NCBI GenBank assembly: GCA_030523645.1
Contig: JAUNIB010000003.1
Location: forward strand, 124,001-188,000
DNA from: Selenomonadaceae bacterium
GTDB lineage: Bacteria > Bacillota > Negativicutes > Selenomonadales > Selenomonadaceae
Reading direction: 5' to 3'
Length of the DNA stretch: 64,000 nucleotides
Each line of letters starts with the position of its first letter. Positions within the stretch are counted from its first letter, which is position 1. Below, one piece after another: positions 1-64,000 of the stretch. Under the pieces are notes generated by a model that did no database searches, was not told where the DNA came from, and saw nothing but the letters and a program-made list of their open reading frames with translations. Position numbers and translations under genes: made by a program.

Positions 1-665
1 GTTGCCCGGACAATCGCCGCGGCAATGGCAAAATACGGCCCGTAGGCGAAGAACTCATCCTTCTTTTTCTTCGTGGCTATCAGCAGAACAGCCGCAGTCA
101 AACCGCCGAGAAGAAAGCCAAACGCCACCGCCGATGATGTATATCCGGCTCCCAGCCATATCCCCAGGGCCGTAATCAGTTTGATATCGCCTCCGAAGAT
201 ACTCCCCTTCATGGCCACCGCCAGCAGCAGCATTATCCCTCCCGCCGCCAAGCCGGACAAGAGCGCCTCCATCGGCCCCGGCGGCAGCACCGGTGTCCCC
301 GGCGGCAGGCTCAGATACTCGGGCATATATTCCGCCGTCAGTGACTGGCCTATGCCGGCTGCCGACAAAAGCAGGACAGCCGAATCAAATATAATGTATT
401 GCTCCCAATCCGTAATCGAGATGAACAGCAGCGACAGATAAAAGCACAAATTAAAAATCCCTGCCAGCGGATATGCGGTATCAAATTGAAAGAAGGCGGC
501 AGCACAGCCAGCAAACAGCAGGGGCAAACGATAAACTGCCCGGCTTCTGATTTCACCGGGAAAGCTCAGTTCCTCCGTTTCACGGCTGTATAATAGGTCA
601 ATCAGCTTAGACATTCCGACGGCAGCTATACATGAAAAAATTGCAGTCAATACAACACGCAGCAT
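1..665 (-). CDS. Prepilin peptidase (A24 family, CpaA/TadV type), 3' end cut by window edge
   Basis: Reading the minus strand from an ATG at 665 gives 221 codons open to the window edge, so the C-terminus is missing. The protein is hydrophobic with several membrane segments. It carries both aspartate motifs of aspartyl prepilin peptidases: D86 in a TDWEQYII stretch, and D160 in FGGDIKL (GGDxK). The family cleaves the leader of Flp pilins and TadE-type pseudopilins in the inner membrane. It lies divergent to the Tad operon starting at 864, so it very likely processes the pilin at 6134. A weak GGGTGGT ribosome site precedes the start. The family is secure; the exact subfamily is inferred from context. 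Confidence 0.85.
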   Translation of the reverse strand, partial: MLRVVLTAIFSCIAAVGMSKLIDLLYSRETEELSFPGEIRSRAVYRLPLLFAGCAAAFFQFDTAYPLAGIFNLCFYLSLLFISITDWEQYIIFDSAVLLLSAAGIGQSLTAEYMPEYLSLPPGTPVLPPGPMEALLSGLAAGGIMLLLAVAMKGSIFGGDIKLITALGIWLGAGYTSSAVAFGFLLGGLTAAVLLIATKKKKDEFFAYGPYFAIAAAIVRA

Positions 666-863
666 ATTTACCACCCAAGATAATTATTCAATAACACAAT
701 AAAACAATTAAAAGCTGCAGTCAACATCATACCAATGGTAATAAAATAAAAAAATCAGGAAAATTTAGCACATTTTCTGTAAATTTGTTGTATAATTATG
801 AATGGCTTTTTATAATTTGAAATCATCACTAATAAAAATTCTTAAATAAGGATGTAGTAAATT
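666..863. promoter_or_regulatory. Divergent AT-rich promoter region of the Tad locus
   Basis: This gene-free spacer between the prepilin peptidase and cpaB is much more AT-rich than its surroundings. A TATAAT lies at 791-796 on the plus strand, about 70 bases before cpaB, but no good -35 is present at 17 bases. Either an activator is needed or the call is chance. Confidence 0.4.
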
Positions 864-1802
864 ATGCCTAAAAATGTGCGTGACATGTTGCAGCAATTCA
901 GTGACAAGCTTACATACAAGCACTGGCTTATTGTCGCCGGTGCCGTGAGCTGCGTTTTAGGAATACTGGTCTACCTCTCTTTGGGCAGTGGCGAGCCGGA
1001 AAAGCTCCCCGTACAGCCGATACAGAAGAAAACGGTCAAGGTGCTGGCTGCCAAGACCGACATCCCGCCCCGGGCTATCATTAACGATAAAATGCTGTCT
1101 CTGATAGAGCTTCCCGAGGATACGGTACCGGAGGGTGCTGTGTCCGACATCAGAGCCGTGGTAAACAACCCTGCCGCCATAATCATAATGAAGGGCGACA
1201 TCATCACGAAGAAAAAAATTATGAGCGACCCCAAGATGGCCGGCTTCGTAGGAATGATTCCCGCCGACTGCCGAGCTGTTTCCGTAGGCATCAGTGATGT
1301 CACCGGTGTTGCAGGCTTTGCTGTTGCCGGTGATTATGTCGATGTTATGGTTGTCACCGGACGCAAGGAAGACGGCCGACTGATTGGACGACTCCTTCTG
1401 CAGAATGTTCTGCTTCTGGGTATAAACAAATCCGGCGGCAATGCCAACGAGAAGCCCGCAAAGGTAAGTGATGACAAGAGCGGCGACAAAAATTCCGACG
1501 GCACCGTCAAGGCATCCAAGGAATCTATGGCCACCGCCACTCTGGCATTGACTCCCGACGATGCCCTGCGCCTTGCCACCACCGCCCAAAACGGTATTGT
1601 ATACCTCACACTGCGTCCGTATAAACCCAAGAATGAGGTCGTCGCAACTCAGGAATATATAGTGAACACCGAGCAGCGGAAGGCTCCCGCCAACCCTGCA
1701 GGCGCATCTGCTCCGGCAGCAGGCCGGCACGCTCCGTCGTCAGGCAGCGGACCGGTAGAGGTCATCAGAGGCACAACCGCAACAAGAGAGGGGGGACGCT
1801 GA
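864..1802 (+). CDS. cpaB: Flp pilus assembly protein CpaB/RcpC
   Basis: A 312-residue protein with an N-terminal membrane anchor (about residues 20-41). A SAF-type domain follows at about 55-115, then the RcpC/CpaB region. The last 35 residues are Ala/Pro/Gly-rich. In Tad systems CpaB is a periplasmic partner of the outer-membrane secretin, and the secretin gene begins one base after this stop codon. AAGGATG upstream serves as ribosome-binding site for the ATG. First gene of the plus-strand Tad operon. Confidence 0.9.
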   Translation: MPKNVRDMLQQFSDKLTYKHWLIVAGAVSCVLGILVYLSLGSGEPEKLPVQPIQKKTVKVLAAKTDIPPRAIINDKMLSLIELPEDTVPEGAVSDIRAVVNNPAAIIIMKGDIITKKKIMSDPKMAGFVGMIPADCRAVSVGISDVTGVAGFAVAGDYVDVMVVTGRKEDGRLIGRLLLQNVLLLGINKSGGNANEKPAKVSDDKSGDKNSDGTVKASKESMATATLALTPDDALRLATTAQNGIVYLTLRPYKPKNEVVATQEYIVNTEQRKAPANPAGASAPAAGRHAPSSGSGPVEVIRGTTATREGGR

Positions 1803-1803
1803 T

Positions 1804-3162
1804 ATGCTGAGAACAATAAGAAAAAATATAGGGCGTCTTCTTCCGAAAAAACTCTTTGCCGGTGCAGCGATAACCGCCCTGCTGTTCACCGGCAGCGTCG
1901 CCGAAGCTGCCAAGCCCGAACAGCTCTATTTGGAAATGAACCAGGCCTATCACCTCTCCCCGGAGGATGATGAGCTGACCATCGTCCGCGTGGCAGTCAC
2001 CAATCCCGCCATCGCGGATGTACGGGTAATAGATAACACCAGTCTGAACATCGTAGGCTACAAGGGGGGCTCCACCAGCCTCACAATCTGGTACTCCGAT
2101 GACTCAATGGAGGACTACAACATTACCGTTGCTCCCACCGATTCCGGCTTCGCCGAACTGATAAAGAAAATAATGAATGTCCCCGGTGTACAGGTTGAGA
2201 AAATTTCCGACCGGGTACTTCTCCGCGGCTCAGTAGACAATCAGTACCAGAAAAATCAGGCTCAGATGATTGCCGAAATGTTTGCCGATAAGGAACATGT
2301 CATCAACCTTCTGAAAATGACAAAGCCGCTCCAGATAAATCTGGCAGCTCTCGTTATCGATATTTCCTCCAACGATGCCAAGGACTTCGGTTTCTCCTAC
2401 GGAAATTCCAGTGTAGACACCAATTCCAGCGGCAATGTCAGCGTAAGCGACATTACCTTCGGCACCGTCGGCACCTTCTACGGCGGTCAGAATTTCCATC
2501 ACATTTCCGGCAAGGTCGGTGCTCCGGTAGATGTTATGCTCCGAGCGCTTGTCAGTCAGGGCAAGGCGGAAATCCTCTCCCGCCCAAACATTACCACCCT
2601 CAGCGGTGAGGAAGCCAACATTCTCATCGGCGGTGAAATACCGGTACCTACCTCCAAGGACGGAGAAATCTCCGTCACCTGGCGTGACTACGGTATTAAG
2701 CTGAACATTGAGCCTACCTCCGATGATGCCGAAAACATCACCGCAAAGGTTCAGGCAGAAATCAGCACCTTGGACTACGCCCATCAGGTATCCACCTCCG
2801 CCGGCACCATTCCTGCCCTCACCTCCCGCAAAGCCGGAACCTCCGTCAGCCTGAGATCGGGTACGGCACTGGCCATCGGCGGTCTTCTGAACAGTGAAGA
2901 CGCCAAAACCGTAACAAAAATTCCGCTGCTGGGCGACATACCCATCATCGGTCAGTTCTTCCGTCATACCTCCACCAGCAAGGAAAAGAGGGAAATGCTC
3001 ATCCTGCTGGTACCGAGCATTGTAGACGAGTACACGCCGGTATCAACCACCGAGAAGATGGCCGGCGCCCTTAACCGAAGCAAGCTGGAGCAGGAAAACA
3101 TGCCCAAGGTGAATGTCAACGCACCTCCCAGCCGAAACGAAAAAGTAAGAAGAATGCCGTAA
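1804..3162 (+). CDS. cpaC: Tad secretin CpaC/RcpA (outer-membrane pilus channel)
   Basis: 452 residues with a signal peptide (Lys/Arg-rich start, hydrophobic core, cut near VAEA-AKPE). A pilus N-terminal/BON-like region covers about 40-180, and the type II/III secretin domain about 210-425. Secretin landmarks include GGEIPVPTS and the C-terminal SLRSGTALAIGGLL stretch. Secretins form the outer-membrane pore for the pilus, so this gene is direct evidence of a second membrane. The start lies one base after the cpaB stop, implying cotranscription. No RcpB or pilotin gene is seen nearby. Confidence 0.93.
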   Translation: MLRTIRKNIGRLLPKKLFAGAAITALLFTGSVAEAAKPEQLYLEMNQAYHLSPEDDELTIVRVAVTNPAIADVRVIDNTSLNIVGYKGGSTSLTIWYSDDSMEDYNITVAPTDSGFAELIKKIMNVPGVQVEKISDRVLLRGSVDNQYQKNQAQMIAEMFADKEHVINLLKMTKPLQINLAALVIDISSNDAKDFGFSYGNSSVDTNSSGNVSVSDITFGTVGTFYGGQNFHHISGKVGAPVDVMLRALVSQGKAEILSRPNITTLSGEEANILIGGEIPVPTSKDGEISVTWRDYGIKLNIEPTSDDAENITAKVQAEISTLDYAHQVSTSAGTIPALTSRKAGTSVSLRSGTALAIGGLLNSEDAKTVTKIPLLGDIPIIGQFFRHTSTSKEKREMLILLVPSIVDEYTPVSTTEKMAGALNRSKLEQENMPKVNVNAPPSRNEKVRRMP

Positions 3163-3178
3163 AGAGCAGGTGAATACC

Positions 3179-4009
3179 ATGGTAGAAGATAAAATCAGCG
3201 GTGTCGTCATTACCTTTTTCAGTACGGCTTCTGCCGTAGGTAAAACGCTCATCAGTATAAACATGGCCGCCGAATTGGCCAGACAGGGTTATCGTGTCTG
3301 TCTGGCTGATTTTGATTTACAGTTCGGCGATGTGGCCAATTATCTGCAGATGCAGGGCTCCGCTACCGTATACAACGCTGCCCAGCGACTGGCTGAGGAC
3401 AGCGAGTACCCACTGGAGGAGCTTGTTTCCACCTGTTCATACAACAATGTAAGCTTCGGCGTGCTGGCTGCCCCGGAGGAACTTTCGCAGGCCTACAACT
3501 TCACCGCCGACATGGCAGAGCAAATCGTAAAGTGCCTGCGTATGCGCTACGATTATGTAATCATCGACACTACCTCCATGTTCAGCGTGCTGAATCTTTC
3601 CCTACTGGATTTAAGTACCATCATCACTTTCCTCGGAGTAGTCGACTTCATTCCTACTATTAAAAATATGAAGATTGGCAACGAAACGCTCCAATCCCTG
3701 AACTATGATTCCAACAAAATCCGTCTGGTCCTGAACCGCAGCGACTCCGCTACCCAGCTCAGCATCCGCGAGGTAGAAGAAAAAACACTGGGCAGCTCCT
3801 TCTATCATGTCCTGTCCAATGACTTCCGGGCCGCCAACGAGTCTGTCCAGAGCGGAATTCCGCTGGTTTTGCGCCAGACCAACAATCAGCTTACCAAGGA
3901 CTTACGCCAGTTGGTCGCGCTGTATACAAATCGGGCCTATCAGGAAGAAGAATTTTTCGAAGAGCCGGCTCAAAAATCCGGTGGCTGGTTCTCGAAGCTC
4001 TTTAGCTGA
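3179..4009 (+). CDS. TadZ/CpaE-like MinD-family ATPase with altered deviant Walker A
   Basis: A 276-residue ParA/MinD-superfamily protein. The frame opens at a GTG (3170), but that codon overlaps the AGCAGG ribosome site. The ATG at 3179 has ideal spacing and is preferred. The P-loop reads STASAVGKT: the GKT is present, but the signature lysine of the deviant Walker A motif (normally KGGxGKT) is replaced by alanine. The protein lacks a receiver domain, unlike its neighbour at 4023. TadZ proteins localise the pilus machine at a pole. Two tandem paralogues suggest a heterodimer or a regulatory, non-hydrolysing partner; that is inference. Confidence 0.85.
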   Translation: MVEDKISGVVITFFSTASAVGKTLISINMAAELARQGYRVCLADFDLQFGDVANYLQMQGSATVYNAAQRLAEDSEYPLEELVSTCSYNNVSFGVLAAPEELSQAYNFTADMAEQIVKCLRMRYDYVIIDTTSMFSVLNLSLLDLSTIITFLGVVDFIPTIKNMKIGNETLQSLNYDSNKIRLVLNRSDSATQLSIREVEEKTLGSSFYHVLSNDFRAANESVQSGIPLVLRQTNNQLTKDLRQLVALYTNRAYQEEEFFEEPAQKSGGWFSKLFS

Positions 4010-4022
4010 GGTGGTGTAAGAA

Positions 4023-5144
4023 ATGCTGTATAATGTTCTGATTGTAGAACGCAACAGATTGTATCTGGAAAAAATGGCCGCCGTCATCCAGAGTCTTGAC
4101 GGCTACGAGCTGGCAGCCCGCTTTCAGGAGCCGCTGGAGGCACTGGGACAGGGCAAGGTTTTTAAGCCGAACCTCATTTTGCTTGACATCGACATGGATG
4201 ATGCCATCTCGCTGGTCAAGGATTTTACCGAAGCCTTCCCCAACGCCTCCGTCGTCTGTACCGGTGAAAAATGGCAGGGCGACAGCGCCAGCCACTTCGT
4301 CAAGGCCGGAGCGAGAGGCTATCTGATAAAACCCTTCACCGCCAGCGAATTCAGGTCAGCCATTGAAAGCTTTGCCAAGAGCGGCATGGAGTCCGCCTCT
4401 CAGGTACTGACCTTCTTCAGCCCCAAGGGCAAAAGCGGCAAAACCACACTGGTGGCCAGCCTCGCTTTGGCTCTGGCCCGCAGCACCGGTGAGCAGGTAG
4501 GCATCATCGATGCCGATCTGCAGTTCTGCGACATGGGTCTTTTCTTCAACCTTGACCCGGCCAGCACTATTGTGGAAGCTGTGCGTGACATAAACTTCCT
4601 GTCCCCCATCTCCCTATCGACCTATTTCTGCGAAGTAGAGCCGAATGTCCGGGTGCTTTGCGGCACCCGCAACCCCAGTCTTATAGACAGAGTTGACATT
4701 CCCTCCTTTGAGGCGCTGATAAAAATGTCCCGCAGCCTCTTCCGCTATGTACTGATAGATGTACCGGCGGGATTCTGCCCCACATCTATTGCCGCCGCAG
4801 AAATGGCGGACACCACCTATCTGATGACCATGCTCAGCGGCACCTACGAGCTGCAGCATCTGAGCCGGGCCAGAGAGATGTTTCAGGACTGGGAGGACAT
4901 TGACAGCCGTCTGAAGGTGATGATTACCCGAGTATCCCCCTGTAACGAAAAGGCGCGGCAGCAGCTGTCCGATGACCTCGGCTACACAGTAGAAGCAATC
5001 ATCCCCAACGAATACAAGCTTGTTTCGGAGGCCGCCAATGCCGGCCGCATTGCCCTGGATGTGAAGGATGATACTCCCTTCGCCGCCGCTATCGGCAATC
5101 TGGCGGATTCCATCAGTCTTCACCGTCGCTGGGTGGCACCATGA
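4023..5144 (+). CDS. cpaE: TadZ/CpaE with receiver domain and MinD-like ATPase
   Basis: 373 residues. Residues 1-120 form a response-regulator-like receiver with acidic DID at 55-57 in the phospho-acceptor position and K103 in LIKPF. Residues 127-370 are a MinD-like ATPase with intact deviant Walker A PKGKSGKTT (K135 and K140) and a DADLQF switch segment. It is the conventional CpaE/TadZ of the locus. It starts 13 bases after the previous gene and overlaps tadB by ATGA at 5141-5144, so translation is likely coupled. Confidence 0.9.
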   Translation: MLYNVLIVERNRLYLEKMAAVIQSLDGYELAARFQEPLEALGQGKVFKPNLILLDIDMDDAISLVKDFTEAFPNASVVCTGEKWQGDSASHFVKAGARGYLIKPFTASEFRSAIESFAKSGMESASQVLTFFSPKGKSGKTTLVASLALALARSTGEQVGIIDADLQFCDMGLFFNLDPASTIVEAVRDINFLSPISLSTYFCEVEPNVRVLCGTRNPSLIDRVDIPSFEALIKMSRSLFRYVLIDVPAGFCPTSIAAAEMADTTYLMTMLSGTYELQHLSRAREMFQDWEDIDSRLKVMITRVSPCNEKARQQLSDDLGYTVEAIIPNEYKLVSEAANAGRIALDVKDDTPFAAAIGNLADSISLHRRWVAP

Positions 5145-6112
5145 ATTTCCTGATTGCCTTCCTGACCGCTGTACTCTGCTATATTCTCCTCTATCTCTTT
5201 CTGCGCCGCCGTCAGGCCGCCAAGGAAGCCCTCCGCCAGCGGATGGCTCGACTGGAGAATACCGGAGGCATGGACAGCCGCGGAAACAACGACGATGAAA
5301 GCCGGGCTGAATCAGCCGCATTCCGCTTTGTCCGTGGTATTGCCAAACAGCTGCGGAAGATACACAATTCCGCGGATCTGGATTTCCGGATGCAGCAGGC
5401 GGACTGGCCTCTGCTTGGCTCAGAATTTCTCGTTATTATTTTTTCTATCGGCTTACTGCTGGGGACCATCCTTTTTCTCCTTACGCTCCAGCTTCTCAAT
5501 CTTTTCCTCGGTATCAGCGCGGGAGTTCTTTTCGGCCTGATTTATCTGAAACAAAGCATAAAGCGGCGGCGGCAGAAATTTGTCAACCAGCTTGGTGACT
5601 GCCTCATGATGGTGGCAAATGCCCTGCGGGCCGGCTTCAGCTTCATGCAGGCCATGGAACTTGTTTCCCGGGAAATGGATGCTCCCCTGGGAAGCGAATT
5701 TCGCAAAGTTATCGGCGAAATGAATGTGGGCGCTTCTCTGGAAACGGCTTTATCCAATATGAGTAAACGAATGGAATCATCTGACTTTGATTTAGTCGTG
5801 ACTGCCGTACTAATTCAAAGACAGGTCGGGGGTAATTTGTCCCAAATTTTAGACACAATCAGTGATACCATTCGCGAGCGAATCCGGATGAAGGCGGAAA
5901 TACTGACTTTGACCGCTCAGGGAAGATTTTCCGGAATGATACTTTTAGCCTTGCCTTTTGTCGTATGTGGGTTTATAATGATTACGAACCCAGGATACCT
6001 TCAGCCTATGCTAAGTTCTACCGCGGGACAGATTGCCCTGTTTGTAGGTTTGATTCTTGAGTTCATCGGCTACTTAATTATCAAGCGCATCGTAAACATC
6101 GACTGCGCATAG
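5141..6112 (+). CDS. tadB: Tad inner-membrane platform protein TadB
   Basis: 323 residues with an N-terminal membrane segment, two mid-protein segments (about 85-130), a cytoplasmic type II secretion F domain (about 150-275) and C-terminal membrane helices. TadB and TadC make the membrane platform driven by the TadA ATPase. It overlaps the CpaE gene by four bases. Its partner tadC is 2 kb away beyond flp, tadE and tadA, which is not the usual tadA-tadB-tadC order. Confidence 0.9.
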   Translation: MNFLIAFLTAVLCYILLYLFLRRRQAAKEALRQRMARLENTGGMDSRGNNDDESRAESAAFRFVRGIAKQLRKIHNSADLDFRMQQADWPLLGSEFLVIIFSIGLLLGTILFLLTLQLLNLFLGISAGVLFGLIYLKQSIKRRRQKFVNQLGDCLMMVANALRAGFSFMQAMELVSREMDAPLGSEFRKVIGEMNVGASLETALSNMSKRMESSDFDLVVTAVLIQRQVGGNLSQILDTISDTIRERIRMKAEILTLTAQGRFSGMILLALPFVVCGFIMITNPGYLQPMLSSTAGQIALFVGLILEFIGYLIIKRIVNIDCA

Positions 6113-6133
6113 GACTTTAGGGAGGTATGGAAA

Positions 6134-6328
6134 ATGAAAAAATTCATGGAAAAGTATCTGGGCAAAAAAGGTCAGGGCATGGTTGAGTACGCTTTGATTA
6201 TTGCATTCGTTGTCGGTATTGCTGCTGTCGCATTCGGCGGTGAATCCGGTCTCGGCAAAGCAATTAAGGACACCTTCACAAAGGCAACTACCACTCTGAA
6301 CACCCTTGCCGGCAACAAAACGACCTGA
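6134..6328 (+). CDS. flp: Flp/Fap-type major pilin prepilin
   Basis: A 64-residue prepilin. A short Lys-rich leader ends at G13, followed by QGMVEYALIIAF, so after cleavage glutamate is at +5 as in type IVb Flp pilins. A single hydrophobic helix follows, then a short Gly/Lys/Thr tail. GGGAGGT provides a strong ribosome site. A rho-independent terminator follows directly at 6375-6415, which should make pilin transcripts more abundant than those of the downstream assembly genes. Confidence 0.93.
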   Translation: MKKFMEKYLGKKGQGMVEYALIIAFVVGIAAVAFGGESGLGKAIKDTFTKATTTLNTLAGNKTT

Positions 6329-6374
6329 TAAAGCAACTATATTATTGAAGGATAACGGGAACGAGTTGTCCTCC

Positions 6375-6415
6375 AAAAAGGCAGTCTTCTTACATCGGAG
6401 AAGACTGCCTTTTTT
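6375..6415 (+). terminator. Intrinsic terminator/attenuator after flp
   Basis: A 15-base stem (arms at about 6376-6390 and 6399-6413) with an 8-base loop, followed by a run of six T. It lies inside the Tad operon, between flp and tadE. It probably lets pilin mRNA accumulate while some read-through serves tadE-tadA-tadC. Confidence 0.85.
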
Positions 6416-6436
6416 CATAACAGAAGGAGGCATGGC

Positions 6437-6892
6437 ATGAAAAACCAAAAAGGACAGGGCATACTGGAGTTTGCCATTATCCTGCCGCTGTTTCTTCTTT
6501 TATCTATCGGTGCCATTTTCTTCGGCATGATGTTCGCCGATTATGTGGCTATCAATTCCATCGCCAGCCGCTCCGCCAGAGAAGCCTCGCTGATAACAAC
6601 GCAGGAGTACCAGGCTTCCGGTCATAACTATGACACGGTACGGCAAAAGTTCTCAACTCAGACTATGCCCGCCGGGATTTACACCTGGGACTACAGCAAG
6701 GACAGCGATTTCCACCTTGAATACGACAAGGCAAATCAGGCGGTACTTGTAACAGTAACCGCTTCCATAGATAAGACCTCCGGCTTTTATCCCGCAGTCG
6801 GCAATCTCTTGGAGGGCAGTGCGTTGGAAAAGCTGACCGTCACCTATCGGATGTTCAGCGAAGAAGCATTGCCGGATAAACCTACCGAGTAA
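6437..6892 (+). CDS. tadE: TadE-like minor pseudopilin
   Basis: 151 residues. The N-terminus has a pseudopilin cleavage site after G6 (KNQKG-QGILEFAIILP) with glutamate at +5, then one hydrophobic helix and a periplasmic domain. TadE and TadF pseudopilins are processed by the same peptidase as Flp and are needed for pilus assembly. It sits between the flp terminator and the tadA ATPase. AGAAGGAGG gives a strong ribosome site. Confidence 0.88.
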   Translation: MKNQKGQGILEFAIILPLFLLLSIGAIFFGMMFADYVAINSIASRSAREASLITTQEYQASGHNYDTVRQKFSTQTMPAGIYTWDYSKDSDFHLEYDKANQAVLVTVTASIDKTSGFYPAVGNLLEGSALEKLTVTYRMFSEEALPDKPTE

Positions 6893-6917
6893 AATGAAAT
6901 ATTAAAGGGGTGAGCAA

Positions 6918-8297
<1,380 letters not shown>

Positions 8298-9281
8298 ATG
8301 CTGAAGCTGCTTTTCGCTATCTCCGTAAGCGTATTCGTCTTCCTGCTCATCGCGGCCTATATCCGCAAGCTCATTTTGCCGAGTCTGGAAGTACAGGAAC
8401 GCATGCGGGGAATTTCCCAACATCCGACACAGAACACGCAGACAAAGAATGATGTCCCCCAGACAAGAATCGACTGGCGCAGACGAGCCGCTGGACGAAA
8501 TCTGGCCGATATCCCCTTCTCCCAGCGAGTCTTTCTGCCGCTGATGCATTCTATCGAGAGATTTGTGCGGCTTCTGGCTCCGGCGGAGATATCCGCCATG
8601 ATTGAGCGCAAGCTGGTTCTGGCCGGATTGCAGTACAAGTGGACTCCCGGCCGAGTCATCGTCATCATGCTGATTCTCGGCACAGTCACACTGACCGCCG
8701 TATTCTATCGTCTGTACAACTCTGATATGCTGCTGATACAGAAAATCGTTCTGGCGATTATTTCTGTTTTCTCCGCAGCCGCTATGCCGATAGTCATTCT
8801 GAACATAAAAATCCAGAACCGCCAAAAGAAAATATTCTATCAGCTTCCGGAGGTGCTTGACCTGCTCAGCGTCAGCGTCGAGGCAGGACTTTCCTTCGAC
8901 GGGGCCCTGCGCCGAATCGTTGACCGGATGACCGGGCCGCTGGTAGACGAATGCAAGAAGCTCATGGGCGACATCCGCATGGGTATGATTCGCCGGACGG
9001 CTTTGCAGAAGATGGCTGAGCGCTGTGATGTTGACGAGGTGTCTCTCTTCGTCACCTCCATTATTCAGGCGGAGCGTCTTGGCACAAGCATGGGCCGCAC
9101 GCTGAAGATTCAGGCCGACAATGTACGGGAGCGTCATCGTCAGTATGTCCGGGCCTTGGCACTGAAGGCCCCGGTCAAAATCGTCTTCCCCCTTGTATTC
9201 TTTATCTTCCCCGCCCTTCTGATTGTGGCCCTCGGGCCGCCGCTGATTACCATTACACAGAGATTCTTAGGCGGTCATTGA
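8298..9281 (+). CDS. tadC: Tad inner-membrane platform protein TadC
   Basis: 327 residues with an N-terminal helix, a pair of central membrane helices (about 120-175), a type II secretion F domain (about 185-300, LPEVLDLLSVSVEAGLSF) and a C-terminal membrane segment. It starts immediately after the tadA stop. Its stop codon is three bases from the reading-frame opening of the DUF192 gene, so all are probably on one mRNA. Confidence 0.9.
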   Translation: MLKLLFAISVSVFVFLLIAAYIRKLILPSLEVQERMRGISQHPTQNTQTKNDVPQTRIDWRRRAAGRNLADIPFSQRVFLPLMHSIERFVRLLAPAEISAMIERKLVLAGLQYKWTPGRVIVIMLILGTVTLTAVFYRLYNSDMLLIQKIVLAIISVFSAAAMPIVILNIKIQNRQKKIFYQLPEVLDLLSVSVEAGLSFDGALRRIVDRMTGPLVDECKKLMGDIRMGMIRRTALQKMAERCDVDEVSLFVTSIIQAERLGTSMGRTLKIQADNVRERHRQYVRALALKAPVKIVFPLVFFIFPALLIVALGPPLITITQRFLGGH

Positions 9282-9292
9282 GAGGCATTGCC

Positions 9293-9664
9293 ATGGCAAA
9301 AATCATCGAATATGAAATAAAAGGTGACCCCAACGGACAAAAAAAATATCCGCTGCTTCGTCTTGAAGCAGCGGATAATTTTGTATCTCGTTTTCGTGGG
9401 CTGATGCTCCGTCGGTCTCTTGATGGCTGTGACGGTCTGCTGCTCAGTCCCTGCAGCAGCGTTCACATGTGCTTTATGCGGTTTCCCCTCGATATTGTCT
9501 ATCTTGATGAGGACTGCCGCATCATCAAGATAGTTCCCCGGCTCAGACCGTGGCTGGGAATGAGCTGCTGTCTCAGTGCGAAGGCTGCCGTCGAGCTGCC
9601 TGCCGGAAAAGCAGCGGAGCTGGGACTGGCGGAAGGATATGCAATCAGTCCTCGTCCCAGGTAA
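9293..9664 (+). CDS. DUF192 family protein at end of Tad operon
   Basis: A 123-residue DUF192 protein with the family core RFRGLMLR, then SSVHMCFMRFPLDIVYLD and a C-terminal LPAGKAAELGL. The frame opens at a TTG (9278), but AGAGG seven bases before the ATG at 9293 makes that the true start. No signal peptide is seen. DUF192 proteins are often found beside Tad/pilus genes in Firmicutes, but the molecular function is unknown. Its 3' end overlaps the convergent tadG 3' end by 20 bases. Confidence 0.85.
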   Translation: MAKIIEYEIKGDPNGQKKYPLLRLEAADNFVSRFRGLMLRRSLDGCDGLLLSPCSSVHMCFMRFPLDIVYLDEDCRIIKIVPRLRPWLGMSCCLSAKAAVELPAGKAAELGLAEGYAISPRPR

Positions 9665-11069
9665 TGCCGCTGGGCTGAGAAATCAGATGTACCTGCCTTT
9701 TCGGATTGCCGCTGGGATCTGTACCACCGGTTCCGGGAGTACCCGGTGTGCTGCTGCCGTTCCCCAGATAGTCGGCATAGTTGTAGGTTCCCTTTGCCTG
9801 CAGGTTGAGATTGTTGGCAACAATGCTGCCGTAGAAGTTCCAGCCGTTGTCGTTTATGCTGACCTTGGAAGCGTTGGGCGCATAAATAATGCCTCGGAAG
9901 GTAGAATTGGCAGCTCCGGTGATCCACAGCTCACTGGTTCCCAAATAGCAGTAAATAATCGGTCGATTGGTATCCACATTACTGCTCATTTGTATTTTCG
10001 GTGCAGCAGCATTGTCCACGATGACATAGTAGGGGTCGCTTCTTTTACCGTTCAAGGCTGTCGTAACTTGGAAATCGCCGCCGTTGTTATTCGTGTAGCG
10101 GTATCCGTCATAGGCGGTACCGTTAGCGTTCAGATTAGAGATATTAAAGCTCTGGGAGCCGTTTGACGAACCCTGAAAGGTCGTATTGGCTGCCGCAATC
10201 TTCTGTGCCTCGGATATGAAGCCGCTGATAGCGGCTTTATTTAATGTAGGGTCGTATGTCGGTTTTGTTATATATCCGGTCAGGCTCTCGTTAAGAGCAT
10301 CCAGGCCGTTGCCGTTCTGTCCGTACTTCGCCTTTGCCGCATTATTGAACAGGAAAGAATTAGTGGTGAGACTTCCGGCCAGCAGAATATCTCCGTCATA
10401 GAATGAAGACATCTCCATCCGCTGATTATCTTTCTTTGCTTTCTGTACTCCTGCCTCAGTAGTCAGGTCATATCTTTGAAAAATGTCCGGGTTCTGAGTA
10501 GAGTTCAGCCCCAGCATATTTCCGGCGATGGCAAACAGGTCATTAAAATACTTAAAGCCGCTGTTTCCCCCATCACTGCCCGGACTGCCGTTGTTATCAT
10601 CGCCGTTGCCGCCGCTGGGACTGGATGTGTCGCCGACAATGCGGGCATAGGCAATCGCATCTATCTTTATTGAGTCGCCCAGTACCGACCGGAAATAACG
10701 CAGTACATAGTAGGGAGCATCCTGCTTCAAATGTACCCGGTAGTAGAAGTGGTTGTCCGCCCCCTGTCTTACTTGCGGCGGTGTCATCTCAATTTCGCTT
10801 CGCCGGCTGTAGTTGAGCTGAAGGAATTTCTCTGCCATGGAGTCGGCATAAGGATGGTCGCTTACCGTCTCTGGATGCTCAGCCAGATTAAAGTTTCTTG
10901 CTCCGGCTACAGCCGAAGCATCCGCTAAATTCTGCAGGCGGGAGTGCATAGCGTACATGTTGCTCAAATCCACAGCGAGACCGGCACAGGCCAGCAGCAG
11001 CGGAATCATAAAGGCCGTGAGCAAAAATACTGCACCCTTCTGTGACTTCAATATTAACAGCCGCTTCAT
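9645..11069 (-). CDS. tadG: TadG-like pilus protein
   Basis: 474 residues from the ATG at 11069, chosen because GGAG lies eight bases upstream; the open frame extends a further 16 codons without a ribosome site. The N-terminus (KSQKGAVFLLTAFMIPLLL) is a TadG/TadE-type membrane anchor. A long extracytoplasmic part follows, with two low-complexity Gly/Ser/Asn/Pro linkers (about 170-195 and near 450-470). TadG is usually anchored in the inner membrane and exposed outside the cytoplasm. It is transcribed against the rest of the locus, so it must have its own promoter upstream of 11069. The central and C-terminal regions were not assigned to a family. Confidence 0.8.
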   Translation of the reverse strand: MKRLLILKSQKGAVFLLTAFMIPLLLACAGLAVDLSNMYAMHSRLQNLADASAVAGARNFNLAEHPETVSDHPYADSMAEKFLQLNYSRRSEIEMTPPQVRQGADNHFYYRVHLKQDAPYYVLRYFRSVLGDSIKIDAIAYARIVGDTSSPSGGNGDDNNGSPGSDGGNSGFKYFNDLFAIAGNMLGLNSTQNPDIFQRYDLTTEAGVQKAKKDNQRMEMSSFYDGDILLAGSLTTNSFLFNNAAKAKYGQNGNGLDALNESLTGYITKPTYDPTLNKAAISGFISEAQKIAAANTTFQGSSNGSQSFNISNLNANGTAYDGYRYTNNNGGDFQVTTALNGKRSDPYYVIVDNAAAPKIQMSSNVDTNRPIIYCYLGTSELWITGAANSTFRGIIYAPNASKVSINDNGWNFYGSIVANNLNLQAKGTYNYADYLGNGSSTPGTPGTGGTDPSGNPKRQVHLISQPSGITWDED

Positions 11070-11162
11070 ATAATCAACTCCATCTTTTGACAATCTGACA
11101 CTTCTATTATACCGCAAAAATTCTTTTATTGATATAATATTTAAGAATAGTCCGTGAATAAA

Positions 11163-11212
11163 AAGAAGGCTGAGAGAAATGACTACTCGTTTCTCTCGGC
11201 CTTTTTATTTGC
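11163..11212 (-). terminator. Terminator after the GGDEF/EAL gene
   Basis: A GGCTGAGAGAAA arm pairs with TTTCTCTCGGCC across a ten-base loop, with T-rich tracts on both sides. It lies just past the minus-strand stop at 11237 and upstream of tadG, so it separates the two transcripts. Confidence 0.8.
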
Positions 11213-11236
11213 TTAAAAGCTCTGACCCTTCATCGG

Positions 11237-14170
11237 TCATCTCGACATTTCGGGCGTTATCATACGGCGGTCGGTAATGTCGTAGACGATGGCATAGGCA
11301 CTGAGTTCTCCGTTTTCCAGCTGCTCAGCGGTGAGGGATGCTCCCAGCCAGTAATCCTGTCCGGTCTTGGAGCTGAAGGGATACTCCAGAGACACCGGCT
11401 TACCGGTGCGGCTGGCTTCCTTAAAGGAGCGAACCATCACCTTTGCCGTATCTTCGCCGACAATTTCTGCCAAGTCAATGCCTGCACCGTCAACATCGCA
11501 TTCTTCCCGGCCGCTTATCGTATTGAGCCAGCTGCTGACGAAGACCACCTTCAGCCGGTCATCAACAATGCGATAGCAGCCGATACCGCCGGCTACATTC
11601 CGCAGCAGGCCGTCCAGCGCCATGGCCTTCTCCCGTTCTTTCGTCACATCGGTCATGGCCATATAAACATAGTCACTGCTGCCCTCGCTGGCCACCACTC
11701 TTGCCTTTGTATGGATATAGAGAATCCGTCCGTCCGCATGAATGCGGCGGAAGAGACATTCGCTGACGACGCTTTCCTCTTTCGCCCGGTGGATTGCTCC
11801 GAGGAGCTTCATCCGGTCTTCCGGAACAACGCCCTCCAAAGCATCTCTGCCGTTGATATTTCCCTCAATCTGCTCGCCGAATACGTTGGCGTAGCCCTCA
11901 TTGGCTCTGATAAGCTCCAGCTTGTCGTCCTTGAACTCATAGAGTCCGATGCTTTCGTTGACGGTGTTCAGCAGGGTAAGTGCGTGGCTGTCCCAGGCCA
12001 GCAGCTTCTCCGCTGCCTCGCCGTCCAGCCAGCTCACCGTCCTGTAGTCTATCGCATGAGGCTGAGTTGCCGTTACCAGCAGCTTCTCATACTCATAGAC
12101 CGGAATGGGGCGGGAGTAGAAATAGCCCTGTGCCTGGTCACAGCCGATGGAGCGGAGGAATTCTACCTGCTTGTAGGTCTCGACACCCTCGGCGATTACC
12201 TGCATACGCAGCCACTTGGACATCCTGACGATGGAGTTGAGGATGTTGCCCCCTCGACCGTTCTCATCGTGGCTGTCAAGGAACTTCAAATCAATCTTCA
12301 AGACATCTACCGGCATATCCTTCAGCATATTCAGGGAAGAATAGCCGCTGCCGAAGTCGTCCATGAGAATACGGAAGCCCATTTCCTGCAGGTGCTTCGT
12401 TATCTCGATTATCTGCTGCGGATTGTCTGTATATGCACTCTCGGTAACTTCGAGGCCGATAAGCTCTCTCGGTATGTCGTACTTATTGACAATCGCCTCT
12501 ATAGTGTCACAGAGATCCTCACGGTAGAAGTCTACCCGGGATACATTGATGGAAATCGGCAAAGCCGGATAGCCGTCATCTATCCACTTGCGGAGGAGAC
12601 GGCAGGTTTCCTCCCAGATGTACTTATCCAGCTCGAAGATGAAGCCGTTGTGCTCAAATACCGGAATAAACTCCAGCGGAGAGATAAGTCCCCGCACCGG
12701 ATGAATCCAGCGTACCAGCGCCTCGGCTCCCACAACGGAGTCATTGACCAGCGAATACTTCGGCTGCAAATAGACGACAAACTCACCCTTCTTCAGAGCG
12801 TTTGTCATGTCGTTGATGATTTCCTGCTCGTTGACGATGAGACGGCGCATAGCCTCATCGTACTCACTCCAGCCGGTCACGGCATCATTCTTCGCCTTGC
12901 TGAGAGCGATACCGGCTCGGTCAATCATAGTGGTCATGGGCATGTGCCGGTCTGCAATCCGGTAAATACCGAATGCCAGCTCAATGCGGTAGTCAATGCT
13001 GTAGCTGAGTGCCATGGTATTCAGCGCGGAGATAAGCCGGTCTCTCGTCTTGAAATCTGCCGGATAGCAGATAATAAACTGGTCGGAGTGAAGTCGGCCG
13101 TAGGAGCAGTCGCTGATATTTATGTGCTTGAGGAAGTCAGCCAGATAGCAAATGATATTATCGCCGACAGCCTCACCGAAAAGCTCGTTGATAACCTTGA
13201 AGCGCTTGATGTCAAAGCGCATCATTTCAAACTCTGTGTCAGGCTTCCGCACCATGATGTCATGGGCGTGCTGAGAAAATGCTCTCTTATTGTAAATACC
13301 GGTCAAATCATCGTAGGAGAGCTGCCGCATGAGGCTGCGGCCCGTATTCTTCAAGGGCGTGATATTCAGGATAATGCTGTGGTAGATGGCCCGTCCGTTC
13401 TCGTCTGTATCCCGGCGGCCACACTCCAGCACCCATATATAGCCGCCATCAGCCCGGCGCATACGGTACTCAAGCTGACAGATTTTCCGCTTGCCCAGCT
13501 GCTTGGCTGCCACCTCGTTAATTCGTTCCTTATCCGCCTCGGGAATAAGCGTATCAAGGTAGCCGCCGGCTGCCCTCATAAACGCTTCCTCGCTGTAGTA
13601 CCCCAGCATATTCCAAAGCTCAGGTGAGGAAATATTGATTACTCTGCCGTCCTCGTACTGATAGTTGACATAGGCACAGTCAGAATAGCTGGCCACAAGG
13701 CTTACGGAGGTATCGGCCAGACTCTTTTCGTCTATCCGGTCACCGAACATCCGGGCGCAGACCATCCGATAGGTCTCCTCGTGATGAACATCCCGGGTAA
13801 TGTTGATACCGGTGAGGCGCACACCATCGCCGGAAATCCGGTCTTCCACCCGGTACATGAAAATCAGCCGGTGGATAATGGGCATCGGCTCGCTGTCGCT
13901 CCGAATAACGACAGTCACCAGTACGCTTATCAGCTCATCGTCCTCACGGTACTTGTAGCTGCATTTCAGAATCTTGCAGGGCATAATGTACCGCAGCTCC
14001 TGCCGCAGACAAAACTCCATGCCCTCCAGACCGCTGTAGTAGCGCAGAGAATGAGCGCCAAAGGTGACTATGCCACCTTCGGCCATTTCCAGCATTCCGC
14101 CGATACGCCCCTGATTGTAGAAGGACTCCACCAGGTCCTTGGTGATGTCCAACAGTAGATTGCGATTCAT
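11237..14170 (-). CDS. SnoaL/PAS/degenerate-GGDEF/EAL/PAS c-di-GMP phosphodiesterase
   Basis: 977 residues, apparently soluble. Residues 1-140 resemble a SnoaL-like ligand domain. A PAS with PAC tail follows at 165-275, then GGDEF at 283-440, EAL at 455-700, and two further PAS-like modules (about 735-850 and 855-970). The GGDEF signature is replaced by LHSDQF (360-365), so cyclase activity is unlikely. The EAL half is intact: EAL 483-485, NVS near 542, EVTES near 574, DDFGSGY from 604, K625, AEGVE 660-664 and QGYFYSRP. It should hydrolyse c-di-GMP in response to sensed signals. PAS domains after the EAL are an uncommon order. Its nearness to a pilus locus suggests, but does not prove, control of attachment. 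Confidence 0.88.
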   Translation of the reverse strand: MNRNLLLDITKDLVESFYNQGRIGGMLEMAEGGIVTFGAHSLRYYSGLEGMEFCLRQELRYIMPCKILKCSYKYREDDELISVLVTVVIRSDSEPMPIIHRLIFMYRVEDRISGDGVRLTGINITRDVHHEETYRMVCARMFGDRIDEKSLADTSVSLVASYSDCAYVNYQYEDGRVINISSPELWNMLGYYSEEAFMRAAGGYLDTLIPEADKERINEVAAKQLGKRKICQLEYRMRRADGGYIWVLECGRRDTDENGRAIYHSIILNITPLKNTGRSLMRQLSYDDLTGIYNKRAFSQHAHDIMVRKPDTEFEMMRFDIKRFKVINELFGEAVGDNIICYLADFLKHINISDCSYGRLHSDQFIICYPADFKTRDRLISALNTMALSYSIDYRIELAFGIYRIADRHMPMTTMIDRAGIALSKAKNDAVTGWSEYDEAMRRLIVNEQEIINDMTNALKKGEFVVYLQPKYSLVNDSVVGAEALVRWIHPVRGLISPLEFIPVFEHNGFIFELDKYIWEETCRLLRKWIDDGYPALPISINVSRVDFYREDLCDTIEAIVNKYDIPRELIGLEVTESAYTDNPQQIIEITKHLQEMGFRILMDDFGSGYSSLNMLKDMPVDVLKIDLKFLDSHDENGRGGNILNSIVRMSKWLRMQVIAEGVETYKQVEFLRSIGCDQAQGYFYSRPIPVYEYEKLLVTATQPHAIDYRTVSWLDGEAAEKLLAWDSHALTLLNTVNESIGLYEFKDDKLELIRANEGYANVFGEQIEGNINGRDALEGVVPEDRMKLLGAIHRAKEESVVSECLFRRIHADGRILYIHTKARVVASEGSSDYVYMAMTDVTKEREKAMALDGLLRNVAGGIGCYRIVDDRLKVVFVSSWLNTISGREECDVDGAGIDLAEIVGEDTAKVMVRSFKEASRTGKPVSLEYPFSSKTGQDYWLGASLTAEQLENGELSAYAIVYDITDRRMITPEMSR

Positions 14171-14229
14171 AAATATCGCCCCGTCTCACAGTTTTCGCTG
14201 CAAAATTTATTTTCTCCGGCAGCAAACGC

Positions 14230-14976
14230 TCAGGCTGCCAGCAAATAGACATCCACATCACGCCGACCGAAATGAATTGCCTCATCGTAGTCGTCGTAAC
14301 AAAGGTCAACTATATCCCCTTCAATGGCTCCGCCGGTGTCGGCCGCCAAAGCAATCCCGTAGCCCGGGACGAATATCCGGCTGCCCAGCGGAATCACATC
14401 CGGGTCAACCGCCGCTATTCCGTAGGCTGCCGGTACACCGATAGCGGTAATACCGTCGCCGTTGCCATCCTCCGGCAGATATGCCGTAGCCTCCATCCAG
14501 AAATGCGCTGTCACCCGATGCAGGCTGCCGGCCTCATCCCGGACGAAGGTCACGCCGTCCTTGGTCACCAGCTGTGCGCCGCTTCCGGCATGATGACGAC
14601 CGGTTATGGAAGGATGATTCTTTATATAGTCTGTCTCCTGCTGCTCTTTCTTCAGCTCGTCAGGAGTTTTTGATGTCAGGGAAATGACCATTCCCTTCTT
14701 TACTTTCTCATTCAGCGGCACCGACACATGATACTTCTCCGGGTGGATACCCTCACGCTTCAGACATTCCTCAACGGTAATATTGCCCGCCGCGGTAATC
14801 TTCCGCTTCACATTATCAACAATCAGCTTCAGCCGTACCGGCTTCGCTGCCCTGTCGGTGATGACCACAGTCCGGCTTGCCTCTCTGGGCGAACTGGGGA
14901 GTCTGCCGGCAAAAGCCGCAGGACAAACAAGGAAGGAACAGAACAAAACCAACACAAACGCTTTCAAAACTTTCAT
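14230..14976 (-). CDS. Secreted DUF348/3D-domain cell-wall protein
   Basis: 248 residues with a signal peptide (about 1-23, cut near AFA-GRLP). One ubiquitin-like DUF348 module covers about 45-110, and a C-terminal 3D domain about 155-246 (named for three aspartates; here AVDPDVIPLG, ALAADTGGAI and DIVDLCY). This is the architecture of YabE/Rpf-like wall hydrolases and MltA-related transglycosylases. It probably acts on peptidoglycan in the periplasm. It lies 59 bases upstream of the c-di-GMP gene on the same strand. Confidence 0.85.
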   Translation of the reverse strand: MKVLKAFVLVLFCSFLVCPAAFAGRLPSSPREASRTVVITDRAAKPVRLKLIVDNVKRKITAAGNITVEECLKREGIHPEKYHVSVPLNEKVKKGMVISLTSKTPDELKKEQQETDYIKNHPSITGRHHAGSGAQLVTKDGVTFVRDEAGSLHRVTAHFWMEATAYLPEDGNGDGITAIGVPAAYGIAAVDPDVIPLGSRIFVPGYGIALAADTGGAIEGDIVDLCYDDYDEAIHFGRRDVDVYLLAA

Positions 14977-15246
14977 CTATTGCCCTCCTTTTTTATCACC
15001 CCGATTATATCAAACCAGTCTAAATATTGCAATTCAGACAAATTTCATATACCTTAGCTTTTTGTCCATATTTTTCATTTCAAAGAATTATCTTCTGCGA
15101 CTTTTGTCCCGAAATACAGCAAATTATTAAAAATTGTTGTTTTCACACAAAAAATTTCAAGTATTTTGTATTTTTGTCATTATATGTGGTATTTTCTGAT
15201 ATAATTTCCTAAAGTATTTACCTGCGAAAACAAGGAGGACACAACA
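14977..15246. promoter_or_regulatory. AT-rich divergent spacer before metY
   Basis: A 270-base AT-rich spacer. A TATAAT at 15200-15205 is the likely -10 for metY; the nearest TTGTCA (15174-15179) is 20 bases away, so the -35 is poor. No S-box, T-box or other methionine riboswitch could be recognised. Confidence 0.4.
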
Positions 15247-16527
15247 TTGGAAAAGAAACTCGGTACAATCTGCGTTCAGGGCGGCTACACTCCGAAGAAC
15301 GGTGAGCCCCGTCAGATTCCTATAATACAAAGCACCACCTTCAAATACGATACCAGCGAGGACATGGGCAAGCTCTTCGATCTGGAAGCCAGCGGCTACT
15401 TCTATACCCGTCTGCAGAACCCCACCAACGATATGGTGGCAGCCCGCATCTGCGCCCTCGAGGGCGGCAGTGCCGCTATGCTCACCTCCAGCGGTCAGGC
15501 AGCCACCTTCTACTCTGTATTCAACATCGCCGAGTGCGGTGACCATGTTGTTGCCTCCGCCACCATCTACGGCGGCAGCTACAATCTTTTTGCCGTCACC
15601 ATGAAGAAGATGGGCATCGAGTTCACCTTCGTTGACCCCGAGTGCAGCGAGGAAGAGCTGAACGCCGCCTTCCGTCCCAATACGAAGGCAGTCTTCGGCG
15701 AGACCATCGCCAACCCGGCTCTCACCGTCCTCGACATTGAGAAGTTCGCCAAGGCCGCTCACGCTCACGGCGTCCCCCTCATCATCGACAACACCTTCGC
15801 CACTCCCATCAACTGCCGTCCCTTCGAGTGGGGCGCTGATATCGTCACCCACTCCACCACCAAGTACATGGACGGTCACGGCTCCGGCGTCGGCGGCTGC
15901 ATCGTCGACAGCGGCAACTTCGACTGGATGGCTCACGCCGACAAGTTCCCCGGACTCACTCAGCCCGACGACAGCTACCACGGCATCGTCTACGCCGAGA
16001 AGTTCGGTCAGGGCGGCGCCTACATCACCAAGGCCACCGTCCAGCTCATGCGCGACTTCGGCTCCATCCAGTCCCCGCAGAACGCCTTCATCCTCGGCCT
16101 CGGCCTCGAAAGTCTTCACGTCCGTATGCCGAAGCACTGCGCCAACGGCCTCGCCGTCGCCCAGTTCCTCGAGAGCCATCCGAAGGTGGAGAAGGTCAAC
16201 TACTGCGGTCTGGAATCCAGCCCATACCATGAGCGGGCTCAGAAATATCTCCCCAACGGCTCCTGCGGTGTCGTCAGCTTCGAGATAAAGGGCGGCCGCC
16301 CCGTAGCTGAGCGCTTCATGAAGGAGCTGAAGGTCGCTGCCATCGAGACTCATGTAGCCGATGCCCGCACCTGCTGCCTCCATCCCGCCAGCGCCACCCA
16401 TCGCCAGATGAACGACCAGGAGCTTATCGCCTGCGGTATCTCCGCCGGCCTCGTCCGCTACTCCTGCGGCCTCGAGGACGCCGACGACCTTATCGCCGAC
16501 TTGAAGCAGGCACTTGATAAGGCGTAA
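15247..16527 (+). CDS. metY: O-acetyl-L-homoserine sulfhydrylase (PLP)
   Basis: 426 residues of the Cys/Met-metabolism PLP family, at the length typical of O-acetylhomoserine sulfhydrylases. The PLP lysine is K206 in HSTTKYMDGHGSG; the phosphate-binding LTSSGQAA and YTRLQNPT segments are present. It makes homocysteine from O-acetylhomoserine and sulfide, feeding metH at 37028. The start is TTG, which follows AGGAGG by eight bases; no in-frame ATG lies near. Codons are overwhelmingly C-ending (GCC, AAC, ACC, ATC), suggesting very high expression. Confidence 0.92.
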   Translation: MEKKLGTICVQGGYTPKNGEPRQIPIIQSTTFKYDTSEDMGKLFDLEASGYFYTRLQNPTNDMVAARICALEGGSAAMLTSSGQAATFYSVFNIAECGDHVVASATIYGGSYNLFAVTMKKMGIEFTFVDPECSEEELNAAFRPNTKAVFGETIANPALTVLDIEKFAKAAHAHGVPLIIDNTFATPINCRPFEWGADIVTHSTTKYMDGHGSGVGGCIVDSGNFDWMAHADKFPGLTQPDDSYHGIVYAEKFGQGGAYITKATVQLMRDFGSIQSPQNAFILGLGLESLHVRMPKHCANGLAVAQFLESHPKVEKVNYCGLESSPYHERAQKYLPNGSCGVVSFEIKGGRPVAERFMKELKVAAIETHVADARTCCLHPASATHRQMNDQELIACGISAGLVRYSCGLEDADDLIADLKQALDKA

Positions 16528-16548
16528 TTACTGCTAATACATCTAATA

Positions 16549-16740
16549 GGCTCCCCTGCAGGGGAGCTGGCGCCGAAGGCGACTGAGGGGTGACAGTATA
16601 GACTCACCGTTGTAGGGGCTTGCCGCAGCAAGCCCGCTGTCGGACAAAGGACATCCATTATTTCGGGTCGCCTGCGGGCGACCCCTACAGACACCCCTCC
16701 GACCTCGCTATGCTCAACCACCTCCCCTCAATGGGAGGCT
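16549..16740. repeat. Family A repeat, copy A1, carrying a family C insert
   Basis: A hairpin arm (CTCCCC/GGGGAG) is followed by CTGGCGCCGAAGGCG and ACTGAGGGGT. After an 79-base insert the element resumes at CACCCCTCCG and ends in a second arm. Complete copies without insert are about 113 bases (A2, A3). Confidence 0.85.
16611..16689. repeat. Family C MITE-like element, copy C1
   Basis: 79 bases bounded by perfect 8-base inverted repeats TGTAGGGG and CCCCTACA. It contains two internal hairpins (GCTTGCCGCAGCAAGC and a GGTCGCC/GGCGACC stem). It is nested in the centre of A1. No coding capacity. Confidence 0.85.
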
Positions 16741-16763
16741 TTCAACAGTTTTGCTTCTATAAA

Positions 16764-16876
16764 GGCTCCCATTTAGGGGAGCTGGCGCCGAAGGCGACTG
16801 AGGGGTAACAGCAAAACACATCCGTCTATTTACCCCTCCGCTTCGCTGCGCTCAGCACCTCCCCTATAGGGGAGGC
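16764..16876. repeat. Family A repeat, copy A2 (uninterrupted)
   Basis: A 113-base complete element: arm hairpin, GGCGCCGAAGGCG, inward-facing GAGGGGT and ACCCCTC, then a second CTCCCCTATAGGGGAG arm. Almost identical to A3, pointing to recent tandem duplication. Confidence 0.85.
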
Positions 16877-16897
16877 TTCAACCGATTCATCTCCATA

Positions 16898-17010
16898 GGC
16901 TCCCATTTAGGGGAGCTGGCGCCGAAGGCGACTGAGGGGTGACAGTAAAACACATCCGTCTATTTACCCCTCCGCTTCGCTGCGCTCAGCACCTCCCCTA
17001 TAGGGGAGGC
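16898..17010. repeat. Family A repeat, copy A3 (uninterrupted)
   Basis: 113 bases, nearly identical to A2 and in the same orientation. Only a few substitutions separate the pair. Confidence 0.85.
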
Positions 17011-17044
17011 TTCCAATGAATTGCTTCTCCACTGGTCCCATTGT

Positions 17045-17123
17045 TGTAGGGGCTTGCCGCAGCAAGCCCGCTGTCGGGCAAAGGACATCCCTTATTTCGG
17101 GTCGCCTGCGGGCGACCCCTACA
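17045..17123. repeat. Family C MITE-like element, copy C2
   Basis: 79 bases with TGTAGGGG/CCCCTACA termini, followed by the right half of a family A element whose left half is missing. It therefore marks a deletion or rearranged A copy. Confidence 0.8.
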
Positions 17124-17125
17124 GG

Positions 17126-17273
17126 CACCCCTCCGACCTCGCTATGCTCAACCACCTCCTACAAACATGCTAAGTTCATCCTTCGCTACGCTCGGATATC
17201 ACTAAGCAGTTTGCATGGCTCGCACTAAATTCGCAAGCTCATTAAGTGCTCATGCACACCTCAATGGGAGGCT
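17126..17273. repeat. Right half of a family A repeat split by family E
   Basis: CACCCCTCCGACCTCGC… runs to CCACCTCC, is interrupted by the 99-base element E1, and resumes with CCTCAATGGGAGG. Joining the flanks restores the terminal arm seen uninterrupted in A1. Confidence 0.8.
17160..17258 (-). mobile_element. Family E two-arm hairpin element, copy E1
   Basis: 99 bases, minus-strand orientation (begins TGTGCATGAGCAC, ends CATGTTTGTA). It is inserted in the terminal stem of a family A repeat; removing it exactly restores the stem, with no clear target duplication. It folds into two arms, each with a T.T mismatch followed by a GA-rich internal loop. No coding capacity. Confidence 0.75.
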
Positions 17274-17295
17274 TTCAACATCGCATACTCACAGC

Positions 17296-17330
17296 AACAG
17301 GGAGGCTGCTCATCGAGCAGCCTCCCTGTT
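17296..17330 (-). terminator. Terminator hairpin after hsdR
   Basis: A perfect 16-base stem (AACAGGGAGGCTGCTC and its complement) with loop ATC, just past the hsdR stop. The same GGGAGGCTGCTC hairpin recurs at 24630 and 25331. Confidence 0.75.
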
Positions 17331-17342
17331 TCACATCTCTTT

Positions 17343-20300
17343 TTATTTATTTGTCCCCTCTGCCGCCATGCTCATCGGCACTTCAGCCCCAGCATACGAC
17401 TTCGCCGCAGACGAAGTCACCTTCACCGCATTCTCCCGGACGGCCTTCACCGCCTCCAGCAGCTTCGTCCGCATATTCGCATCGAACAGATTGCGGAACG
17501 CCACCGGCCGGTCAAAGGGAGCCCGCTGGAGGTCGCCCACATTCTCGATGTAGCCGTTGGCCTCCACATAGCTTATCACCTTACGCACGAAGGCTATCTG
17601 CTTCTGATTCAGCGACTCATCGTTGATGAACTCCGAGAAAGCCTCCATCGCCGCCTCGTGATCCAGCTTGGCAATCTTCCTGATGATGAGACCGAAGGGC
17701 GTATCTCCATACTCTCTCGCGTAGTCCTCCTTCGACCCCAGCTCCTCGGTGAAGACCCGCTCCAGCTCGCCGTAGTCGAGAGCCGTCAGCGCCACATTGT
17801 GAGTCAGCTTGTAGATGGCCAGCATATTGCCGTTCTCGTTCACGAAGCGGTTGACCTTCGCCTTGTAATCCTCGAAGTCATAGCCGCTGTCGATAGTCTG
17901 TCCGCCGGTACTTCCCACCACGGCATCCTTCAGGTCGGTGAAAACTATCGGTCTCTCCTTCACATCAAGGAATTTTATCAGCTCACGCAGCTCCGCCCGC
18001 ACTCTTTCCAGCGACAGTACATCCTTCGCCTCCCAGAAAGCGTCCGTATTAATTTCCTTGATAGTGGGCAGCTTCTCATTGACCTGCGGTATCGTCGTCT
18101 TTTTCTCCAGTGCCGCTGCAATATTCCGGAGATTACTCTGCAGCCGCTTGAAGTTCTTTCCCTCGCCCATCTCCGCCAGGATAAGCCCGTACATGAGATT
18201 GTCAAACCTCTTCGCCGCCTCGTCGTCATCATCCATCGTCACGATGGGCGCGATATACTTCACCAGCTCGCCCTTGTCCGTATCCGACAGGCTCACATAA
18301 GGCTCCGACTGACGGTACTTCTCCACATAGCGAAGCTGCAGCCGCACCGCCACCAGCTCTCTGTTCAGCGCCGACACCTGACCTCGGCAGATATCCACCA
18401 GCTCACTGCGCCAGTTCCGGTACGCCGTCTCGGCATAGTCACTTCCCTGCAGCATAGAGATGAGCCTTATCCGCTTGGCGAAGATACTCTCCGTCAGCGA
18501 TACTGCCTCATTGCTCTCATAGCCCTCCTTGTGTTCGCGGAAGAACTCGAAGTTGCTGCAATAGTCGAAGATGAGGAACCACCGCTTCCCGGTGTACTCC
18601 CCCGACTCCTCACTGTTGATGGTATCAATGCAGCTCAAATCTTTGCAGAGGCGGGTACCCCGGCCAATCATCTGCCAGAACTTCGTCTTTGACCGCACCT
18701 TCTTGAAGAAGACGAGATTTACCACCTCCGGCACATCTATGCCCGTGTCCATCATATCTACCGACACGGCGATGTGCGGCACACTCTCCGCCTGCTTGAA
18801 ATCGTCGATTATCGTCTGGGCGTATGAGTCATCACAGATGACCCGCTGAGCAAAAGTCCCCTTGTACTGCGGATACAGCTTGTCAAACCGCTTGATGATG
18901 AACTCCGCATGGCGCTTGTTCTGCGCGAAGATGATGGTCTTCCCCAGCCGGTCGCCGCCGGCCACCTTGATACCGCGCTCCATCAAATCCTGCAGCACAG
19001 TATCAACAGTATCCTCATTGAAGACGAATTTATTCAGTTCCGCCGGGGGAATCTCCTCCGGCAGTCCGCCGTCCTCGGCGAAGTCCTCCTCGAAGCGGGC
19101 CTTGTCCTCCTCCGACAGCTCATCGTAGTCGATTCCTTCCTCCAGGAACTTCAGCTTCACCTCATAGTTGTAGTAGGGCACCAGCACCTTGTCAGCGATA
19201 GCCGTCTCATAGTCATAGGCAAAGGTGGGGACGCCATGCTCCATCTCGAAGAAGTCGTATGTATTCCTGTCCACATCCGTCTTCGGCGTTGCCGTCAGAC
19301 CCACCATATAGGCATCGAAGTAGTCAAAGATAGCCCGATACTTCTTGAAGATGCTCCGATGGCTCTCGTCGATGATGATGAGGTCGAAGTGTGCCGGTGT
19401 AAAAAGCCGCTCCCCGCTCTCATCCTTCTCCCGGTCGATAGCATTCAGCATAGTGGGATAGGTAGAGAAAACAATGCGGGCATTCCGGTCGTCCCGATTG
19501 GTGCAGAGATTGCAGAGGGACATATCCGGCAGATAGTTCTTGAAGTCATCCCTCGCCTGCTTCACCAGTGCCGTCCGGTCGGCGAGGAAAAGGATATTCG
19601 TCACATATCCGCCCCGACTCAGCACATCCGACAGGCTGGCCGCCGTCCTCGTCTTGCCGGTACCGGTGGCCATCACCAGCAGATTGCGGCGTATGCCATC
19701 CGTGATGGAGTCGCAGACCGCCCTGATGGCTTCCTTCTGATAGACCCGGTCGGTTATCCTGTCATCTATCTTTACCGTGTTCAGCTTCTGCTGACTGCCC
19801 CGGCGATTCATCAGCTTCTGCAGGTCATCCCGGCTGAATATGCTGCTCACCGGGCGCTGCGGCCCTGTCGTGTCATCCCAGAAATATGTCTCGAAGCCGT
19901 TGGTGGTGAACATCATCGGACGGCGATTGAATTTCTTTTCCAGACAGTCAGCGTAGAGGACAGCCTGCTTCCGTCCCACATTGGGGTCTTTCGCCGTCTT
20001 CTTCGCTTCCACTACTGCCAGCGGCAGACCATCCCGACCGAACAGCACATAGTCGGCGAAGCCCTCCTGGCCGGATATACCGGCCATATCCTCCACCGGG
20101 TATTCCTCCCGGACATCTGCCTCGCTGCCCTCCAGCTTCCAGCCCAGCTCCTTCAGCTCCACATCTATATACATCTTCCGAGTCTTGAATTCCGATATAT
20201 CCTCCGGATTGAAGCTGCGCTCGGCCTTCTTCTGCTCCTTCTCGGCGGTGAGCTGAGCCGACATGGCCGCTATCTGACGGCGCAGCTTCTCCAGCTCCGC

Positions 20301-20786
20301 TTCCTGCTCGTCCAGCAGGCTCTCCTGCTCCTTTATCTTCCTGGTATCGACCACGACCCGCTCAGCCGGTATCTGCTTCTCGTCGAACTTCCGCTCCTCG
20401 TAGTCCGCTCCGTAGCAGTAGTCAATCCACTGGACGAACTCAAAGAGAGCCTGCAGCGAGGCAAGAGCATTGGTGTCTCCTACGCTCTTCTCCGTGTGGA
20501 CGGAGAGATTGCCCAGCTTCACGATGTAGAGGAGCTTGCCCCATGTGTTGTAGTCCACCGCATAGCGGAAGGATGTCTCATGGATGAGCGCCATGAGGTT
20601 ATCCTTGTAGGGCATATTCATGGTGTTGTCGGCAGCGTAGACCCACTTCACCGCCAGCTCCAGTGCCTTCCGGCAGCCTACGGCGCACATGGCCGGAGAG
20701 GTGCCGTAGACACGCTCCGCCTCTATCGCCGCCGGACCAAACATAGCGTATTCATTTTTCCCTGCCAAAAAGCTAAAATTCGCCAT
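17343..20786 (-). CDS. hsdR: Type I restriction enzyme, R (motor/nuclease) subunit
   Basis: 1147 residues. An N-terminal DUF4145 domain (about 1-130) and a charged coiled coil (150-195) are followed by the HSDR_N nuclease region. That region has a PD-(D/E)xK-like set: D245, then E260-A-K262. The SF2 motor has Walker A MATGTGKT (372-379) and DESH (473-476), with helicase C motifs near IGRGTRLCKD. The C-terminal 350 residues match the EcoEI R-type tail. With HsdM and HsdS it would translocate and cut unmethylated DNA. The start has GAGGAG upstream. It is the last gene of the minus-strand hsdM-hsdS-hsdR set, 38 bases after hsdS, and looks intact. Confidence 0.95.
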   Translation of the reverse strand: MANFSFLAGKNEYAMFGPAAIEAERVYGTSPAMCAVGCRKALELAVKWVYAADNTMNMPYKDNLMALIHETSFRYAVDYNTWGKLLYIVKLGNLSVHTEKSVGDTNALASLQALFEFVQWIDYCYGADYEERKFDEKQIPAERVVVDTRKIKEQESLLDEQEAELEKLRRQIAAMSAQLTAEKEQKKAERSFNPEDISEFKTRKMYIDVELKELGWKLEGSEADVREEYPVEDMAGISGQEGFADYVLFGRDGLPLAVVEAKKTAKDPNVGRKQAVLYADCLEKKFNRRPMMFTTNGFETYFWDDTTGPQRPVSSIFSRDDLQKLMNRRGSQQKLNTVKIDDRITDRVYQKEAIRAVCDSITDGIRRNLLVMATGTGKTRTAASLSDVLSRGGYVTNILFLADRTALVKQARDDFKNYLPDMSLCNLCTNRDDRNARIVFSTYPTMLNAIDREKDESGERLFTPAHFDLIIIDESHRSIFKKYRAIFDYFDAYMVGLTATPKTDVDRNTYDFFEMEHGVPTFAYDYETAIADKVLVPYYNYEVKLKFLEEGIDYDELSEEDKARFEEDFAEDGGLPEEIPPAELNKFVFNEDTVDTVLQDLMERGIKVAGGDRLGKTIIFAQNKRHAEFIIKRFDKLYPQYKGTFAQRVICDDSYAQTIIDDFKQAESVPHIAVSVDMMDTGIDVPEVVNLVFFKKVRSKTKFWQMIGRGTRLCKDLSCIDTINSEESGEYTGKRWFLIFDYCSNFEFFREHKEGYESNEAVSLTESIFAKRIRLISMLQGSDYAETAYRNWRSELVDICRGQVSALNRELVAVRLQLRYVEKYRQSEPYVSLSDTDKGELVKYIAPIVTMDDDDEAAKRFDNLMYGLILAEMGEGKNFKRLQSNLRNIAAALEKKTTIPQVNEKLPTIKEINTDAFWEAKDVLSLERVRAELRELIKFLDVKERPIVFTDLKDAVVGSTGGQTIDSGYDFEDYKAKVNRFVNENGNMLAIYKLTHNVALTALDYGELERVFTEELGSKEDYAREYGDTPFGLIIRKIAKLDHEAAMEAFSEFINDESLNQKQIAFVRKVISYVEANGYIENVGDLQRAPFDRPVAFRNLFDANMRTKLLEAVKAVRENAVKVTSSAAKSYAGAEVPMSMAAEGTNK

Positions 20787-20824
20787 GACAAATGCTCCTC
20801 TGATTGATTATTAAAGGGATAGGG

Positions 20825-22006
20825 TTAGCCGAAATACTTCTGCATCAAGCTGTCGAATAACAGCTGGGTTTCATCGAGAGCCTTCTGAACGGAGGCTTTG
20901 GATTTGTTGACTTGGTGGACGAAGCCTGCGAATTGGTTTTGAGCTTCTATTGGAACATCATATACTTTCATTTTTGCTAAGCCAGAAATTGTTAAAGCTG
21001 CATAGGCTGTCCCTGTCGACATCTGTTTCTTATACTCAGCAATCAGATTTCCCAACAGTATTTTCATATACATGGAATTGAATCTTTGAGAACCATCAAC
21101 TCTAATCAGATTTCCATCCTTATAATAAAAATCTTTCTTTCCATCGACAATCCAAATAACACCAATAGTTCCAACGGCCGATACCAGTAAATCGCCAACT
21201 TTAGGAACACCATACTTCTGTTTTATCTCAGCATACCGTTCTTCAGTAATATAAAATTCCGTAGAAACAATATTCCCCTTTGATAGTTCAACTATTTCTT
21301 TAGTTCTATAAAAGGGTACTCCCTCCGAAACATAGTCCCTCTCGAATATACGCTTACTTGACCCAATTACTGTCAATGCTCCCAATTCAACCATATTCCA
21401 CCCTTTGGGATTATTTATAGGATCCCCAAACATCTCGACAAATCGAGCTTTGATGAGGTCGTCCAGCTTTTGAAGTTCTTGCTTACGCCATTTAATTAGT
21501 TTTTCCGTACATCGCATTATATCTATAATATATTTTTGTTTCTGAATAGAAATTCTGGGAATTTCATACTTCAAAAACTTTTCTTGATTCAAATGAGCTA
21601 TCGTGCAACCAACCTTAATCTGCTCAATAAAACGGGCAAAATGATTACTTCTCAAAGCGAAAACTAAAAATTCAGGAATTAGCTCATCTGGATTTTTAGG
21701 ACGCACAACAAATACACCACTATTTAATGTTGCAGGTTTATCCAATTCATGAACAATAGCAACCTTTCCTATTGTTCCATCTTTAGTTACTAAAACATCA
21801 TCATTTTTTAGCTGAATATGCTCATCCTGATCATATCTATCTTTTGTTACATAGTGACAGTGCTCAAAATCTATGAGTCCGTCCGAAAAATCAACTCCAG
21901 TTACAAGAAAATAATCTCCAGAATCAAGATATTCAGCTTTTGTTAAGCCTTGCCAGCCAATTCTTGCATGCAAGCTACATGCATTAGAAATAGTTTGTTT
22001 TTCCAT
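20825..22006 (-). CDS. hsdS: Type I restriction enzyme, S (specificity) subunit
   Basis: 393 residues in the usual two-repeat layout: target-recognition domain 1 (about 1-150), conserved helix (about 150-190, ending KLDDLIKARFVEMFGDP), target-recognition domain 2 (190-350) and a second conserved helix to the end (SLMQKYFG). The two recognition domains are clearly more AT-rich than hsdR and hsdM, as expected of exchangeable specificity genes acquired horizontally. It dictates the DNA target of both methylation and cleavage. No partial second hsdS or recombinase gene is seen nearby, so no obvious inversion switch. Confidence 0.92.
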   Translation of the reverse strand: MEKQTISNACSLHARIGWQGLTKAEYLDSGDYFLVTGVDFSDGLIDFEHCHYVTKDRYDQDEHIQLKNDDVLVTKDGTIGKVAIVHELDKPATLNSGVFVVRPKNPDELIPEFLVFALRSNHFARFIEQIKVGCTIAHLNQEKFLKYEIPRISIQKQKYIIDIMRCTEKLIKWRKQELQKLDDLIKARFVEMFGDPINNPKGWNMVELGALTVIGSSKRIFERDYVSEGVPFYRTKEIVELSKGNIVSTEFYITEERYAEIKQKYGVPKVGDLLVSAVGTIGVIWIVDGKKDFYYKDGNLIRVDGSQRFNSMYMKILLGNLIAEYKKQMSTGTAYAALTISGLAKMKVYDVPIEAQNQFAGFVHQVNKSKASVQKALDETQLLFDSLMQKYFG

Positions 22007-22095
22007 TTCCCATCATCCCTACAAATCTGGATTTATTTCATCGTTACCGTTCAATGTGTATTGATTGCCTCAACGATTGCACGCCACCCGCCAAA

Positions 22096-22210
22096 GGCTC
22101 CCCTGTAGGGGAGCTGGCGCCGTAGGCGACTGAGGGGTGACAGTTAAGCCCATTCTTCTTTTCACCCCTCCGACCTCGCTGCGCTCGGCCACCTCCCCTA
22201 AATGGGAGGC
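22096..22210. repeat. Family A repeat, copy A5, between hsdM and hsdS
   Basis: A complete 115-base copy with arms CTCCCCTGTAGGGGAG and CTCCCCTAAATGGGAG. It is followed by a truncated family C start (TTGTGGGGGCTTGCCG near 22238). It sits within the hsd operon, adding about 330 bases of spacer. Confidence 0.85.
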
Positions 22211-22294
22211 TTTCTATGGTTTGCACCGGCCTTACCATTGTGGGGGCTTGCCGACCTATTAACCTCAACACGGGATTCTTTATAAATTCCCTAA

Positions 22295-22323
22295 AGATTT
22301 TCCACACACTGTGTGGAAAATCT
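22295..22323. promoter_or_regulatory. Perfect 14-base inverted repeat containing two opposed DnaA-box-like sites
   Basis: AGATTTTCCACACA and its exact complement flank a single central C. Each arm contains TTTTCCACA, which fits the relaxed DnaA-box consensus TTWTNCACA. It lies ten bases past the hsdM stop. It may be an unusual terminator or a protein-binding operator; there is no T tract. Confidence 0.5.
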
Positions 22324-22333
22324 CCGTTTAACA

Positions 22334-23875
22334 TCACACGCCCAGCAGTCTCTCCAGCTCTTCCATTTCCTTGCCGATCTCCAGCTCTATCTCCCGGATG
22401 TTGGCCATGATTTCCTCGGTGGGCGGGTACTCTACCGCCACATATTCCACTTCTTTGTACTTGTTGATGCTCAGGTCATAGTCGTTGGCGGCTATCTCGT
22501 CCTTCGGCACGAGGAAGGATTTATCCGTCCGCTTCCGGTCGTTCTCGGCGGCAAGATTGCCAAATCTCTCTATGATGTCGGGGATATCGTTCTCCGCTAC
22601 CTCCGAGCGCTTGTCATCCAGACTGAATCCGTCGGCTGTCATGTCGTAGAACCACACTTTGTCCGTGCCGCCGTGGCCCGTCCTGGTGAATACCAGCACG
22701 GCGGTGGAGACTCCGGCGTAGGGCTTGAACACACCGGAGGGCATGGAGATGACTGCCCGCAACTGATGATTCTCCACCAGCTCCCGGCGAAAGGCCTTGT
22801 GGGATTTCGACGAGCCGAAGAGTACACCGTCCGGCACGATGCAGGCACACTGTCCGCCCATTTTCAGCAAGCGGAGGAACAGAGCCACGAAGAGCAGCTC
22901 CGTCTTTTTCGTGTTGCCGGTGACGGCCTTCAGGTCGTCGTTGATGCTCTCGGCGTCTACCGTTCCCTTGAAGGGTGGGTTGGCCAGCACCATCGTATAT
23001 TTGCTGCTGATGTCGTTTGATTTCGATACGCTGTCCTTGTAGTCTATCTCCGGCTTCGTGATGGAGTGGAGCATGAGGTTCATGGCAGAGATACGGAGCA
23101 TCGTCCGGTCGGTATCAAAGCCGGTGAAGGACTCACCGGCGAATCTCTCCCACTGCTCGGAGGTCATGTCGTCCTCATATTTCCCGCGGATGAACTCCGC
23201 CGCAGAGACGAGGAATCCGGCGGTGCCGCAGGCCGGATCGCAGATAATGTCGTCCGGGGTGGGCTGCAGGAGCTGTACCATCATCTCGCGGATGTGCTTC
23301 GGGGTGCGGAACTGTCCGTTCTGACCGGCGGTAGCCAGCTTGCCAAGCATATACTCGTAGAGGTCGCCCTGCATATCCAGTCCGGCGAGGTCATGCTCGT
23401 AGAGGTCATCCAGTCCCGTGATAATCTTCTGCAGGACCTGCGGGGTCGGGATGAGGAACATGGCGTCGCTCATGTAGCGGGCAAAGGCAGTGTCCTCATC
23501 ATGGACGACGGAGCCGTCAGCCGTCGGCTCTATCATCTCACCGGTGGGAGTGAAGTCCGGCAGCTTGCCGTACTTCATGGCCTTGATGGCCGGGAACAGG
23601 CGACGGCTCATGGTATCGAAGATGTCCGATGGGTGGCTGTACTTGAATTTGCTCCAGCGCATTGACTGACCGATGGGAGTCTGGGGGAATATCCGCGGCT
23701 GCTTCTCGCCGGTGTCATTCTCAAATTCTTCTGCGCCCAGCTCCTTCTCATCCAGTGAGCGGATGAACATGAGGTAGGTCAGCTGCTCGATGACGGTGAG
23801 TGGATTGGAGATGCCTCCTGCCCATATATCTGTCCAAATTTTGTCGATTTTATTCTTTATTGCTCCGGTAATCAA
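22334..23875 (-). CDS. hsdM: Type I restriction enzyme, M (adenine methylase) subunit
   Basis: 513 residues. The N-terminal HsdM helical domain (about 1-150) is followed by an N6-adenine methylase with the SAM-binding motif DPACGTAGF (213-221) and the catalytic motif NPPF (299-302). The start is TTG at 23875, with AGGAGG eight bases upstream; no ATG is available near. It methylates the host at sites chosen by HsdS. It is first in the hsd set; the 327 bases between it and hsdS hold a palindrome and repeat A5, so hsdS and hsdR might have their own promoter. Confidence 0.95.
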   Translation of the reverse strand: MITGAIKNKIDKIWTDIWAGGISNPLTVIEQLTYLMFIRSLDEKELGAEEFENDTGEKQPRIFPQTPIGQSMRWSKFKYSHPSDIFDTMSRRLFPAIKAMKYGKLPDFTPTGEMIEPTADGSVVHDEDTAFARYMSDAMFLIPTPQVLQKIITGLDDLYEHDLAGLDMQGDLYEYMLGKLATAGQNGQFRTPKHIREMMVQLLQPTPDDIICDPACGTAGFLVSAAEFIRGKYEDDMTSEQWERFAGESFTGFDTDRTMLRISAMNLMLHSITKPEIDYKDSVSKSNDISSKYTMVLANPPFKGTVDAESINDDLKAVTGNTKKTELLFVALFLRLLKMGGQCACIVPDGVLFGSSKSHKAFRRELVENHQLRAVISMPSGVFKPYAGVSTAVLVFTRTGHGGTDKVWFYDMTADGFSLDDKRSEVAENDIPDIIERFGNLAAENDRKRTDKSFLVPKDEIAANDYDLSINKYKEVEYVAVEYPPTEEIMANIREIELEIGKEMEELERLLGV

Positions 23876-23936
23876 TGCCGTATCCTCCTGTCAAAAGAGT
23901 CTTTCTCTTAGCTTTCAGCTTTCTACTCTTAACCTT

Positions 23937-24068
23937 TTATAATTCTCTGCTCAGTCCGATAATCCTGCAAATCCCTCCGCTTTTCCTAAAACATCCTTTG
24001 CGGTCCAGCCCGCCTGTGTCAAATTCTAGCAGTATCGTTGTCCCAAAAGGTGTCCATTTAGGCAACAT
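23937..24068 (-). CDS. Possible 43-residue ORF upstream of hsdM
   Basis: From an ATG at 24068 with GGAG five bases upstream, the frame reads 43 codons to TAA. The sequence is not low-complexity: MLPKWTPFGTTILLEF, then DTGGLDRKGCFRKSGG with two further cysteines. The frame stays open upstream for 22 more codons to a stop. No family was recognised. It lies in the leader region of hsdM on the same strand and may be a remnant or leader peptide, or chance. Confidence 0.3.
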   Translation of the reverse strand: MLPKWTPFGTTILLEFDTGGLDRKGCFRKSGGICRIIGLSREL

Positions 24069-24164
24069 TTTCTCTCCGACGGGCAAACAGAACGAATCGT
24101 CTATTAATAGACAAATTGAATGTCCACCAAGGCAGCATTATGTAATCCTTTACTGAGTATAGGT

Positions 24165-24380
24165 GACTCCCCTCCAGGTGTGCATGAGCACTTAATGAGC
24201 CAAAGGCGAATTTAGTGCGAGCCAGGCAAACTGCTTAGTGATATCCGAGCAAAGCGACGGATGAACTTAGCATGTTTGTAGGAGTTGGCGCCGAAGGCGA
24301 CTGAGGGGTGACAGTAAAACACATCCGTCTATTTACCCCTCCGCTTCGCTGCGCTCAGCACCTCCCCTATAGGGGAGGCT
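24165..24380. repeat. Family A repeat, copy A6, split by family E
   Basis: The left arm CTCCCCTCCAGG is interrupted by E2 and resumes as GGAGTTGGCGCCGAAGGCG. Joining the flanks restores a CTCCCCTCCAGGGGAG hairpin. The rest is a normal family A copy ending in CTCCCCTATAGGGGAG. Confidence 0.8.
24179..24280 (+). mobile_element. Family E two-arm hairpin element, copy E2
   Basis: 102 bases in plus orientation, about 90% like E1 and E3. It has a three-base longer first loop (GCC AAA GGC instead of GC TT GC). It is inserted after CAGG in the stem of A6, with no clear target duplication. Confidence 0.75.
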
Positions 24381-24400
24381 TCAACCGATTCATCTCCATA

Positions 24401-24609
24401 GGCTCCCATTTAGGGGAGCTGGCGCCGAAGGCGACTGAGGGGTGACAGTATAGACTTACCGTTGTATGGGCTTGCCGCAGCAAGCCCGCTGTCGGACAAA
24501 GGATATCCCTTATTCGGGTCGCCTGCGGGCGACCCCTACAGGCACCCGTACGATCCATACAGGCACCCCTCCGACCTCGCTGCGCTCGGCACCTCCTATA
24601 TGGGAGGCT
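24401..24609. repeat. Family A repeat, copy A7, carrying a family C insert
   Basis: Same plan as A1: left arm, GGCGCCGAAGGCG, GAGGGGT, then C3 and extra bases, then CACCCCTCCG and a shortened right arm. Confidence 0.8.
24463..24540. repeat. Family C MITE-like element, copy C3
   Basis: 78 bases with TGTATGGG (one change) and CCCCTACA ends, at the same position within its host A element as C1. Confidence 0.8.
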
Positions 24610-24629
24610 TCAAATCCTGCACTACATCA

Positions 24630-24660
24630 AAGGGAGGCTGCTCATCGAGCAGCCTCCCTT
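24630..24660 (-). terminator. Terminator hairpin after the toxin gene
   Basis: A 14-base perfect stem (AAGGGAGGCTGCTC) with loop ATC, the same core as at 17296 and 25331. It lies 36 bases past the toxin stop on the minus strand. Confidence 0.7.
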
Positions 24661-24695
24661 ATTTACATTCCTATATTCAGCAATATAATCTTCAA

Positions 24696-24953
24696 TTACT
24701 CATAATGCCCCATACACGAGGCAATCGTCAAAGCTCCGTCCTTTTCACGATAAACCAGTCGATTGCTGTGGTCAATACGGCGGCTCCACCAGCCGCTGAG
24801 ATTCCCTCGAAGCGGTTCCGGCTTTCCTATACCCTCATAAGGATGTCTTTGGGCATCCTTGATTAGCTCATTAATTTTCTTCAGAGTATTCTTGTCTTTC
24901 GTCAGCCACTCACAGTATTCCTGCCATGCAGTTTCTCTCCACAACAGCTCCAT
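24696..24953 (-). CDS. yoeB: YoeB/Txe-family mRNA interferase toxin
   Basis: 85 residues, the full length of the family. The RelE/YoeB fold is recognisable from AWQEYCEWLTKD, the GIGKPEPLRGNLSGWWSRRI segment and the C-terminal HY residues. YoeB toxins cut mRNA in the ribosomal A site. The gene begins five bases after the antitoxin stop, so both form a two-gene operon with the antitoxin first. It lies between the restriction system and a MATE exporter, flanked by repeats, as usual for accessory stabilising modules. Confidence 0.92.
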   Translation of the reverse strand: MELLWRETAWQEYCEWLTKDKNTLKKINELIKDAQRHPYEGIGKPEPLRGNLSGWWSRRIDHSNRLVYREKDGALTIASCMGHYE

Positions 24954-24958
24954 GGGCG

Positions 24959-25219
24959 TTACACCTCAATAAGGTCATGCTGGACGAGCTTCACTGTACC
25001 ATTTTCGATTCCCTTTATTATTTTTTCCAGATGAGCCATGTTTTCCTTGCTGTAAAACGGGTCAGCCGTAATCTCGAAAGGAATCCTCTTTTCACGGCTC
25101 ACCTTTGTCGCAAACATAGTCAAAACAGAGGTCATCGTCAGTCCCATTTGCTGACAAGTTTCTTCAAAAGACTGCTTTATTGCTGTATCAAGTCTGAAAT
25201 TCACCATTGCCTGTGCCAT
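24959..25219 (-). CDS. RelB/DinJ-type antitoxin
   Basis: 86 residues from the ATG at 25219, which fits the family start (MAQAMVNFRLD) and lies ten bases after AGGAG. An ATG at 25225 is the alternative; the frame opens at 25243. The N-terminus is a ribbon-helix-helix DNA-binding motif (VNFRLDTAIKQSFEETCQQMGL). The C-terminal part should wrap the YoeB toxin. RelB/DinJ antitoxins usually pair with RelE or YafQ; pairing with YoeB-type toxins is less standard. Autoregulation is expected from the family. Confidence 0.85.
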   Translation of the reverse strand: MAQAMVNFRLDTAIKQSFEETCQQMGLTMTSVLTMFATKVSREKRIPFEITADPFYSKENMAHLEKIIKGIENGTVKLVQHDLIEV

Positions 25220-25330
25220 AATCATCACGCTCCTGTAAAGCATTATACATCGTTAGTAAATAAAAGTCTATACAGAGCTTTCATCCTCTCGCAGCATAAC
25301 AGTTACTATAACTGATGGCTCGTACCACAC

Positions 25331-25369
25331 AAAACAGGGAGGCTGCTCATCGAGCAGCCTCCCTGTTTT
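25331..25369 (-). terminator. Terminator after the MATE gene
   Basis: A perfect 18-base stem (AAAACAGGGAGGCTGCTC) with loop ATC, flanked by A/T runs on both sides, so bidirectional. Third copy of this hairpin in 8 kb. Confidence 0.8.
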
Positions 25370-25385
25370 ATTCATTGCTATTCTA

Positions 25386-26765
25386 TTATTGCGCTTTCAG
25401 TTCTTTGAGAACAGGAATCCCGGCACACTTTTCGTGAAAGACCTGCCGATAGCGAACGCTGAGCATGAAGAACATGAGGACGAAGCTGACGCTGTAGGAG
25501 CTGTAGACCACCCGCATATCCCACCAGACCGGGAAGAGCGATTCGCACCAGAGCACACGGAACACGGCGTAGCAGACGAGAGTGCAAATCATCGGGAAGG
25601 TGGTATTGCCAAGTCCCTTCAGCAGTCCGAGGTAGACCTGATTGACCGAGTACAGCACATAGAGAGGCAGTACCCAGAGGATAGCAGTCACTGCGTTGTG
25701 CAGCGTTGCGGCATCCTCAGTAAAGCCAGACAGCAGCGGCTCGGCAAATGCGGTGAAGATAAGGCTCAGGGGAACAGTGACCAGCACAGCTACCCACATA
25801 CTGAGGCGCTTTGCTTCATGTATCCGTTCCCAGCGGCCGGCGCCATAGTTCTGCCCAACGAAGCCGGTGAGGGCAATGCCGTAAGCGAAGGAAGGATAAT
25901 AGAGGAAGCCCTCAAGCTTGGCGAATATGGTCATGCCGGCTGCCGCCGAGGCACCGAAAGCATTGATGCTTATCTGAATGATGAGCGAAGAAATGCTCAT
26001 GAAGAGCGCCTGCATCCCGGCAGGGATGGACATGGCGACGATATCATTCAAGTCTGCAAAGTTCAGCCGCAGACGCTGAAGAGTCAGCCGATAGTCGGGA
26101 TGAAGCGTACCCAGCTTGTGAATGATGAGTCCGCCGAGAAGCAGCTGAGAAATGACAGTCGCCGTGGCCGCTCCGGCCATCCCCCAGCCGAGACCGGCCA
26201 CGAAGAAAACATCCAGTACAAGATTGAGAATCGTGGAAGCGGTGAGGAGATAGAGCGCCGTCCGAGTATTGCCCAGAGCACGAAGCACGGCATTGCCGAT
26301 ATTGTAAATCAGCTGAGGTGTCAGGCCAAGAACAGCGATGGTCATGAACTGTACAGCTGCCGGTAATACATCTGCCGGACAATTCAACCATTTGAGCAAC
26401 TGTTCAGCCGACAACAGTCCGGCCGTGGTCAAAACCAGACCGGTAATAAGACCAAGTGCCACCACGGTACCGATGGCCGAGCGCACCTTGTCATAGCGAT
26501 ATGCGCCGAACTGCTGTGATATGATGACCGATATGCCGCTGGAAAAGCCGATGAAGAAATTGACAATGACCGAGAGGATGAGTCCGGCTATGCCTACCGA
26601 GGCAAGGCCCGTATCGCCTACGAAGCGGCCTACCACAAGGCAGTCGGTAATGTTGTATAGCATCTGCAGCAGCTGGCAGAGCAGCACCGGAAGCGTGAAG
26701 GCAAGCAATGTCTTACCTATCGGCCCGGTCTCCATGTGTACTTCTGTGGAAGAAACTTTCCGCAT
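25386..26765 (-). CDS. MATE-family multidrug/cation antiporter
   Basis: 459 residues, about 12 membrane helices in two homologous halves. The MATE start METGPIGKTLLAFTLPVLLCQLLQMLYN and the GxxxxG-rich first helices are typical. These proteins export drugs or metabolites against a Na+ or H+ gradient. It is transcribed away from the TetR-type regulator at 26967 across a 201-base spacer, so regulation by that protein is likely. Substrate unknown. Confidence 0.9.
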   Translation of the reverse strand: MRKVSSTEVHMETGPIGKTLLAFTLPVLLCQLLQMLYNITDCLVVGRFVGDTGLASVGIAGLILSVIVNFFIGFSSGISVIISQQFGAYRYDKVRSAIGTVVALGLITGLVLTTAGLLSAEQLLKWLNCPADVLPAAVQFMTIAVLGLTPQLIYNIGNAVLRALGNTRTALYLLTASTILNLVLDVFFVAGLGWGMAGAATATVISQLLLGGLIIHKLGTLHPDYRLTLQRLRLNFADLNDIVAMSIPAGMQALFMSISSLIIQISINAFGASAAAGMTIFAKLEGFLYYPSFAYGIALTGFVGQNYGAGRWERIHEAKRLSMWVAVLVTVPLSLIFTAFAEPLLSGFTEDAATLHNAVTAILWVLPLYVLYSVNQVYLGLLKGLGNTTFPMICTLVCYAVFRVLWCESLFPVWWDMRVVYSSYSVSFVLMFFMLSVRYRQVFHEKCAGIPVLKELKAQ

Positions 26766-26966
26766 AACATCGCCTCAATAAGATAATTCAGCATAGCGAT
26801 ACTGAACAGACTGTGCTATAATTAACAATACGTTTATATTAGTAAAAAATAACCCAAAATTATAGAGGCAAATCTTACCAAATGTCATTTACGGAACGAA
26901 AAAGCAAAATCAACCTTTAATGGACAATCGAAATATTTTGTACGATTTCTGACAAAGGAGAATGAA
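26766..26966. promoter_or_regulatory. Divergent promoter region MATE/TetR
   Basis: An AT-rich 201-base spacer. A TATAAT is at 26817-26822 on the plus strand preceded by TGC (extended -10). No convincing TetR operator palindrome could be singled out by eye. Confidence 0.4.
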
Positions 26967-27533
26967 ATGGACAAGAGGCAGCAAAAAACACGACGGGCAA
27001 TTTTTGCCGCTTTGGCTACACTACTGAAGCGGAAGGACTTCGAGAAAATAACGATACAGGAGCTGATAGATGAAGCGGAGGTCGGGCGCAGCACCTTTTA
27101 CTCTCACTTCGAGACGAAGGAAGAGCTGCTCCGCAGTATCTGCAGCGATCTGCTGGAGCATCTGGTGCACAGCTCCCACGACTGCTCCCACACCCACGGG
27201 CTGAAGAAGGAAGACGAGCATCCGCTGTCTGTCTTCTGTCACAGTCTGCAGCATCTGCAGGAGGATGACCACAGTGTACTGCGGCTATTGGCCTGCTCAT
27301 CCAATCGCATCTTTATCGGCTACTTCTCCAAGGCAGTAGAGGAAGTCGTCCGGTCTCAGCTTCCCGTCCAGGAGGCGGCTGCCCGCCGGAACATCCCAGC
27401 CGACTATCTGGTGCATCATCTCACCCGCAGCTATCTCGCACTGGTGGAGTGGTGGCTGCAGGAAGCTCCCGACCTTACGGCCCAGGAGCTCGACCGCTAT
27501 TTCCATGCGGTGACGGAGCCGCTGCTGGAGTAG
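26967..27533 (+). CDS. TetR-family transcriptional regulator
   Basis: 188 residues. The N-terminal helix-turn-helix is typical (AIFAALATLLKRKDFEKITIQ, then EAEVGRSTFYSHFETKEELL at about residues 32-53), followed by a ligand-binding helical domain. AAAGGAG precedes the ATG. As the divergent neighbour of the MATE exporter it most likely represses that gene and is relieved by a transported compound; that is inferred from arrangement. Confidence 0.9.
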   Translation: MDKRQQKTRRAIFAALATLLKRKDFEKITIQELIDEAEVGRSTFYSHFETKEELLRSICSDLLEHLVHSSHDCSHTHGLKKEDEHPLSVFCHSLQHLQEDDHSVLRLLACSSNRIFIGYFSKAVEEVVRSQLPVQEAAARRNIPADYLVHHLTRSYLALVEWWLQEAPDLTAQELDRYFHAVTEPLLE

Positions 27534-27642
27534 GTCCCTCTCTGCCGCAATAAGGCGTATACTTTATTCATAAGCTAACCTTATAGAAAAAAACCTCCTT
27601 TCCTGCTAGAATATAGTCGACCCAGTTTATAAGGAGGCCGCT

Positions 27643-28827
27643 ATGGACGAGATAAAAAAATTGTCGGCAGAGTATGCCGACTACATTCTTGATATAAGGC
27701 GACAGCTGCACCGTCATCCGGAGGCCAGCGGTCAGGAATTCGAGACCACGAAGTTCATCTGTCAGGAGCTGGAGAAGCTGGGCATCTCCCACACCGTCGG
27801 CTACAAGAGCGTCGGCGTCGTCGCTGTCATCAGGGGCAATCTTCCCGATGATGAAAATAAGGCAATCGCTCTCCGGGCAGACATTGATGCCCTGCCGGTG
27901 ACGGAGGCCAACGATGTCCCATACCGCTCGGAAATCAAGGGCATGATGCACGCCTGCGGCCATGACGGCCACACCGCCATCCTGCTGGGAGCGGCAAAAA
28001 TCCTCACCGCCCTCAGGGATAAATTCTCCGGCACCGTCTACCTCATCTTCCAACCCTCGGAGGAAAACGGTCAGGGTGCAAAATATATGATGAAGCAGGG
28101 CGACTGGTACGAAAAAGTCAGCCGCGTCTTCGGCGCTCATCTCTGGATGGATGTCCCCGCCGGGAAGATTTCGCTGGAGGACGGTCCCCGGATGGCCGCC
28201 GGTGATATTTTCTCCATCCGTGTTCACGGCCGGGGCGGTCACGGAGCCCAGCCGGAAAAGACGATAGATGCCGTCGTGGTGGCCTCAGCTCTGGTGATGA
28301 ATCTCCAGACTATCGTTTCCCGGCGCTGCAGTCCCCTTGACAGTGCCGTGGTGACCATCGGCAGTCTGAAGGCAGGAGACACCTACAATGTCATTGCCGG
28401 TGAGGCCGAGCTGCAGGGTGCTGTCCGCTATTTCAATCTGGAGCGGGGGGACGAAATCAGGAAGCTCATCGAGGAGACTGCCGCCCATACAGCTGCCATC
28501 TACGGTGCTTATGTGGATGTCGATTATTCTCAGCGTATCCCCTCTGTCGTGAGGAATGACCCTGCCTGCTCCGACTCCGCCCGAAAGTCTGTGACCAAGG
28601 TGCTGGGGGCCGATGTGCTGACCAGCGTGTCCTCGTCCATGATTGGAGAGGATTTCTCCTACTATCTGGATGGTAAGCCGGGCTGCTTCGCCTTCATCGG
28701 CATAAGAAATCCGGAGAAGGGGCTGGTATATCCCCATCACAATTCTCAGTTCAATATAGACGAGGATGTGCTGGCAGGCGGTGCCGCAGTCTATGCACAG
28801 GTGGCAGTCGACTGGCTGGCAGAATAA
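27643..28827 (+). CDS. M20-family amidohydrolase (hippurate/N-acyl amino acid hydrolase type)
   Basis: 394 residues of the M20D group. Metal-binding HACGHDGH is at about 104-111, with EENGQGA and the AHLW segment. The lid (dimerisation) domain follows GDIFSIRVHGRGGHGAQP. These cytosolic enzymes remove acyl groups from amino acids such as hippurate, N-acetyl-amino acids or acetyl-diaminopimelate; the exact substrate cannot be told. TAAGGAGG supplies the ribosome site. Monocistronic in appearance. Confidence 0.9.
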   Translation: MDEIKKLSAEYADYILDIRRQLHRHPEASGQEFETTKFICQELEKLGISHTVGYKSVGVVAVIRGNLPDDENKAIALRADIDALPVTEANDVPYRSEIKGMMHACGHDGHTAILLGAAKILTALRDKFSGTVYLIFQPSEENGQGAKYMMKQGDWYEKVSRVFGAHLWMDVPAGKISLEDGPRMAAGDIFSIRVHGRGGHGAQPEKTIDAVVVASALVMNLQTIVSRRCSPLDSAVVTIGSLKAGDTYNVIAGEAELQGAVRYFNLERGDEIRKLIEETAAHTAAIYGAYVDVDYSQRIPSVVRNDPACSDSARKSVTKVLGADVLTSVSSSMIGEDFSYYLDGKPGCFAFIGIRNPEKGLVYPHHNSQFNIDEDVLAGGAAVYAQVAVDWLAE

Positions 28828-28833
28828 AATTAA

Positions 28834-29029
28834 CCTCATCCGTTAGCCTTCGGCTGCCACCTTCCCCAGAGGGGAAGGTCTGTACCCTCCCCTTTGGGTG
28901 TGCATGAGCACTTAATGAGCTTGCGAATTTAGTGCGAGCCATGCAAACTGCTTAGTGACATCCGAGCATAGCGATGGATGAACTTAGCATGTTTGTAGAG
29001 GGGGGACCGGCGAAGCCGGTGGGTGAGGT
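28834..29029. repeat. Family B repeat, copy B1, split by family E
   Basis: Bounded by CCTCATCCG and GGTGAGG. It contains CACCTTCCCCAGAGGGGAAGG, then CCCTCCCCTTTGGG, then E3, then GAGGGGGGACCGGCGAAGCCGG. Without E3 it would match the 99-base B3. Confidence 0.8.
28899..28997 (+). mobile_element. Family E two-arm hairpin element, copy E3
   Basis: 99 bases, plus orientation, near-identical to E1. It is inserted after TGGG in the CCCTCCCC/GGGGAGGG stem of repeat B1. It shows that the E target is the G-rich stem and not family A itself. Confidence 0.75.
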
Positions 29030-29046
29030 CATCTTCACAACACAAA

Positions 29047-29095
29047 ACAGCGTCACTGCCGGCACATAGCCGGCAATGACGCTGTTGCTTTTTAT
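29047..29095 (-). terminator. Terminator hairpin after metQ
   Basis: An 18-base stem with one mismatch (AACAGCGTCA…TGCCGGC) and a five-base loop; T-rich on both sides. It lies directly after the metQ stop. Confidence 0.75.
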
Positions 29096-29104
29096 TCTTC
29101 TCTT

Positions 29105-29926
29105 TTACCAGGTCGGGAATGCGGAGCCGCCGAAGTGTTCGTTGACGAACTTCTTTATCTCCGGGGAGTGATATGCCTCGATGAGCTTCTTAACACGCGG
29201 GTCATCCTTCATATTCTCGCGAGTAACGAGGATGTTGGCATACGGGGAGTTGCTGTCCTCGCGAGCCAGAGCGTCCTTCGCCGGAACGAGACCGGCAGAC
29301 ATTGCGTAGTTGCAGTTGATGGCAGCGATAGTGACATCATCGAGGGTACGGGGAATCTGTGCCGCCTCGCTCTCGATGATTTTCAGATTTTTCTTGTTCT
29401 CAACGATGTCGGCCGGAGTAGCCTTGATACCGAGGCCGTCCTTCAGCTTGATGAGGCCCACCTTCTCCAGCAGTACGAGGGCGCGGCCTCCGTTGGTGGG
29501 GTCATTGGGGAGAGTGATGACGGCGTTGTCGCCTACATCCTTGATGTCCTTGATTTTCTTGGAGTAGATACCGATGGGGAAAATCATGGTCTTTGCCACA
29601 GACACCAGCTTGTAGCCGCGATCCTTCACCACATTGTCAAGGTACGGCTGATGCTGGAAGCTGTTCACATCAATTTCGCCGTCGGCCAAAGCGGAGTTGG
29701 GGGTTACATAATCGCTGAACTCGATAACCTGTATCTTCAGGCCCTTCTTCTCAGCAATCTTCTTGACCTCGTCCATTACCTCGGCGTGGGGGCCGGGGGT
29801 AACGCCCACCTTCAGGGGAGCGTCATTCTTCGCTGCCTTCTTTTCACCGTCGCCGCCGCAGCCGGCAAGGGCCAGCATGCTGAGGACAGCCGCCATCAGC
29901 AGAGAGAACTTCAGAAACTTTTTCAT
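29105..29926 (-). CDS. metQ: MetQ-type D/L-methionine-binding lipoprotein
   Basis: A 273-residue NlpA/MetQ-family solute-binding lipoprotein. The lipobox LALAGC places the lipidated cysteine at C23. The family core ITLPNDPTNGGRAL and the C-terminal region (VKKLIEAYHSPEIKKFV) are clear. It delivers methionine to a MetNI ABC transporter, but no metN or metI is in the window, so it is an orphan binding protein or serves a distant permease. GGAG lies eight bases before the ATG. It is 83 bases downstream of lrgB. Confidence 0.92.
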   Translation of the reverse strand: MKKFLKFSLLMAAVLSMLALAGCGGDGEKKAAKNDAPLKVGVTPGPHAEVMDEVKKIAEKKGLKIQVIEFSDYVTPNSALADGEIDVNSFQHQPYLDNVVKDRGYKLVSVAKTMIFPIGIYSKKIKDIKDVGDNAVITLPNDPTNGGRALVLLEKVGLIKLKDGLGIKATPADIVENKKNLKIIESEAAQIPRTLDDVTIAAINCNYAMSAGLVPAKDALAREDSNSPYANILVTRENMKDDPRVKKLIEAYHSPEIKKFVNEHFGGSAFPTW

Positions 29927-30009
29927 CTAAACATCTCCAAACTTGATTGTAATATGACGAGCATTATAGCACCATCTATACGAACGGTCAATTTATAAAA
30001 TCTGCACCG

Positions 30010-30711
30010 TCACAACAGTGTCGCGAATATTGGTGCCAGCGCCACTGTCATGAGACCGGCGAGAGCGAGAGCCAGTCCGCCCATCGCGCCCTCGGTCATA
30101 CCGAACTGGAGAGCCCGGACTGTTCCGATAGCGTGAGAAGCATTGCCCAGAGCCAGTCCCCTCGCCACCGGCTCTTTTATCCCGAAGATGTCAAAGACCT
30201 TCCCCGCTACCATAAAGCCGAGGTTTCCGGCCACTACGATACAGGCTACGGTCAGGGTCACATAGCCGCCCAGTTCCTCGCTGATACCCATGCCGATAGG
30301 AGTCGTGACCGACTTGGGCATGATGGTCACATAATGCTCATGGGTCAGTCCGAATACCTTGCACATAAGCAGTATGCTCACAAGGTTCACTATGGTACCG
30401 GCAAAAACCGACACCAGAATTGCCCGCAGATTTTCCACCAGCAATGACAGCTTCTCATAGAGAGGAATCGCCATGCAGACAGTGGCCGGTGTCAGGAAAT
30501 AGGTAATGATGTCCGAGCTTTTTTTATAGGCTTCGTAATCAACATCGAAAAATTTTAGGAAGGCAATAACCAGCAGGAGCGCAATAATCACCGGATTGGC
30601 AATTGCGTTCTGCAGCTTTTGGTGAACCCAGGTACCAATGATGAATGCCACAATCGTCAAAACTGCCCCGGCATACGCTGCATGGACAAAAATATCCTGC
30701 ATACTAATCAT
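30010..30711 (-). CDS. lrgB: LrgB/CidB-family membrane protein
   Basis: A 233-residue membrane protein with about six to eight helices and the family motif region TTPIGMGISEELGG…LTVACIVVAGNLG plus GLALGNASHAIGTVRA near the end. Its start overlaps lrgA by ATGA (30708-30711). LrgAB proteins act in murein hydrolase control or, in other bacteria, as pyruvate/glycolate transporters; which applies here is unknown. Confidence 0.92.
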   Translation of the reverse strand: MISMQDIFVHAAYAGAVLTIVAFIIGTWVHQKLQNAIANPVIIALLLVIAFLKFFDVDYEAYKKSSDIITYFLTPATVCMAIPLYEKLSLLVENLRAILVSVFAGTIVNLVSILLMCKVFGLTHEHYVTIMPKSVTTPIGMGISEELGGYVTLTVACIVVAGNLGFMVAGKVFDIFGIKEPVARGLALGNASHAIGTVRALQFGMTEGAMGGLALALAGLMTVALAPIFATLL

Positions 30712-31061
30712 CTATGCTCCCTCCTTCGGATGAGCCACTGAGCTACCAGACCGGTGACCACCATGACTCCTACGGTCGTAATCAGTACGACAACGAAGTA
30801 GGGAACCAGCACCTCACTGAGAATGCTCCATGTCTTCAGCAGTCCGACGCTGGGTGCGATAAACATCACTATCATTATCTCAATCATGTAGTGACCGGTG
30901 TGTGCCACCTGCCCCAGCTTAACTATGCCAAAGACCAATGCTAAGAACAGCAGCAGCAGTCCGTATATACCGGCAGGAACCGGCAGAGGAATGAGCAGCT
31001 TCACGATTTCCCCCAGCAGGGAGAAGCCTAGTATGACTACCAGTTCCGTCATGTATTTCAT
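30708..31061 (-). CDS. lrgA: LrgA/CidA-family holin-like protein
   Basis: 117 residues, four membrane helices, with the family hallmark LLIPLPVPAGIYGLLLLF. The start at 31061 (ATG, MKYMTEL) is chosen because AGAGGA lies eight bases upstream; the frame opens at a TTG 18 bases earlier. It is translationally coupled with lrgB. Confidence 0.9.
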   Translation of the reverse strand: MKYMTELVVILGFSLLGEIVKLLIPLPVPAGIYGLLLLFLALVFGIVKLGQVAHTGHYMIEIMIVMFIAPSVGLLKTWSILSEVLVPYFVVVLITTVGVMVVTGLVAQWLIRRREHR

Positions 31062-31121
31062 TTCTACATCCTCTTTCAAATAAAACTATCAAATATTATA
31101 CAGTAGTTGTCAAATATCAGG

Positions 31122-31158
31122 AACAAAAAGGCCGGTTGGTATTGTCCGACGACCGGCC
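31122..31158 (-). terminator. Terminator upstream of lrgA
   Basis: GGCCGGT and ACCGGCC arms, followed on the minus strand by TTTTTG. It is the second of two tandem terminators after the esterase gene. Confidence 0.75.
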
Positions 31159-31171
31159 AATTATATCCCCA

Positions 31172-31214
31172 CAAAAAGAAAAAACTGTGAAAAATGATTT
31201 CTCATCCTTCACAG
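31172..31214 (-). terminator. Terminator after the esterase gene (CTGTGAA family)
   Basis: CTGTGAA and TTCACAG arms, followed on the minus strand by six T. One of four hairpins in the window built on the CTGTGAAAAA…TTTTTCACAG stem. Confidence 0.8.
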
Positions 31215-31223
31215 CCATATATT

Positions 31224-31898
31224 TTACTCTCTCACTACTGCCCTGATGGTATCAGCCAGCCGGCTGGCGGCATTGGTGAAGTGTCCTCCTTCGGTCATAA
31301 CCAGATTGCTGGTCACGCCCTTCTGCTGCATCAGCGTTCTCGCCTCAGCAGTTGCCTCACCGATTCGAGCCAGGCGGGGATTTCTTGCCTTCGCTTCTTT
31401 TCTGCCCAATGCCATGTGTATCCGTCGGAGAGATGATGCAGGCTCCTTCGTCTTCAGATAGTCAAGGAAACCCTCATACCAGAGAGAAGCCGAAGCAACA
31501 GCCACCCGCTCAAAGAGGCCGGACTCCCATCCGGCATATACGCCCCACAGTCCCGCAAGGGAATATCCGGAAATAATCCGGCAGCACGGCTTAATGACTA
31601 CCATCTGCTCTGCTTTGGGGATTATTTTCTTCCAGTAGGCGCGGATGAGGTCACGCCCCTTGCCGCCGAACTGCGGGCCCTTACTGCTCAGTCCCGGCTC
31701 CGGCCACGGGGTCAGCGCATCTTCCCACACACCCGGGTCGACCACCGCCACATTCAGCGGCAGATTGTCGAGCAGGGCTGCCACCCCATCGCCGGATTCT
31801 ATATTGTCGTTGATAAAAACCAGCGGCAATGCTCCGCCGACGGCCGACAGGTGCAGGCGCATAGCGTAACCGTCCACCATTACATCTATACTCTTCAT
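31224..31898 (-). CDS. Putative alpha/beta-hydrolase esterase
   Basis: 224 residues from the ATG at 31898, chosen for GGAG six bases upstream; the open frame is ten codons longer. The nucleophile elbow GYSLAG and a late TEGGHFTNA histidine suggest a serine hydrolase of the esterase-D/enterobactin-esterase-like group. No signal peptide. The substrate is unknown. It appears monocistronic, with tandem terminators downstream. Confidence 0.75.
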   Translation of the reverse strand: MKSIDVMVDGYAMRLHLSAVGGALPLVFINDNIESGDGVAALLDNLPLNVAVVDPGVWEDALTPWPEPGLSSKGPQFGGKGRDLIRAYWKKIIPKAEQMVVIKPCCRIISGYSLAGLWGVYAGWESGLFERVAVASASLWYEGFLDYLKTKEPASSLRRIHMALGRKEAKARNPRLARIGEATAEARTLMQQKGVTSNLVMTEGGHFTNAASRLADTIRAVVRE

Positions 31899-32013
31899 GC
31901 AATTCTCCGTATCAGTCACAGCAATCAAATCTTAGCCTTATAACAACATATTATACACAAAATCTGACAGTTCACAACAGGAAAACCATGAGCGGGAAAA
32001 ATATACATAGAGA

Positions 32014-32051
32014 AAGGCTGTGAAAAACGATTGCTCATTTTTCACAGCCTT
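32014..32051 (-). terminator. Terminator after the decarboxylase gene (CTGTGAA family)
   Basis: A 14-base perfect stem (AAGGCTGTGAAAAA) with a ten-base loop, then TTTCT on the minus strand. Confidence 0.8.
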
Positions 32052-32063
32052 GTTTATACATTA

Positions 32064-33239
32064 TCAGGCGTTAGCCACTGCCGATTGGTCTTCTTCCTCG
32101 AATGCCTGAGATATTTCTTCATCCTCCCAGATGTAGGTGGGAGCTATCTCGAAGCCGTTGAAGTCGGTGGCACTGGCCACGGAGTACGCTCCGCAGTCCG
32201 GCACCAGCACCGCATCGCCAATCTCCATCCGGGGCATCATCACATCACGCGCCACGAAGTCGATGGAGTCACAGCTGGGGCCAAGGAGAGTGCAGAGCTC
32301 ACGCTCTCCCTTCTTGTAGCTGTGAATAGCGAAATGCCAATGGTCATACATATGAGCCGAGAAAGAGCCGTACAGGCCTTCATCGAGAACGTACCAGTGC
32401 TGACCGTTCCGCTCCTTCGTGCCGATAACGGAGGTGACGAGATTCACCGCGGTACCGCACATGAAGCGGCCGGGCTCAGCCCACAGCTCCGTATCCGGGA
32501 ACAGTCTGTCCAGCTGACGATTAATCTGATCTGCCATACGGGCTACATCGATAGCCAGCCCGTTGGCATCAGGCACCGGCAGACCGCCGCCGATGTCCAG
32601 CATATAGAGGTGCATTCCCATCTCCTCAGCCTCGTCAAAGAGACGACGGCAGATGAGGAGTGCCTCCTCATGACCCGAGGCCCCCAGCGACTGACTGCCT
32701 ACATGGAAGGCAATACCGGCCGGGGTGAGTCCCTTCTCCTTTGCCTTCTTCAGCAGGTCGAGCGCCTCCTCCGGCGCACAGCCGAATTTGGCATTCAGGT
32801 CTACGAGAGCCCTTTTATTTACTACGCGGATGCGCACCAGCACTTCGCCGCCGGGCACAGCCTGCGCCATTTTATCAATTTCGGAAACATCATCAAAGGT
32901 AAAGCGATTGACACCCAGCTGCCTTGCAGTCTGCAGTCCGGCAGGAGTCTTAACAGGATTCGCATATATCATCCGGCTGCCGTCAATATTGAGCGACGCC
33001 AGCTGCTTCATCTCTCCCCCGGATGCAACATCAAAGGATGCACCGAGACCGGCAAGGGTCGTAATAATTTTTTCGGTGGGATTTGCCTTCATAGCGTAAA
33101 AGACATTTACGCGGGGCAAATGCTCCTTGAAGAATTGATAATTCTCTGCCACCTTGTCCACGGACGCCACCAAAAAGGGCGTCGGATATTTCGCCGTGAG
33201 TTCCTCTACGGCGTTTTTGCTGAGTCGAAAGCTCCTCAT
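32064..33239 (-). CDS. ldc: Lysine/ornithine decarboxylase (alanine-racemase-fold, PLP)
   Basis: 391 residues of the fold-III ornithine/diaminopimelate decarboxylase family. Internal aldimine K51 lies in FYAMKANP, and HVGSQ is at 179-183. The glycine loop GGG is at 217-219, EPGR at 255-258, and C323 in GPSCDSID, donated across the dimer, is the catalytic cysteine. From memory of work on Selenomonas ruminantium LDC, V46, P54 and S322 help accept lysine; the residues at these numbers here are also V, P and S. Cadaverine or putrescine attached to peptidoglycan is an envelope feature of some Negativicutes. Substrate choice remains an inference. Confidence 0.85.
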   Translation of the reverse strand: MRSFRLSKNAVEELTAKYPTPFLVASVDKVAENYQFFKEHLPRVNVFYAMKANPTEKIITTLAGLGASFDVASGGEMKQLASLNIDGSRMIYANPVKTPAGLQTARQLGVNRFTFDDVSEIDKMAQAVPGGEVLVRIRVVNKRALVDLNAKFGCAPEEALDLLKKAKEKGLTPAGIAFHVGSQSLGASGHEEALLICRRLFDEAEEMGMHLYMLDIGGGLPVPDANGLAIDVARMADQINRQLDRLFPDTELWAEPGRFMCGTAVNLVTSVIGTKERNGQHWYVLDEGLYGSFSAHMYDHWHFAIHSYKKGERELCTLLGPSCDSIDFVARDVMMPRMEIGDAVLVPDCGAYSVASATDFNGFEIAPTYIWEDEEISQAFEEEDQSAVANA

Positions 33240-33274
33240 AACACTCTCCCATTCCGTATACCTAGTGAAGCACC

Positions 33275-33289
33275 ATGTCCGGCGGACAT
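33275..33289. promoter_or_regulatory. ATGTCCG palindrome in the ldc leader
   Basis: ATGTCCG and CGGACAT separated by one base, located between the ldc promoter and start codon. A possible operator or RNA hairpin. Confidence 0.35.
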
Positions 33290-33357
33290 TGCTTCCTTAC
33301 GGCTTTTTTGTACGCCCCGATTCTCCTCCGAGGCTGCACTTTATAACTGCGGTAATA

Positions 33358-33386
33358 ATAATACAGTAGGGGGCAGAACGCAACAA
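33358..33386 (-). promoter_or_regulatory. Sigma-70-type promoter of ldc
   Basis: On the minus strand TTGTTG (33386-33381), a 17-base spacer, then TATTAT (33363-33358). It gives a leader of about 110 bases before the ldc ATG. Confidence 0.65.
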
Positions 33387-33433
33387 TTATTTTCTCCTTC
33401 GGAAAAAATAGGACAAAGGTGTCCAAACAAAGA

Positions 33434-33472
33434 AAGACCGTGAAAAAATGAACGCTCACTTTTCACAGTCTT
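33434..33472 (-). terminator. Terminator after the secreted-protein gene (CTGTGAA family)
   Basis: AAGACCGTGAAAA and TTTTCACAGTCTT arms with one G-T change, followed by TTTC on the minus strand. Confidence 0.75.
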
Positions 33473-33505
33473 TTCCTTAATATATCTTTTGCGGATACCC
33501 AGCCA

Positions 33506-34471
33506 TTATTTTTTATTTGCTGCCGACTTGGGCGGCATATCGGTACGATAGCGGTTCAGCCAGTAGGTATATCCCTTGCTGTAGGCTCTGAGGCGGGTCA
33601 GTCCCTTCTCAGCCTGACTGCCCTTCTTTATCTCCGAGTATGTATCATTCATACCGCCGGTTACTTCCTTCCAGCCGTCCTTCGTATCCCAGCTGCGGCA
33701 GGCGAGAGTCTTCTGAGTTCCCTGGGGGAGATTGACAGTCTTCTTGGAGAACTTAACCTCGATGATATTGCCGGCGGCGTCCTTTGTCTCGCTCCACTCC
33801 CAGTAGATAATATTGTCGCCTCTCAGCCGCATGGTGGTGGTGTCGGCAATGACCTCGGTACTGCTCTTGTCCGGCATGGTGGCCGACCAGAGGGTAATCC
33901 AGCGGTCCTCGGCCTTCTGTCTTGCTACCTCACCGTGACGGAATATGTGGTCAACCAGCACCGCATAGAAGTCCTCGTCAAAAGCCTGCGAATTTATTTC
34001 CTTCACCGTGCGCGGCTCGTATATCTTCTGCCAGATAGAGGTACCGTTCTTGTCGTAGAAGTTCTCCTGAACATACTCTATGGTCCGCTCCTGCGGGCAA
34101 ATCTCCACCAGCGAAAGGGTATAGGAAAGCTGGGAGGGGTCGGGAATCTGCGCGTTTATCTCGTAGTTGTCGATGGTTTCCTTTGCTCCGGCGGGGGAGA
34201 AAAGGGTCTTCAGCCAGGCGCTGATACGGGTAGCCACACCGTTGGACTGAGCCACAATCTTCACATTGGCCGGGGAGAAGAATTTTCCGTACTTCTCATC
34301 AGAGGAGATCCAGCTCCAGCCGGCACCGGCGTTCTTGCCAACCATTCCGGTCTCCTGTGTCTGTGCTGCGGCTGCTGCCTGTCCTATGAAGCTGTCCGAA
34401 ACGAAGGCGGTAGTCGTAACTGCCGCAGTAAGGACAAGTCCGGCAAACAATTTCTTTGCTGTATTGTTCAT
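33506..34471 (-). CDS. Secreted protein of unknown function, surface-adhesin-E-like
   Basis: 321 residues with a clear signal peptide (hydrophobic about 8-24, Ala-rich cut near AAAAA-QTQE). The mature part has two related-looking halves, each starting with a W-rich strand (GWSWISSD at about 50; DRWITLWSAT at about 190) and continuing with a YDKNG-type strand and ACRSWDTKDG. This vaguely resembles the surface-adhesin protein E domain found in bacterial exported proteins; the match is by eye only. It is last in a row with tcdA (nine bases apart), so probably cotranscribed. No enzyme motif seen. Confidence 0.7.
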   Translation of the reverse strand: MNNTAKKLFAGLVLTAAVTTTAFVSDSFIGQAAAAAQTQETGMVGKNAGAGWSWISSDEKYGKFFSPANVKIVAQSNGVATRISAWLKTLFSPAGAKETIDNYEINAQIPDPSQLSYTLSLVEICPQERTIEYVQENFYDKNGTSIWQKIYEPRTVKEINSQAFDEDFYAVLVDHIFRHGEVARQKAEDRWITLWSATMPDKSSTEVIADTTTMRLRGDNIIYWEWSETKDAAGNIIEVKFSKKTVNLPQGTQKTLACRSWDTKDGWKEVTGGMNDTYSEIKKGSQAEKGLTRLRAYSKGYTYWLNRYRTDMPPKSAANKK

Positions 34472-34480
34472 AACCTTCTC

Positions 34481-35185
34481 CTATTCATCCAGTCCTGCCA
34501 GCCGCCGCACCACGGCGCCGGCAATAATAAGTCCCGCTGCCGACGGAACAAAGGAAATGCTGCCGGTAGGCGGCCTTCCCTCCTCTGTCCAGTGAAGGAC
34601 TGCCGGTTTCTCCTTTGAGTATACTACCGGCAGATGCTCAATGCCTCTTTTTTTCAGCTCGCGGCGCATGACTCTGGCCAAGGGGCAGACGCTGGTCTCT
34701 GATATATCCGCCAGCTCCAGCTGCTCCGGGTGGAGCTTGTTCCCAGCTCCCATGGCGCTGATAATCGGCGTTCCCGCTTCTGCGGCAGCCTCTATCAATG
34801 CCAGCTTGCTGTACACGCTGTCAATAGCATCCACCACAAAATCATATACCCTGAAATCAAAATCGTCAACTTTGTCTGCGTCAAAGTAAATCTGGCGACC
34901 GTTTACCACGATGTCGGGATTTATTGTCTTCAACCGTTCCGCGAAGGCTTCTACCTTCGGTCGCCCTACGGTTTCGGTGGTGGCAATAATCTGGCGGTTG
35001 CAGTTGGTGATGTCCACTTCGTCCTTGTCTATCAGATCCAGAGTCCCCACACCGGCCCGGGCCAGTGCCTCCACCGCAAAGCCTCCGACGCCTCCGACAC
35101 CGAACACCGCCACCCGGGACTTCCGCAGGCGGTCAACGCCTTCCGTTCCAAGCAGCAGGGCTGTCCTGTCATACCATTGAGCCAT
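34481..35185 (-). CDS. tcdA: tRNA threonylcarbamoyladenosine dehydratase
   Basis: A 234-residue ThiF/E1-like protein of the TcdA (YgdL/CsdL) type. The ATP-binding glycine loop is GVGGVGGF (about 29-36), followed by DLIDKDEVDITNCNRQ, DAIDS and a C-terminal GSISFVPSAAGL segment. TcdA cyclises t6A at position 37 of ANN-decoding tRNAs to ct6A using ATP. It starts 21 bases after the DUF805 gene stop and ends nine bases before the secreted-protein gene. Confidence 0.93.
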   Translation of the reverse strand: MAQWYDRTALLLGTEGVDRLRKSRVAVFGVGGVGGFAVEALARAGVGTLDLIDKDEVDITNCNRQIIATTETVGRPKVEAFAERLKTINPDIVVNGRQIYFDADKVDDFDFRVYDFVVDAIDSVYSKLALIEAAAEAGTPIISAMGAGNKLHPEQLELADISETSVCPLARVMRRELKKRGIEHLPVVYSKEKPAVLHWTEEGRPPTGSISFVPSAAGLIIAGAVVRRLAGLDE

Positions 35186-35206
35186 TGCTTTACCTTTCTC
35201 CTGCGA

Positions 35207-35863
35207 TTAATTATTGCCCAGCGGGTCGGCACCGTGACGGTTTGCCCCCCTGACGCCGGTATTAAACAGCAGGTAAAGGCTCATAAGCGTGTTCAAAATC
35301 CATGCCCAATCCCATACCCAGCCGGCAAAAATAAAGCCGATGTAGGCACCCATGCGGAGTACCATGAAATTATGGTCAGTGTTGTCAGCCGGCTCCATGT
35401 CGTGAAAGCGGCGGACAACGAGACAGATACTGGCTATCTGAGCACCGATGATGATGCCCACGAGGGCAAGTCCGCCCATGACGGCGTGATTCATGCCGAT
35501 GAGTATGCCGCTGATGATAATAAGTACCAGGGCAATACCGGCGATACCCATGCAGCGCTTGAAGTAGCGCAAGCGGTTCAGGCGTCCCTTCGTGGTGAAG
35601 AACTGTGCCACGATGCCGCTCTCCGGGAAAGGATTATAGGCACTTTCAGCCGATGCTCTCTCCCATGGATAGCCAGCCGCTCCCGCGGCCCCGGTATTAT
35701 TTGTGCCGGTGCTGCGGCGATAGGGATTGTCGCTTTCCATGACTGCAGACGGAGCCGGCGGCGGAGTCGTCACTTCTTCCTGCATTAGCTTAGTGCCGCA
35801 ATACTCACAAAATTTTGCTCCCGGTTTGCTTTCGGCACCGCAGTTGCTGCAAAATTTAGCCAT
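35207..35863 (-). CDS. Zinc-ribbon plus DUF805 membrane protein
   Basis: 218 residues. An N-terminal zinc ribbon (CSNCG…CEYCG at about 5-22) is joined by a Pro/Ala/Asn-rich linker to a DUF805 domain. DUF805 starts at RLNRLRYFKRC and has four membrane helices and the family VVRRFHDM motif. The function of DUF805 proteins is unknown. It follows dacF by 74 bases and precedes tcdA by 21 bases. Confidence 0.88.
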   Translation of the reverse strand: MAKFCSNCGAESKPGAKFCEYCGTKLMQEEVTTPPPAPSAVMESDNPYRRSTGTNNTGAAGAAGYPWERASAESAYNPFPESGIVAQFFTTKGRLNRLRYFKRCMGIAGIALVLIIISGILIGMNHAVMGGLALVGIIIGAQIASICLVVRRFHDMEPADNTDHNFMVLRMGAYIGFIFAGWVWDWAWILNTLMSLYLLFNTGVRGANRHGADPLGNN

Positions 35864-35937
35864 TATCTATTTCCTCTCCTTCAGATACGCGCGAGAAAAA
35901 ATCCTTCACTATTTTTATCGAAACAAATCGGTTTTTC

Positions 35938-36999
35938 CTAACCCTTCAGCAATCCAAATCCGTAATCCAGCAGGCGTGCCGCTGCAGTGAACCGGTCCTC
36001 CGGCTCGTCACCGCCCAGCACTACCGTCAGCAGCCGGTGTCCGTCCCGCTCTGCCGCCGCCGCCAGACAAAAGCCTGCCGCGTTGGTATAGCCGGTTTTT
36101 ATTCCGTAGCAGCCGGGATAATCATAGACAAGGTCGTTGGTATTCTCGGCAAAAACCCGATGACGCTTCGGGTAAATGCAGGTAATATTCCTGGTTTTCA
36201 TTCCCACTATCGGCTTCAGGTCTTTGTCCTTCAGCAGATAACGGGCAATGGTTGCCATGTCTCTGGCGGTGCTGACATGACCGGGAGTCGGCAGCCCTGA
36301 GGCGTCGGCAAAGTAGCTGCCGTTGAGCTTCATTGCCCCGGCATACTCATTCATCCGGCGGTAGAAGCCGCCCTGGGCGTCCTTTCCGCTGCCGTCGCTG
36401 CCAATCTGCCGGGCGATGGCGTAGGCCGCCCCGTTGTCGGAGATTATCAGCATCTGAGCAATAGCTTCGTACAGAGGTATTATCTCTCCCCGCACCAGAT
36501 AGCTTGTTTCCTCAGCTTCGTCCCACCTTATGTTTATGGAGCGGGTCAGCGGCAGGTTCCGGCAGCTGCTTTCCTTCACAGCCACCAGTGCGGTCATCAT
36601 CTTGGTAAGGCTGGCCGGCGCTCTGTTCACATCGGCATTGCGCTCGTAAAGCACCTTTGCCTCCGGCAGAGGCGGGAAGAATGAAGCAGGGTCAATCCCG
36701 GTCTGCTTAGCCGCAGCCTTTGTTCCGTCAGTTCTTACCACGGTACTGCTGCCCCGGCTTCTCCGGCGCTGTTCCCGTTCTTCTCTGCGGCGCTGCTTCT
36801 CCTGCTCCTTTTTCAGCCGCTTCAATTCCTTGGGGCTGAGCTGCTTCGCCTTCGTATCCCCTTCATCGGCGGTAATGTCAAGCAGGATGGCTGCTCTGAC
36901 CGGGATAGCTGGGGGAAGACTGATTGCCGCCGCTGCCGTTTCGGAAACAGACAGCAGCAGCAGCATTACCAGGATAATTATTTTCTTAGGGATATACAT
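35938..36999 (-). CDS. D-alanyl-D-alanine carboxypeptidase (penicillin-binding protein, DacF-like)
   Basis: 353 residues, S11 family. Signal peptide about 1-25. All three active-site motifs are present: S130-L-T-K133, S187-D-N189 and K301-T-G303. It trims D-Ala from peptidoglycan stem peptides in the periplasm. Between the signal peptide and the catalytic domain is a highly charged Lys/Arg/Glu-rich stretch (about 50-85), which is unusual. The usual C-terminal beta domain and amphipathic anchor are absent or very short, since the protein ends about 50 residues after KTG. It lies 28 bases downstream of metH. Confidence 0.9.
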   Translation of the reverse strand: MYIPKKIIILVMLLLLSVSETAAAAISLPPAIPVRAAILLDITADEGDTKAKQLSPKELKRLKKEQEKQRRREEREQRRRSRGSSTVVRTDGTKAAAKQTGIDPASFFPPLPEAKVLYERNADVNRAPASLTKMMTALVAVKESSCRNLPLTRSINIRWDEAEETSYLVRGEIIPLYEAIAQMLIISDNGAAYAIARQIGSDGSGKDAQGGFYRRMNEYAGAMKLNGSYFADASGLPTPGHVSTARDMATIARYLLKDKDLKPIVGMKTRNITCIYPKRHRVFAENTNDLVYDYPGCYGIKTGYTNAAGFCLAAAAERDGHRLLTVVLGGDEPEDRFTAAARLLDYGFGLLKG

Positions 37000-37027
37000 T
37001 TATTCGTTCAACAGTCTTTCTATGTTA

Positions 37028-39466
37028 TTACATTGCCCCAACAATTTCTTTGGCAATGTTTACTGCCGCTACGCCGTCCTTGGCATAGGAGTCGGCGCCG
37101 CAGTCGCGGGCGTAGTCATCGGTGACGGCTGCACCGCCTACCATTACCCGGGCTGTGCTTCCGGCGTTCTTCAGCTTCTCGATAACGATGTCCAGCTCCG
37201 GCATGGTGGTGGTCATAAGGGCGCAGAGACCTACGATGTCGGCCTTGCTCTCCGTGGCGGCCGCCACGATTGCATCTGCCTCCACATCTTTGCCGAGGTC
37301 AATGACCTTGAAGCCGGAGTTTTCCAGCAGAGCGGCTACAATATTCTTGCCAAGGTCGTGAACATCTCCCTTGACCGTAGCAATGACGAAGGTACCGAGG
37401 CGGGCGCTGTCCGCAGCCGCCGGAAGGATTTCCTTCAGACGGTCAAAGGCCGCCTTCATCGTCTCCGCCGACAGCAGTACCTGGGGCAGGAACACCCGGC
37501 CCGCACCAAAATCGGCACCGATTTCGTTCATGGCGGCGGTGAGAGCGTTGTTGGTTATATCATTGGCTTCTCTGCCCTGAGCAATCGCTTCGGCTACCAG
37601 ATCACCTACGGAGTCCTTGTCGCCGTCGATGACTGCCGCCTTCAGCGCGCCCATAATGTCTGCCTTGGGGTCGATGGAGGCTGCGGAAGCCGCCACCTTC
37701 ACCGCATCACGACCGGACTGGGCCTTGCTGTACTCTACACCGTTGGGGTCTACGCCCAGCAGCGCCTTTGCCGATGAGAGAGTGTCCTTCATGCCGTCAT
37801 CGTAAGGATTCATGATGGGGGCATCAAGACCGGCGGCCAGACACATAGCGTAGAAGGTGTGGTTGACGATAGGACGGTTGGGCAGACCGAAGGAAATATT
37901 GGACAGACCCATAGTGGTAGGATAGCCAAATTCCTGACGATAAAGAGTCAGCGCCCGCAGCACTTCTTTCGCCGCTGAGGCATCGCTGGCAACAGTCAGT
38001 ACAAGTCCGTCCAGCAGGAAGTCTCCGTCCTGCAGTCCTTCCTTCTTTGCCGCTTCGACAATTTTCCGAATAAGCTCTACTCTTGCCTCAGCCGTCTTGG
38101 GCAAATCCTTTTCCAGCGGCAGGCAGAGGACAGCGGCACCGTACTTCTTGGCCAGCGGCAGGAATTTCTCCAGACGCTCCGGCTCCGCGGACACGGAATT
38201 TATCAAGGCACGGCCGGGATAAATCCGGAGGGCGGCTTCCAAGGCTTTCGCATCGCTGGTATCAATGGCCAACGGCAGATCGGTAAGGGGCGTCAGCTCC
38301 AGCATTGCCCGCTTCATGGCGGCAGCCTGATCGATACCGCCCACGCCCATATTTACATCCAATACCGAGGCACCGGCCCGGGCCTGCCCGATGGCTTCCT
38401 TTTTCACGGAGGTGAAGGAGCCGTCCTTTATTTCCGCCGCCAGCTTCTTGCGGCCGGTGGGGTTTATCCGCTCGCCAATCATAATCGGCGGCAGGTCCTT
38501 GTCGATTGTTACTGTCTTTGTCCGGCTGGTGAGCTGCAGACGACGGGGACGAGTCTCCCGCTTTACCGGAGCCAAATCCTTTACCGCCTCGGCTACAGCC
38601 TTAATATGAGCCGGAGTAGTGCCGCAGCAGCCGCCCAGATATGCAGCACCGGCTGCCACCAGCTTCGGGGCGGCCTCGCCGAAGGTTTCCGGTCCCATGG
38701 GGAATACGGTCTTGCCATCAATCAGCTGGGGCATTCCTGCATTGGGCTGAATGATAATAGGCTTGTCGGTGGCAGTGATGAGCTGCTTCACTACCGACAG
38801 GTACTCATCGGGGCCGAGAGAGCAGTTTGCTCCGATAATATCCGCACCCAAAGCGTCAAGAGTGACTGCGGCAGTCACCGGGTCGGTACCGGTGACGGTA
38901 CGCAAATCCTCGGCGTAGGTGAACTGGCAGATTATCTTTATTTCCCTGCAGCGATGACCGGCCTCGCTGTCGGCCTTGTTCTCCGCTGCGACGGCGTCCT
39001 TCACGGCGATGAGAGCCGCCCTCATCTCTCCCATGTCTATCATGGTCTCGATAATGAAGGCATCTACCCCGCCCCGAAGCAGACCTACAGCCTGACGGTA
39101 AAAATTGTCGTAGGCGGCTTCAAAATCCAAATCACCCAAAGGCTCAACAAAGCGGCCGGTGGGGCCGATATCTCCGGCAATCTTTACATACCGGCGGCCG
39201 CATTCTGCGATTGCCCGACGGGCACACTTCGCCGCTGCCTCGTTCAGCTCCTCGCAGCGGTCGCTGAGGCCGTAATGCTCCAGCTTCAGCGGGCTGCCGC
39301 CAAAGGTGTTGGTCGTTATATAAGTCGCACCGGCATCAATGTACTCACGGTGAACGCCGATGACTACCTCCGGATGCTCCACATTCATCAGTTCGGGGCA
39401 GGCACCCGGCTGCAGGCCGCGGGCCTGAAGCATTGTTCCCATGCCGCCGTCAAATATCTCTATCAT
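37028..39466 (-). CDS. metH: Cobalamin-dependent methionine synthase (no reactivation domain)
   Basis: 812 residues. The homocysteine S-methyltransferase barrel (about 1-300) has zinc cysteines in GANCSLG and GGCCGTTP. A pterin-binding (methyltetrahydrofolate) domain follows (about 320-580), then the cobalamin cap and B12-binding domain (about 600-812) with DVHDLGKN. The C-terminal AdoMet reactivation domain of E. coli MetH is lacking, as usual in Firmicutes, so reactivation must come from a separate protein not seen here. Its promoter overlaps that of the divergent hypE. No cobalamin riboswitch in the 142-base upstream spacer. Confidence 0.94.
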   Translation of the reverse strand: MIEIFDGGMGTMLQARGLQPGACPELMNVEHPEVVIGVHREYIDAGATYITTNTFGGSPLKLEHYGLSDRCEELNEAAAKCARRAIAECGRRYVKIAGDIGPTGRFVEPLGDLDFEAAYDNFYRQAVGLLRGGVDAFIIETMIDMGEMRAALIAVKDAVAAENKADSEAGHRCREIKIICQFTYAEDLRTVTGTDPVTAAVTLDALGADIIGANCSLGPDEYLSVVKQLITATDKPIIIQPNAGMPQLIDGKTVFPMGPETFGEAAPKLVAAGAAYLGGCCGTTPAHIKAVAEAVKDLAPVKRETRPRRLQLTSRTKTVTIDKDLPPIMIGERINPTGRKKLAAEIKDGSFTSVKKEAIGQARAGASVLDVNMGVGGIDQAAAMKRAMLELTPLTDLPLAIDTSDAKALEAALRIYPGRALINSVSAEPERLEKFLPLAKKYGAAVLCLPLEKDLPKTAEARVELIRKIVEAAKKEGLQDGDFLLDGLVLTVASDASAAKEVLRALTLYRQEFGYPTTMGLSNISFGLPNRPIVNHTFYAMCLAAGLDAPIMNPYDDGMKDTLSSAKALLGVDPNGVEYSKAQSGRDAVKVAASAASIDPKADIMGALKAAVIDGDKDSVGDLVAEAIAQGREANDITNNALTAAMNEIGADFGAGRVFLPQVLLSAETMKAAFDRLKEILPAAADSARLGTFVIATVKGDVHDLGKNIVAALLENSGFKVIDLGKDVEADAIVAAATESKADIVGLCALMTTTMPELDIVIEKLKNAGSTARVMVGGAAVTDDYARDCGADSYAKDGVAAVNIAKEIVGAM

Positions 39467-39513
39467 CTATATCGTCCTTTCAATTATTTTCAAGGCATAT
39501 TCATCCACCTACT

Positions 39514-39541
39514 ATTTTACTATGAGAAAGAGTTTTGTCAA
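39514..39541 (-). promoter_or_regulatory. metH promoter
   Basis: On the minus strand a consensus TTGACA (39541-39536), 16-base spacer, TAAAAT (39519-39514). Leader of about 45 bases. Confidence 0.7.
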
Positions 39542-39566
39542 ATCTGCTGTGTCATTGTGCTATAAT
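39535..39566 (+). promoter_or_regulatory. hypE promoter (extended -10)
   Basis: TGCTATAAT with the -10 at 39561-39566. TTGTCA at 39535-39540 is 20 bases away and overlaps the metH -35 on the other strand. Confidence 0.6.
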
Positions 39567-39608
39567 ACAATGATATAGTAAGAAAAATATAAAACTCCGG
39601 AGACCATT

Positions 39609-40646
39609 ATGACCAAATTTTCTGACAATGATGTTGTAACTCTCGCCATGGGCGCAGGCGGCCGTGAGACGGGCGAGCTGCTGGACGGAATCATCCGTCC
39701 GGCTATCGACAACTCCGTTCTCGCCCAAGGACACGACGGAGCCCGTCTGACCTTCCCTGCCTCCGGCGGCAGCAGTCAGCTTGCCTTCACAACTGATTCC
39801 TATGTGATAACTCCGAGATTCTTTCCCGGCGGCAGCATCGGTGACCTTGCCGTAAACGGAACGGTAAACGATCTGGCCATGACCGGTGCCGCAGCCCGCT
39901 GTCTGTCCCTCGGTCTTATCATCGAGGAGGGACTGCCGCTGAAGGAGCTGCAGCAGATAATGGCCGATATTGCCGCCGCTGCACAAAAAGCCTCGGTGCA
40001 AATCGTCACCGGCGATACGAAGGTGGTACCGGCAGGCCGGGGAGACGGAATCTACATAAACACCGCCGGCATCGGCGAAATAATCACCGAGGGCTTCACC
40101 GTCGGCCCGGAGAAAATATCCCCCGGCCTCGACATCATCCTTTCCGGTACCGTCGGCGACCATCAGGGGACAATTCTCGCGCTCCGTCACGGCATTGATG
40201 CCCCGGAGCTTGCCAGTGACAGCCAGCCCCTTAACGGTCTCATGGAAGAAATAATCGCTAAGGGCAGCAGCGGCGTCCGCTGTCTGAGAGATGCCACCCG
40301 TGGCGGTCTGGCCGCGGTACTGAATGAGCTGGCCTCTGCCGCCAAAGTGGGCATAGTCCTCGACAGCAGCTCCATTCCTGTCAGTCCAGCTGTTTCCGCG
40401 ATCTGCGAGCTGCTGGGCTCTGACCCCATTGCCATGGCCAATGAAGGAAAGTGCGTTGTCTTTACTGAGCCATCCGTCACTGAAGCTGTCCTGACAGCTA
40501 TGCGCGGTCACGAAGCCGGCAGGGATGCCGCTGTAATCGGCCGCACCACGGAGAAAAATCCCGGACTTGTGGCTGTGTCCACAGAGCTGGGTGCCTTGCG
40601 TCTGGTAGAGATTCCCTCCGGCGAGCTTGTACCGAGAATCTGTTAA
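39609..40646 (+). CDS. hypE: Hydrogenase maturation protein HypE
   Basis: 345 residues of the AIR-synthase-like fold shared with SelD, ThiL and PurM. The C-terminus ends PRIC, the HypE hallmark whose cysteine is carbamoylated and dehydrated to thiocyanate for the Fe(CN)2CO centre of NiFe hydrogenases. ATP-binding glycine motifs (MGAGGRET near the start, TVNDLAMTGA) are present. No hypA, B, C, D or F is in the window, so it stands alone or apart from its set. The next gene starts 14 bases downstream. Confidence 0.9.
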   Translation: MTKFSDNDVVTLAMGAGGRETGELLDGIIRPAIDNSVLAQGHDGARLTFPASGGSSQLAFTTDSYVITPRFFPGGSIGDLAVNGTVNDLAMTGAAARCLSLGLIIEEGLPLKELQQIMADIAAAAQKASVQIVTGDTKVVPAGRGDGIYINTAGIGEIITEGFTVGPEKISPGLDIILSGTVGDHQGTILALRHGIDAPELASDSQPLNGLMEEIIAKGSSGVRCLRDATRGGLAAVLNELASAAKVGIVLDSSSIPVSPAVSAICELLGSDPIAMANEGKCVVFTEPSVTEAVLTAMRGHEAGRDAAVIGRTTEKNPGLVAVSTELGALRLVEIPSGELVPRIC

Positions 40647-40660
40647 TTGAGGTAAAAACT

Positions 40661-41848
40661 ATGGGCAATCAATTTCAAAACTCCGCTTCGTCACCCAGTC
40701 TGGTGGCCTGCTATCTGGTAAAGGACGAGGCCGATGAGCTTCGCCTGTCGCTGGACAGCATAAAGGACTATGTAGATGATATATTCATCGTCATGACCGA
40801 GAAAAACGAAGCCGTCGATTCCGTGCTTCGGGATTTCGCGAAGGAGCTGAATACTTTTTCCAAGCGGGATACCGGCCTTACCGTCCGGTTCTTCCCCTGG
40901 TGTGATGATTTCGCGGCTGCCCGCAACTTCGCACTTGACCTTGTGTACGACTGCGCCCCGGACTCTGACTGGATAATCTTCCTTGACGCGGACGAGTTCT
41001 TCTCCCCCCGCACAAAACAGAATCTTCCGGAGCTGGCCGTGAAAGCCACCGCCGCCCCCGTGGACCTCATAGCCATACCAATTGACAATGTAGACGGCAA
41101 GGCCGCCAATGCCCCCCTGCTGCTCCGCAGCTTCGGCAGCCGTCTTCTCCGCACCTCCGCCGGCATCCGCTACGAGGGTGCTATCCATGAGTCACCCATG
41201 ATGCCCGACGGCAGCTTCCCCCGATCGGCTACCGTCACCGCCAATGAGCTGCTCATCATCCACACCGGCTACCGCAGCGGCGTATCCGAGAAAAAGGCCC
41301 GGCGCAATCTGGTCATCCTCAATGACCGGCTTGCCGCCTGTCAGAAGGACAGAGACGAGGCTGAAGCCGCCGGTGACAAGCAGGGCGTTCAGCTTGCGGA
41401 GCTGCTGGCCTGGCAGCTCTACGGCTACTTTGCCGAAACCTACGAGGGACTGAACGATTATGCGGCCGCCATGAATTTCGCCGAGGCCGACCTTGATGTT
41501 CGCCGCTCCATTCCCGAGCTGGCCAACAACGGCACCTTCAGCTCCCGCAGTGCCAGAGTCCTCATCCGCTGCCTGAATCATTTCCCCCAGCGTCTGGACG
41601 CAAGGCTGAAAGCGACCGAAACCGCCACCCTCCTGTTCCCTCAAATACCGGAATTCTGGGCCGACAGAGCCGTGGCTGTGAGAGCCGCCGGTGATACCCA
41701 GATGGCAGTTGCCTACGGCGAGCGGGCTATGGCTGCATGGCAGGAATACAAAAAAAATCCCGACTCCTATACGGAGCCGGTGATGTTCGATGAGGAGCTT
41801 TCCAAGCGCCTGCGAGGCAACATTAACAGCTGGCGGGCTGAATGCTGA
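40661..41848 (+). CDS. Family 2 glycosyltransferase with helical (TPR-like) C-terminal part
   Basis: 395 residues. The N-terminal GT-A domain starts VACYLVKDEADELRLSLDSI with the metal-binding DADEF motif near residue 108. The C-terminal half is helical with Ala-rich repeats resembling TPR. Proteins of this SunS-like type glycosylate peptides or proteins, but the acceptor here is unknown. Probably cotranscribed with hypE; the reason for that pairing is unclear. Confidence 0.82.
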   Translation: MGNQFQNSASSPSLVACYLVKDEADELRLSLDSIKDYVDDIFIVMTEKNEAVDSVLRDFAKELNTFSKRDTGLTVRFFPWCDDFAAARNFALDLVYDCAPDSDWIIFLDADEFFSPRTKQNLPELAVKATAAPVDLIAIPIDNVDGKAANAPLLLRSFGSRLLRTSAGIRYEGAIHESPMMPDGSFPRSATVTANELLIIHTGYRSGVSEKKARRNLVILNDRLAACQKDRDEAEAAGDKQGVQLAELLAWQLYGYFAETYEGLNDYAAAMNFAEADLDVRRSIPELANNGTFSSRSARVLIRCLNHFPQRLDARLKATETATLLFPQIPEFWADRAVAVRAAGDTQMAVAYGERAMAAWQEYKKNPDSYTEPVMFDEELSKRLRGNINSWRAEC

Positions 41849-41851
41849 AAA

Positions 41852-41870
41852 GATACGGCAAAGCCGTATC
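41852..41870 (+). terminator. Small post-stop hairpin (family F, copy 1)
   Basis: GATACGGC AAA GCCGTATC, an 8-base perfect stem straight after the glycosyltransferase stop, followed by CTCCTTAATGTAA. A related hairpin with a different stem follows hemL at 54990. Confidence 0.5.
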
Positions 41871-41885
41871 CTCCTTAATGTAATC

Positions 41886-42026
41886 CCGCCGTAACAGCAC
41901 ATATAAAGAAACCGTTTATCAACATCAGTGCTTGACGATTAACAAGCTAGCCAGCGCAGTTAGAGTCTAGCACTGCTATGTTGATAACCGAGTGCAAACG
42001 GGTTTCTGTTATGTGTTGTTAGGCGG
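41886..42026 (+). repeat. Family D long structured palindrome, copy D1
   Basis: 141 bases folding into one long interrupted hairpin. Paired segments: 41886-41890/42022-42026, 41892-41903/42010-42021 (one mismatch), 41907-41913/42001-42007, 41916-41925/41978-41987 (perfect), 41926-41936/41965-41975 (T.T mismatch), 41939-41943/41959-41963. The apical loop AAGCTAGCCAGCGCA is shared with D2. Confidence 0.75.
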
Positions 42027-42037
42027 TCGTCAATTTA

Positions 42038-42090
42038 CCTCATCCGTCTCGCTGCGCGAGCCACCTTCCCCAGAGGGGAAGGTTTTTTAT
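42038..42090 (+). repeat. Half family B repeat (B2), serving as a terminator
   Basis: CCTCATCCG to CCTTCCCCAGAGGGGAAGG followed by TTTTTTAT. It is half of a family B element. On the plus strand it forms a proper intrinsic terminator for the hypE/glycosyltransferase transcript. Confidence 0.75.
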
Positions 42091-43424
42091 TTGTATTTTC
42101 TCAGCAGCCGTTTTACCAGCCGCAGGCGTTCCTCGTATATCCACTCGCCAACTGCCGGGCCGCACAGATATTCGGGAGCATCACTGCCCCGGACGCTGCG
42201 GATGGCCTGCAGGAACTCGTCAACCCGATAGAGATACGGCGGCATCAATCGGGCCAGCTCCCCGATGGCTTCATCGAGATGGTCAATCGTCCGGGCGGTA
42301 ATGAAGCGCATCCCGCCGTCAATAATCAGCAGCAGGATAAAATCATCCGCCGTCAGATACGGCTTCACCTTGTCGATGCTCACCAGCAGCTCGGTTATCT
42401 TCCCCGGCTTCGCCAGCCGGGCCGCTCTCATGTGCTCGTGGATGGCAAATTCTCCCGCCTTGAGAAGATTATTGGGGAGAGTCATCCGCTCGTTCCACGC
42501 TCTCAGGGCATCAAGTCCCCGCAGCTCATGGCCGTAGTGATGAGGCAAGACCTCGGCCGGTGTCAGTCCCTTGCCCAAGTCGTGAACAAGAGCGGCAAAG
42601 CGGCCGGTGATATTCTCCGTCCGACGGCAGACAAGAGCAAAGGTCAGCATGGTATGATTCCAGGAGTCTCCCTCCGGGTGCCAGTTAGCCGGCTGCTCCT
42701 TGCCGATGAGAGCGTACAGCTCCGGGAATACCGTCTCCACCAGATTTGCCCGCCGCAGCATGATGAAGAAACGCTCCGGGGCACCGCCTTGTAAGCAGTT
42801 GATGGCCATCACTCGCATCAGCTCGCCCACAATGCGCTCACTGCTGACAGTCCTCAGCTCCTCCGCCAGCTCGGCCATGGCCTCCAGAGTGTCCTCGTCT
42901 ATCTCGAAGCCGAATTCCGCCGCCTGCCGGGCAGCCCGCAGTGCCCGCAAAGGGTCCTCCGCGAAATGCTCGCCGGTACGACGGATTATTTTTTCTTCAA
43001 TATCCCGCTGTCCCCCATAGGGGTCGATAAGTTCGTCCGTGAGAATATCTATCGCCATGCTGTTCATGGTGGTGTCACGGCGATGAAGGTCATCCTCGAT
43101 GGAAACATCACCGTCAGCACAGACAGCAAAGCCGGTATATCCGGCTCCGGTCTTCCGCTCGGTACGGCAGAGAGCCACCTCGCAGGACTGTCCGTCTATC
43201 TTCATAAGGTAGACAGGAAAGCTCTTTCCCACCGGCTGAGGCACTGCGCCACCCTCAGAGAAAACATCGGCTATGTCCTCGGGGGAAAATCCCTCCAGCA
43301 CATAGTCCCGGTCGTGACTTCTGTCCGCGGGAATCCCCCGCACTCTGTCACGAACCCAGCCGCCTACGATATAGGCACGGCCGCCGGCGGCTTCGGCCCG
43401 CTTTGCAAATTCTAATTCTGTCAT
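42087..43424 (-). CDS. cca: CCA tRNA nucleotidyltransferase with HD domain
   Basis: 445 residues. The nucleotidyltransferase head has GGWVRD and the metal-binding D-R-D of SHDRDYV, then RRDTTMNSMA and the DPLRALRAAR motif. It is followed by the helical neck and a C-terminal HD phosphohydrolase domain (HTML…ALVHDLGKG). It adds or repairs the 3' CCA of tRNAs. Between its start and the next gene (thrB) lies family D repeat D4. Confidence 0.92.
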   Translation of the reverse strand: MTELEFAKRAEAAGGRAYIVGGWVRDRVRGIPADRSHDRDYVLEGFSPEDIADVFSEGGAVPQPVGKSFPVYLMKIDGQSCEVALCRTERKTGAGYTGFAVCADGDVSIEDDLHRRDTTMNSMAIDILTDELIDPYGGQRDIEEKIIRRTGEHFAEDPLRALRAARQAAEFGFEIDEDTLEAMAELAEELRTVSSERIVGELMRVMAINCLQGGAPERFFIMLRRANLVETVFPELYALIGKEQPANWHPEGDSWNHTMLTFALVCRRTENITGRFAALVHDLGKGLTPAEVLPHHYGHELRGLDALRAWNERMTLPNNLLKAGEFAIHEHMRAARLAKPGKITELLVSIDKVKPYLTADDFILLLIIDGGMRFITARTIDHLDEAIGELARLMPPYLYRVDEFLQAIRSVRGSDAPEYLCGPAVGEWIYEERLRLVKRLLRKYK

Positions 43425-43448
43425 TTCATTTCACAAAAACAGGCTGTG

Positions 43449-43690
43449 AATAAAAGTCTGACGAAAACACGCTCTCGCACTGCGACTCCCTAAGCTCTGC
43501 CGTCGTTATACTCGGCAATCGCTAAGGTCGCATGCATGACACTCACTAAATTCATCCATCGCTTCACTCGGATTCATTAAGTGAGTTAGTCTTGGTTATT
43601 TGCGTAGCGGTACTAGGCTCCTGCTTCGTATGCTTACTTGCAGATTGCCAAGTACCGACGCAAATAAACGGTTTTCTTACAGATATTATT
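43449..43690 (-). repeat. Family D structured palindrome, copy D4 (three arms)
   Basis: 242 bases, minus orientation. The outer stem is 43449-43460/43680-43690, next to shared ends GACGAAAAC and GTTTTCTTAC. Three internal arms: 43481-43532, 43542-43585 and 43598-43665. Each has a single like-base mismatch about three pairs before a GA-containing internal loop. Arm 2 resembles family E. Confidence 0.7.
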
Positions 43691-43712
43691 CCCAGCATCT
43701 ACATCAAGGAAG

Positions 43713-43750
43713 GGACTGTGAAAAAATGAGTACTCATTTTTTCACAGTCC
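43713..43750 (-). terminator. Terminator after thrB (CTGTGAA family)
   Basis: An 18-base perfect stem (GGACTGTGAAAAAATGAG) with loop TA, seven bases past the thrB stop. Confidence 0.75.
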
Positions 43751-43756
43751 CCAATT

Positions 43757-44707
43757 TTACCACTCTTTACGATGAGATATTACCTTTGCGCCTTCGCGGT
43801 CAATATTCAGCACGATTGCCCGGGCATCGGCTCCGTTGGCACGGAACGCCTCGACCATTGCATCACCGATTGCCGCCTCTTTGTCAAGGGTGAAGGCAAT
43901 GATGGTAGGGCCGGCACCGGACAGGACGCAGCCAACTGCTCCTGCCTTACGAGCCGCCTCGGTTACTGCATCGAAGCCGGGAATAAGACTCTTGCGGTAG
44001 GGCTGGTGGAGCTTGTCCTCCAGCGCCATCTTCAGATAGTCTGCCTTGCCTCTGGCCATTGCCGCAGCAAGAAGAGCCGCCCGGCTCACATTGAACACGC
44101 CGTCTGCTCTGGGGATTTCATCGGGCAGTACGCTGCGAGCCAATCTGGTGGACAGTGTGAAGTCCGGCACAGCTACGACAGCTTTCAGCGGAATATCCGG
44201 CGTAAAGGCGATGCAGTCCGGCTTCCCCTCATAGGTAACGCTGACAGAAAAACCGCCGTAGATGGCAGGAGCAACATTGTCGGGATGTCCCTCCAGCTCG
44301 GTAGCCAATGCCAGCAGTCCCTTCTTGTCCAGAGGACCGCCCAGCCACTCATTGGCTGCCCGCAGGCCGCCGACGATAGCAGTAGCACTGGAGCCAAGAC
44401 CTCGGGACACAGGTATCTTGCTGTACATCCGCATCTTCATTCCCCGATACTTATCGGCATTGCCGGTACGGGAAAGAAGCAGCCGGACGGTACTCCAAAT
44501 CATATTTGTTTCATCGGTGGGCAGCATTTCCGCTCCCTCACCGTAGGACTCTATATCAAATTTCTCCTCGCGGTACAGCTCCAGCTCCAGCTCATTGTAC
44601 ATATTGAGCGCAATACCGAGAGCATCAAAACCGGGGCCAAGGTTGGCGCTGGTGGCCGGGACTCTGACCCGGACGACGCCGCCCACATTTCTTCCTTTGC
44701 TTTCCAT
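43757..44707 (-). CDS. thrB: Homoserine kinase
   Basis: A 316-residue GHMP kinase. The ATP-binding motif PVSRGLGSSATA is at about 100-111, with the N-terminal RVPATSANLGPGFD and the C-terminal GAVGCVLSGAGPTI loop. It phosphorylates homoserine in threonine synthesis. It starts 27 bases after hom, in the operon pheB-like-hom-thrB; thrC is not in the window. Confidence 0.95.
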   Translation of the reverse strand: MESKGRNVGGVVRVRVPATSANLGPGFDALGIALNMYNELELELYREEKFDIESYGEGAEMLPTDETNMIWSTVRLLLSRTGNADKYRGMKMRMYSKIPVSRGLGSSATAIVGGLRAANEWLGGPLDKKGLLALATELEGHPDNVAPAIYGGFSVSVTYEGKPDCIAFTPDIPLKAVVAVPDFTLSTRLARSVLPDEIPRADGVFNVSRAALLAAAMARGKADYLKMALEDKLHQPYRKSLIPGFDAVTEAARKAGAVGCVLSGAGPTIIAFTLDKEAAIGDAMVEAFRANGADARAIVLNIDREGAKVISHRKEW

Positions 44708-44734
44708 TTGTATCTCCTCGGTTGTACTACTATG

Positions 44735-46036
44735 TTACTCAGTCTCGAGGGATTTATCTACGCGAATAACGCTGCAGACCTTCGCATTGCCCGGCAGGGC
44801 TGCTACTGCCTGAGTGGCAGCAACCATGCTGCTGTGCTTAACGGTATGGGTGACGATAACCACCTCGGCGCTGTCATCCACATGGCGCTGGAGGACGGAC
44901 TTCAAGCTGACACCGGCCCAGCCGAAGGCTGTAGCCACGGAGCCAAGGACACCGGGACGGTCATCCATGCGAAGGCGCATATAGTAGCGGGACTCTGTCT
45001 CGTCAAGGGGGCAGAGCTGCTTCGGCTCAAAGAATTCGGGATTGATGCGTCCCCGGGAATCGGTGAGAATACCGCGGGCAGCCTCAACAACATCGGCGAT
45101 AACGGCGGAAGCTGTGGGGCGTCCGCCGGCGCCGCGGCCGTAGAACATGGCATCGCCGATGGCATTGCCCCGGACGAAAATAGCATTGAACACGCCATTG
45201 ACACTGGCGAGAGGATGATCCTTCGTAAGGAAGGTAGGATGTACCCGGACATCAATTCCCTTACCCTCTACCCGGCGGGCAATGGCAAGGAGCTTGACAA
45301 CATAGTCCAGCTTCTTGGCGTACTCAATATCAACAGCGGAGACATCGGTAATGCCTTCCACTGCAACATCCTCCAGAGTAATGTGAGTATTGAAGGCCAG
45401 CGAAGCGAGAATAGCCGCCTTGCGGGCAGCGTCAAAGCCGCCGACATCCGCTGTGGGGTCAGCCTCGGCGTAGCCCTCAGCCTGAGCCTCCTTCAGAACT
45501 ACATCGTAGTCCATTCCGGCCTCGGTCATCTTCGTCAGCATATAGTTGGTGGTGCCGTTGACAATACCCATTACCTCGGTGAAGCGATTTGCGGTAAGGC
45601 ATTGCTTGAAGGGTGTGATGATGGGAATACCGCCGCCGACGGATGCCTCGAAAAGGAAGTCCACATGATTCTCGGCCGCTGCCGCGAACATCTCCAGCCC
45701 GAACTGAGCTACGACATCCTTATTGGCAGTGACGACAGACTTACCGGCTGCCATTGCCTTCAGCATATATTCCTTGGCCGGCTCGGTACCGCCCATCAGC
45801 TCGATAACGATATCAATATCCGGATCGCTGACAATGGCATCAATATCCGTTACCAGCTCCAAATCCTCCAGACCGGGACGCTTCTTTCCTGCATTATGAA
45901 CAAGGGCTTTCTTGATTTTCAGGGAAGCTCCGACCTTCCGGTCGATTTCGTGCGCGTTATCACGAAGAACCTGCACTACGCCGGTTCCTACCGTACCGAG
46001 ACCCAGCAGGCCGAGACCTATAACATCTTTTTTCAT
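44735..46036 (-). CDS. hom: Homoserine dehydrogenase
   Basis: 433 residues. The N-terminal Rossmann domain has GLLGLGTVGTGV. The catalytic region includes NGTTNYMLTKM and the conserved acidic and lysine residues of EAQAEGYAEADPTADVGG and DAARK. A C-terminal ACT domain (about 350-430) is for threonine feedback. It reduces aspartate semialdehyde to homoserine, the branch point to threonine and, via O-acetylhomoserine, to MetY (15247) and MetH. Confidence 0.95.
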   Translation of the reverse strand: MKKDVIGLGLLGLGTVGTGVVQVLRDNAHEIDRKVGASLKIKKALVHNAGKKRPGLEDLELVTDIDAIVSDPDIDIVIELMGGTEPAKEYMLKAMAAGKSVVTANKDVVAQFGLEMFAAAAENHVDFLFEASVGGGIPIITPFKQCLTANRFTEVMGIVNGTTNYMLTKMTEAGMDYDVVLKEAQAEGYAEADPTADVGGFDAARKAAILASLAFNTHITLEDVAVEGITDVSAVDIEYAKKLDYVVKLLAIARRVEGKGIDVRVHPTFLTKDHPLASVNGVFNAIFVRGNAIGDAMFYGRGAGGRPTASAVIADVVEAARGILTDSRGRINPEFFEPKQLCPLDETESRYYMRLRMDDRPGVLGSVATAFGWAGVSLKSVLQRHVDDSAEVVIVTHTVKHSSMVAATQAVAALPGNAKVCSVIRVDKSLETE

Positions 46037-46063
46037 TTACAACAAAATCCTTCCTATAATATC

Positions 46064-46513
46064 TCAGTCTCCGTGACCGAGAATTTCCAGCCGTTTGACT
46101 CCTGTGACCATGCGCAGCTTGTCCAGCAGTGCTTCCAAATCTATAGTGAGCAATGCCGTCTCTATGGTAAGCGCAACACTGGCAACGCCCTGCTGAGGGA
46201 TGCCCTGATTGATGGTCAGCACATTGCCCTGATCCTCACTGATGGTATTCAGTACGCTGGAGAGAACACCGGGACGGTTGGACAGCGTCAGGTTTATAGC
46301 AACAATCTTATTGCGGCTTGCCTCGAAGAAAGGAAAAACATAATCCTTATACTTGTAGTAAGCACTGCGTGAGAGCTTTGCCATTACAACTGCCTTGTTT
46401 ACAGTCTTGGCTTCTCCGCTCTTCAGCATTTCCTTTACTCTGATAGTCTTCTTAATGGCTTCCGGCAGAATTTCTTCCCGAACCAGATAAAAGCCACTGT
46501 CTTGGGGTTTCAC
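46064..46513 (-). CDS. UPF0735 (PheB-like) ACT-domain protein
   Basis: 149 residues from the GTG at 46513, which follows GGAGG by nine bases and gives the family start MKPQDSGFYLVREEILPEAIKKT. The longer open frame begins at an unsupported TTG (46534). The N-terminal half contains a helix-turn-helix-like stretch (NKAVVMAKLSRSAYYKYKDYV); the C-terminal half is an ACT domain. This pattern suggests an amino-acid-sensing regulator. It leads the hom-thrB operon, 27 bases before hom. Confidence 0.88.
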   Translation of the reverse strand: MKPQDSGFYLVREEILPEAIKKTIRVKEMLKSGEAKTVNKAVVMAKLSRSAYYKYKDYVFPFFEASRNKIVAINLTLSNRPGVLSSVLNTISEDQGNVLTINQGIPQQGVASVALTIETALLTIDLEALLDKLRMVTGVKRLEILGHGD

Positions 46514-46653
46514 TACGAACCGCCTCCGCTCCAAAATTGTGCTAATTATTTGGTACTCTTATTATGAATTATTGAGATTCTATATTATCATGTTATCTTC
46601 TGATGGGCAAGCATCTTATATTGTATACATCGCACAATTGTAACGCCTCAATG

Positions 46654-46682
46654 AAAAAGACTGCCCGTATTCGAGCAGTCTC
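46654..46682 (-). terminator. Terminator after yqeB
   Basis: AGACTGC and GCAGTCT arms with TTTTTC following on the minus strand, 17 bases after the yqeB stop. Confidence 0.8.
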
Positions 46683-46698
46683 TCAATCCGATATTCAT

Positions 46699-47520
46699 TT
46701 AATTCCAGCGGCCGCCCTCGAAGCGGATGACCGCCTCCAGCACACCGCCGGCAACAACTCTCGCCCGGTCAGCTACCCTGGCACACTGGCGGGGTGTCAC
46801 TCGCATATCAACCTCGGCGATGTCCTGTCCCTCAGTCACCCGATAGCCGTCGTGGATGAGTCCACGGAGTATTCCGTCACAGGGAGCGGTGACTATGTAG
46901 ACGACGCTCTTGTCGTCGATGACCTCGCCCACCGGGTCGCCGGTCTTGATTATTGCACCGATTGTCCGCTTGGCGGTGAAGACACCATCCACCGGGGACA
47001 TCATGATGCAGTCGGTTTCACTGGACAGAGCGTTTCTCTGCTCCAGCTTCTGAGTTCTTCCTTCCTTTATAACCTTGCCCATGTCAAAGCTGCGGACAAG
47101 CTCCACCACGCAGTCAACATCCTGACCGGCGCAGAAGCCTTCACCGAGACCGATGGAGAATGACACTGGCCAGTTGTTCTCCCTGACGGCTCCGTCGTTC
47201 ACGCCGTCCACAAGAATACAATCCTTAAGCTTGTGGATTACCCGGCCGATAGGGTCAACCATCATGGCTATGCCCTCGTCCTTCAGCAGCTGCTGTGCTT
47301 CGGCGAAGCTGGCCGCGCAGCGGCAGGTCACTCGCTCCACAGTTTTCTCTCCGCTGTACACGCAGTCGGCGAAGGACGCTTCACGGCGAATGGAAGACGG
47401 TCTGGCCTGCTCCAGCAGGAGGACGCGATAGCCCACCCGCCACAAGGTAATGGCAATGCCGGTGGAAATATCTCCGCCGCCCCTCAGAACAACAAGATGT
47501 TTCAGCAGTTCATTCTTCAT
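46699..47520 (-). CDS. yqeB: Selenium-dependent molybdenum hydroxylase accessory protein YqeB
   Basis: 273 residues of the YqeB/EF2563 family. It begins VVLRGGGDISTGIAITLWRVGY and has the characteristic RPSSIRREASFADCVYSG block. The family occurs with selenium-dependent molybdenum hydroxylases (xanthine dehydrogenase-like), where it helps mature the enzyme. None of the partners (yqeC, selD, hydroxylase subunits) is in the window. Last gene of a four-gene minus-strand operon, 23 bases after the radical SAM gene. Confidence 0.88.
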   Translation of the reverse strand: MKNELLKHLVVLRGGGDISTGIAITLWRVGYRVLLLEQARPSSIRREASFADCVYSGEKTVERVTCRCAASFAEAQQLLKDEGIAMMVDPIGRVIHKLKDCILVDGVNDGAVRENNWPVSFSIGLGEGFCAGQDVDCVVELVRSFDMGKVIKEGRTQKLEQRNALSSETDCIMMSPVDGVFTAKRTIGAIIKTGDPVGEVIDDKSVVYIVTAPCDGILRGLIHDGYRVTEGQDIAEVDMRVTPRQCARVADRARVVAGGVLEAVIRFEGGRWN

Positions 47521-47543
47521 GGTGAATCCTCACTTATCACGCG

Positions 47544-48209
47544 TTACTTATCTTCGTAGGGACGCACTCTCAGACGGACACCGCGCCGGTCACAGATTTC
47601 CTGACAAAGCCTGATTTCCGTCTCGTCCTCAACATGGTCAACAACCGTCAGCACCACATCAGGGACATATTTTTTCATATTCTGGGCAAAGGTCAGCATG
47701 GCCTCATAGGATTTCAGCCCGAATTTGCTGCGGGTCAGCTCCAGATAACGCTCCGCATTGGAGGCATTGAGGCTGATGGAGCAGACATCGAGGATGTCTC
47801 CGGCAAAGTCGGCCGAGGTGTCCCGGCCGTACTCCAAATCACTGAGGCCATTTGTATTCAGGCGGGTCTTTACGGACGGATGATTTGCCCTAATCCACTT
47901 TAAGAGCGTGACGATGTCGGCCAGCCGCATAGTCGGCTCACCGAAGCCGCAGAAGACAACCTCGCTGACCAGCGGCCAGGGAACATTCTCCAGCTCCTTC
48001 ACTACCGTTTCCACCGCCGGCTCTCCCTCCTTCAGCCAGAGGGTAGAGGTCTCTGCCATTTCCTTCATTTCCCGTAGGCAGAAGGTACAGGCACAGGTGC
48101 AGCGGTTGGTGAGATTTACATAGATGCTGCGGCCGCCCTCAGGGTAGCGGCGCAGACTTTCCGGAACGGGAATATACTCCCCGCCGGTATCAACAGCGTA
48201 TACAATCAT
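47544..48209 (-). CDS. TatD-associated radical SAM protein
   Basis: 221 residues. The radical SAM cluster motif CACTFC within NRCTCACTFCLREMK supplies three cysteines (CxxxCxxC). Further features: FCGFGEPTMR (GE-type SAM motif) and TRLNTNGLSD. Small radical SAM proteins of this kind are frequently encoded next to tatD; no tatD is here. The substrate is unknown. It lies 21 bases after the phosphohexomutase gene. Confidence 0.85.
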   Translation of the reverse strand: MIVYAVDTGGEYIPVPESLRRYPEGGRSIYVNLTNRCTCACTFCLREMKEMAETSTLWLKEGEPAVETVVKELENVPWPLVSEVVFCGFGEPTMRLADIVTLLKWIRANHPSVKTRLNTNGLSDLEYGRDTSADFAGDILDVCSISLNASNAERYLELTRSKFGLKSYEAMLTFAQNMKKYVPDVVLTVVDHVEDETEIRLCQEICDRRGVRLRVRPYEDK

Positions 48210-48230
48210 TGTTTATTTCCTTTGCATTTA

Positions 48231-49760
48231 TCAAAGCAGCGGATTCAGGTCGAGGTTTTCAAAACCGCTTAGCAATCCACGAAGCTGGCAGACGATAGCC
48301 TTTACGGAGCCGGGACGACGGCCCTCAACATTCAGCGGCAGGAGCGGGTCATGGAGAGAGCGGCGCAGCAGTGCCCAGCCGTCCGGGAAGACAAGACGGA
48401 CGCCTTCATAAGAGGGTGTGGCAATCTTTATTCCGGCCTCTTTTGCCCGGTACTCAAAGGCTTCCAGCACAATGCCGCCGTAATTCGCCACATTGTCAAC
48501 ACCGATAATCTTCAGCCGATACTCCTCTGCCTCTGCCGGGTAGCCGAGAGCGGCAATAAGGTCGCCGAGGCGGCGTCCTTCACTGCGGGCCTTGGCTGCG
48601 GCAATGACCAGCTTCACGGCCAGATATGCGCCGTCATCAAGGTAGTAGTTTTCCAACAGTGCGCCGTGGCCGCTGGTCTCGATGGCCAACGGACTGACAA
48701 CACCTTCGCTGTTCAGACGACGGCACTCATTGATGACATTCTTGTAGCCGCGCTGGAAGCGGTGATGGACAAGGCCAAGCTCTTTCGTCAGGAACTCCGC
48801 CAGCTCGTCGCTGGTGACGGAGTCGGTAATGATGGTGCTGCCGGGATAGTCCGGGGCAAGCACCGCAGCAATCATGGCAATGAGGGCGTTGCGGCTTATC
48901 TCGGTGCCGTCCTCCAGCACAGCACTCATGCGGTCAACATCGGTATCAAAGATAAGTCCCAAATCAGCCTTTGCCGACAGGACACCTTCACGAATGGACT
49001 CCATTGCTTTGGCATTTTCCGGATTGGGCTCATGGTATGGGAACATTCCGTCCGGAGCGAGATACAGGCTGCCGGATACATCGGCACCAAGAGGCTCCAG
49101 TACGCCGCCGGCGAAGAAGCCGCCGGCTCCGCTGCCGGCATCAATGACGATGTGCATATCGGCCAGAGGCTTTTCTGTTTCAGCTGCTCCGAGACCCTTG
49201 CATATAACGCCCCGAAGGTGTCTGCAGTAGCGCTCGATAAGGGGATAGCTGACTGCCGCTTTGAGGCTGCCGCTGGTTTCCTGCGTGTCAGCCGCCTTCA
49301 TGAGCAGTTCCTTTATATCGCCCTTTTCCAGTCCGCCCTCTGCGGTAAAGAATTTCATTCCGTTGCGATTGAAGGGCAGATGGCTGGCGGTAATCATTAT
49401 GGAGCCGTCCATGGCCGGGAAGCTGGGCTCGGTCTTTTCATCAAAGACAATGGACATGAACATGGCCGGGGTGGAGGCCAGTCCGCAGTCGTAGCCTTCG
49501 GCACCCATACCGATGATTGCCTTCAGCGCCTCACCCTTCAGAGCCGGACCGGTAAGACGGGAGTCTACACCTACAGCAATCTTCAGTTTGTTTGCCGGCT
49601 TGCCGGTCTTTCCGGCCAGCCAGGCCGTGTAAGCGGCTGCAATGCGGTTTACTGCTTCTTCGGTAAGGGTCACCGGCTCACCCGGTCTGCCGTCCATGGC
49701 TACGCCGCGGACATCACTGCCGTTTTGCAGGGCGAGAAATTGCTCCATCGTTAAACTCAT
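48231..49760 (-). CDS. Phosphomannomutase/phosphoglucomutase family enzyme
   Basis: 509 residues of the alpha-D-phosphohexomutase superfamily. The phosphoserine loop is TASHLPFNRNGMKFF (S in TASH), and the metal loop is DTDVDRMS. The sugar-binding loop is near SGHGA and the phosphate-binding C-terminal domain near SLHDPLLPLNVEG. It interconverts hexose-1- and hexose-6-phosphates; the preferred sugar cannot be told. It starts 18 bases after the aldolase gene in the same operon. Confidence 0.88.
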   Translation of the reverse strand: MSLTMEQFLALQNGSDVRGVAMDGRPGEPVTLTEEAVNRIAAAYTAWLAGKTGKPANKLKIAVGVDSRLTGPALKGEALKAIIGMGAEGYDCGLASTPAMFMSIVFDEKTEPSFPAMDGSIMITASHLPFNRNGMKFFTAEGGLEKGDIKELLMKAADTQETSGSLKAAVSYPLIERYCRHLRGVICKGLGAAETEKPLADMHIVIDAGSGAGGFFAGGVLEPLGADVSGSLYLAPDGMFPYHEPNPENAKAMESIREGVLSAKADLGLIFDTDVDRMSAVLEDGTEISRNALIAMIAAVLAPDYPGSTIITDSVTSDELAEFLTKELGLVHHRFQRGYKNVINECRRLNSEGVVSPLAIETSGHGALLENYYLDDGAYLAVKLVIAAAKARSEGRRLGDLIAALGYPAEAEEYRLKIIGVDNVANYGGIVLEAFEYRAKEAGIKIATPSYEGVRLVFPDGWALLRRSLHDPLLPLNVEGRRPGSVKAIVCQLRGLLSGFENLDLNPLL

Positions 49761-49778
49761 AGTTATTTCCTCAGCTTT

Positions 49779-50435
49779 TCACTTGAAATCAGGACTCTTA
49801 AACTGCAAATCAGCCGGTGGAATGATACATGGCTCCATTCCGCCGGTAACTGTAATGGCCCGATAGTAGGCCGCACAGATGTCTTCAACATACATGGCCT
49901 TTACCAGTGCATCCTCAGCCCCCTTGCCGCTGACGGTCATGACGCCGTGATGAGCCAGCAGCATGGCGTCCCCCTTCGTCAGCGGGAGCTTCACGGAGTC
50001 AGCCAGCGCCTGAGAGCCCTGCCGTCCGTAGACCGCCACCGGTATGTAGCCCATATTTTTCTCGCAGCCCAGATGACCGCTCTCGGCCAGCACCGGGGGC
50101 ACCGGCTTCTCGATGATTGCAAAGGCTAGAGCGTAGGGGGAATGAGTATGGGCCACAGCGTTGATGTCAGGCCGTGCCTCATAAGCTGCCACATGCATGA
50201 GAGACTCACTGGACGGCTTACGGTTATTTTTATTTTCAAGGATTTTCAATTCTTTGTCAATGATTATTATATCATCCTCAGTCATGGTCATGCGGTCAAG
50301 ACCGGAGGGGGTGATGGCAATACACTTCCGCTCGTCGTCAATGCGGCTGAAATTGCCGGAGCGGGGACGGCACAGGCCGGTCTCCTCCGCTTTTCTGGCT
50401 GCGGCGATTACATCCCGCTTCAGTTCTTCGTACAT
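49779..50435 (-). CDS. Class II aldolase/adducin-family protein (fuculose-phosphate aldolase-like)
   Basis: 218 residues. The family metal ligands are present as HTHS (AVAHTHSPYA) and a later HH (AMLLAHHGVM); the catalytic Glu is in PSSESLMH. N-terminal RSGNFSRID matches sugar-phosphate aldolases such as FucA, RhaD and AraD-epimerase. The substrate is undetermined. First gene of the aldolase-phosphohexomutase-radical SAM-yqeB operon. Family D and B repeats lie just upstream. Confidence 0.88.
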   Translation of the reverse strand: MYEELKRDVIAAARKAEETGLCRPRSGNFSRIDDERKCIAITPSGLDRMTMTEDDIIIIDKELKILENKNNRKPSSESLMHVAAYEARPDINAVAHTHSPYALAFAIIEKPVPPVLAESGHLGCEKNMGYIPVAVYGRQGSQALADSVKLPLTKGDAMLLAHHGVMTVSGKGAEDALVKAMYVEDICAAYYRAITVTGGMEPCIIPPADLQFKSPDFK

Positions 50436-50476
50436 TTATTGCTCCTGATAAAAACTTTGTTAATAAGCTGCTCATG

Positions 50477-50635
50477 AATAAGATTTGACGAAACCTCATC
50501 CGACCTCGCTACGCTCGGCCACCTTCCCCAGAGGGGAAGGTTATAACCCTCTCCTTTGGAGAGGGGGAACCGGCGAAGCCGGTGGGTGAGGTTAATGTAC
50601 CGGCGTGGATAAACGGTTTTCTTACAAATCCTATT
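50477..50635 (-). repeat. Family D element D6 with a family B repeat nested in it
   Basis: The outer stem AATAAGATTTG (50477-50487) pairs with CAAATCCTATT (50625-50635, one mismatch). Inside are the family D ends TTGACGAAA and GATAAACGGTTTTCTTAC. The middle is occupied by the complete family B element B3. Confidence 0.6.
50494..50592. repeat. Complete family B repeat, copy B3
   Basis: 99 bases with ends CCTCATCC and GGTGAGG. Half 1: CTCGCTACGCTCGG, then CCTTCCCCAGAGGGGAAGG. Half 2: CCCTCTCCTTTGGAGAGGG, then CCGGCGAAGCCGG. The reference copy for B1. Confidence 0.85.
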
Positions 50636-50696
50636 CTATGAACACTCACATTAAGGTACGACTGCTTAGCCGTCCTTTATTTACGGTCACAACGCA

Positions 50697-50826
50697 GTGA
50701 ATACTGCTGTCTTCCGAGACAATTAATGAACCTCGGTACTTAGCGAGTGCGTTTCGTCAGATACGCAGAGCTTAGTACCGTTAGGTTCATTGCTTAGCGC
50801 AAGCGTGTCGAGGATGACAGCAGTAT
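50697..50826 (+). repeat. Family D structured palindrome, copy D3
   Basis: The outer stem ATACTGCTGTC (50701-50711) pairs perfectly with 50816-50826. Inner stems: 50725-50732/50784-50791 (perfect), 50734-50744/50770-50780 (T.T mismatch), 50748-50752/50763-50767. It ends eight bases before the deoB stop. Confidence 0.7.
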
Positions 50827-50833
50827 GAACGGA

Positions 50834-52030
50834 TTACTTATCAATAACCGGCAAAAACGATTCACCCTTGCCACTGTACTTTCCCTCCACCTTCAGCATC
50901 TCTGCCACGGTAGCACCGAGGTCGGCAAAGCTGCTGCGGGTACCGAAATCGCTTCCGGCTTTTGTCTGTGCTCCGCAAATAAGTACCGGCACATACTCGC
51001 GTGTATGATCGCTGCCGGCTCCCTTCGGGTCACAGCCGTGGTCAGCGGTGAGAATCAGGACATCGGTATCCTCCATGCCGCTGATGAACTCCGCCAGCTG
51101 GACATCAAAATCTTCCAGTGCCTTGGCGTAGCCCTCCGGATCACGGCGATGACCGAATTTCATATCGAAGTCTACAAGATTTACAAAGCAAAGACCGCGC
51201 CATGATTTGTCCTTCAGCATGGACAGCGCCTTATTCATTCCATCCGCATTGCCGTCCATAGCCAGATGGTCGGTAATGGACTTACCGGCGAAGATGTCCC
51301 TGATTTTTCCTACAGAGATGACCTTCTGACCGTCGGCCGCCAGCGCATCGAGAACGGTTGGTCCTGTGGGCTCCAGTGCATAGTCGTGACGGCCGCTGGT
51401 GCGTTCATAGTCCGGGAAGGTACCGATGAAGGGGCGGGCGATTACCCTGCCCACGCCCCAGGGCGTACCCCCGGCACAGATTGCCCGAGCCTTCTCGCAG
51501 AGGGCATACAGCTCCTGACGGCTGTAAATCTCCTCATGGCAGGCTATCTGCAGCACACTGTCCGCAGAGGTATAGACGATAGGCTTCCGCGTCCTGATAT
51601 GCTCCTCGCCGAAGTCATGAATGACCTCTGTGCCGGAATAAGGCTTGTTGCACAGCACACCGATGCCAAAGGCTTCCTCCAGCTCAGCAATCAGCTCCGG
51701 TGGAAATCCCTCCGGAAAGGTAGGCATAGCCTGCTCGCTGACTACACCGGCAATTTCCCAGTGACCGGTGACTGTATCTTTGCCCCGGGAGCTTTCAGCC
51801 ATTCGTCCGAAGGCTGCCGTCGGCTCTGCCTCCGGCTCCGCTCCCAGCACTCCGTTTCCTGCAATATTGTAGAGACCAAGCTGCTTCATCTTCGGCACAG
51901 AAAATCCCGGCACCTCCGTCACGGAGCGAAGAGTATTCACATCGCCGTCTCCGAACTCCGCCGCATCCGGCAGCGCCCCACAGCCGAAGCTGTCCAGTAC
52001 GATAAGGAAAACACGCTTTGCATCCATCAT
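50834..52030 (-). CDS. deoB: Phosphopentomutase
   Basis: 398 residues of the alkaline-phosphatase superfamily. It begins KRVFLIVLDSFGCGALPDA (metal ligand Asp), with HWEIAGV and the late TADHGCDP motif. It converts (deoxy)ribose-1-phosphate to the 5-phosphate in nucleoside salvage. The start is placed at ATG 52030, five bases after GGGG; ATG 52027 and GTG 52036 are alternatives. A 340-base leader/divergent region separates it from hemB. Confidence 0.93.
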   Translation of the reverse strand: MMDAKRVFLIVLDSFGCGALPDAAEFGDGDVNTLRSVTEVPGFSVPKMKQLGLYNIAGNGVLGAEPEAEPTAAFGRMAESSRGKDTVTGHWEIAGVVSEQAMPTFPEGFPPELIAELEEAFGIGVLCNKPYSGTEVIHDFGEEHIRTRKPIVYTSADSVLQIACHEEIYSRQELYALCEKARAICAGGTPWGVGRVIARPFIGTFPDYERTSGRHDYALEPTGPTVLDALAADGQKVISVGKIRDIFAGKSITDHLAMDGNADGMNKALSMLKDKSWRGLCFVNLVDFDMKFGHRRDPEGYAKALEDFDVQLAEFISGMEDTDVLILTADHGCDPKGAGSDHTREYVPVLICGAQTKAGSDFGTRSSFADLGATVAEMLKVEGKYSGKGESFLPVIDK

Positions 52031-52036
52031 ATTCAC

Positions 52037-52376
52037 CCCACATTTTCATAGTCGGCGAACAAGTCCGCCTAAAGCATTACTCCAAAATAAATGCCCGAGA
52101 TAATCAGACAATCATCTCGGGCCGCAACCCGTTCACATCGTCCGGGTAAAATTCTTTGCAGTGTCCTTCTCAGGACGGTTATATGCTTTTCTCTCAACCT
52201 AGTTCAATTTTATTTTACACCCATCCACTCCCATCGTCAACGATAGCCCCGCAGCGATTATCCGTCCCGTCACAAAATTCTCCGAAAGAAAACACATTAA
52301 TGTTTCCCCATTTCATAAATTTGATATATAATATAGTAGTAAATATTTTTTCTGTAATAACCCGGAGGAATACAAA
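52037..52376. promoter_or_regulatory. Divergent deoB/hemB spacer with hairpins
   Basis: A gene-free 340 bases. On the deoB side a GCCCGAGAT/ATCTCGGGC stem (52093-52122) lies about 60 bases before the start, with further small stems upstream (GTCC…GGAC, ACCCG…CGGGT). On the hemB side a TATAAT-like box is near 52327. No known riboswitch core was recognised. Confidence 0.45.
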
Positions 52377-53360
52377 ATGAACACCGAAATGCTAAAGGTT
52401 CGTCCCCGTCGTCTGAGAGTCAGCCCCACGCTCCGCAGCATGGTTCGTGAGACTACCCTCTCCGTAACGGATTTCGTCTATCCCCTCTTCGTCGTTGCCG
52501 GCGAAAATGTGCATGAGGAAATCCCCTCCATGCCCGGCGTCTACCACCTGTCTGTTGACAGAGCTGTAGAGGTCGCAAAGGCTGCCGCCGCTCTCGGCAT
52601 TCCCTCCGTTGAAATCTTCGGCCTGCCGGAATACAAGGATGAAATCGGCAGCTCCGCCTGGGACATGACCAGCCCTGTACAGCGCGCTATCGCCGCTATC
52701 AAGAAGGAAGTCCCCGAGCTGGTCATCGTCGGTGATGTCTGCCTCTGCCAGTACACCAGCCACGGCCACTGCGGCTGCCTGGACGGTAAGTATGTAGATA
52801 ACGACAAGACCCTGCCGCTTCTGGCCAAGGTCGCTGTCAGCCAGGCTGATGCCGGTGCCGACATCATCGCGCCCTCTGACATGATGGATGGCCGCGTGGC
52901 CGCTATCCGCGACGGTCTTGATGAGGCCGGTCATCAGAATGTATCCATCATGAGCTACGCAGTCAAGTACGCATCCGGCTTCTACGGCCCCTTCCGTGAT
53001 GCAGCCGACAGCACGCCTCAGTTCGGCGACCGCCGCCAGTATCAGATGGATCCGGCCAACATCCGCGAGGCTCTCAAGGAGACCATGCTGGATGTAGAAG
53101 AAGGCGCAGACATTATCATGGTCAAGCCGGCCATGGCTTATCTCGATGTTGTTGCCAAGGTCAAGGAGATAACCGACTGCCCAATCGCCTGCTACAATGT
53201 CAGCGGCGAATACTCCATGATAAAGGCAGCCGCTGCCAACGGCTGGATCGACGAAAAGCGCATCACTCTGGAGACTCTCACCTCCATGAAGCGCGCCGGC
53301 AGCGATATCATCATCACCTATCACGCTCTGGAAGCTGCCAAGTGGCTGGCTGAGGGCTGA
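52377..53360 (+). CDS. hemB: Porphobilinogen synthase (delta-aminolevulinate dehydratase)
   Basis: 327 residues. The zinc-binding cysteine cluster [13 protein letters not shown] is present, as are the two Schiff-base lysines in [15 protein letters not shown] and [10 protein letters not shown]. It condenses two aminolevulinate molecules to porphobilinogen, in the route to heme or cobalamin (needed by MetH). hemL follows 305 bases downstream on the same strand. CCGGAGGAA ribosome site. Confidence 0.95.
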
Positions 53361-53363
53361 TAA

Positions 53364-53409
53364 CCTCATCCGTCTCGCTTCGCGAGCCACCTTCCCCAAG
53401 GGGGAAGGT
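53364..53409. repeat. Half family B repeat, copy B4
   Basis: CCTCATCCG to CCTTCCCCAAGGGGGAAGG, immediately after the hemB stop. It can act as a terminator-like hairpin. Confidence 0.75.
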
Positions 53410-53430
53410 CACGAGACTGATTGTATGTTA

Positions 53431-53475
53431 CCTCATCCGTCTCGCTCCGCGAGCCACCTTCCCCAGAGGGGAAGG
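53431..53475. repeat. Half family B repeat, copy B5
   Basis: A direct repeat of B4, 21 bases downstream, differing at few positions. Confidence 0.75.
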
Positions 53476-53492
53476 TTTCCTAAATGTAAATC

Positions 53493-53632
53493 AGGCTGCC
53501 ATATTGCCCGTAAGAAAACCGTTAATCAACACCGGTACTTAGCGACTGACAAGCTAGCCAGCGCAGTCAGAGCTTAGTACCGCTGTGTTGATTACCGCGC
53601 GAAAGCAGGTTTTCGTCGGGCAATAAGGCAGT
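53493..53632 (+). repeat. Family D long structured palindrome, copy D2
   Basis: 140 bases in one interrupted hairpin. The outer stem includes TATTGCCCG/CGGGCAATA; then 53523-53532/53585-53594 (perfect), 53533-53543/53572-53582 (T.T mismatch), 53546-53550/53566-53570. Loop AAGCTAGCCAGCGCA as in D1. It lies between hemB and hemL. Confidence 0.75.
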
Positions 53633-53665
53633 CTTCAGTTAAATAAAACTTTTTGGAGACATACT

Positions 53666-54985
53666 ATGCTTAATCTTGAAAAATCCGCTGCCGCTTTTAC
53701 CGAAGCCAAGAGCCTCATGCCCGGCGGTGTCAACAGCCCGGTTCGCTCCTACCGTTCCATGGGCTCCACCCCTCCCTTCATCGCCAAAGCGAAGGGCTCC
53801 AAAATCTACGACATCGACGGCAACGAGTACATCGACTACGTCCTCAGCTGGGGTCCCATGGTCGTTGGCCACGCTCACGACGAAGTAATCGCCGCTATCA
53901 ATGAAGCTGCTGCCCTCGGCACCAGCTACGGTGCTCCCACTCTCCGCGAGTCTGAGCTTGCCAAGCTCGTCATGACCGTCTACCCCTCTATCCAGCGCAT
54001 CCGCATGGTAAACAGCGGTACCGAAGCTACCATGAGCGCCCTTCGCCTGGCTCGCGGCTATACGAAGCGTGACAAGATAATCAAATTTGTCGGCTGCTAT
54101 CACGGCCACAGCGACAGCCTGCTGGTAAAAGCAGGCTCCGGCCTCGCCACCTTCGGCGTTCCCGACAGCCCCGGCGTCACCGCCGGTGTCGCCAACGACA
54201 CCATCACCGTACCCTACAACGACCCCGAAGCCCTCACCGCTGTCATGAAGGAACACGGCAGTGAAGTCGCCGCCATCATCGTGGAGCCGGTAGCCGGCAA
54301 CATGGGCTGCATACTGCCGAAGCAGGGCTACCTTGGCTTCCTCCGCAAGATAACCGAAGAGTACGGTGCTCTTCTCATTTTCGACGAAGTAATGTGCGGA
54401 TTCCGAGCCAGCCTCGGCGGCGCTCAGGCTGCCTACGGCATCACTCCGGATATCACCTGCCTCGGCAAGATAATCGGCGGCGGTCTCCCGGTAGCTGCCT
54501 ACGGCGGCAAGGCCGAGATAATGGACTGCGTCAGCCCGGCCGGCCCCGTTTATCAGGCCGGCACCCTCTCCGGCAACCCGCTGGCGATGGCTGCCGGTAT
54601 CGCCACATTGAAGATTCTCACCGCTGAGCCGGAGCCCGGCCAGCCGGATACCAACAGGATTCTCACCCTGAAGGTCAAAGAAATTCTCGCCGCCGTCGAT
54701 GCCGCCGCCAAGAAATACGGCGTAGCCGTCCAGCTCCATCAGGCGGGCTCCATGTTCGGCATCTTCTTCAGCGAAAAAGATGTAGAGAACTACGCAGACG
54801 CCGAAGCCTGCGATCAGGAAGCCTTCAAAGTCTGGTTCCACTCCATGCTGGAGCAGGGCATCTATCTCGCTCCCAGCCAGTTCGAGACCATATTCATGTC
54901 CATGGCACACAGCGACGAGGATATCGCCAAGACTATCGCCGCCATCGATGTCGCCATGAAGGCTGTCGCCGACTCGAAAAAATAA
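53666..54985 (+). CDS. hemL: Glutamate-1-semialdehyde 2,1-aminomutase
   Basis: 439 residues, class III aminotransferase fold. PLP lysine lies in CLGKIIGGGLPVAAYGG. Family start KSLMPGGVNSPVRSY; substrate loop GTSYGAPT; FDEVMCGFR. It makes aminolevulinate, the HemB substrate. Codons are strongly C-ending, like metY. TTTTTGGAG precedes the ATG. Confidence 0.95.
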   Translation: MLNLEKSAAAFTEAKSLMPGGVNSPVRSYRSMGSTPPFIAKAKGSKIYDIDGNEYIDYVLSWGPMVVGHAHDEVIAAINEAAALGTSYGAPTLRESELAKLVMTVYPSIQRIRMVNSGTEATMSALRLARGYTKRDKIIKFVGCYHGHSDSLLVKAGSGLATFGVPDSPGVTAGVANDTITVPYNDPEALTAVMKEHGSEVAAIIVEPVAGNMGCILPKQGYLGFLRKITEEYGALLIFDEVMCGFRASLGGAQAAYGITPDITCLGKIIGGGLPVAAYGGKAEIMDCVSPAGPVYQAGTLSGNPLAMAAGIATLKILTAEPEPGQPDTNRILTLKVKEILAAVDAAAKKYGVAVQLHQAGSMFGIFFSEKDVENYADAEACDQEAFKVWFHSMLEQGIYLAPSQFETIFMSMAHSDEDIAKTIAAIDVAMKAVADSKK

Positions 54986-54989
54986 AAGT

Positions 54990-55006
54990 AGCTGGCAAAG
55001 CCAGCT
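54990..55006 (+). terminator. Small post-stop hairpin (family F, copy 2)
   Basis: AGCTGGC AAA GCCAGCT, right after the hemL stop, followed by CTACCTCAATGTAA. Compare 41852. Confidence 0.45.
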
Positions 55007-55059
55007 CTACCTCAATGTAAAACTAGCTGCAATCAGTCAAAGGATTTAGGAGGACAATC

Positions 55060-56241
55060 ATGAACACCTTTACCTTCTATACCCCCACCGAAATCGTCTT
55101 CGGCAAGGACACCGAAGCAAAGGTCGCCGAACTCACAAAGAAGCACGGCGGCACCCGCGTCCTCATCGTCTACGGCGGCGGCTCCGTAAAAAAGAGCGGC
55201 CTTCTGGACAGAGTTGAAGAAACCCTAAAGGCTGCCGACATTCCCTTTGCCGAATTCGGCGGCGTCCAGCCGAACCCCCGCCTTTCTCACGCCCGTGAAG
55301 GTGTAAAGGCTGCCGCTAAGTTCGGCGCCGACCTTATTCTGGCCGTAGGCGGCGGCTCCGTCATCGACACCTCAAAGGCTATCGCCCACGGCGCAGCCGA
55401 CCTCTCTACCGATATCTGGGAATACTGGTCCGGCAGCAAGACCGTGGCTCAGTCCCTCCCTGTAGGTGTCATCCTCACCATCAGCGCCGCCGGCAGTGAG
55501 ACCAGCAACAGAGCCGTCCTCACCAACGAGGAAACCGGCAAGAAGTGCGGCATCAACACCGACTTCAACCGTCCTGCCTTCGCCATCATGAATCCGGAGC
55601 TGACCTACACTATCCCCCGTCGGCAGCTGGCCGCCGGCATCGCCGATATCATGATGCACACCCTCGACCGCTACGTCACCCACGAGGAGGGCAATGAATT
55701 CACCGACCGGGTAGCGGAAGCTCTCCTGAAGAACCTCATCCGCTTCGCCAAGCTGGCCATGACCAACCACCGTGACTATCAGGCTATGAGCGAGATAATG
55801 TGGTGCGGCTCCGTCAGCCACAACGGCTTCACTTCTCTGGGGCGCACAATGGACTTCGGTGTCCACAAGCTCGGCCACGAGCTGTCCGGCTTCTACGACT
55901 CCATCCACGGCGAGACCCTCACCACCATGTGGCCGGCCTGGGCCCGCTATGTGATGATGGACAAGCCGGAGCGCTTCGCTCAGTACGCAGAGAATGTCTG
56001 GGGCGTCTGCGTAGGTACTCCCATCGAGCGAGCAAGAGCCGGCATCCGCGAGACAGAAGAATTCTGGCACAGTCTCGGTCTTCCCCTCTCCTTCACGGAG
56101 CTTGGCATCGGCATTAAAGACGATGCGGAGATTGAAAAGCTGGCTGACAGTCTCTCGGCAAACGGCACGAAAAAGGTTGCCGTCTTCCGTCCGCTGGGCA
56201 AGGAAGAAGCCATCGCCATCTACAAGCTGGCAAATCACTAA
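55060..56241 (+). CDS. Iron-containing alcohol dehydrogenase (butanol dehydrogenase-like)
   Basis: 393 residues, group III Fe-ADH. The NAD(P) region is GGGSVIDTSKAIA; the metal ligands are expected in DIMMHTLDRY (H), HKLGHELSGFYDSIHGE (H, H). The YqhD/BdhA-like start TFYTPTEIVFGKDTE is seen. It reduces aldehydes with NAD(P)H. Highly C-ending codons suggest strong expression. Strong AGGAGG ribosome site; terminator at 56255. Confidence 0.92.
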   Translation: MNTFTFYTPTEIVFGKDTEAKVAELTKKHGGTRVLIVYGGGSVKKSGLLDRVEETLKAADIPFAEFGGVQPNPRLSHAREGVKAAAKFGADLILAVGGGSVIDTSKAIAHGAADLSTDIWEYWSGSKTVAQSLPVGVILTISAAGSETSNRAVLTNEETGKKCGINTDFNRPAFAIMNPELTYTIPRRQLAAGIADIMMHTLDRYVTHEEGNEFTDRVAEALLKNLIRFAKLAMTNHRDYQAMSEIMWCGSVSHNGFTSLGRTMDFGVHKLGHELSGFYDSIHGETLTTMWPAWARYVMMDKPERFAQYAENVWGVCVGTPIERARAGIRETEEFWHSLGLPLSFTELGIGIKDDAEIEKLADSLSANGTKKVAVFRPLGKEEAIAIYKLANH

Positions 56242-56254
56242 GTACAAATCTATC

Positions 56255-56296
56255 AAGGGCAGAGAGAATGACGAAGCATTCTCTCTGCCCTTTCTT
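56255..56296 (+). terminator. Terminator after the alcohol dehydrogenase
   Basis: A perfect 16-base stem (AAGGGCAGAGAGAATG) with a six-base loop, then TTTCTTT. Confidence 0.85.
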
Positions 56297-56309
56297 TAAT
56301 GTGATTGCT

Positions 56310-56397
56310 GCTGAATACAGTCTGTAAGAAAAAAGTTTATCTGCTCCAGCGCTTAAGTCGCAGTGCGAAAGCGTGTTTTCGTCAGACATTATTCGGC
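56310..56397 (+). repeat. Family D remnant, copy D5
   Basis: 88 bases. Outer stem GCTGAATACAGTCTG/CAGACATTATTCGGC, then the family D ends TAAGAAAA and GTTTTCGTC. The central arms are deleted. Its right part (GCAGTGCGAAAGCGTG) matches D4. Confidence 0.6.
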
Positions 56398-56404
56398 CGC
56401 TCAG

Positions 56405-57055
56405 TTATAATATCTCTAATGTATCGGCGGTTACCCGACAGGGCAGCCGCCATATTTTTACTCTGGCTTCCTCTGCCTCCCGCAAGGCGGCACCGAACTC
56501 CGGATGAGTTTCCTCATTGGGATAGACCTCACGGATACCGTTCATCTGAATGACGAAAGCGATAACCGCATTGTACCCGGCTTCCACTGCTGCTGTCAGC
56601 TCCCGGAGATGCTTCACCCCACGCTCCGTAGGAGCATCCGGGAAATAACCTGCTCCGTCAATTTCAAGCGTACAGCCCTTTACCTCCAGCAGCGTTTTCT
56701 CCCCGCCCTTTTCCAGATAGAAATCTATCCGGGACTGTCCGTACTTATACTCCGGCTTTATCAGGTCGTAATCCTGTCCGGCCAGCCATTCCTTCACCAC
56801 TTGATTAGGTGCCTGGCTGTCGATGTTTATCCAGCCGATGTTGGGCTTGTTCACCGCCACCAGATCATACTGGGTCTTACGAGCCGGATTGTCACTTCTG
56901 ACCAGCGCCACCTCCCGCCCCGGCAGCAGCAGTTCTTTGCAGCGGCCGGTATTCTTCACATGAACGGTCTCCGCTCTTCCCTCTATCTCAACCTGAGCGA
57001 TGAAGCGGTTGGGCCGCTCCAAAAAGGCACCGATTGTGCAGTTGTCGTATTTCAT
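56405..57055 (-). CDS. sfsA: SfsA-family protein (DNA/RNA nuclease fold)
   Basis: 216 residues from ATG 57055, which gives the family start MKYDNCTIGAFLERPNRF; the frame opens five codons earlier at a GTG without ribosome site. The PD-(D/E)xK-like segment SRIDFYLE…TLLEVKGCTL and the C-terminal FVIQMNG…YPNEETHPEF are typical. SfsA was named for sugar fermentation stimulation in E. coli; its biochemical role is unsettled. Confidence 0.92.
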   Translation of the reverse strand: MKYDNCTIGAFLERPNRFIAQVEIEGRAETVHVKNTGRCKELLLPGREVALVRSDNPARKTQYDLVAVNKPNIGWINIDSQAPNQVVKEWLAGQDYDLIKPEYKYGQSRIDFYLEKGGEKTLLEVKGCTLEIDGAGYFPDAPTERGVKHLRELTAAVEAGYNAVIAFVIQMNGIREVYPNEETHPEFGAALREAEEARVKIWRLPCRVTADTLEIL

Positions 57056-57168
57056 AGGTCTCTCTTTCACCTCTCCGCCTGTCTTTACAAACTGTCCTCA
57101 CTATATCACAGGCAACGCTCTTTTTCAAAGCTTGCGAGCCTCCCCGTTTCCACCGACATTTTTCTGCA

Positions 57169-57197
57169 TTGTTGCCTGACGGCAAAGATGATATAAT
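57169..57197 (+). promoter_or_regulatory. Promoter of the EamA transporter
   Basis: TTGTTG (57169-57174), 17-base spacer, TATAAT (57192-57197); leader of about 50 bases. Confidence 0.6.
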
Positions 57198-57253
57198 AAA
57201 GTTTACACCATTTTACTTTCAACAGACTGTTACTTTCTATAAAGGCTTTTTCA

Positions 57254-58138
57254 ATGACTACAAAACATAAAGGTATGGCCCTCGCTGCATCCGGGGCAGC
57301 CTTTTGGGGCTGTGCCGGTGTCGCGGCGCAGTTCGTACTGCAGTCCCGCGGCTTCACCCCCGAGTGGCTCACCACGGTGAGAATGCTGCTGGCCGGACTG
57401 CTGCTTCTGGCCTTCTGCCGACTGCGGGGCGAGAATATCACCGCTGTTTGGCATGACTCTCTGGACAAGAAGGAAATCATCATTTTCTCAATATTCGGTA
57501 TGCTGCTGACCCAATACAGCTACTACGCCTGCATCCATGTCAGCAATGCGCCTACCGCCACCACCCTCGGCTATCTGATGCCGGTGTTCATCGTCGTCTA
57601 TGTGGCCCTTCGTGACTGGCAGCTGCCCACGACGCAGGAAATGTTCTGCGTCTTTCTGGCAGTAGTCGGCTCTGCCGTCCTGGTGACAAGAGGCGACTTC
57701 GGCACCCTTGCCATCACCCCTACGGCCCTCAGCTTCGGCCTCACCACAGGTGCGGCGCAGGCAGTCTATACCCTGCAGCCACGACGACTGCTCACCCTGT
57801 ACTCTCCCGAGCTGGTAGTCGGCTGGGGTGTACTGCTGGGGGGACTGCTCTTCACCCCTGTCGCTCAGCCATGGCATTTCAGCGGCATCATGGACACAGC
57901 CGCCGCCTTATCCTTCGCTTACATCGTAGTTGGCGGTACGGTCTTTGCCTTCGTTCTCTACATGGCCAGCCTTCGTCTCGTCGGACCGTCGGATGCTGCC
58001 ATGACCAGTTGTCTGGAGCCGGCCGCTTCCGTAGCGGTATCGGGAATTGTACTCGGCGTTACCTTCGGCCCCGCCGAGCTGCTGGGCATGGTGATGATTC
58101 TCGCCGCCATTTATATTTTGGCCAGACGAAAGGATTAA
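57254..58138 (+). CDS. EamA/DMT-family transporter
   Basis: 294 residues, ten membrane helices in two EamA repeats (about 1-140 and 150-290). Typical repeat ends are TLGYLMPVFIVVYV and SCLEPAASVAVSG. Such proteins usually export metabolites or amino acids; substrate unknown. Strong terminator downstream. Confidence 0.88.
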   Translation: MTTKHKGMALAASGAAFWGCAGVAAQFVLQSRGFTPEWLTTVRMLLAGLLLLAFCRLRGENITAVWHDSLDKKEIIIFSIFGMLLTQYSYYACIHVSNAPTATTLGYLMPVFIVVYVALRDWQLPTTQEMFCVFLAVVGSAVLVTRGDFGTLAITPTALSFGLTTGAAQAVYTLQPRRLLTLYSPELVVGWGVLLGGLLFTPVAQPWHFSGIMDTAAALSFAYIVVGGTVFAFVLYMASLRLVGPSDAAMTSCLEPAASVAVSGIVLGVTFGPAELLGMVMILAAIYILARRKD

Positions 58139-58174
58139 CGACCTTTTCCTCCTACGGCAAAGATTACACACAAA

Positions 58175-58236
58175 AGCTCCCCTTATGATTGTGCAGCATA
58201 TTACGCTGTCACACACTCATAAGGGGAGCATTTTTC
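58175..58236. terminator. Bidirectional terminator between eamA and the epimerase
   Basis: AGCTCCCCTTATGA pairs with TCATAAGGGGAGC across a structured loop, with TTTTT on the plus side and AAAA upstream. Confidence 0.85.
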
Positions 58237-58275
58237 TGAAAAATTCAGTATTGTCTCTGCTGCCGTCCCGATATC

Positions 58276-59208
58276 TTATACATTCTCCTGCCGGACAAAA
58301 TAGTCGTATGTACGACGCAGTCCCTCGTGAATGTCAACCTCAGGCTGCCAGCCTAAGCCCTGCCGAGCCTTCGCATTGGACAAGCAGGAACGACGGATAT
58401 CGCCCTCACGGCTGGGCAGATAATGAACAGTCAGCTGCTTTCCGCTGAGCTCCTTCAGGTTGGTTATCAGGCTGTTGACACTAATCTCCGTGGCCGTAGC
58501 CAGATTGTATACGGTGTTTACCTCGCCGGTAAGCAGTGCAGCACTGATGCCGCGGGCAATATCTCCGGCATAGACGAAATCTCTGGTCTGCTCACCGTCA
58601 CCGTATATATTCAAATCCCGGCCCTTGGCTGCTGCCTTGGCAAAAATACTGATGACACCGCCCTCTCCGCCGTTGCCCTGACGCTCACCGTAAACATTGG
58701 CGAAGCGCAGTACTACGAAATCAAGACCAAAAGCCTGCTGATACATGGACAGATAGCTCTCGCCAATCTGCTTTGACAATCCGTAAAAGGACATCGGCTT
58801 CGGGTTAAGACTTTCCTGCAGCGGAAGATCCGATTCCTCAGTATCGCCGTATACAGCGGCAGAAGATGCAATAACAATCCTCTTCACTCCGCTTTTCCTG
58901 GAGGCTTCCAGAACATTTATCGTACCCATGACATTTTCATCCGCATCCAGCTGCGGCTCCTGCATGGAAACATCCACCTGAGTCTGGGCAGCCAAATGAA
59001 CAACTGCCTCGAATCTCTCCTGCTGCATCAGCTCTGTCAACGCTTCACTGCGGACATCAAGCACCTCTGTTCTGACTCCGTCCGGTACATATTCCTGAAA
59101 GCCGGTGGTCAGATTGTCCGCCACTGTAACCTCATGTCCCTGCTTCAGCAGGACGGGCAGCAGATGGGAGCCGATAAAGCCTGCTCCGCCGGTCACTAAA
59201 ATCTTCAT
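58276..59208 (-). CDS. NAD-dependent sugar epimerase (UDP-glucose 4-epimerase-like)
   Basis: 310 residues, extended short-chain dehydrogenase. NAD loop GGAGFIGSH; catalytic SSAAVYG and YGLSK. It most resembles UDP-glucose/galactose or UDP-glucuronate epimerases. As last gene of the envelope-sugar operon, it may supply the nucleotide sugar that the transferases upstream use. Confidence 0.88.
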   Translation of the reverse strand: MKILVTGGAGFIGSHLLPVLLKQGHEVTVADNLTTGFQEYVPDGVRTEVLDVRSEALTELMQQERFEAVVHLAAQTQVDVSMQEPQLDADENVMGTINVLEASRKSGVKRIVIASSAAVYGDTEESDLPLQESLNPKPMSFYGLSKQIGESYLSMYQQAFGLDFVVLRFANVYGERQGNGGEGGVISIFAKAAAKGRDLNIYGDGEQTRDFVYAGDIARGISAALLTGEVNTVYNLATATEISVNSLITNLKELSGKQLTVHYLPSREGDIRRSCLSNAKARQGLGWQPEVDIHEGLRRTYDYFVRQENV

Positions 59209-59263
59209 TCATCTGCCATCCTTTCTTTTCAAACTTCCTTTATTGTCGATAAGCCGCATGTCT

Positions 59264-59680
59264 TCAATTCTCCCTGTCCCCAAAGGCAAACATCTTCACC
59301 AGCAGGAATGTTACCGGTATACCCAGCACTGCGGACAGCATAAAGCTGACTATCGGCGGAATGTCCATGTAATTATACATTACGACTACCAGTACATTCT
59401 GGACGAGATAATTCGGTATATACGACAGGAAAAATTTTACCCAGCCGCTCAGAGAGAGAGGCGACGGAAAAACAAAATATGCATTGAGAAAATAGGCAAT
59501 GATATTACTCATTACATATCCGATATTAAAGGAAACATTTACACTTCCGGTCACTGGTGTAAGCATTGTTGCAAACAGACTGCAGTCGAAGGTATTGATG
59601 CAGCCGATTACCAGAAAAAGCAGGAACTTCCGGGAAAGGAACGCCCGCTTCAGCTCCTGTACTGACAAGCTTTTCATCAC
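59264..59680 (-). CDS. GtrA-family flippase-like membrane protein
   Basis: 138 residues with four membrane helices and the GtrA core (FLLFLVIGCINTFDCSLFA, then YFLNAYFVF). GtrA proteins are thought to flip undecaprenyl-phosphate-linked sugars. It overlaps the upstream glycosyltransferase by four bases (59677-59680), a tight functional link. 55 bases before the epimerase. Confidence 0.9.
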   Translation of the reverse strand: MMKSLSVQELKRAFLSRKFLLFLVIGCINTFDCSLFATMLTPVTGSVNVSFNIGYVMSNIIAYFLNAYFVFPSPLSLSGWVKFFLSYIPNYLVQNVLVVVMYNYMDIPPIVSFMLSAVLGIPVTFLLVKMFAFGDREN

Positions 59681-60687
59681 TCAGCGTCCCCGTGTCCGCT
59701 TCTTTGCCCGGATTCAGTTTCAGTCTTTTCCTGCCGTCTCTTCCGCACCTCTGAACGGTGCCCGTACTCCTGCACCAGATAGAGAGGCCGCTGTTTTGCT
59801 TCATCGTAGATGCGGGCTACATACTCGCCCATAACACCCATCAGCATCAGCTGAAGTCCGCCGAAGAAGGCAAAGCAGGCGACGAGGGTAGGCCAGCCGC
59901 TGACGACATTCTGTGCCACAAAGGTCTCATAAAGAACATGGATAATAAGCAGAACGGCAAACAAGGCACTGACCATACCGGCGTACAAGCCCAATCGCAG
60001 GGGGAACGCCGAACAGGTAAACACGCCGTCCATTGCCAGTCTCAGCATTTTCCGCAGAGAATACTTGGAACGACCGGCAAACCGGGGCGGCGCTGTAAAC
60101 TCGAATATCGTCTGACGGAAGCCCAGAGAAGAAACCAGTCCCCTCAAGAAACGGGCATGCTCACGGTGCTGCCGCAGGGCCAGCACAGCCTCCCTGTCCA
60201 GCAGACGAAAATCCGAGCCGCCCTCACGAATAGGAACGGAAGTAATCATGTTCAGCACCCGATAGTAGCCGACAGAAGTCAGCCGTTTCAGCAGGCCGGC
60301 GTCCTCCGTCGCCTTACGCACAGTCTGAACGATATCGTACCCCTGCTCCCACAGCTCCAGCAGCCTGGGCAGCAGCTCGGGGGGATGCTGCATATCTCCG
60401 TCCATGCTGATTACCGCATCGCCATCGGCGTAATCCAATCCGCAGGTAAGGGCTGTCTGATGACCGTAATTGCGGGCCAGAAAAATTGCCTGTACCCGCT
60501 CGTCCTGCACTTCCATTTCCGCCAGCATCGTGCGGCTGCTGTCAGAGGAACCGTCGTCCACAAAAATAAGCTCCCATCGGTAGGGAAGTTTATCCATTAC
60601 ATCTCTGGCTGCTTCGTAAAAATGCTGAAGATTGTCCTCTTCGTTGTACACCGGTACCACGAGAGAAACTAATCTTTCCTTTTTCAT
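59677..60687 (-). CDS. GtrB/DPM1-like polyprenyl-phosphate glycosyltransferase
   Basis: 336 residues. The GT2 domain starts SLVVPVYNEEDNL with EDDGSSDSS-type (FVDDGSSD) and SMDGDMQHPPE motifs, followed by two C-terminal membrane helices (about 235-300). It transfers a sugar to undecaprenyl phosphate. It is 16 bases downstream of the ArnT-like gene. Confidence 0.92.
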   Translation of the reverse strand: MKKERLVSLVVPVYNEEDNLQHFYEAARDVMDKLPYRWELIFVDDGSSDSSRTMLAEMEVQDERVQAIFLARNYGHQTALTCGLDYADGDAVISMDGDMQHPPELLPRLLELWEQGYDIVQTVRKATEDAGLLKRLTSVGYYRVLNMITSVPIREGGSDFRLLDREAVLALRQHREHARFLRGLVSSLGFRQTIFEFTAPPRFAGRSKYSLRKMLRLAMDGVFTCSAFPLRLGLYAGMVSALFAVLLIIHVLYETFVAQNVVSGWPTLVACFAFFGGLQLMLMGVMGEYVARIYDEAKQRPLYLVQEYGHRSEVRKRRQEKTETESGQRSGHGDAE

Positions 60688-60703
60688 ATATGTTCCTTCC
60701 TTT

Positions 60704-62143
60704 TCACTGCGGCAGGCAAACTTTCATGATGCAGCGCCGTCCCGCTTGGGCCACAGCTTCAATATTCGCATTTGGAAGCATAGACTTAAGCCGGGATTGA
60801 TGATTTGGTCCGCAGATGACAATCATCTCTGCTCCTCTGGTCAATTCCTCTACAGTCTGAAATGACATGACATTTTTTGCATTCCAGCTAAGCCCACCCG
60901 GTTTCATTGCGTTTTTTGTTGCTTCCGTGACAAGATACGGTATCGGGCGCTCATAATAATACGGCTCAGATGCTTTGTAAGCGCCAAAGCTGTAAACCGG
61001 CAGATTCGTATTCATTTCTTTAACAAACTCTGCAGCCTTCCTGCATGAGCGTCTTTCACTAAAGGGCACCGCCACCATAATCGTCAGCACTGCCATTATT
61101 ACGCCGGTACCAACAGCCAGCTTCCGCACGAAAGAAGAATGATTCTCCAGCACTCTCGCAGTCAATATGGCCAGAGGCATGAAGGCAGGAAAGCTGTAGG
61201 TCACATACTTGGTGGCCATCATCTGGAAGAAAACATTGACAATCAACGCCCATTGCAGTAGGAAGACCGTATGATCGGCCATTTTTTCCGCCCGCAGAAG
61301 CTTCCAGTCCTTCTTCAATCGGAACAGCAATACAAACGACCATGGGCAGAAACCCAGCAGGAAAATAGCGGTATAATAGTAAAAAACATTATCCTCCGGA
61401 TGCTCCGAAACCGTAGCCCTCAGATAGTTATGTACACCAAGGAAACCGTCAATAAAGGTCTTGCCGTGAGCCTGATACATCAGCCAGTACCAGCTGCCGG
61501 CTACCACCGCGAAAATCGCCAGCCCCGGCAGCCACTTCATCCGCAGCAGCTCCGAAGCATGACGGCGGCTGAGCAGAAAGACAACGACAATCAGACCCGG
61601 CAGCAGCAGGCCGATTGGTCCCTTTGTCAGCACCGCAAGTCCGGCAAATGCGTAACAGAGCAGATAAAGATACCGCCGCTCTTCCTTAAATCCGATGTAA
61701 AATGCCGCCAAAGAGGCATTAAAGAAGAATGCCAGAGTCATGTCGGTAACGATAGATTTTCCCAAGCACCAGCACTCTAATGCCGTGCCAAAAATCATCA
61801 TGGCCATCAAACCGATTTTTTCGCCGTAAATTCTTTTGGCCAACCAGTAAGTCAACAGGATATTGGCAATGGCAAATACCGCCGGAAAAAAGCGGGCCGC
61901 AAAATCATTCATGCCAAAAATGCTGAAAGCTGTCATCAGCTCCCAGTAAAAGAATACAGGCTTATCAAACCAGTAATTCCCGTGAATCCGCGGTGACAGC
62001 CAGTCATTTGCCGCCAGCATTTCCTGGGCTGTTAATGTATAATTTGACTCTACCGGGTCAGTTACCATCAGCTGGTTATTGCCAAGCAGCAGCAAAACAG
62101 TCAGCAGAAGCAGCGTAAGCCAAAAGCTTCGCTTTGATTCCAT
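60704..62143 (-). CDS. ArnT-like GT39-family lipid/glycan sugar transferase
   Basis: 479 residues from the ATG at 62143 (AAAGGAG eight bases upstream; the frame opens seven codons earlier). About 12 membrane helices and the GT39/PMT features: an acidic VTDPVESNYTLTAQEML in the first periplasmic loop and WFDKPVFFYWELMTAFSIFG. ArnT moves 4-amino-4-deoxy-arabinose from undecaprenyl phosphate to lipid A. The following GtrB/GtrA would make and flip the lipid-linked sugar, so the operon probably decorates LPS. The actual sugar is unknown. Confidence 0.88.
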   Translation of the reverse strand: MESKRSFWLTLLLLTVLLLLGNNQLMVTDPVESNYTLTAQEMLAANDWLSPRIHGNYWFDKPVFFYWELMTAFSIFGMNDFAARFFPAVFAIANILLTYWLAKRIYGEKIGLMAMMIFGTALECWCLGKSIVTDMTLAFFFNASLAAFYIGFKEERRYLYLLCYAFAGLAVLTKGPIGLLLPGLIVVVFLLSRRHASELLRMKWLPGLAIFAVVAGSWYWLMYQAHGKTFIDGFLGVHNYLRATVSEHPEDNVFYYYTAIFLLGFCPWSFVLLFRLKKDWKLLRAEKMADHTVFLLQWALIVNVFFQMMATKYVTYSFPAFMPLAILTARVLENHSSFVRKLAVGTGVIMAVLTIMVAVPFSERRSCRKAAEFVKEMNTNLPVYSFGAYKASEPYYYERPIPYLVTEATKNAMKPGGLSWNAKNVMSFQTVEELTRGAEMIVICGPNHQSRLKSMLPNANIEAVAQAGRRCIMKVCLPQ

Positions 62144-62354
62144 CGGTGTTACTCCTTTTCGCATTATACTATCTCAATCTGAAATCTCCCCAAAGCTACA
62201 TTATATATTATTTGTCCGCATAATACTACCCACAGATTCCAATAAAACCCGCCGTCATCGGGAAATTTGCCGCCGCCCTTATGGGAGAATTCGGAAAAAT
62301 CTCCCTCCACCTACGCAAAAATGATATAATCTCCTTAACAACGGAGGTGTCTCT

Positions 62355-63266
62355 ATGCTGAAAAAAATTCTTCATTATATATGCGTCGTTATCGGCTGCC
62401 TTATCGCCGCCGGATCAATAAATGTTTTCCTTGTCCAGCATCATCTGCTGTCCGGCGGTCTTGCCGGTCTCGGTATCATCAGCTACTACCTTTTCGGACT
62501 GCCGGCCGGTACGGTCACCCTTGCCCTCAATGTCCCTCTTCTCGTAGCTGCCTGGCGGACTCTGGGGAAAAAATATGTGGCTGAAATAATCTTCAGCACC
62601 GTAATGTTCTCTGTCTGCCTCGACGCCACAGAGTTCATGAACCATCTGTATGTTACCGATGACATTCTTCTTGCCGCTATCTACGGCGGTGTATTCAACG
62701 GTATCGGCTACGGCATACTCTATCGTCTTGGTGCAAACTCCGGCGGTATGGATATCGCTGCCGCTATCGTCAAGAAATACTATTCCTTCAATATGGGTGA
62801 GGTAGTCTTCGGCATCAACTGCTGCATCATGCTGATGGCCGCTTTCCTCTTTGGCCCGGCCCCGGCAATGTACACCCTTATCTCCATGTTTATAGCCAGC
62901 CGGGTATCCGATATGCTGGCCGCCGGCTTCAATCACCGCAAAGCAGTAATCATAATTTCCCAGCACCCGGAGCGGATTGCCGACGGTATTATCCATCAGC
63001 TGGAGCGCGGCGCCACCTTCCTGAACGGTGCCGGTGCCTTCTACCGCGATGACAAGAAGGTCGTATTCTCCGTTGTCCGCATGACGGAGATTGCCCGCCT
63101 GAAGAACCTTATCTATCAGGTAGACCCTACCGCCTTCATGATATTCATTGATGCCAATGAAGTCATGGGCCGCGGCTTCACCCTCTCGCGGCAGACAGTT
63201 ACGGACGCCAGAGCCGCCGGTGACACCCGTCTCATCGGCTCCCGCTTCGACGACAGCCGGGATTAA
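62355..63266 (+). CDS. YitT-family membrane protein (DUF161/DUF2179)
   Basis: 303 residues. Five to six membrane helices (about 1-190), with the family segment FLVQHHLLSGGLAGLGII and GANSGGMDI. A cytosolic DUF2179 domain follows (about 215-285: TFLNGAGAFYRDDKKVV). Function unknown; common in Firmicutes in several copies. ACGGAGGTG ribosome site. Confidence 0.9.
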   Translation: MLKKILHYICVVIGCLIAAGSINVFLVQHHLLSGGLAGLGIISYYLFGLPAGTVTLALNVPLLVAAWRTLGKKYVAEIIFSTVMFSVCLDATEFMNHLYVTDDILLAAIYGGVFNGIGYGILYRLGANSGGMDIAAAIVKKYYSFNMGEVVFGINCCIMLMAAFLFGPAPAMYTLISMFIASRVSDMLAAGFNHRKAVIIISQHPERIADGIIHQLERGATFLNGAGAFYRDDKKVVFSVVRMTEIARLKNLIYQVDPTAFMIFIDANEVMGRGFTLSRQTVTDARAAGDTRLIGSRFDDSRD

Positions 63267-63319
63267 CAGATGCAAAGCATTTAGATTATCTTTATTTTTC
63301 TTTTGACTTCTCCTGCACC

Positions 63320-63348
63320 TTGTCAAGCTTCCCTTATCCATTTATAAT
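63320..63348 (+). promoter_or_regulatory. Promoter of the PAS-domain gene
   Basis: TTGTCA (63320-63325), 17-base spacer, TATAAT (63343-63348). A CCCC/GGGG hairpin follows in the leader (about 63364-63380). Confidence 0.65.
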
Positions 63349-63451
63349 GGTATGCAATAGTGTCCCCGCTCAATGGGGCATTTAAGCAGTTCAACCTCAA
63401 ACAAACGGTCGCTGAAAGTTGCTGCCGTTTTGACAGAAAAGGTGTGATTGT

Positions 63452-64000
63452 ATGTATACACCGAAGCTGAATCTTGCTCTTGCCGCTCTGCCGGACAATA
63501 TAGCCGATCTGCTCCGCCCTATGGTACCGGAAGGAACGGGTATTTTTTCCCTGCCCTCTCTGGAGGCGACCGACAGTCTTCCCTATGATGTTATTCTCAT
63601 GGGTGACGACGCCGGTCTTACGCCGGCGGAAATTCACCGGCAGGCTCCCCGGGCGATTATCTATCTTATTACATCCGACGAGAAAGCAGTCAGCCCCGAT
63701 ATGCTCACCGCTCTGCAGGAAATATGGCCTGCCGATATGACCGGTTCTCTCTGGGGTTACCGCCTTCGCCGTATGCTGGAGGATTTCTACGCCCGGAAGG
63801 AGAGCTTCTACTACCGCAGCTCTCTTGAAACGATGATAAACTCGGTTCCCGATCTCATCTGGTTCAAGGATATAAACGGCGCTCACCTAAAGGTCAACGA
63901 TGCTTTCTGCGAATTTGTCGGCAAGCTGAAATCAGATATAGAGGGCCATGATCATTTCTACATCTGGGGACTCACTGAAGAAATGTATCGCAAAGGTGAG
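63452..64000 (+). CDS. PAS-domain signalling protein, 3' end cut by window edge
   Basis: 183 codons open to the edge from ATG 63452 (AAAGGTG upstream). Residues 1-120 look like a divergent receiver-type domain (YDVILMGDDAG, AIIYLITSDEKAV). A PAS domain begins at about 128 (MINSVPDLIWFKDINGAHLKVNDAFCEFVGK). In this lineage such proteins usually continue into GGDEF or histidine kinase modules, which cannot be seen here. Confidence 0.8.
   Translation, partial: MYTPKLNLALAALPDNIADLLRPMVPEGTGIFSLPSLEATDSLPYDVILMGDDAGLTPAEIHRQAPRAIIYLITSDEKAVSPDMLTALQEIWPADMTGSLWGYRLRRMLEDFYARKESFYYRSSLETMINSVPDLIWFKDINGAHLKVNDAFCEFVGKLKSDIEGHDHFYIWGLTEEMYRKGE

Follow-up and report, generated by a model that had tools for sequence, protein, structure and literature searches.

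A folded dispersed repeat with a conserved non-canonical arm in the chromosomes of Selenomonadaceae, Lachnospiraceae and related Firmicutes

The window, a stretch of 64,000 nucleotides from contig JAUNIB010000003.1 of a Selenomonadaceae bacterium (source genome of 2.3 Mb, genus Schwartzia, G000 below), carries several copies of a folded repeat. The most elaborate copy lies at 43440-43709, where a homoserine-kinase-like gene and a tRNA-nucleotidyltransferase-like gene are the predicted neighbours as read from open reading frames. The features of this copy and of its relatives in the window are as follows.

43440-43709, minus (motif strand): whole element, a three-arm copy with box, P1, P2, junction, three arms and GNRA hairpin (BLAST, model matches, folds)
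43712-43751, no strand: perfect palindrome of 40 bp, resembling a terminator, 5' of the box
43699-43709, minus: 5' box CCTTGATGTAG (consensus WCCTTAATGTAA; motif search around Schwartzia copies)
43680-43699, minus: P1 5' arm GATGCTGGGAATAATATCTG (folds, alignment)
43440-43460, minus: P1 3' arm CAGACTTTTATTCACAGCCTG (folds, alignment)
43613-43652, minus: arm A, the arm of one-arm copies, CTT-GGC-AAT...GA-GCC-TAG (scan and conserved columns)
43546-43581, minus: arm B, an extra arm, CTT-AAT-GA-ATCC...GGAT-GA-ATT-TAG, without the N
43490-43526, minus: arm C, an extra arm, CTT-AGC-GAT-TGCCG...CGGCA-GA-GCT-TAG
43471-43478, minus: GNRA hairpin GC-GAGA-GC (conserved purine at the third tetraloop position)
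41893-42020, plus: one-arm copy, D1 of the initial annotation (covariance model, 134.2 bits); arm with GAC/GTC triplets at 41931-41970, plus (motif scan)
50701-50826, plus: one-arm copy, D3 (covariance model, 79.1 bits); arm at 50739-50775, plus (motif scan)
53500-53627, plus: one-arm copy, D2 (model match; ortholog in the sister species G001 at L080:3922-4049); arm at 53538-53577, plus (motif scan)
56303-56400, plus: headless copy with box, P1 and GNRA hairpin kept and P3 and arm deleted (genome comparison)
24191-24270, plus: E-type two-arm module, arms 24191-24215 and 24234-24270
28911-28987, plus: E-type two-arm module, arms 28911-28932 and 28951-28987
17170-17246, minus: E-type two-arm module, arms 17225-17246 and 17170-17206

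The initial annotation had proposed one recurrent arm that combines a U.U mismatch, three variable pairs and a GAN/GA loop. In our scan for CTT-N3-GA...GA-N3'-TAG with complementary triplets required, 11 such arms were found in the window, against a mean of 0.37 and at most 3 in any of 100 dinucleotide shuffles of the same window; the pattern is not equally frequent in shuffled sequence. This count excludes the AAT-loop arm at 43613-43652, which comes on top. Three arms lie within 43449-43690 (D4), all on the minus strand, and their deviations are just as had been described, that is, AAT in place of GAN in arm A and a missing N in arm B. The E-type arm pair occurs three times in the window. 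Over 119 genomic copies the U.U columns are kept in 116/119 and 117/119, the GA columns in 113/119 and 113/119, and the facing GA in 118/119 and 117/119, and the N of GAN is C or T in 106 of the copies. The recurring arm is conserved well above chance, and its proposed role as a recognition element appears plausible.

The arm is the tip of a dispersed, non-coding, intergenic folded repeat, whose stem is much longer than the initial annotation had noticed. Its architecture and pairing statistics were obtained from an alignment of 31 one-arm copies. On one strand the element folds into P1 (a long outer stem), the UAA/GU internal loop, P2, a junction that bears the GNRA hairpin, P3 interrupted by a two-base bulge, and the arms, of which there are one to three; in the one-arm architecture the junction is three-way. 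Outward along the arm follow U.U, three pairs, GAN/GA, four pairs, RA/GMA, three pairs and the loop. Standard pairs are formed in 96.5% of the pair cells and changes on both sides are seen in 34 of the 47 pairs, with 233 double-change cells against 71 expected by shuffling and at most 34 in slid controls. P1 differs in sequence between copies and reaches a length of about 50 bp, and within one genome the P1s are related and distinguished by compensatory changes. The third position of the GNRA tetraloop is A or G in 119/119 copies.

The three-arm copies show that the element is modular. In the copy at 43440-43709 the two extra arms make up a module of 113 nt that sits between P3 and the GNRA hairpin. 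Two other copies of the source genome carry this module at the same place, and at L011 the module is located inside the arm instead. The two-arm module (CTCACTTAATGAATAC...) is also found inside another repeat framework of the CCCCTCAGTC...GACTGAGGGG type (L027:500-680, L030:430-600 and L022:700-870). At 50479-50660 of the window (minus) and at L046:330-500, the head is replaced by the repeat pair ACCTCACCCACCGGC...GACGGATGAGGT with P1 and P2 retained, and heads seem to be exchanged between repeat families.

With regard to the ends, 69 of the 114 Schwartzia copies have the sharply defined box WCCTTAATGTAA at a distance of 18 or 19 nt on the 5' side of the model start, and no conserved counterpart was found on the 3' side among the 114. 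In the box at 43699-43709, as in others, the letters ATGTAA place a stop codon immediately after a start codon. A strong hairpin stands upstream of 69% of the Schwartzia copies, compared with 33% downstream and 11% of shuffles. This hairpin may be part of the unit, because it tends to appear or vanish together with the element between G000 and G001. Schwartzia copies often adjoin terminators and sit between convergent genes. Moreover, all four orientation classes of neighbouring genes occur with no consistent orientation of the element to them, and a fixed cis-regulatory role was rejected for this reason.

A sequence search with the region found about 45 related places in G000, and a covariance model gave 73 matches in this genome (63 at E below 1e-14, the rest weak or truncated) and 57 in its Schwartzia sister species G001. 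Rumen and gut bacteria carry about 60-70 copies per genome. Elements of this arm and architecture, built with other stem sequences, occur in Anaerovibrio (G021) and in G032, and further hosts are many Lachnospiraceae, Butyrivibrio, Oribacterium, Blautia, Mogibacterium and other Clostridia, mostly of rumen or gut, several of them being metagenome bins that may be misnamed. Of the 189 genomes of the family, 44 contain the strict arm pattern, with a maximum of 63 arms in one genome (G069) and a range from 0 to 63 across Anaerovibrio genomes, and a reversed control pattern was near zero in the family genomes carrying arms; the distribution is patchy over genera, with most of the 189 genomes lacking the arm. 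In a sample of 398 genomes of the phylum, 23 gave a match, several being single chance-like matches, but a few other families in it have many arms. Neither the exact pattern nor BLAST found a match in viral contigs, phages or plasmids. No Rfam 15 covariance model matched at gathering, permissive matches being at chance level (E 0.16 or worse), and no named family for the element was found in the literature searched. We regard it as a previously unlisted family of folded, dispersed repeats, probably mobile, which is spread through the chromosomes of Selenomonadaceae, Lachnospiraceae and related Firmicutes.

Presence and orientation of the copies differ between sister species, and some orthologs are inverted in place. 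Alignment of G000 with G001 (one genome per species was compared here and below) revealed shared sites, sites occupied in one species only and sites with opposite orientation; at the headless copy 56303-56400, for example, the sister species has a full copy in the opposite orientation. The G001 copy at L080:2389-2514 is missing from G000 at the corresponding window position 55026-55034, a state that suits deletion of a hairpin, because the box and the 5' P1 arm are still there. Other presence/absence sites are L072 versus L147 and L081 versus L148; most of these sites are also explicable as deletions, and no clean pre-insertion site with a target-site duplication was seen at the compared G000/G001 sites. 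The idea that the P1 arms are copied from the target upon insertion was set aside in favour of simpler deletion, because the P1s within a genome are related and differ compensatorily. In-place inversion was observed at three orthologous Anaerovibrio sites, where the flanking genes are collinear and the element is reversed. At the 3' end of tyrS, two species have the element on the strand of the gene and two others have it on the opposite strand (L270 and L271 versus L178 and L191), and P1 pairs in this set change on both sides between species (columns 9-22 against the facing 3' columns, read by eye). Other inverted pairs are L121 versus L159, which are 97% identical in reverse with collinear flanks, and L118 versus L267. 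Several of the orthologous Anaerovibrio copies are 97-99% identical, against 83-88% for their largely coding flanks, a pattern more in line with a function in place than with pure selfishness. Orthologous Schwartzia copies drift more and some of their pairs are broken.

The explanation that we favour, and consider reasonably probable, is a mobile, dispersed structured repeat of the REPIN/MITE-like foldback kind, with a template-switched P1 and a selected head. The P1 arms are inverted repeats, and template switching during replication would copy one arm onto the other, so that P1 would stay paired while its sequence drifts, and would also invert the spacer. According to two papers, template switching makes the arms of inverted repeats alike and turns their spacers around (PMC8604942), and it maintains RNA hairpins (PMC8794818). 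In-place inversion is the signature of such switching between P1 arms, and covariation in P1 therefore need not mean selection. On the other hand, the sequence of the head suggests that it is probably under selection on one folded strand, because template switching would erase mismatches, yet the inner-loop A.G, the bulge U, U.U and GA/GA are kept at 95-100% in the 119 copies. Wobble pairs are biased to the motif strand when cells are counted (121 G.U versus 48 A.C, p 2e-8), though these cells come from related copies and are non-independent, and distinct pair types (39 versus 33) show no significant difference. A purine at the third tetraloop place is the GNRA rule of RNA, and hairpins of DNA allow more freedom. 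The head would be kept by selection on the motif strand in its folded form if a trans-acting factor recognises the arm core, either as RNA, which the GNRA pattern favours, or as single-stranded DNA. Such recognition may let copies spread, with some of them long retained in place. Against this explanation, no cognate enzyme and no autonomous copy were found, and no target-site duplication was defined. Among clustered ORFs beside 157 arms, only housekeeping and transport genes recurred, with neither an autonomous-partner gene nor a mobile-element gene, and no transposase partner was found among these ORFs or the Y1/RAYT proteins. A group II intron-driven retroelement was not supported, no RVT_1 (reverse transcriptase) match being present in G000 or G001.

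Part of the same evidence would suit a structured RNA or DNA site that serves the host and is kept in place by selection, its copies stemming from old duplication; candidates are a 3'-end stabiliser, an aid to bidirectional termination or a nucleoid/gyrase-type binding site. The conservation of the Anaerovibrio orthologs relative to their flanks, the compensatory P1 changes at one orthologous site and the frequent position of Schwartzia copies beside terminators and between convergent genes all speak for such a role. Nevertheless, we think it rather unlikely, because each of the four gene-orientation classes is represented and copies are seen flipped in place, sister species differ in presence and position, orthologous Schwartzia copies have broken pairs, and most genomes of the family do without the element. 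Less probable still is that pairing is a mere by-product, in which template switching keeps any inverted repeat paired and no structure is selected. Spacer inversion in place together with homogenised, fast-drifting P1 arms is the exact signature of this process (PMC8604942, PMC8794818), and for P1 this reading stands. For the head, however, it predicts that U.U, GA/GA, RA/GMA and the two-base bulge should vanish, yet they are largely kept at 95-100%; moreover, other genera have this arm on different stems, and G.U exceeds A.C.

Mobilisation of the element as a REPIN by a RAYT (REP-associated tyrosine transposase) was also considered, since G000 and G001 each encode a RAYT-like protein and the layout of 5' tag and hairpin resembles REP. 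The G000 RAYT gene, however, lies beside a 149-bp tandem array of GTAG-type REPs of its own, its protein is absent from G001 and from 187 of the 189 family genomes at E 1e-5, and four arm-carrying genomes (G021, G063, G066 and G026) have no Y1 match even at E 1; we therefore rejected Y1/RAYT as the mobiliser and consider this origin very improbable. The RAYT-like gene itself (L298:534-1758, about 292600-293830 of G000 contig C9) is preceded by a 5-copy array of GTAGGGG...-type REP pairs, and its true start is probably later, because its apparent N-terminus reads through one array unit. The suggestion of the initial annotation that the arm may be a kink-turn, for which the tandem G.A adjoining a U.U pair would speak and which an L7Ae-type protein would bind, is hardly credible. 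A kink-turn has tandem sheared-type G.A/A.G, and GA facing GA would suit this (113/119 and 117-118/119 copies), but a kink-turn needs about 3 unpaired nucleotides 5' of GA. Here about 97% of copies pair these three nucleotides, with changes that compensate each other (97-100% per pair, with double changes, in the 31-copy alignment), and the single extra base is 3' of GA. Because three covarying base pairs precede it, GAN/GA is a 3x2 internal loop and not a kink-turn.

Among known systems, the element fits the category of mobile/repeat sequence candidates (MRSC) in copy number and gene orientation: MRSC-65-2 has dozens of copies per genome, strong covariation and inconsistent orientation to genes, and whether it acts as RNA or DNA was left open (PMC11109978). 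MRSC-65-2 was described as a single long stem with UYCCGG repeats, whereas the present element is far more elaborate, with a multi-way junction, a GNRA hairpin, the U.U/GAN-GA arm, optional extra arms and documented in-place inversion, and unlike MRSCs (PMC11109978) it is not often near transposase, integrase, nuclease or helicase genes. REP/REPIN sequences with RAYT (PMC8049555) are likewise short intergenic hairpins with a 5' tag beside the hairpin and diverging copy populations, but their conserved 5' tetranucleotide is of GTAG/GGAG type, absent from the box WCCTTAATGTAA, and the present element is longer, with a complex head and no shared RAYT. MITEs and foldback elements are also non-autonomous and intergenic with inverted-repeat ends (review PMC10969869), and the P1 arms match their terminal inverted repeats, though with a sequence that differs copy to copy; no target duplication or cognate transposase was found, in searches that covered Y1/RAYT proteins and the ORFs beside arms. 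Template-switch hairpins share arm homogenisation and spacer inversion, but they are described as a mutation process at individual loci (PMC8794818, PMC8604942), and ours is a repeated family whose non-canonical head is conserved. The BOX elements of pneumococcus are similar as modular structured intergenic repeats with a variable number of inner modules, and differ in the arm core; we know of no sequence relation between them and the present element. Taken by its own features, the element is a dispersed structured repeat whose non-canonical head is conserved and which undergoes inversion in place.

This repeat is abundant in rumen and gut Firmicutes, yet it has no Rfam entry or account in the literature searched. 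Its orthologous hairpins in both orientations form a natural series in bacteria, by which it is testable whether paired stems are maintained by template switching rather than by selection alone, and they warn that stem covariation need not mean selection on RNA. The conserved non-canonical arm is a concrete bait for a recognising factor. As a bolder and rather doubtful proposal, the element may belong to a class of mobile nucleic acids of its own, new among such classes, where selection would act on the folded single strand as its unit, a dedicated putative protein or enzyme would bind the U.U/GAN-GA arm and move or copy the hairpin, and replication template switching would continually rewrite the outer stem and flip the unit. 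If so, each copy would be a private stem around a shared head.

Finally, some copies from other hosts differ in detail or setting. At five Lachnospiraceae-type loci (L161, L173, L199, L245 and L264) the element adjoins a MATE-family-like efflux gene, and these loci are possibly orthologous sites. In the Butyrivibrio-like L170 and L214, an extra hairpin (AATAAGAATGTCC...GACATTCGTTTGTT) is inserted at the same junction where Schwartzia carries the extra arms.
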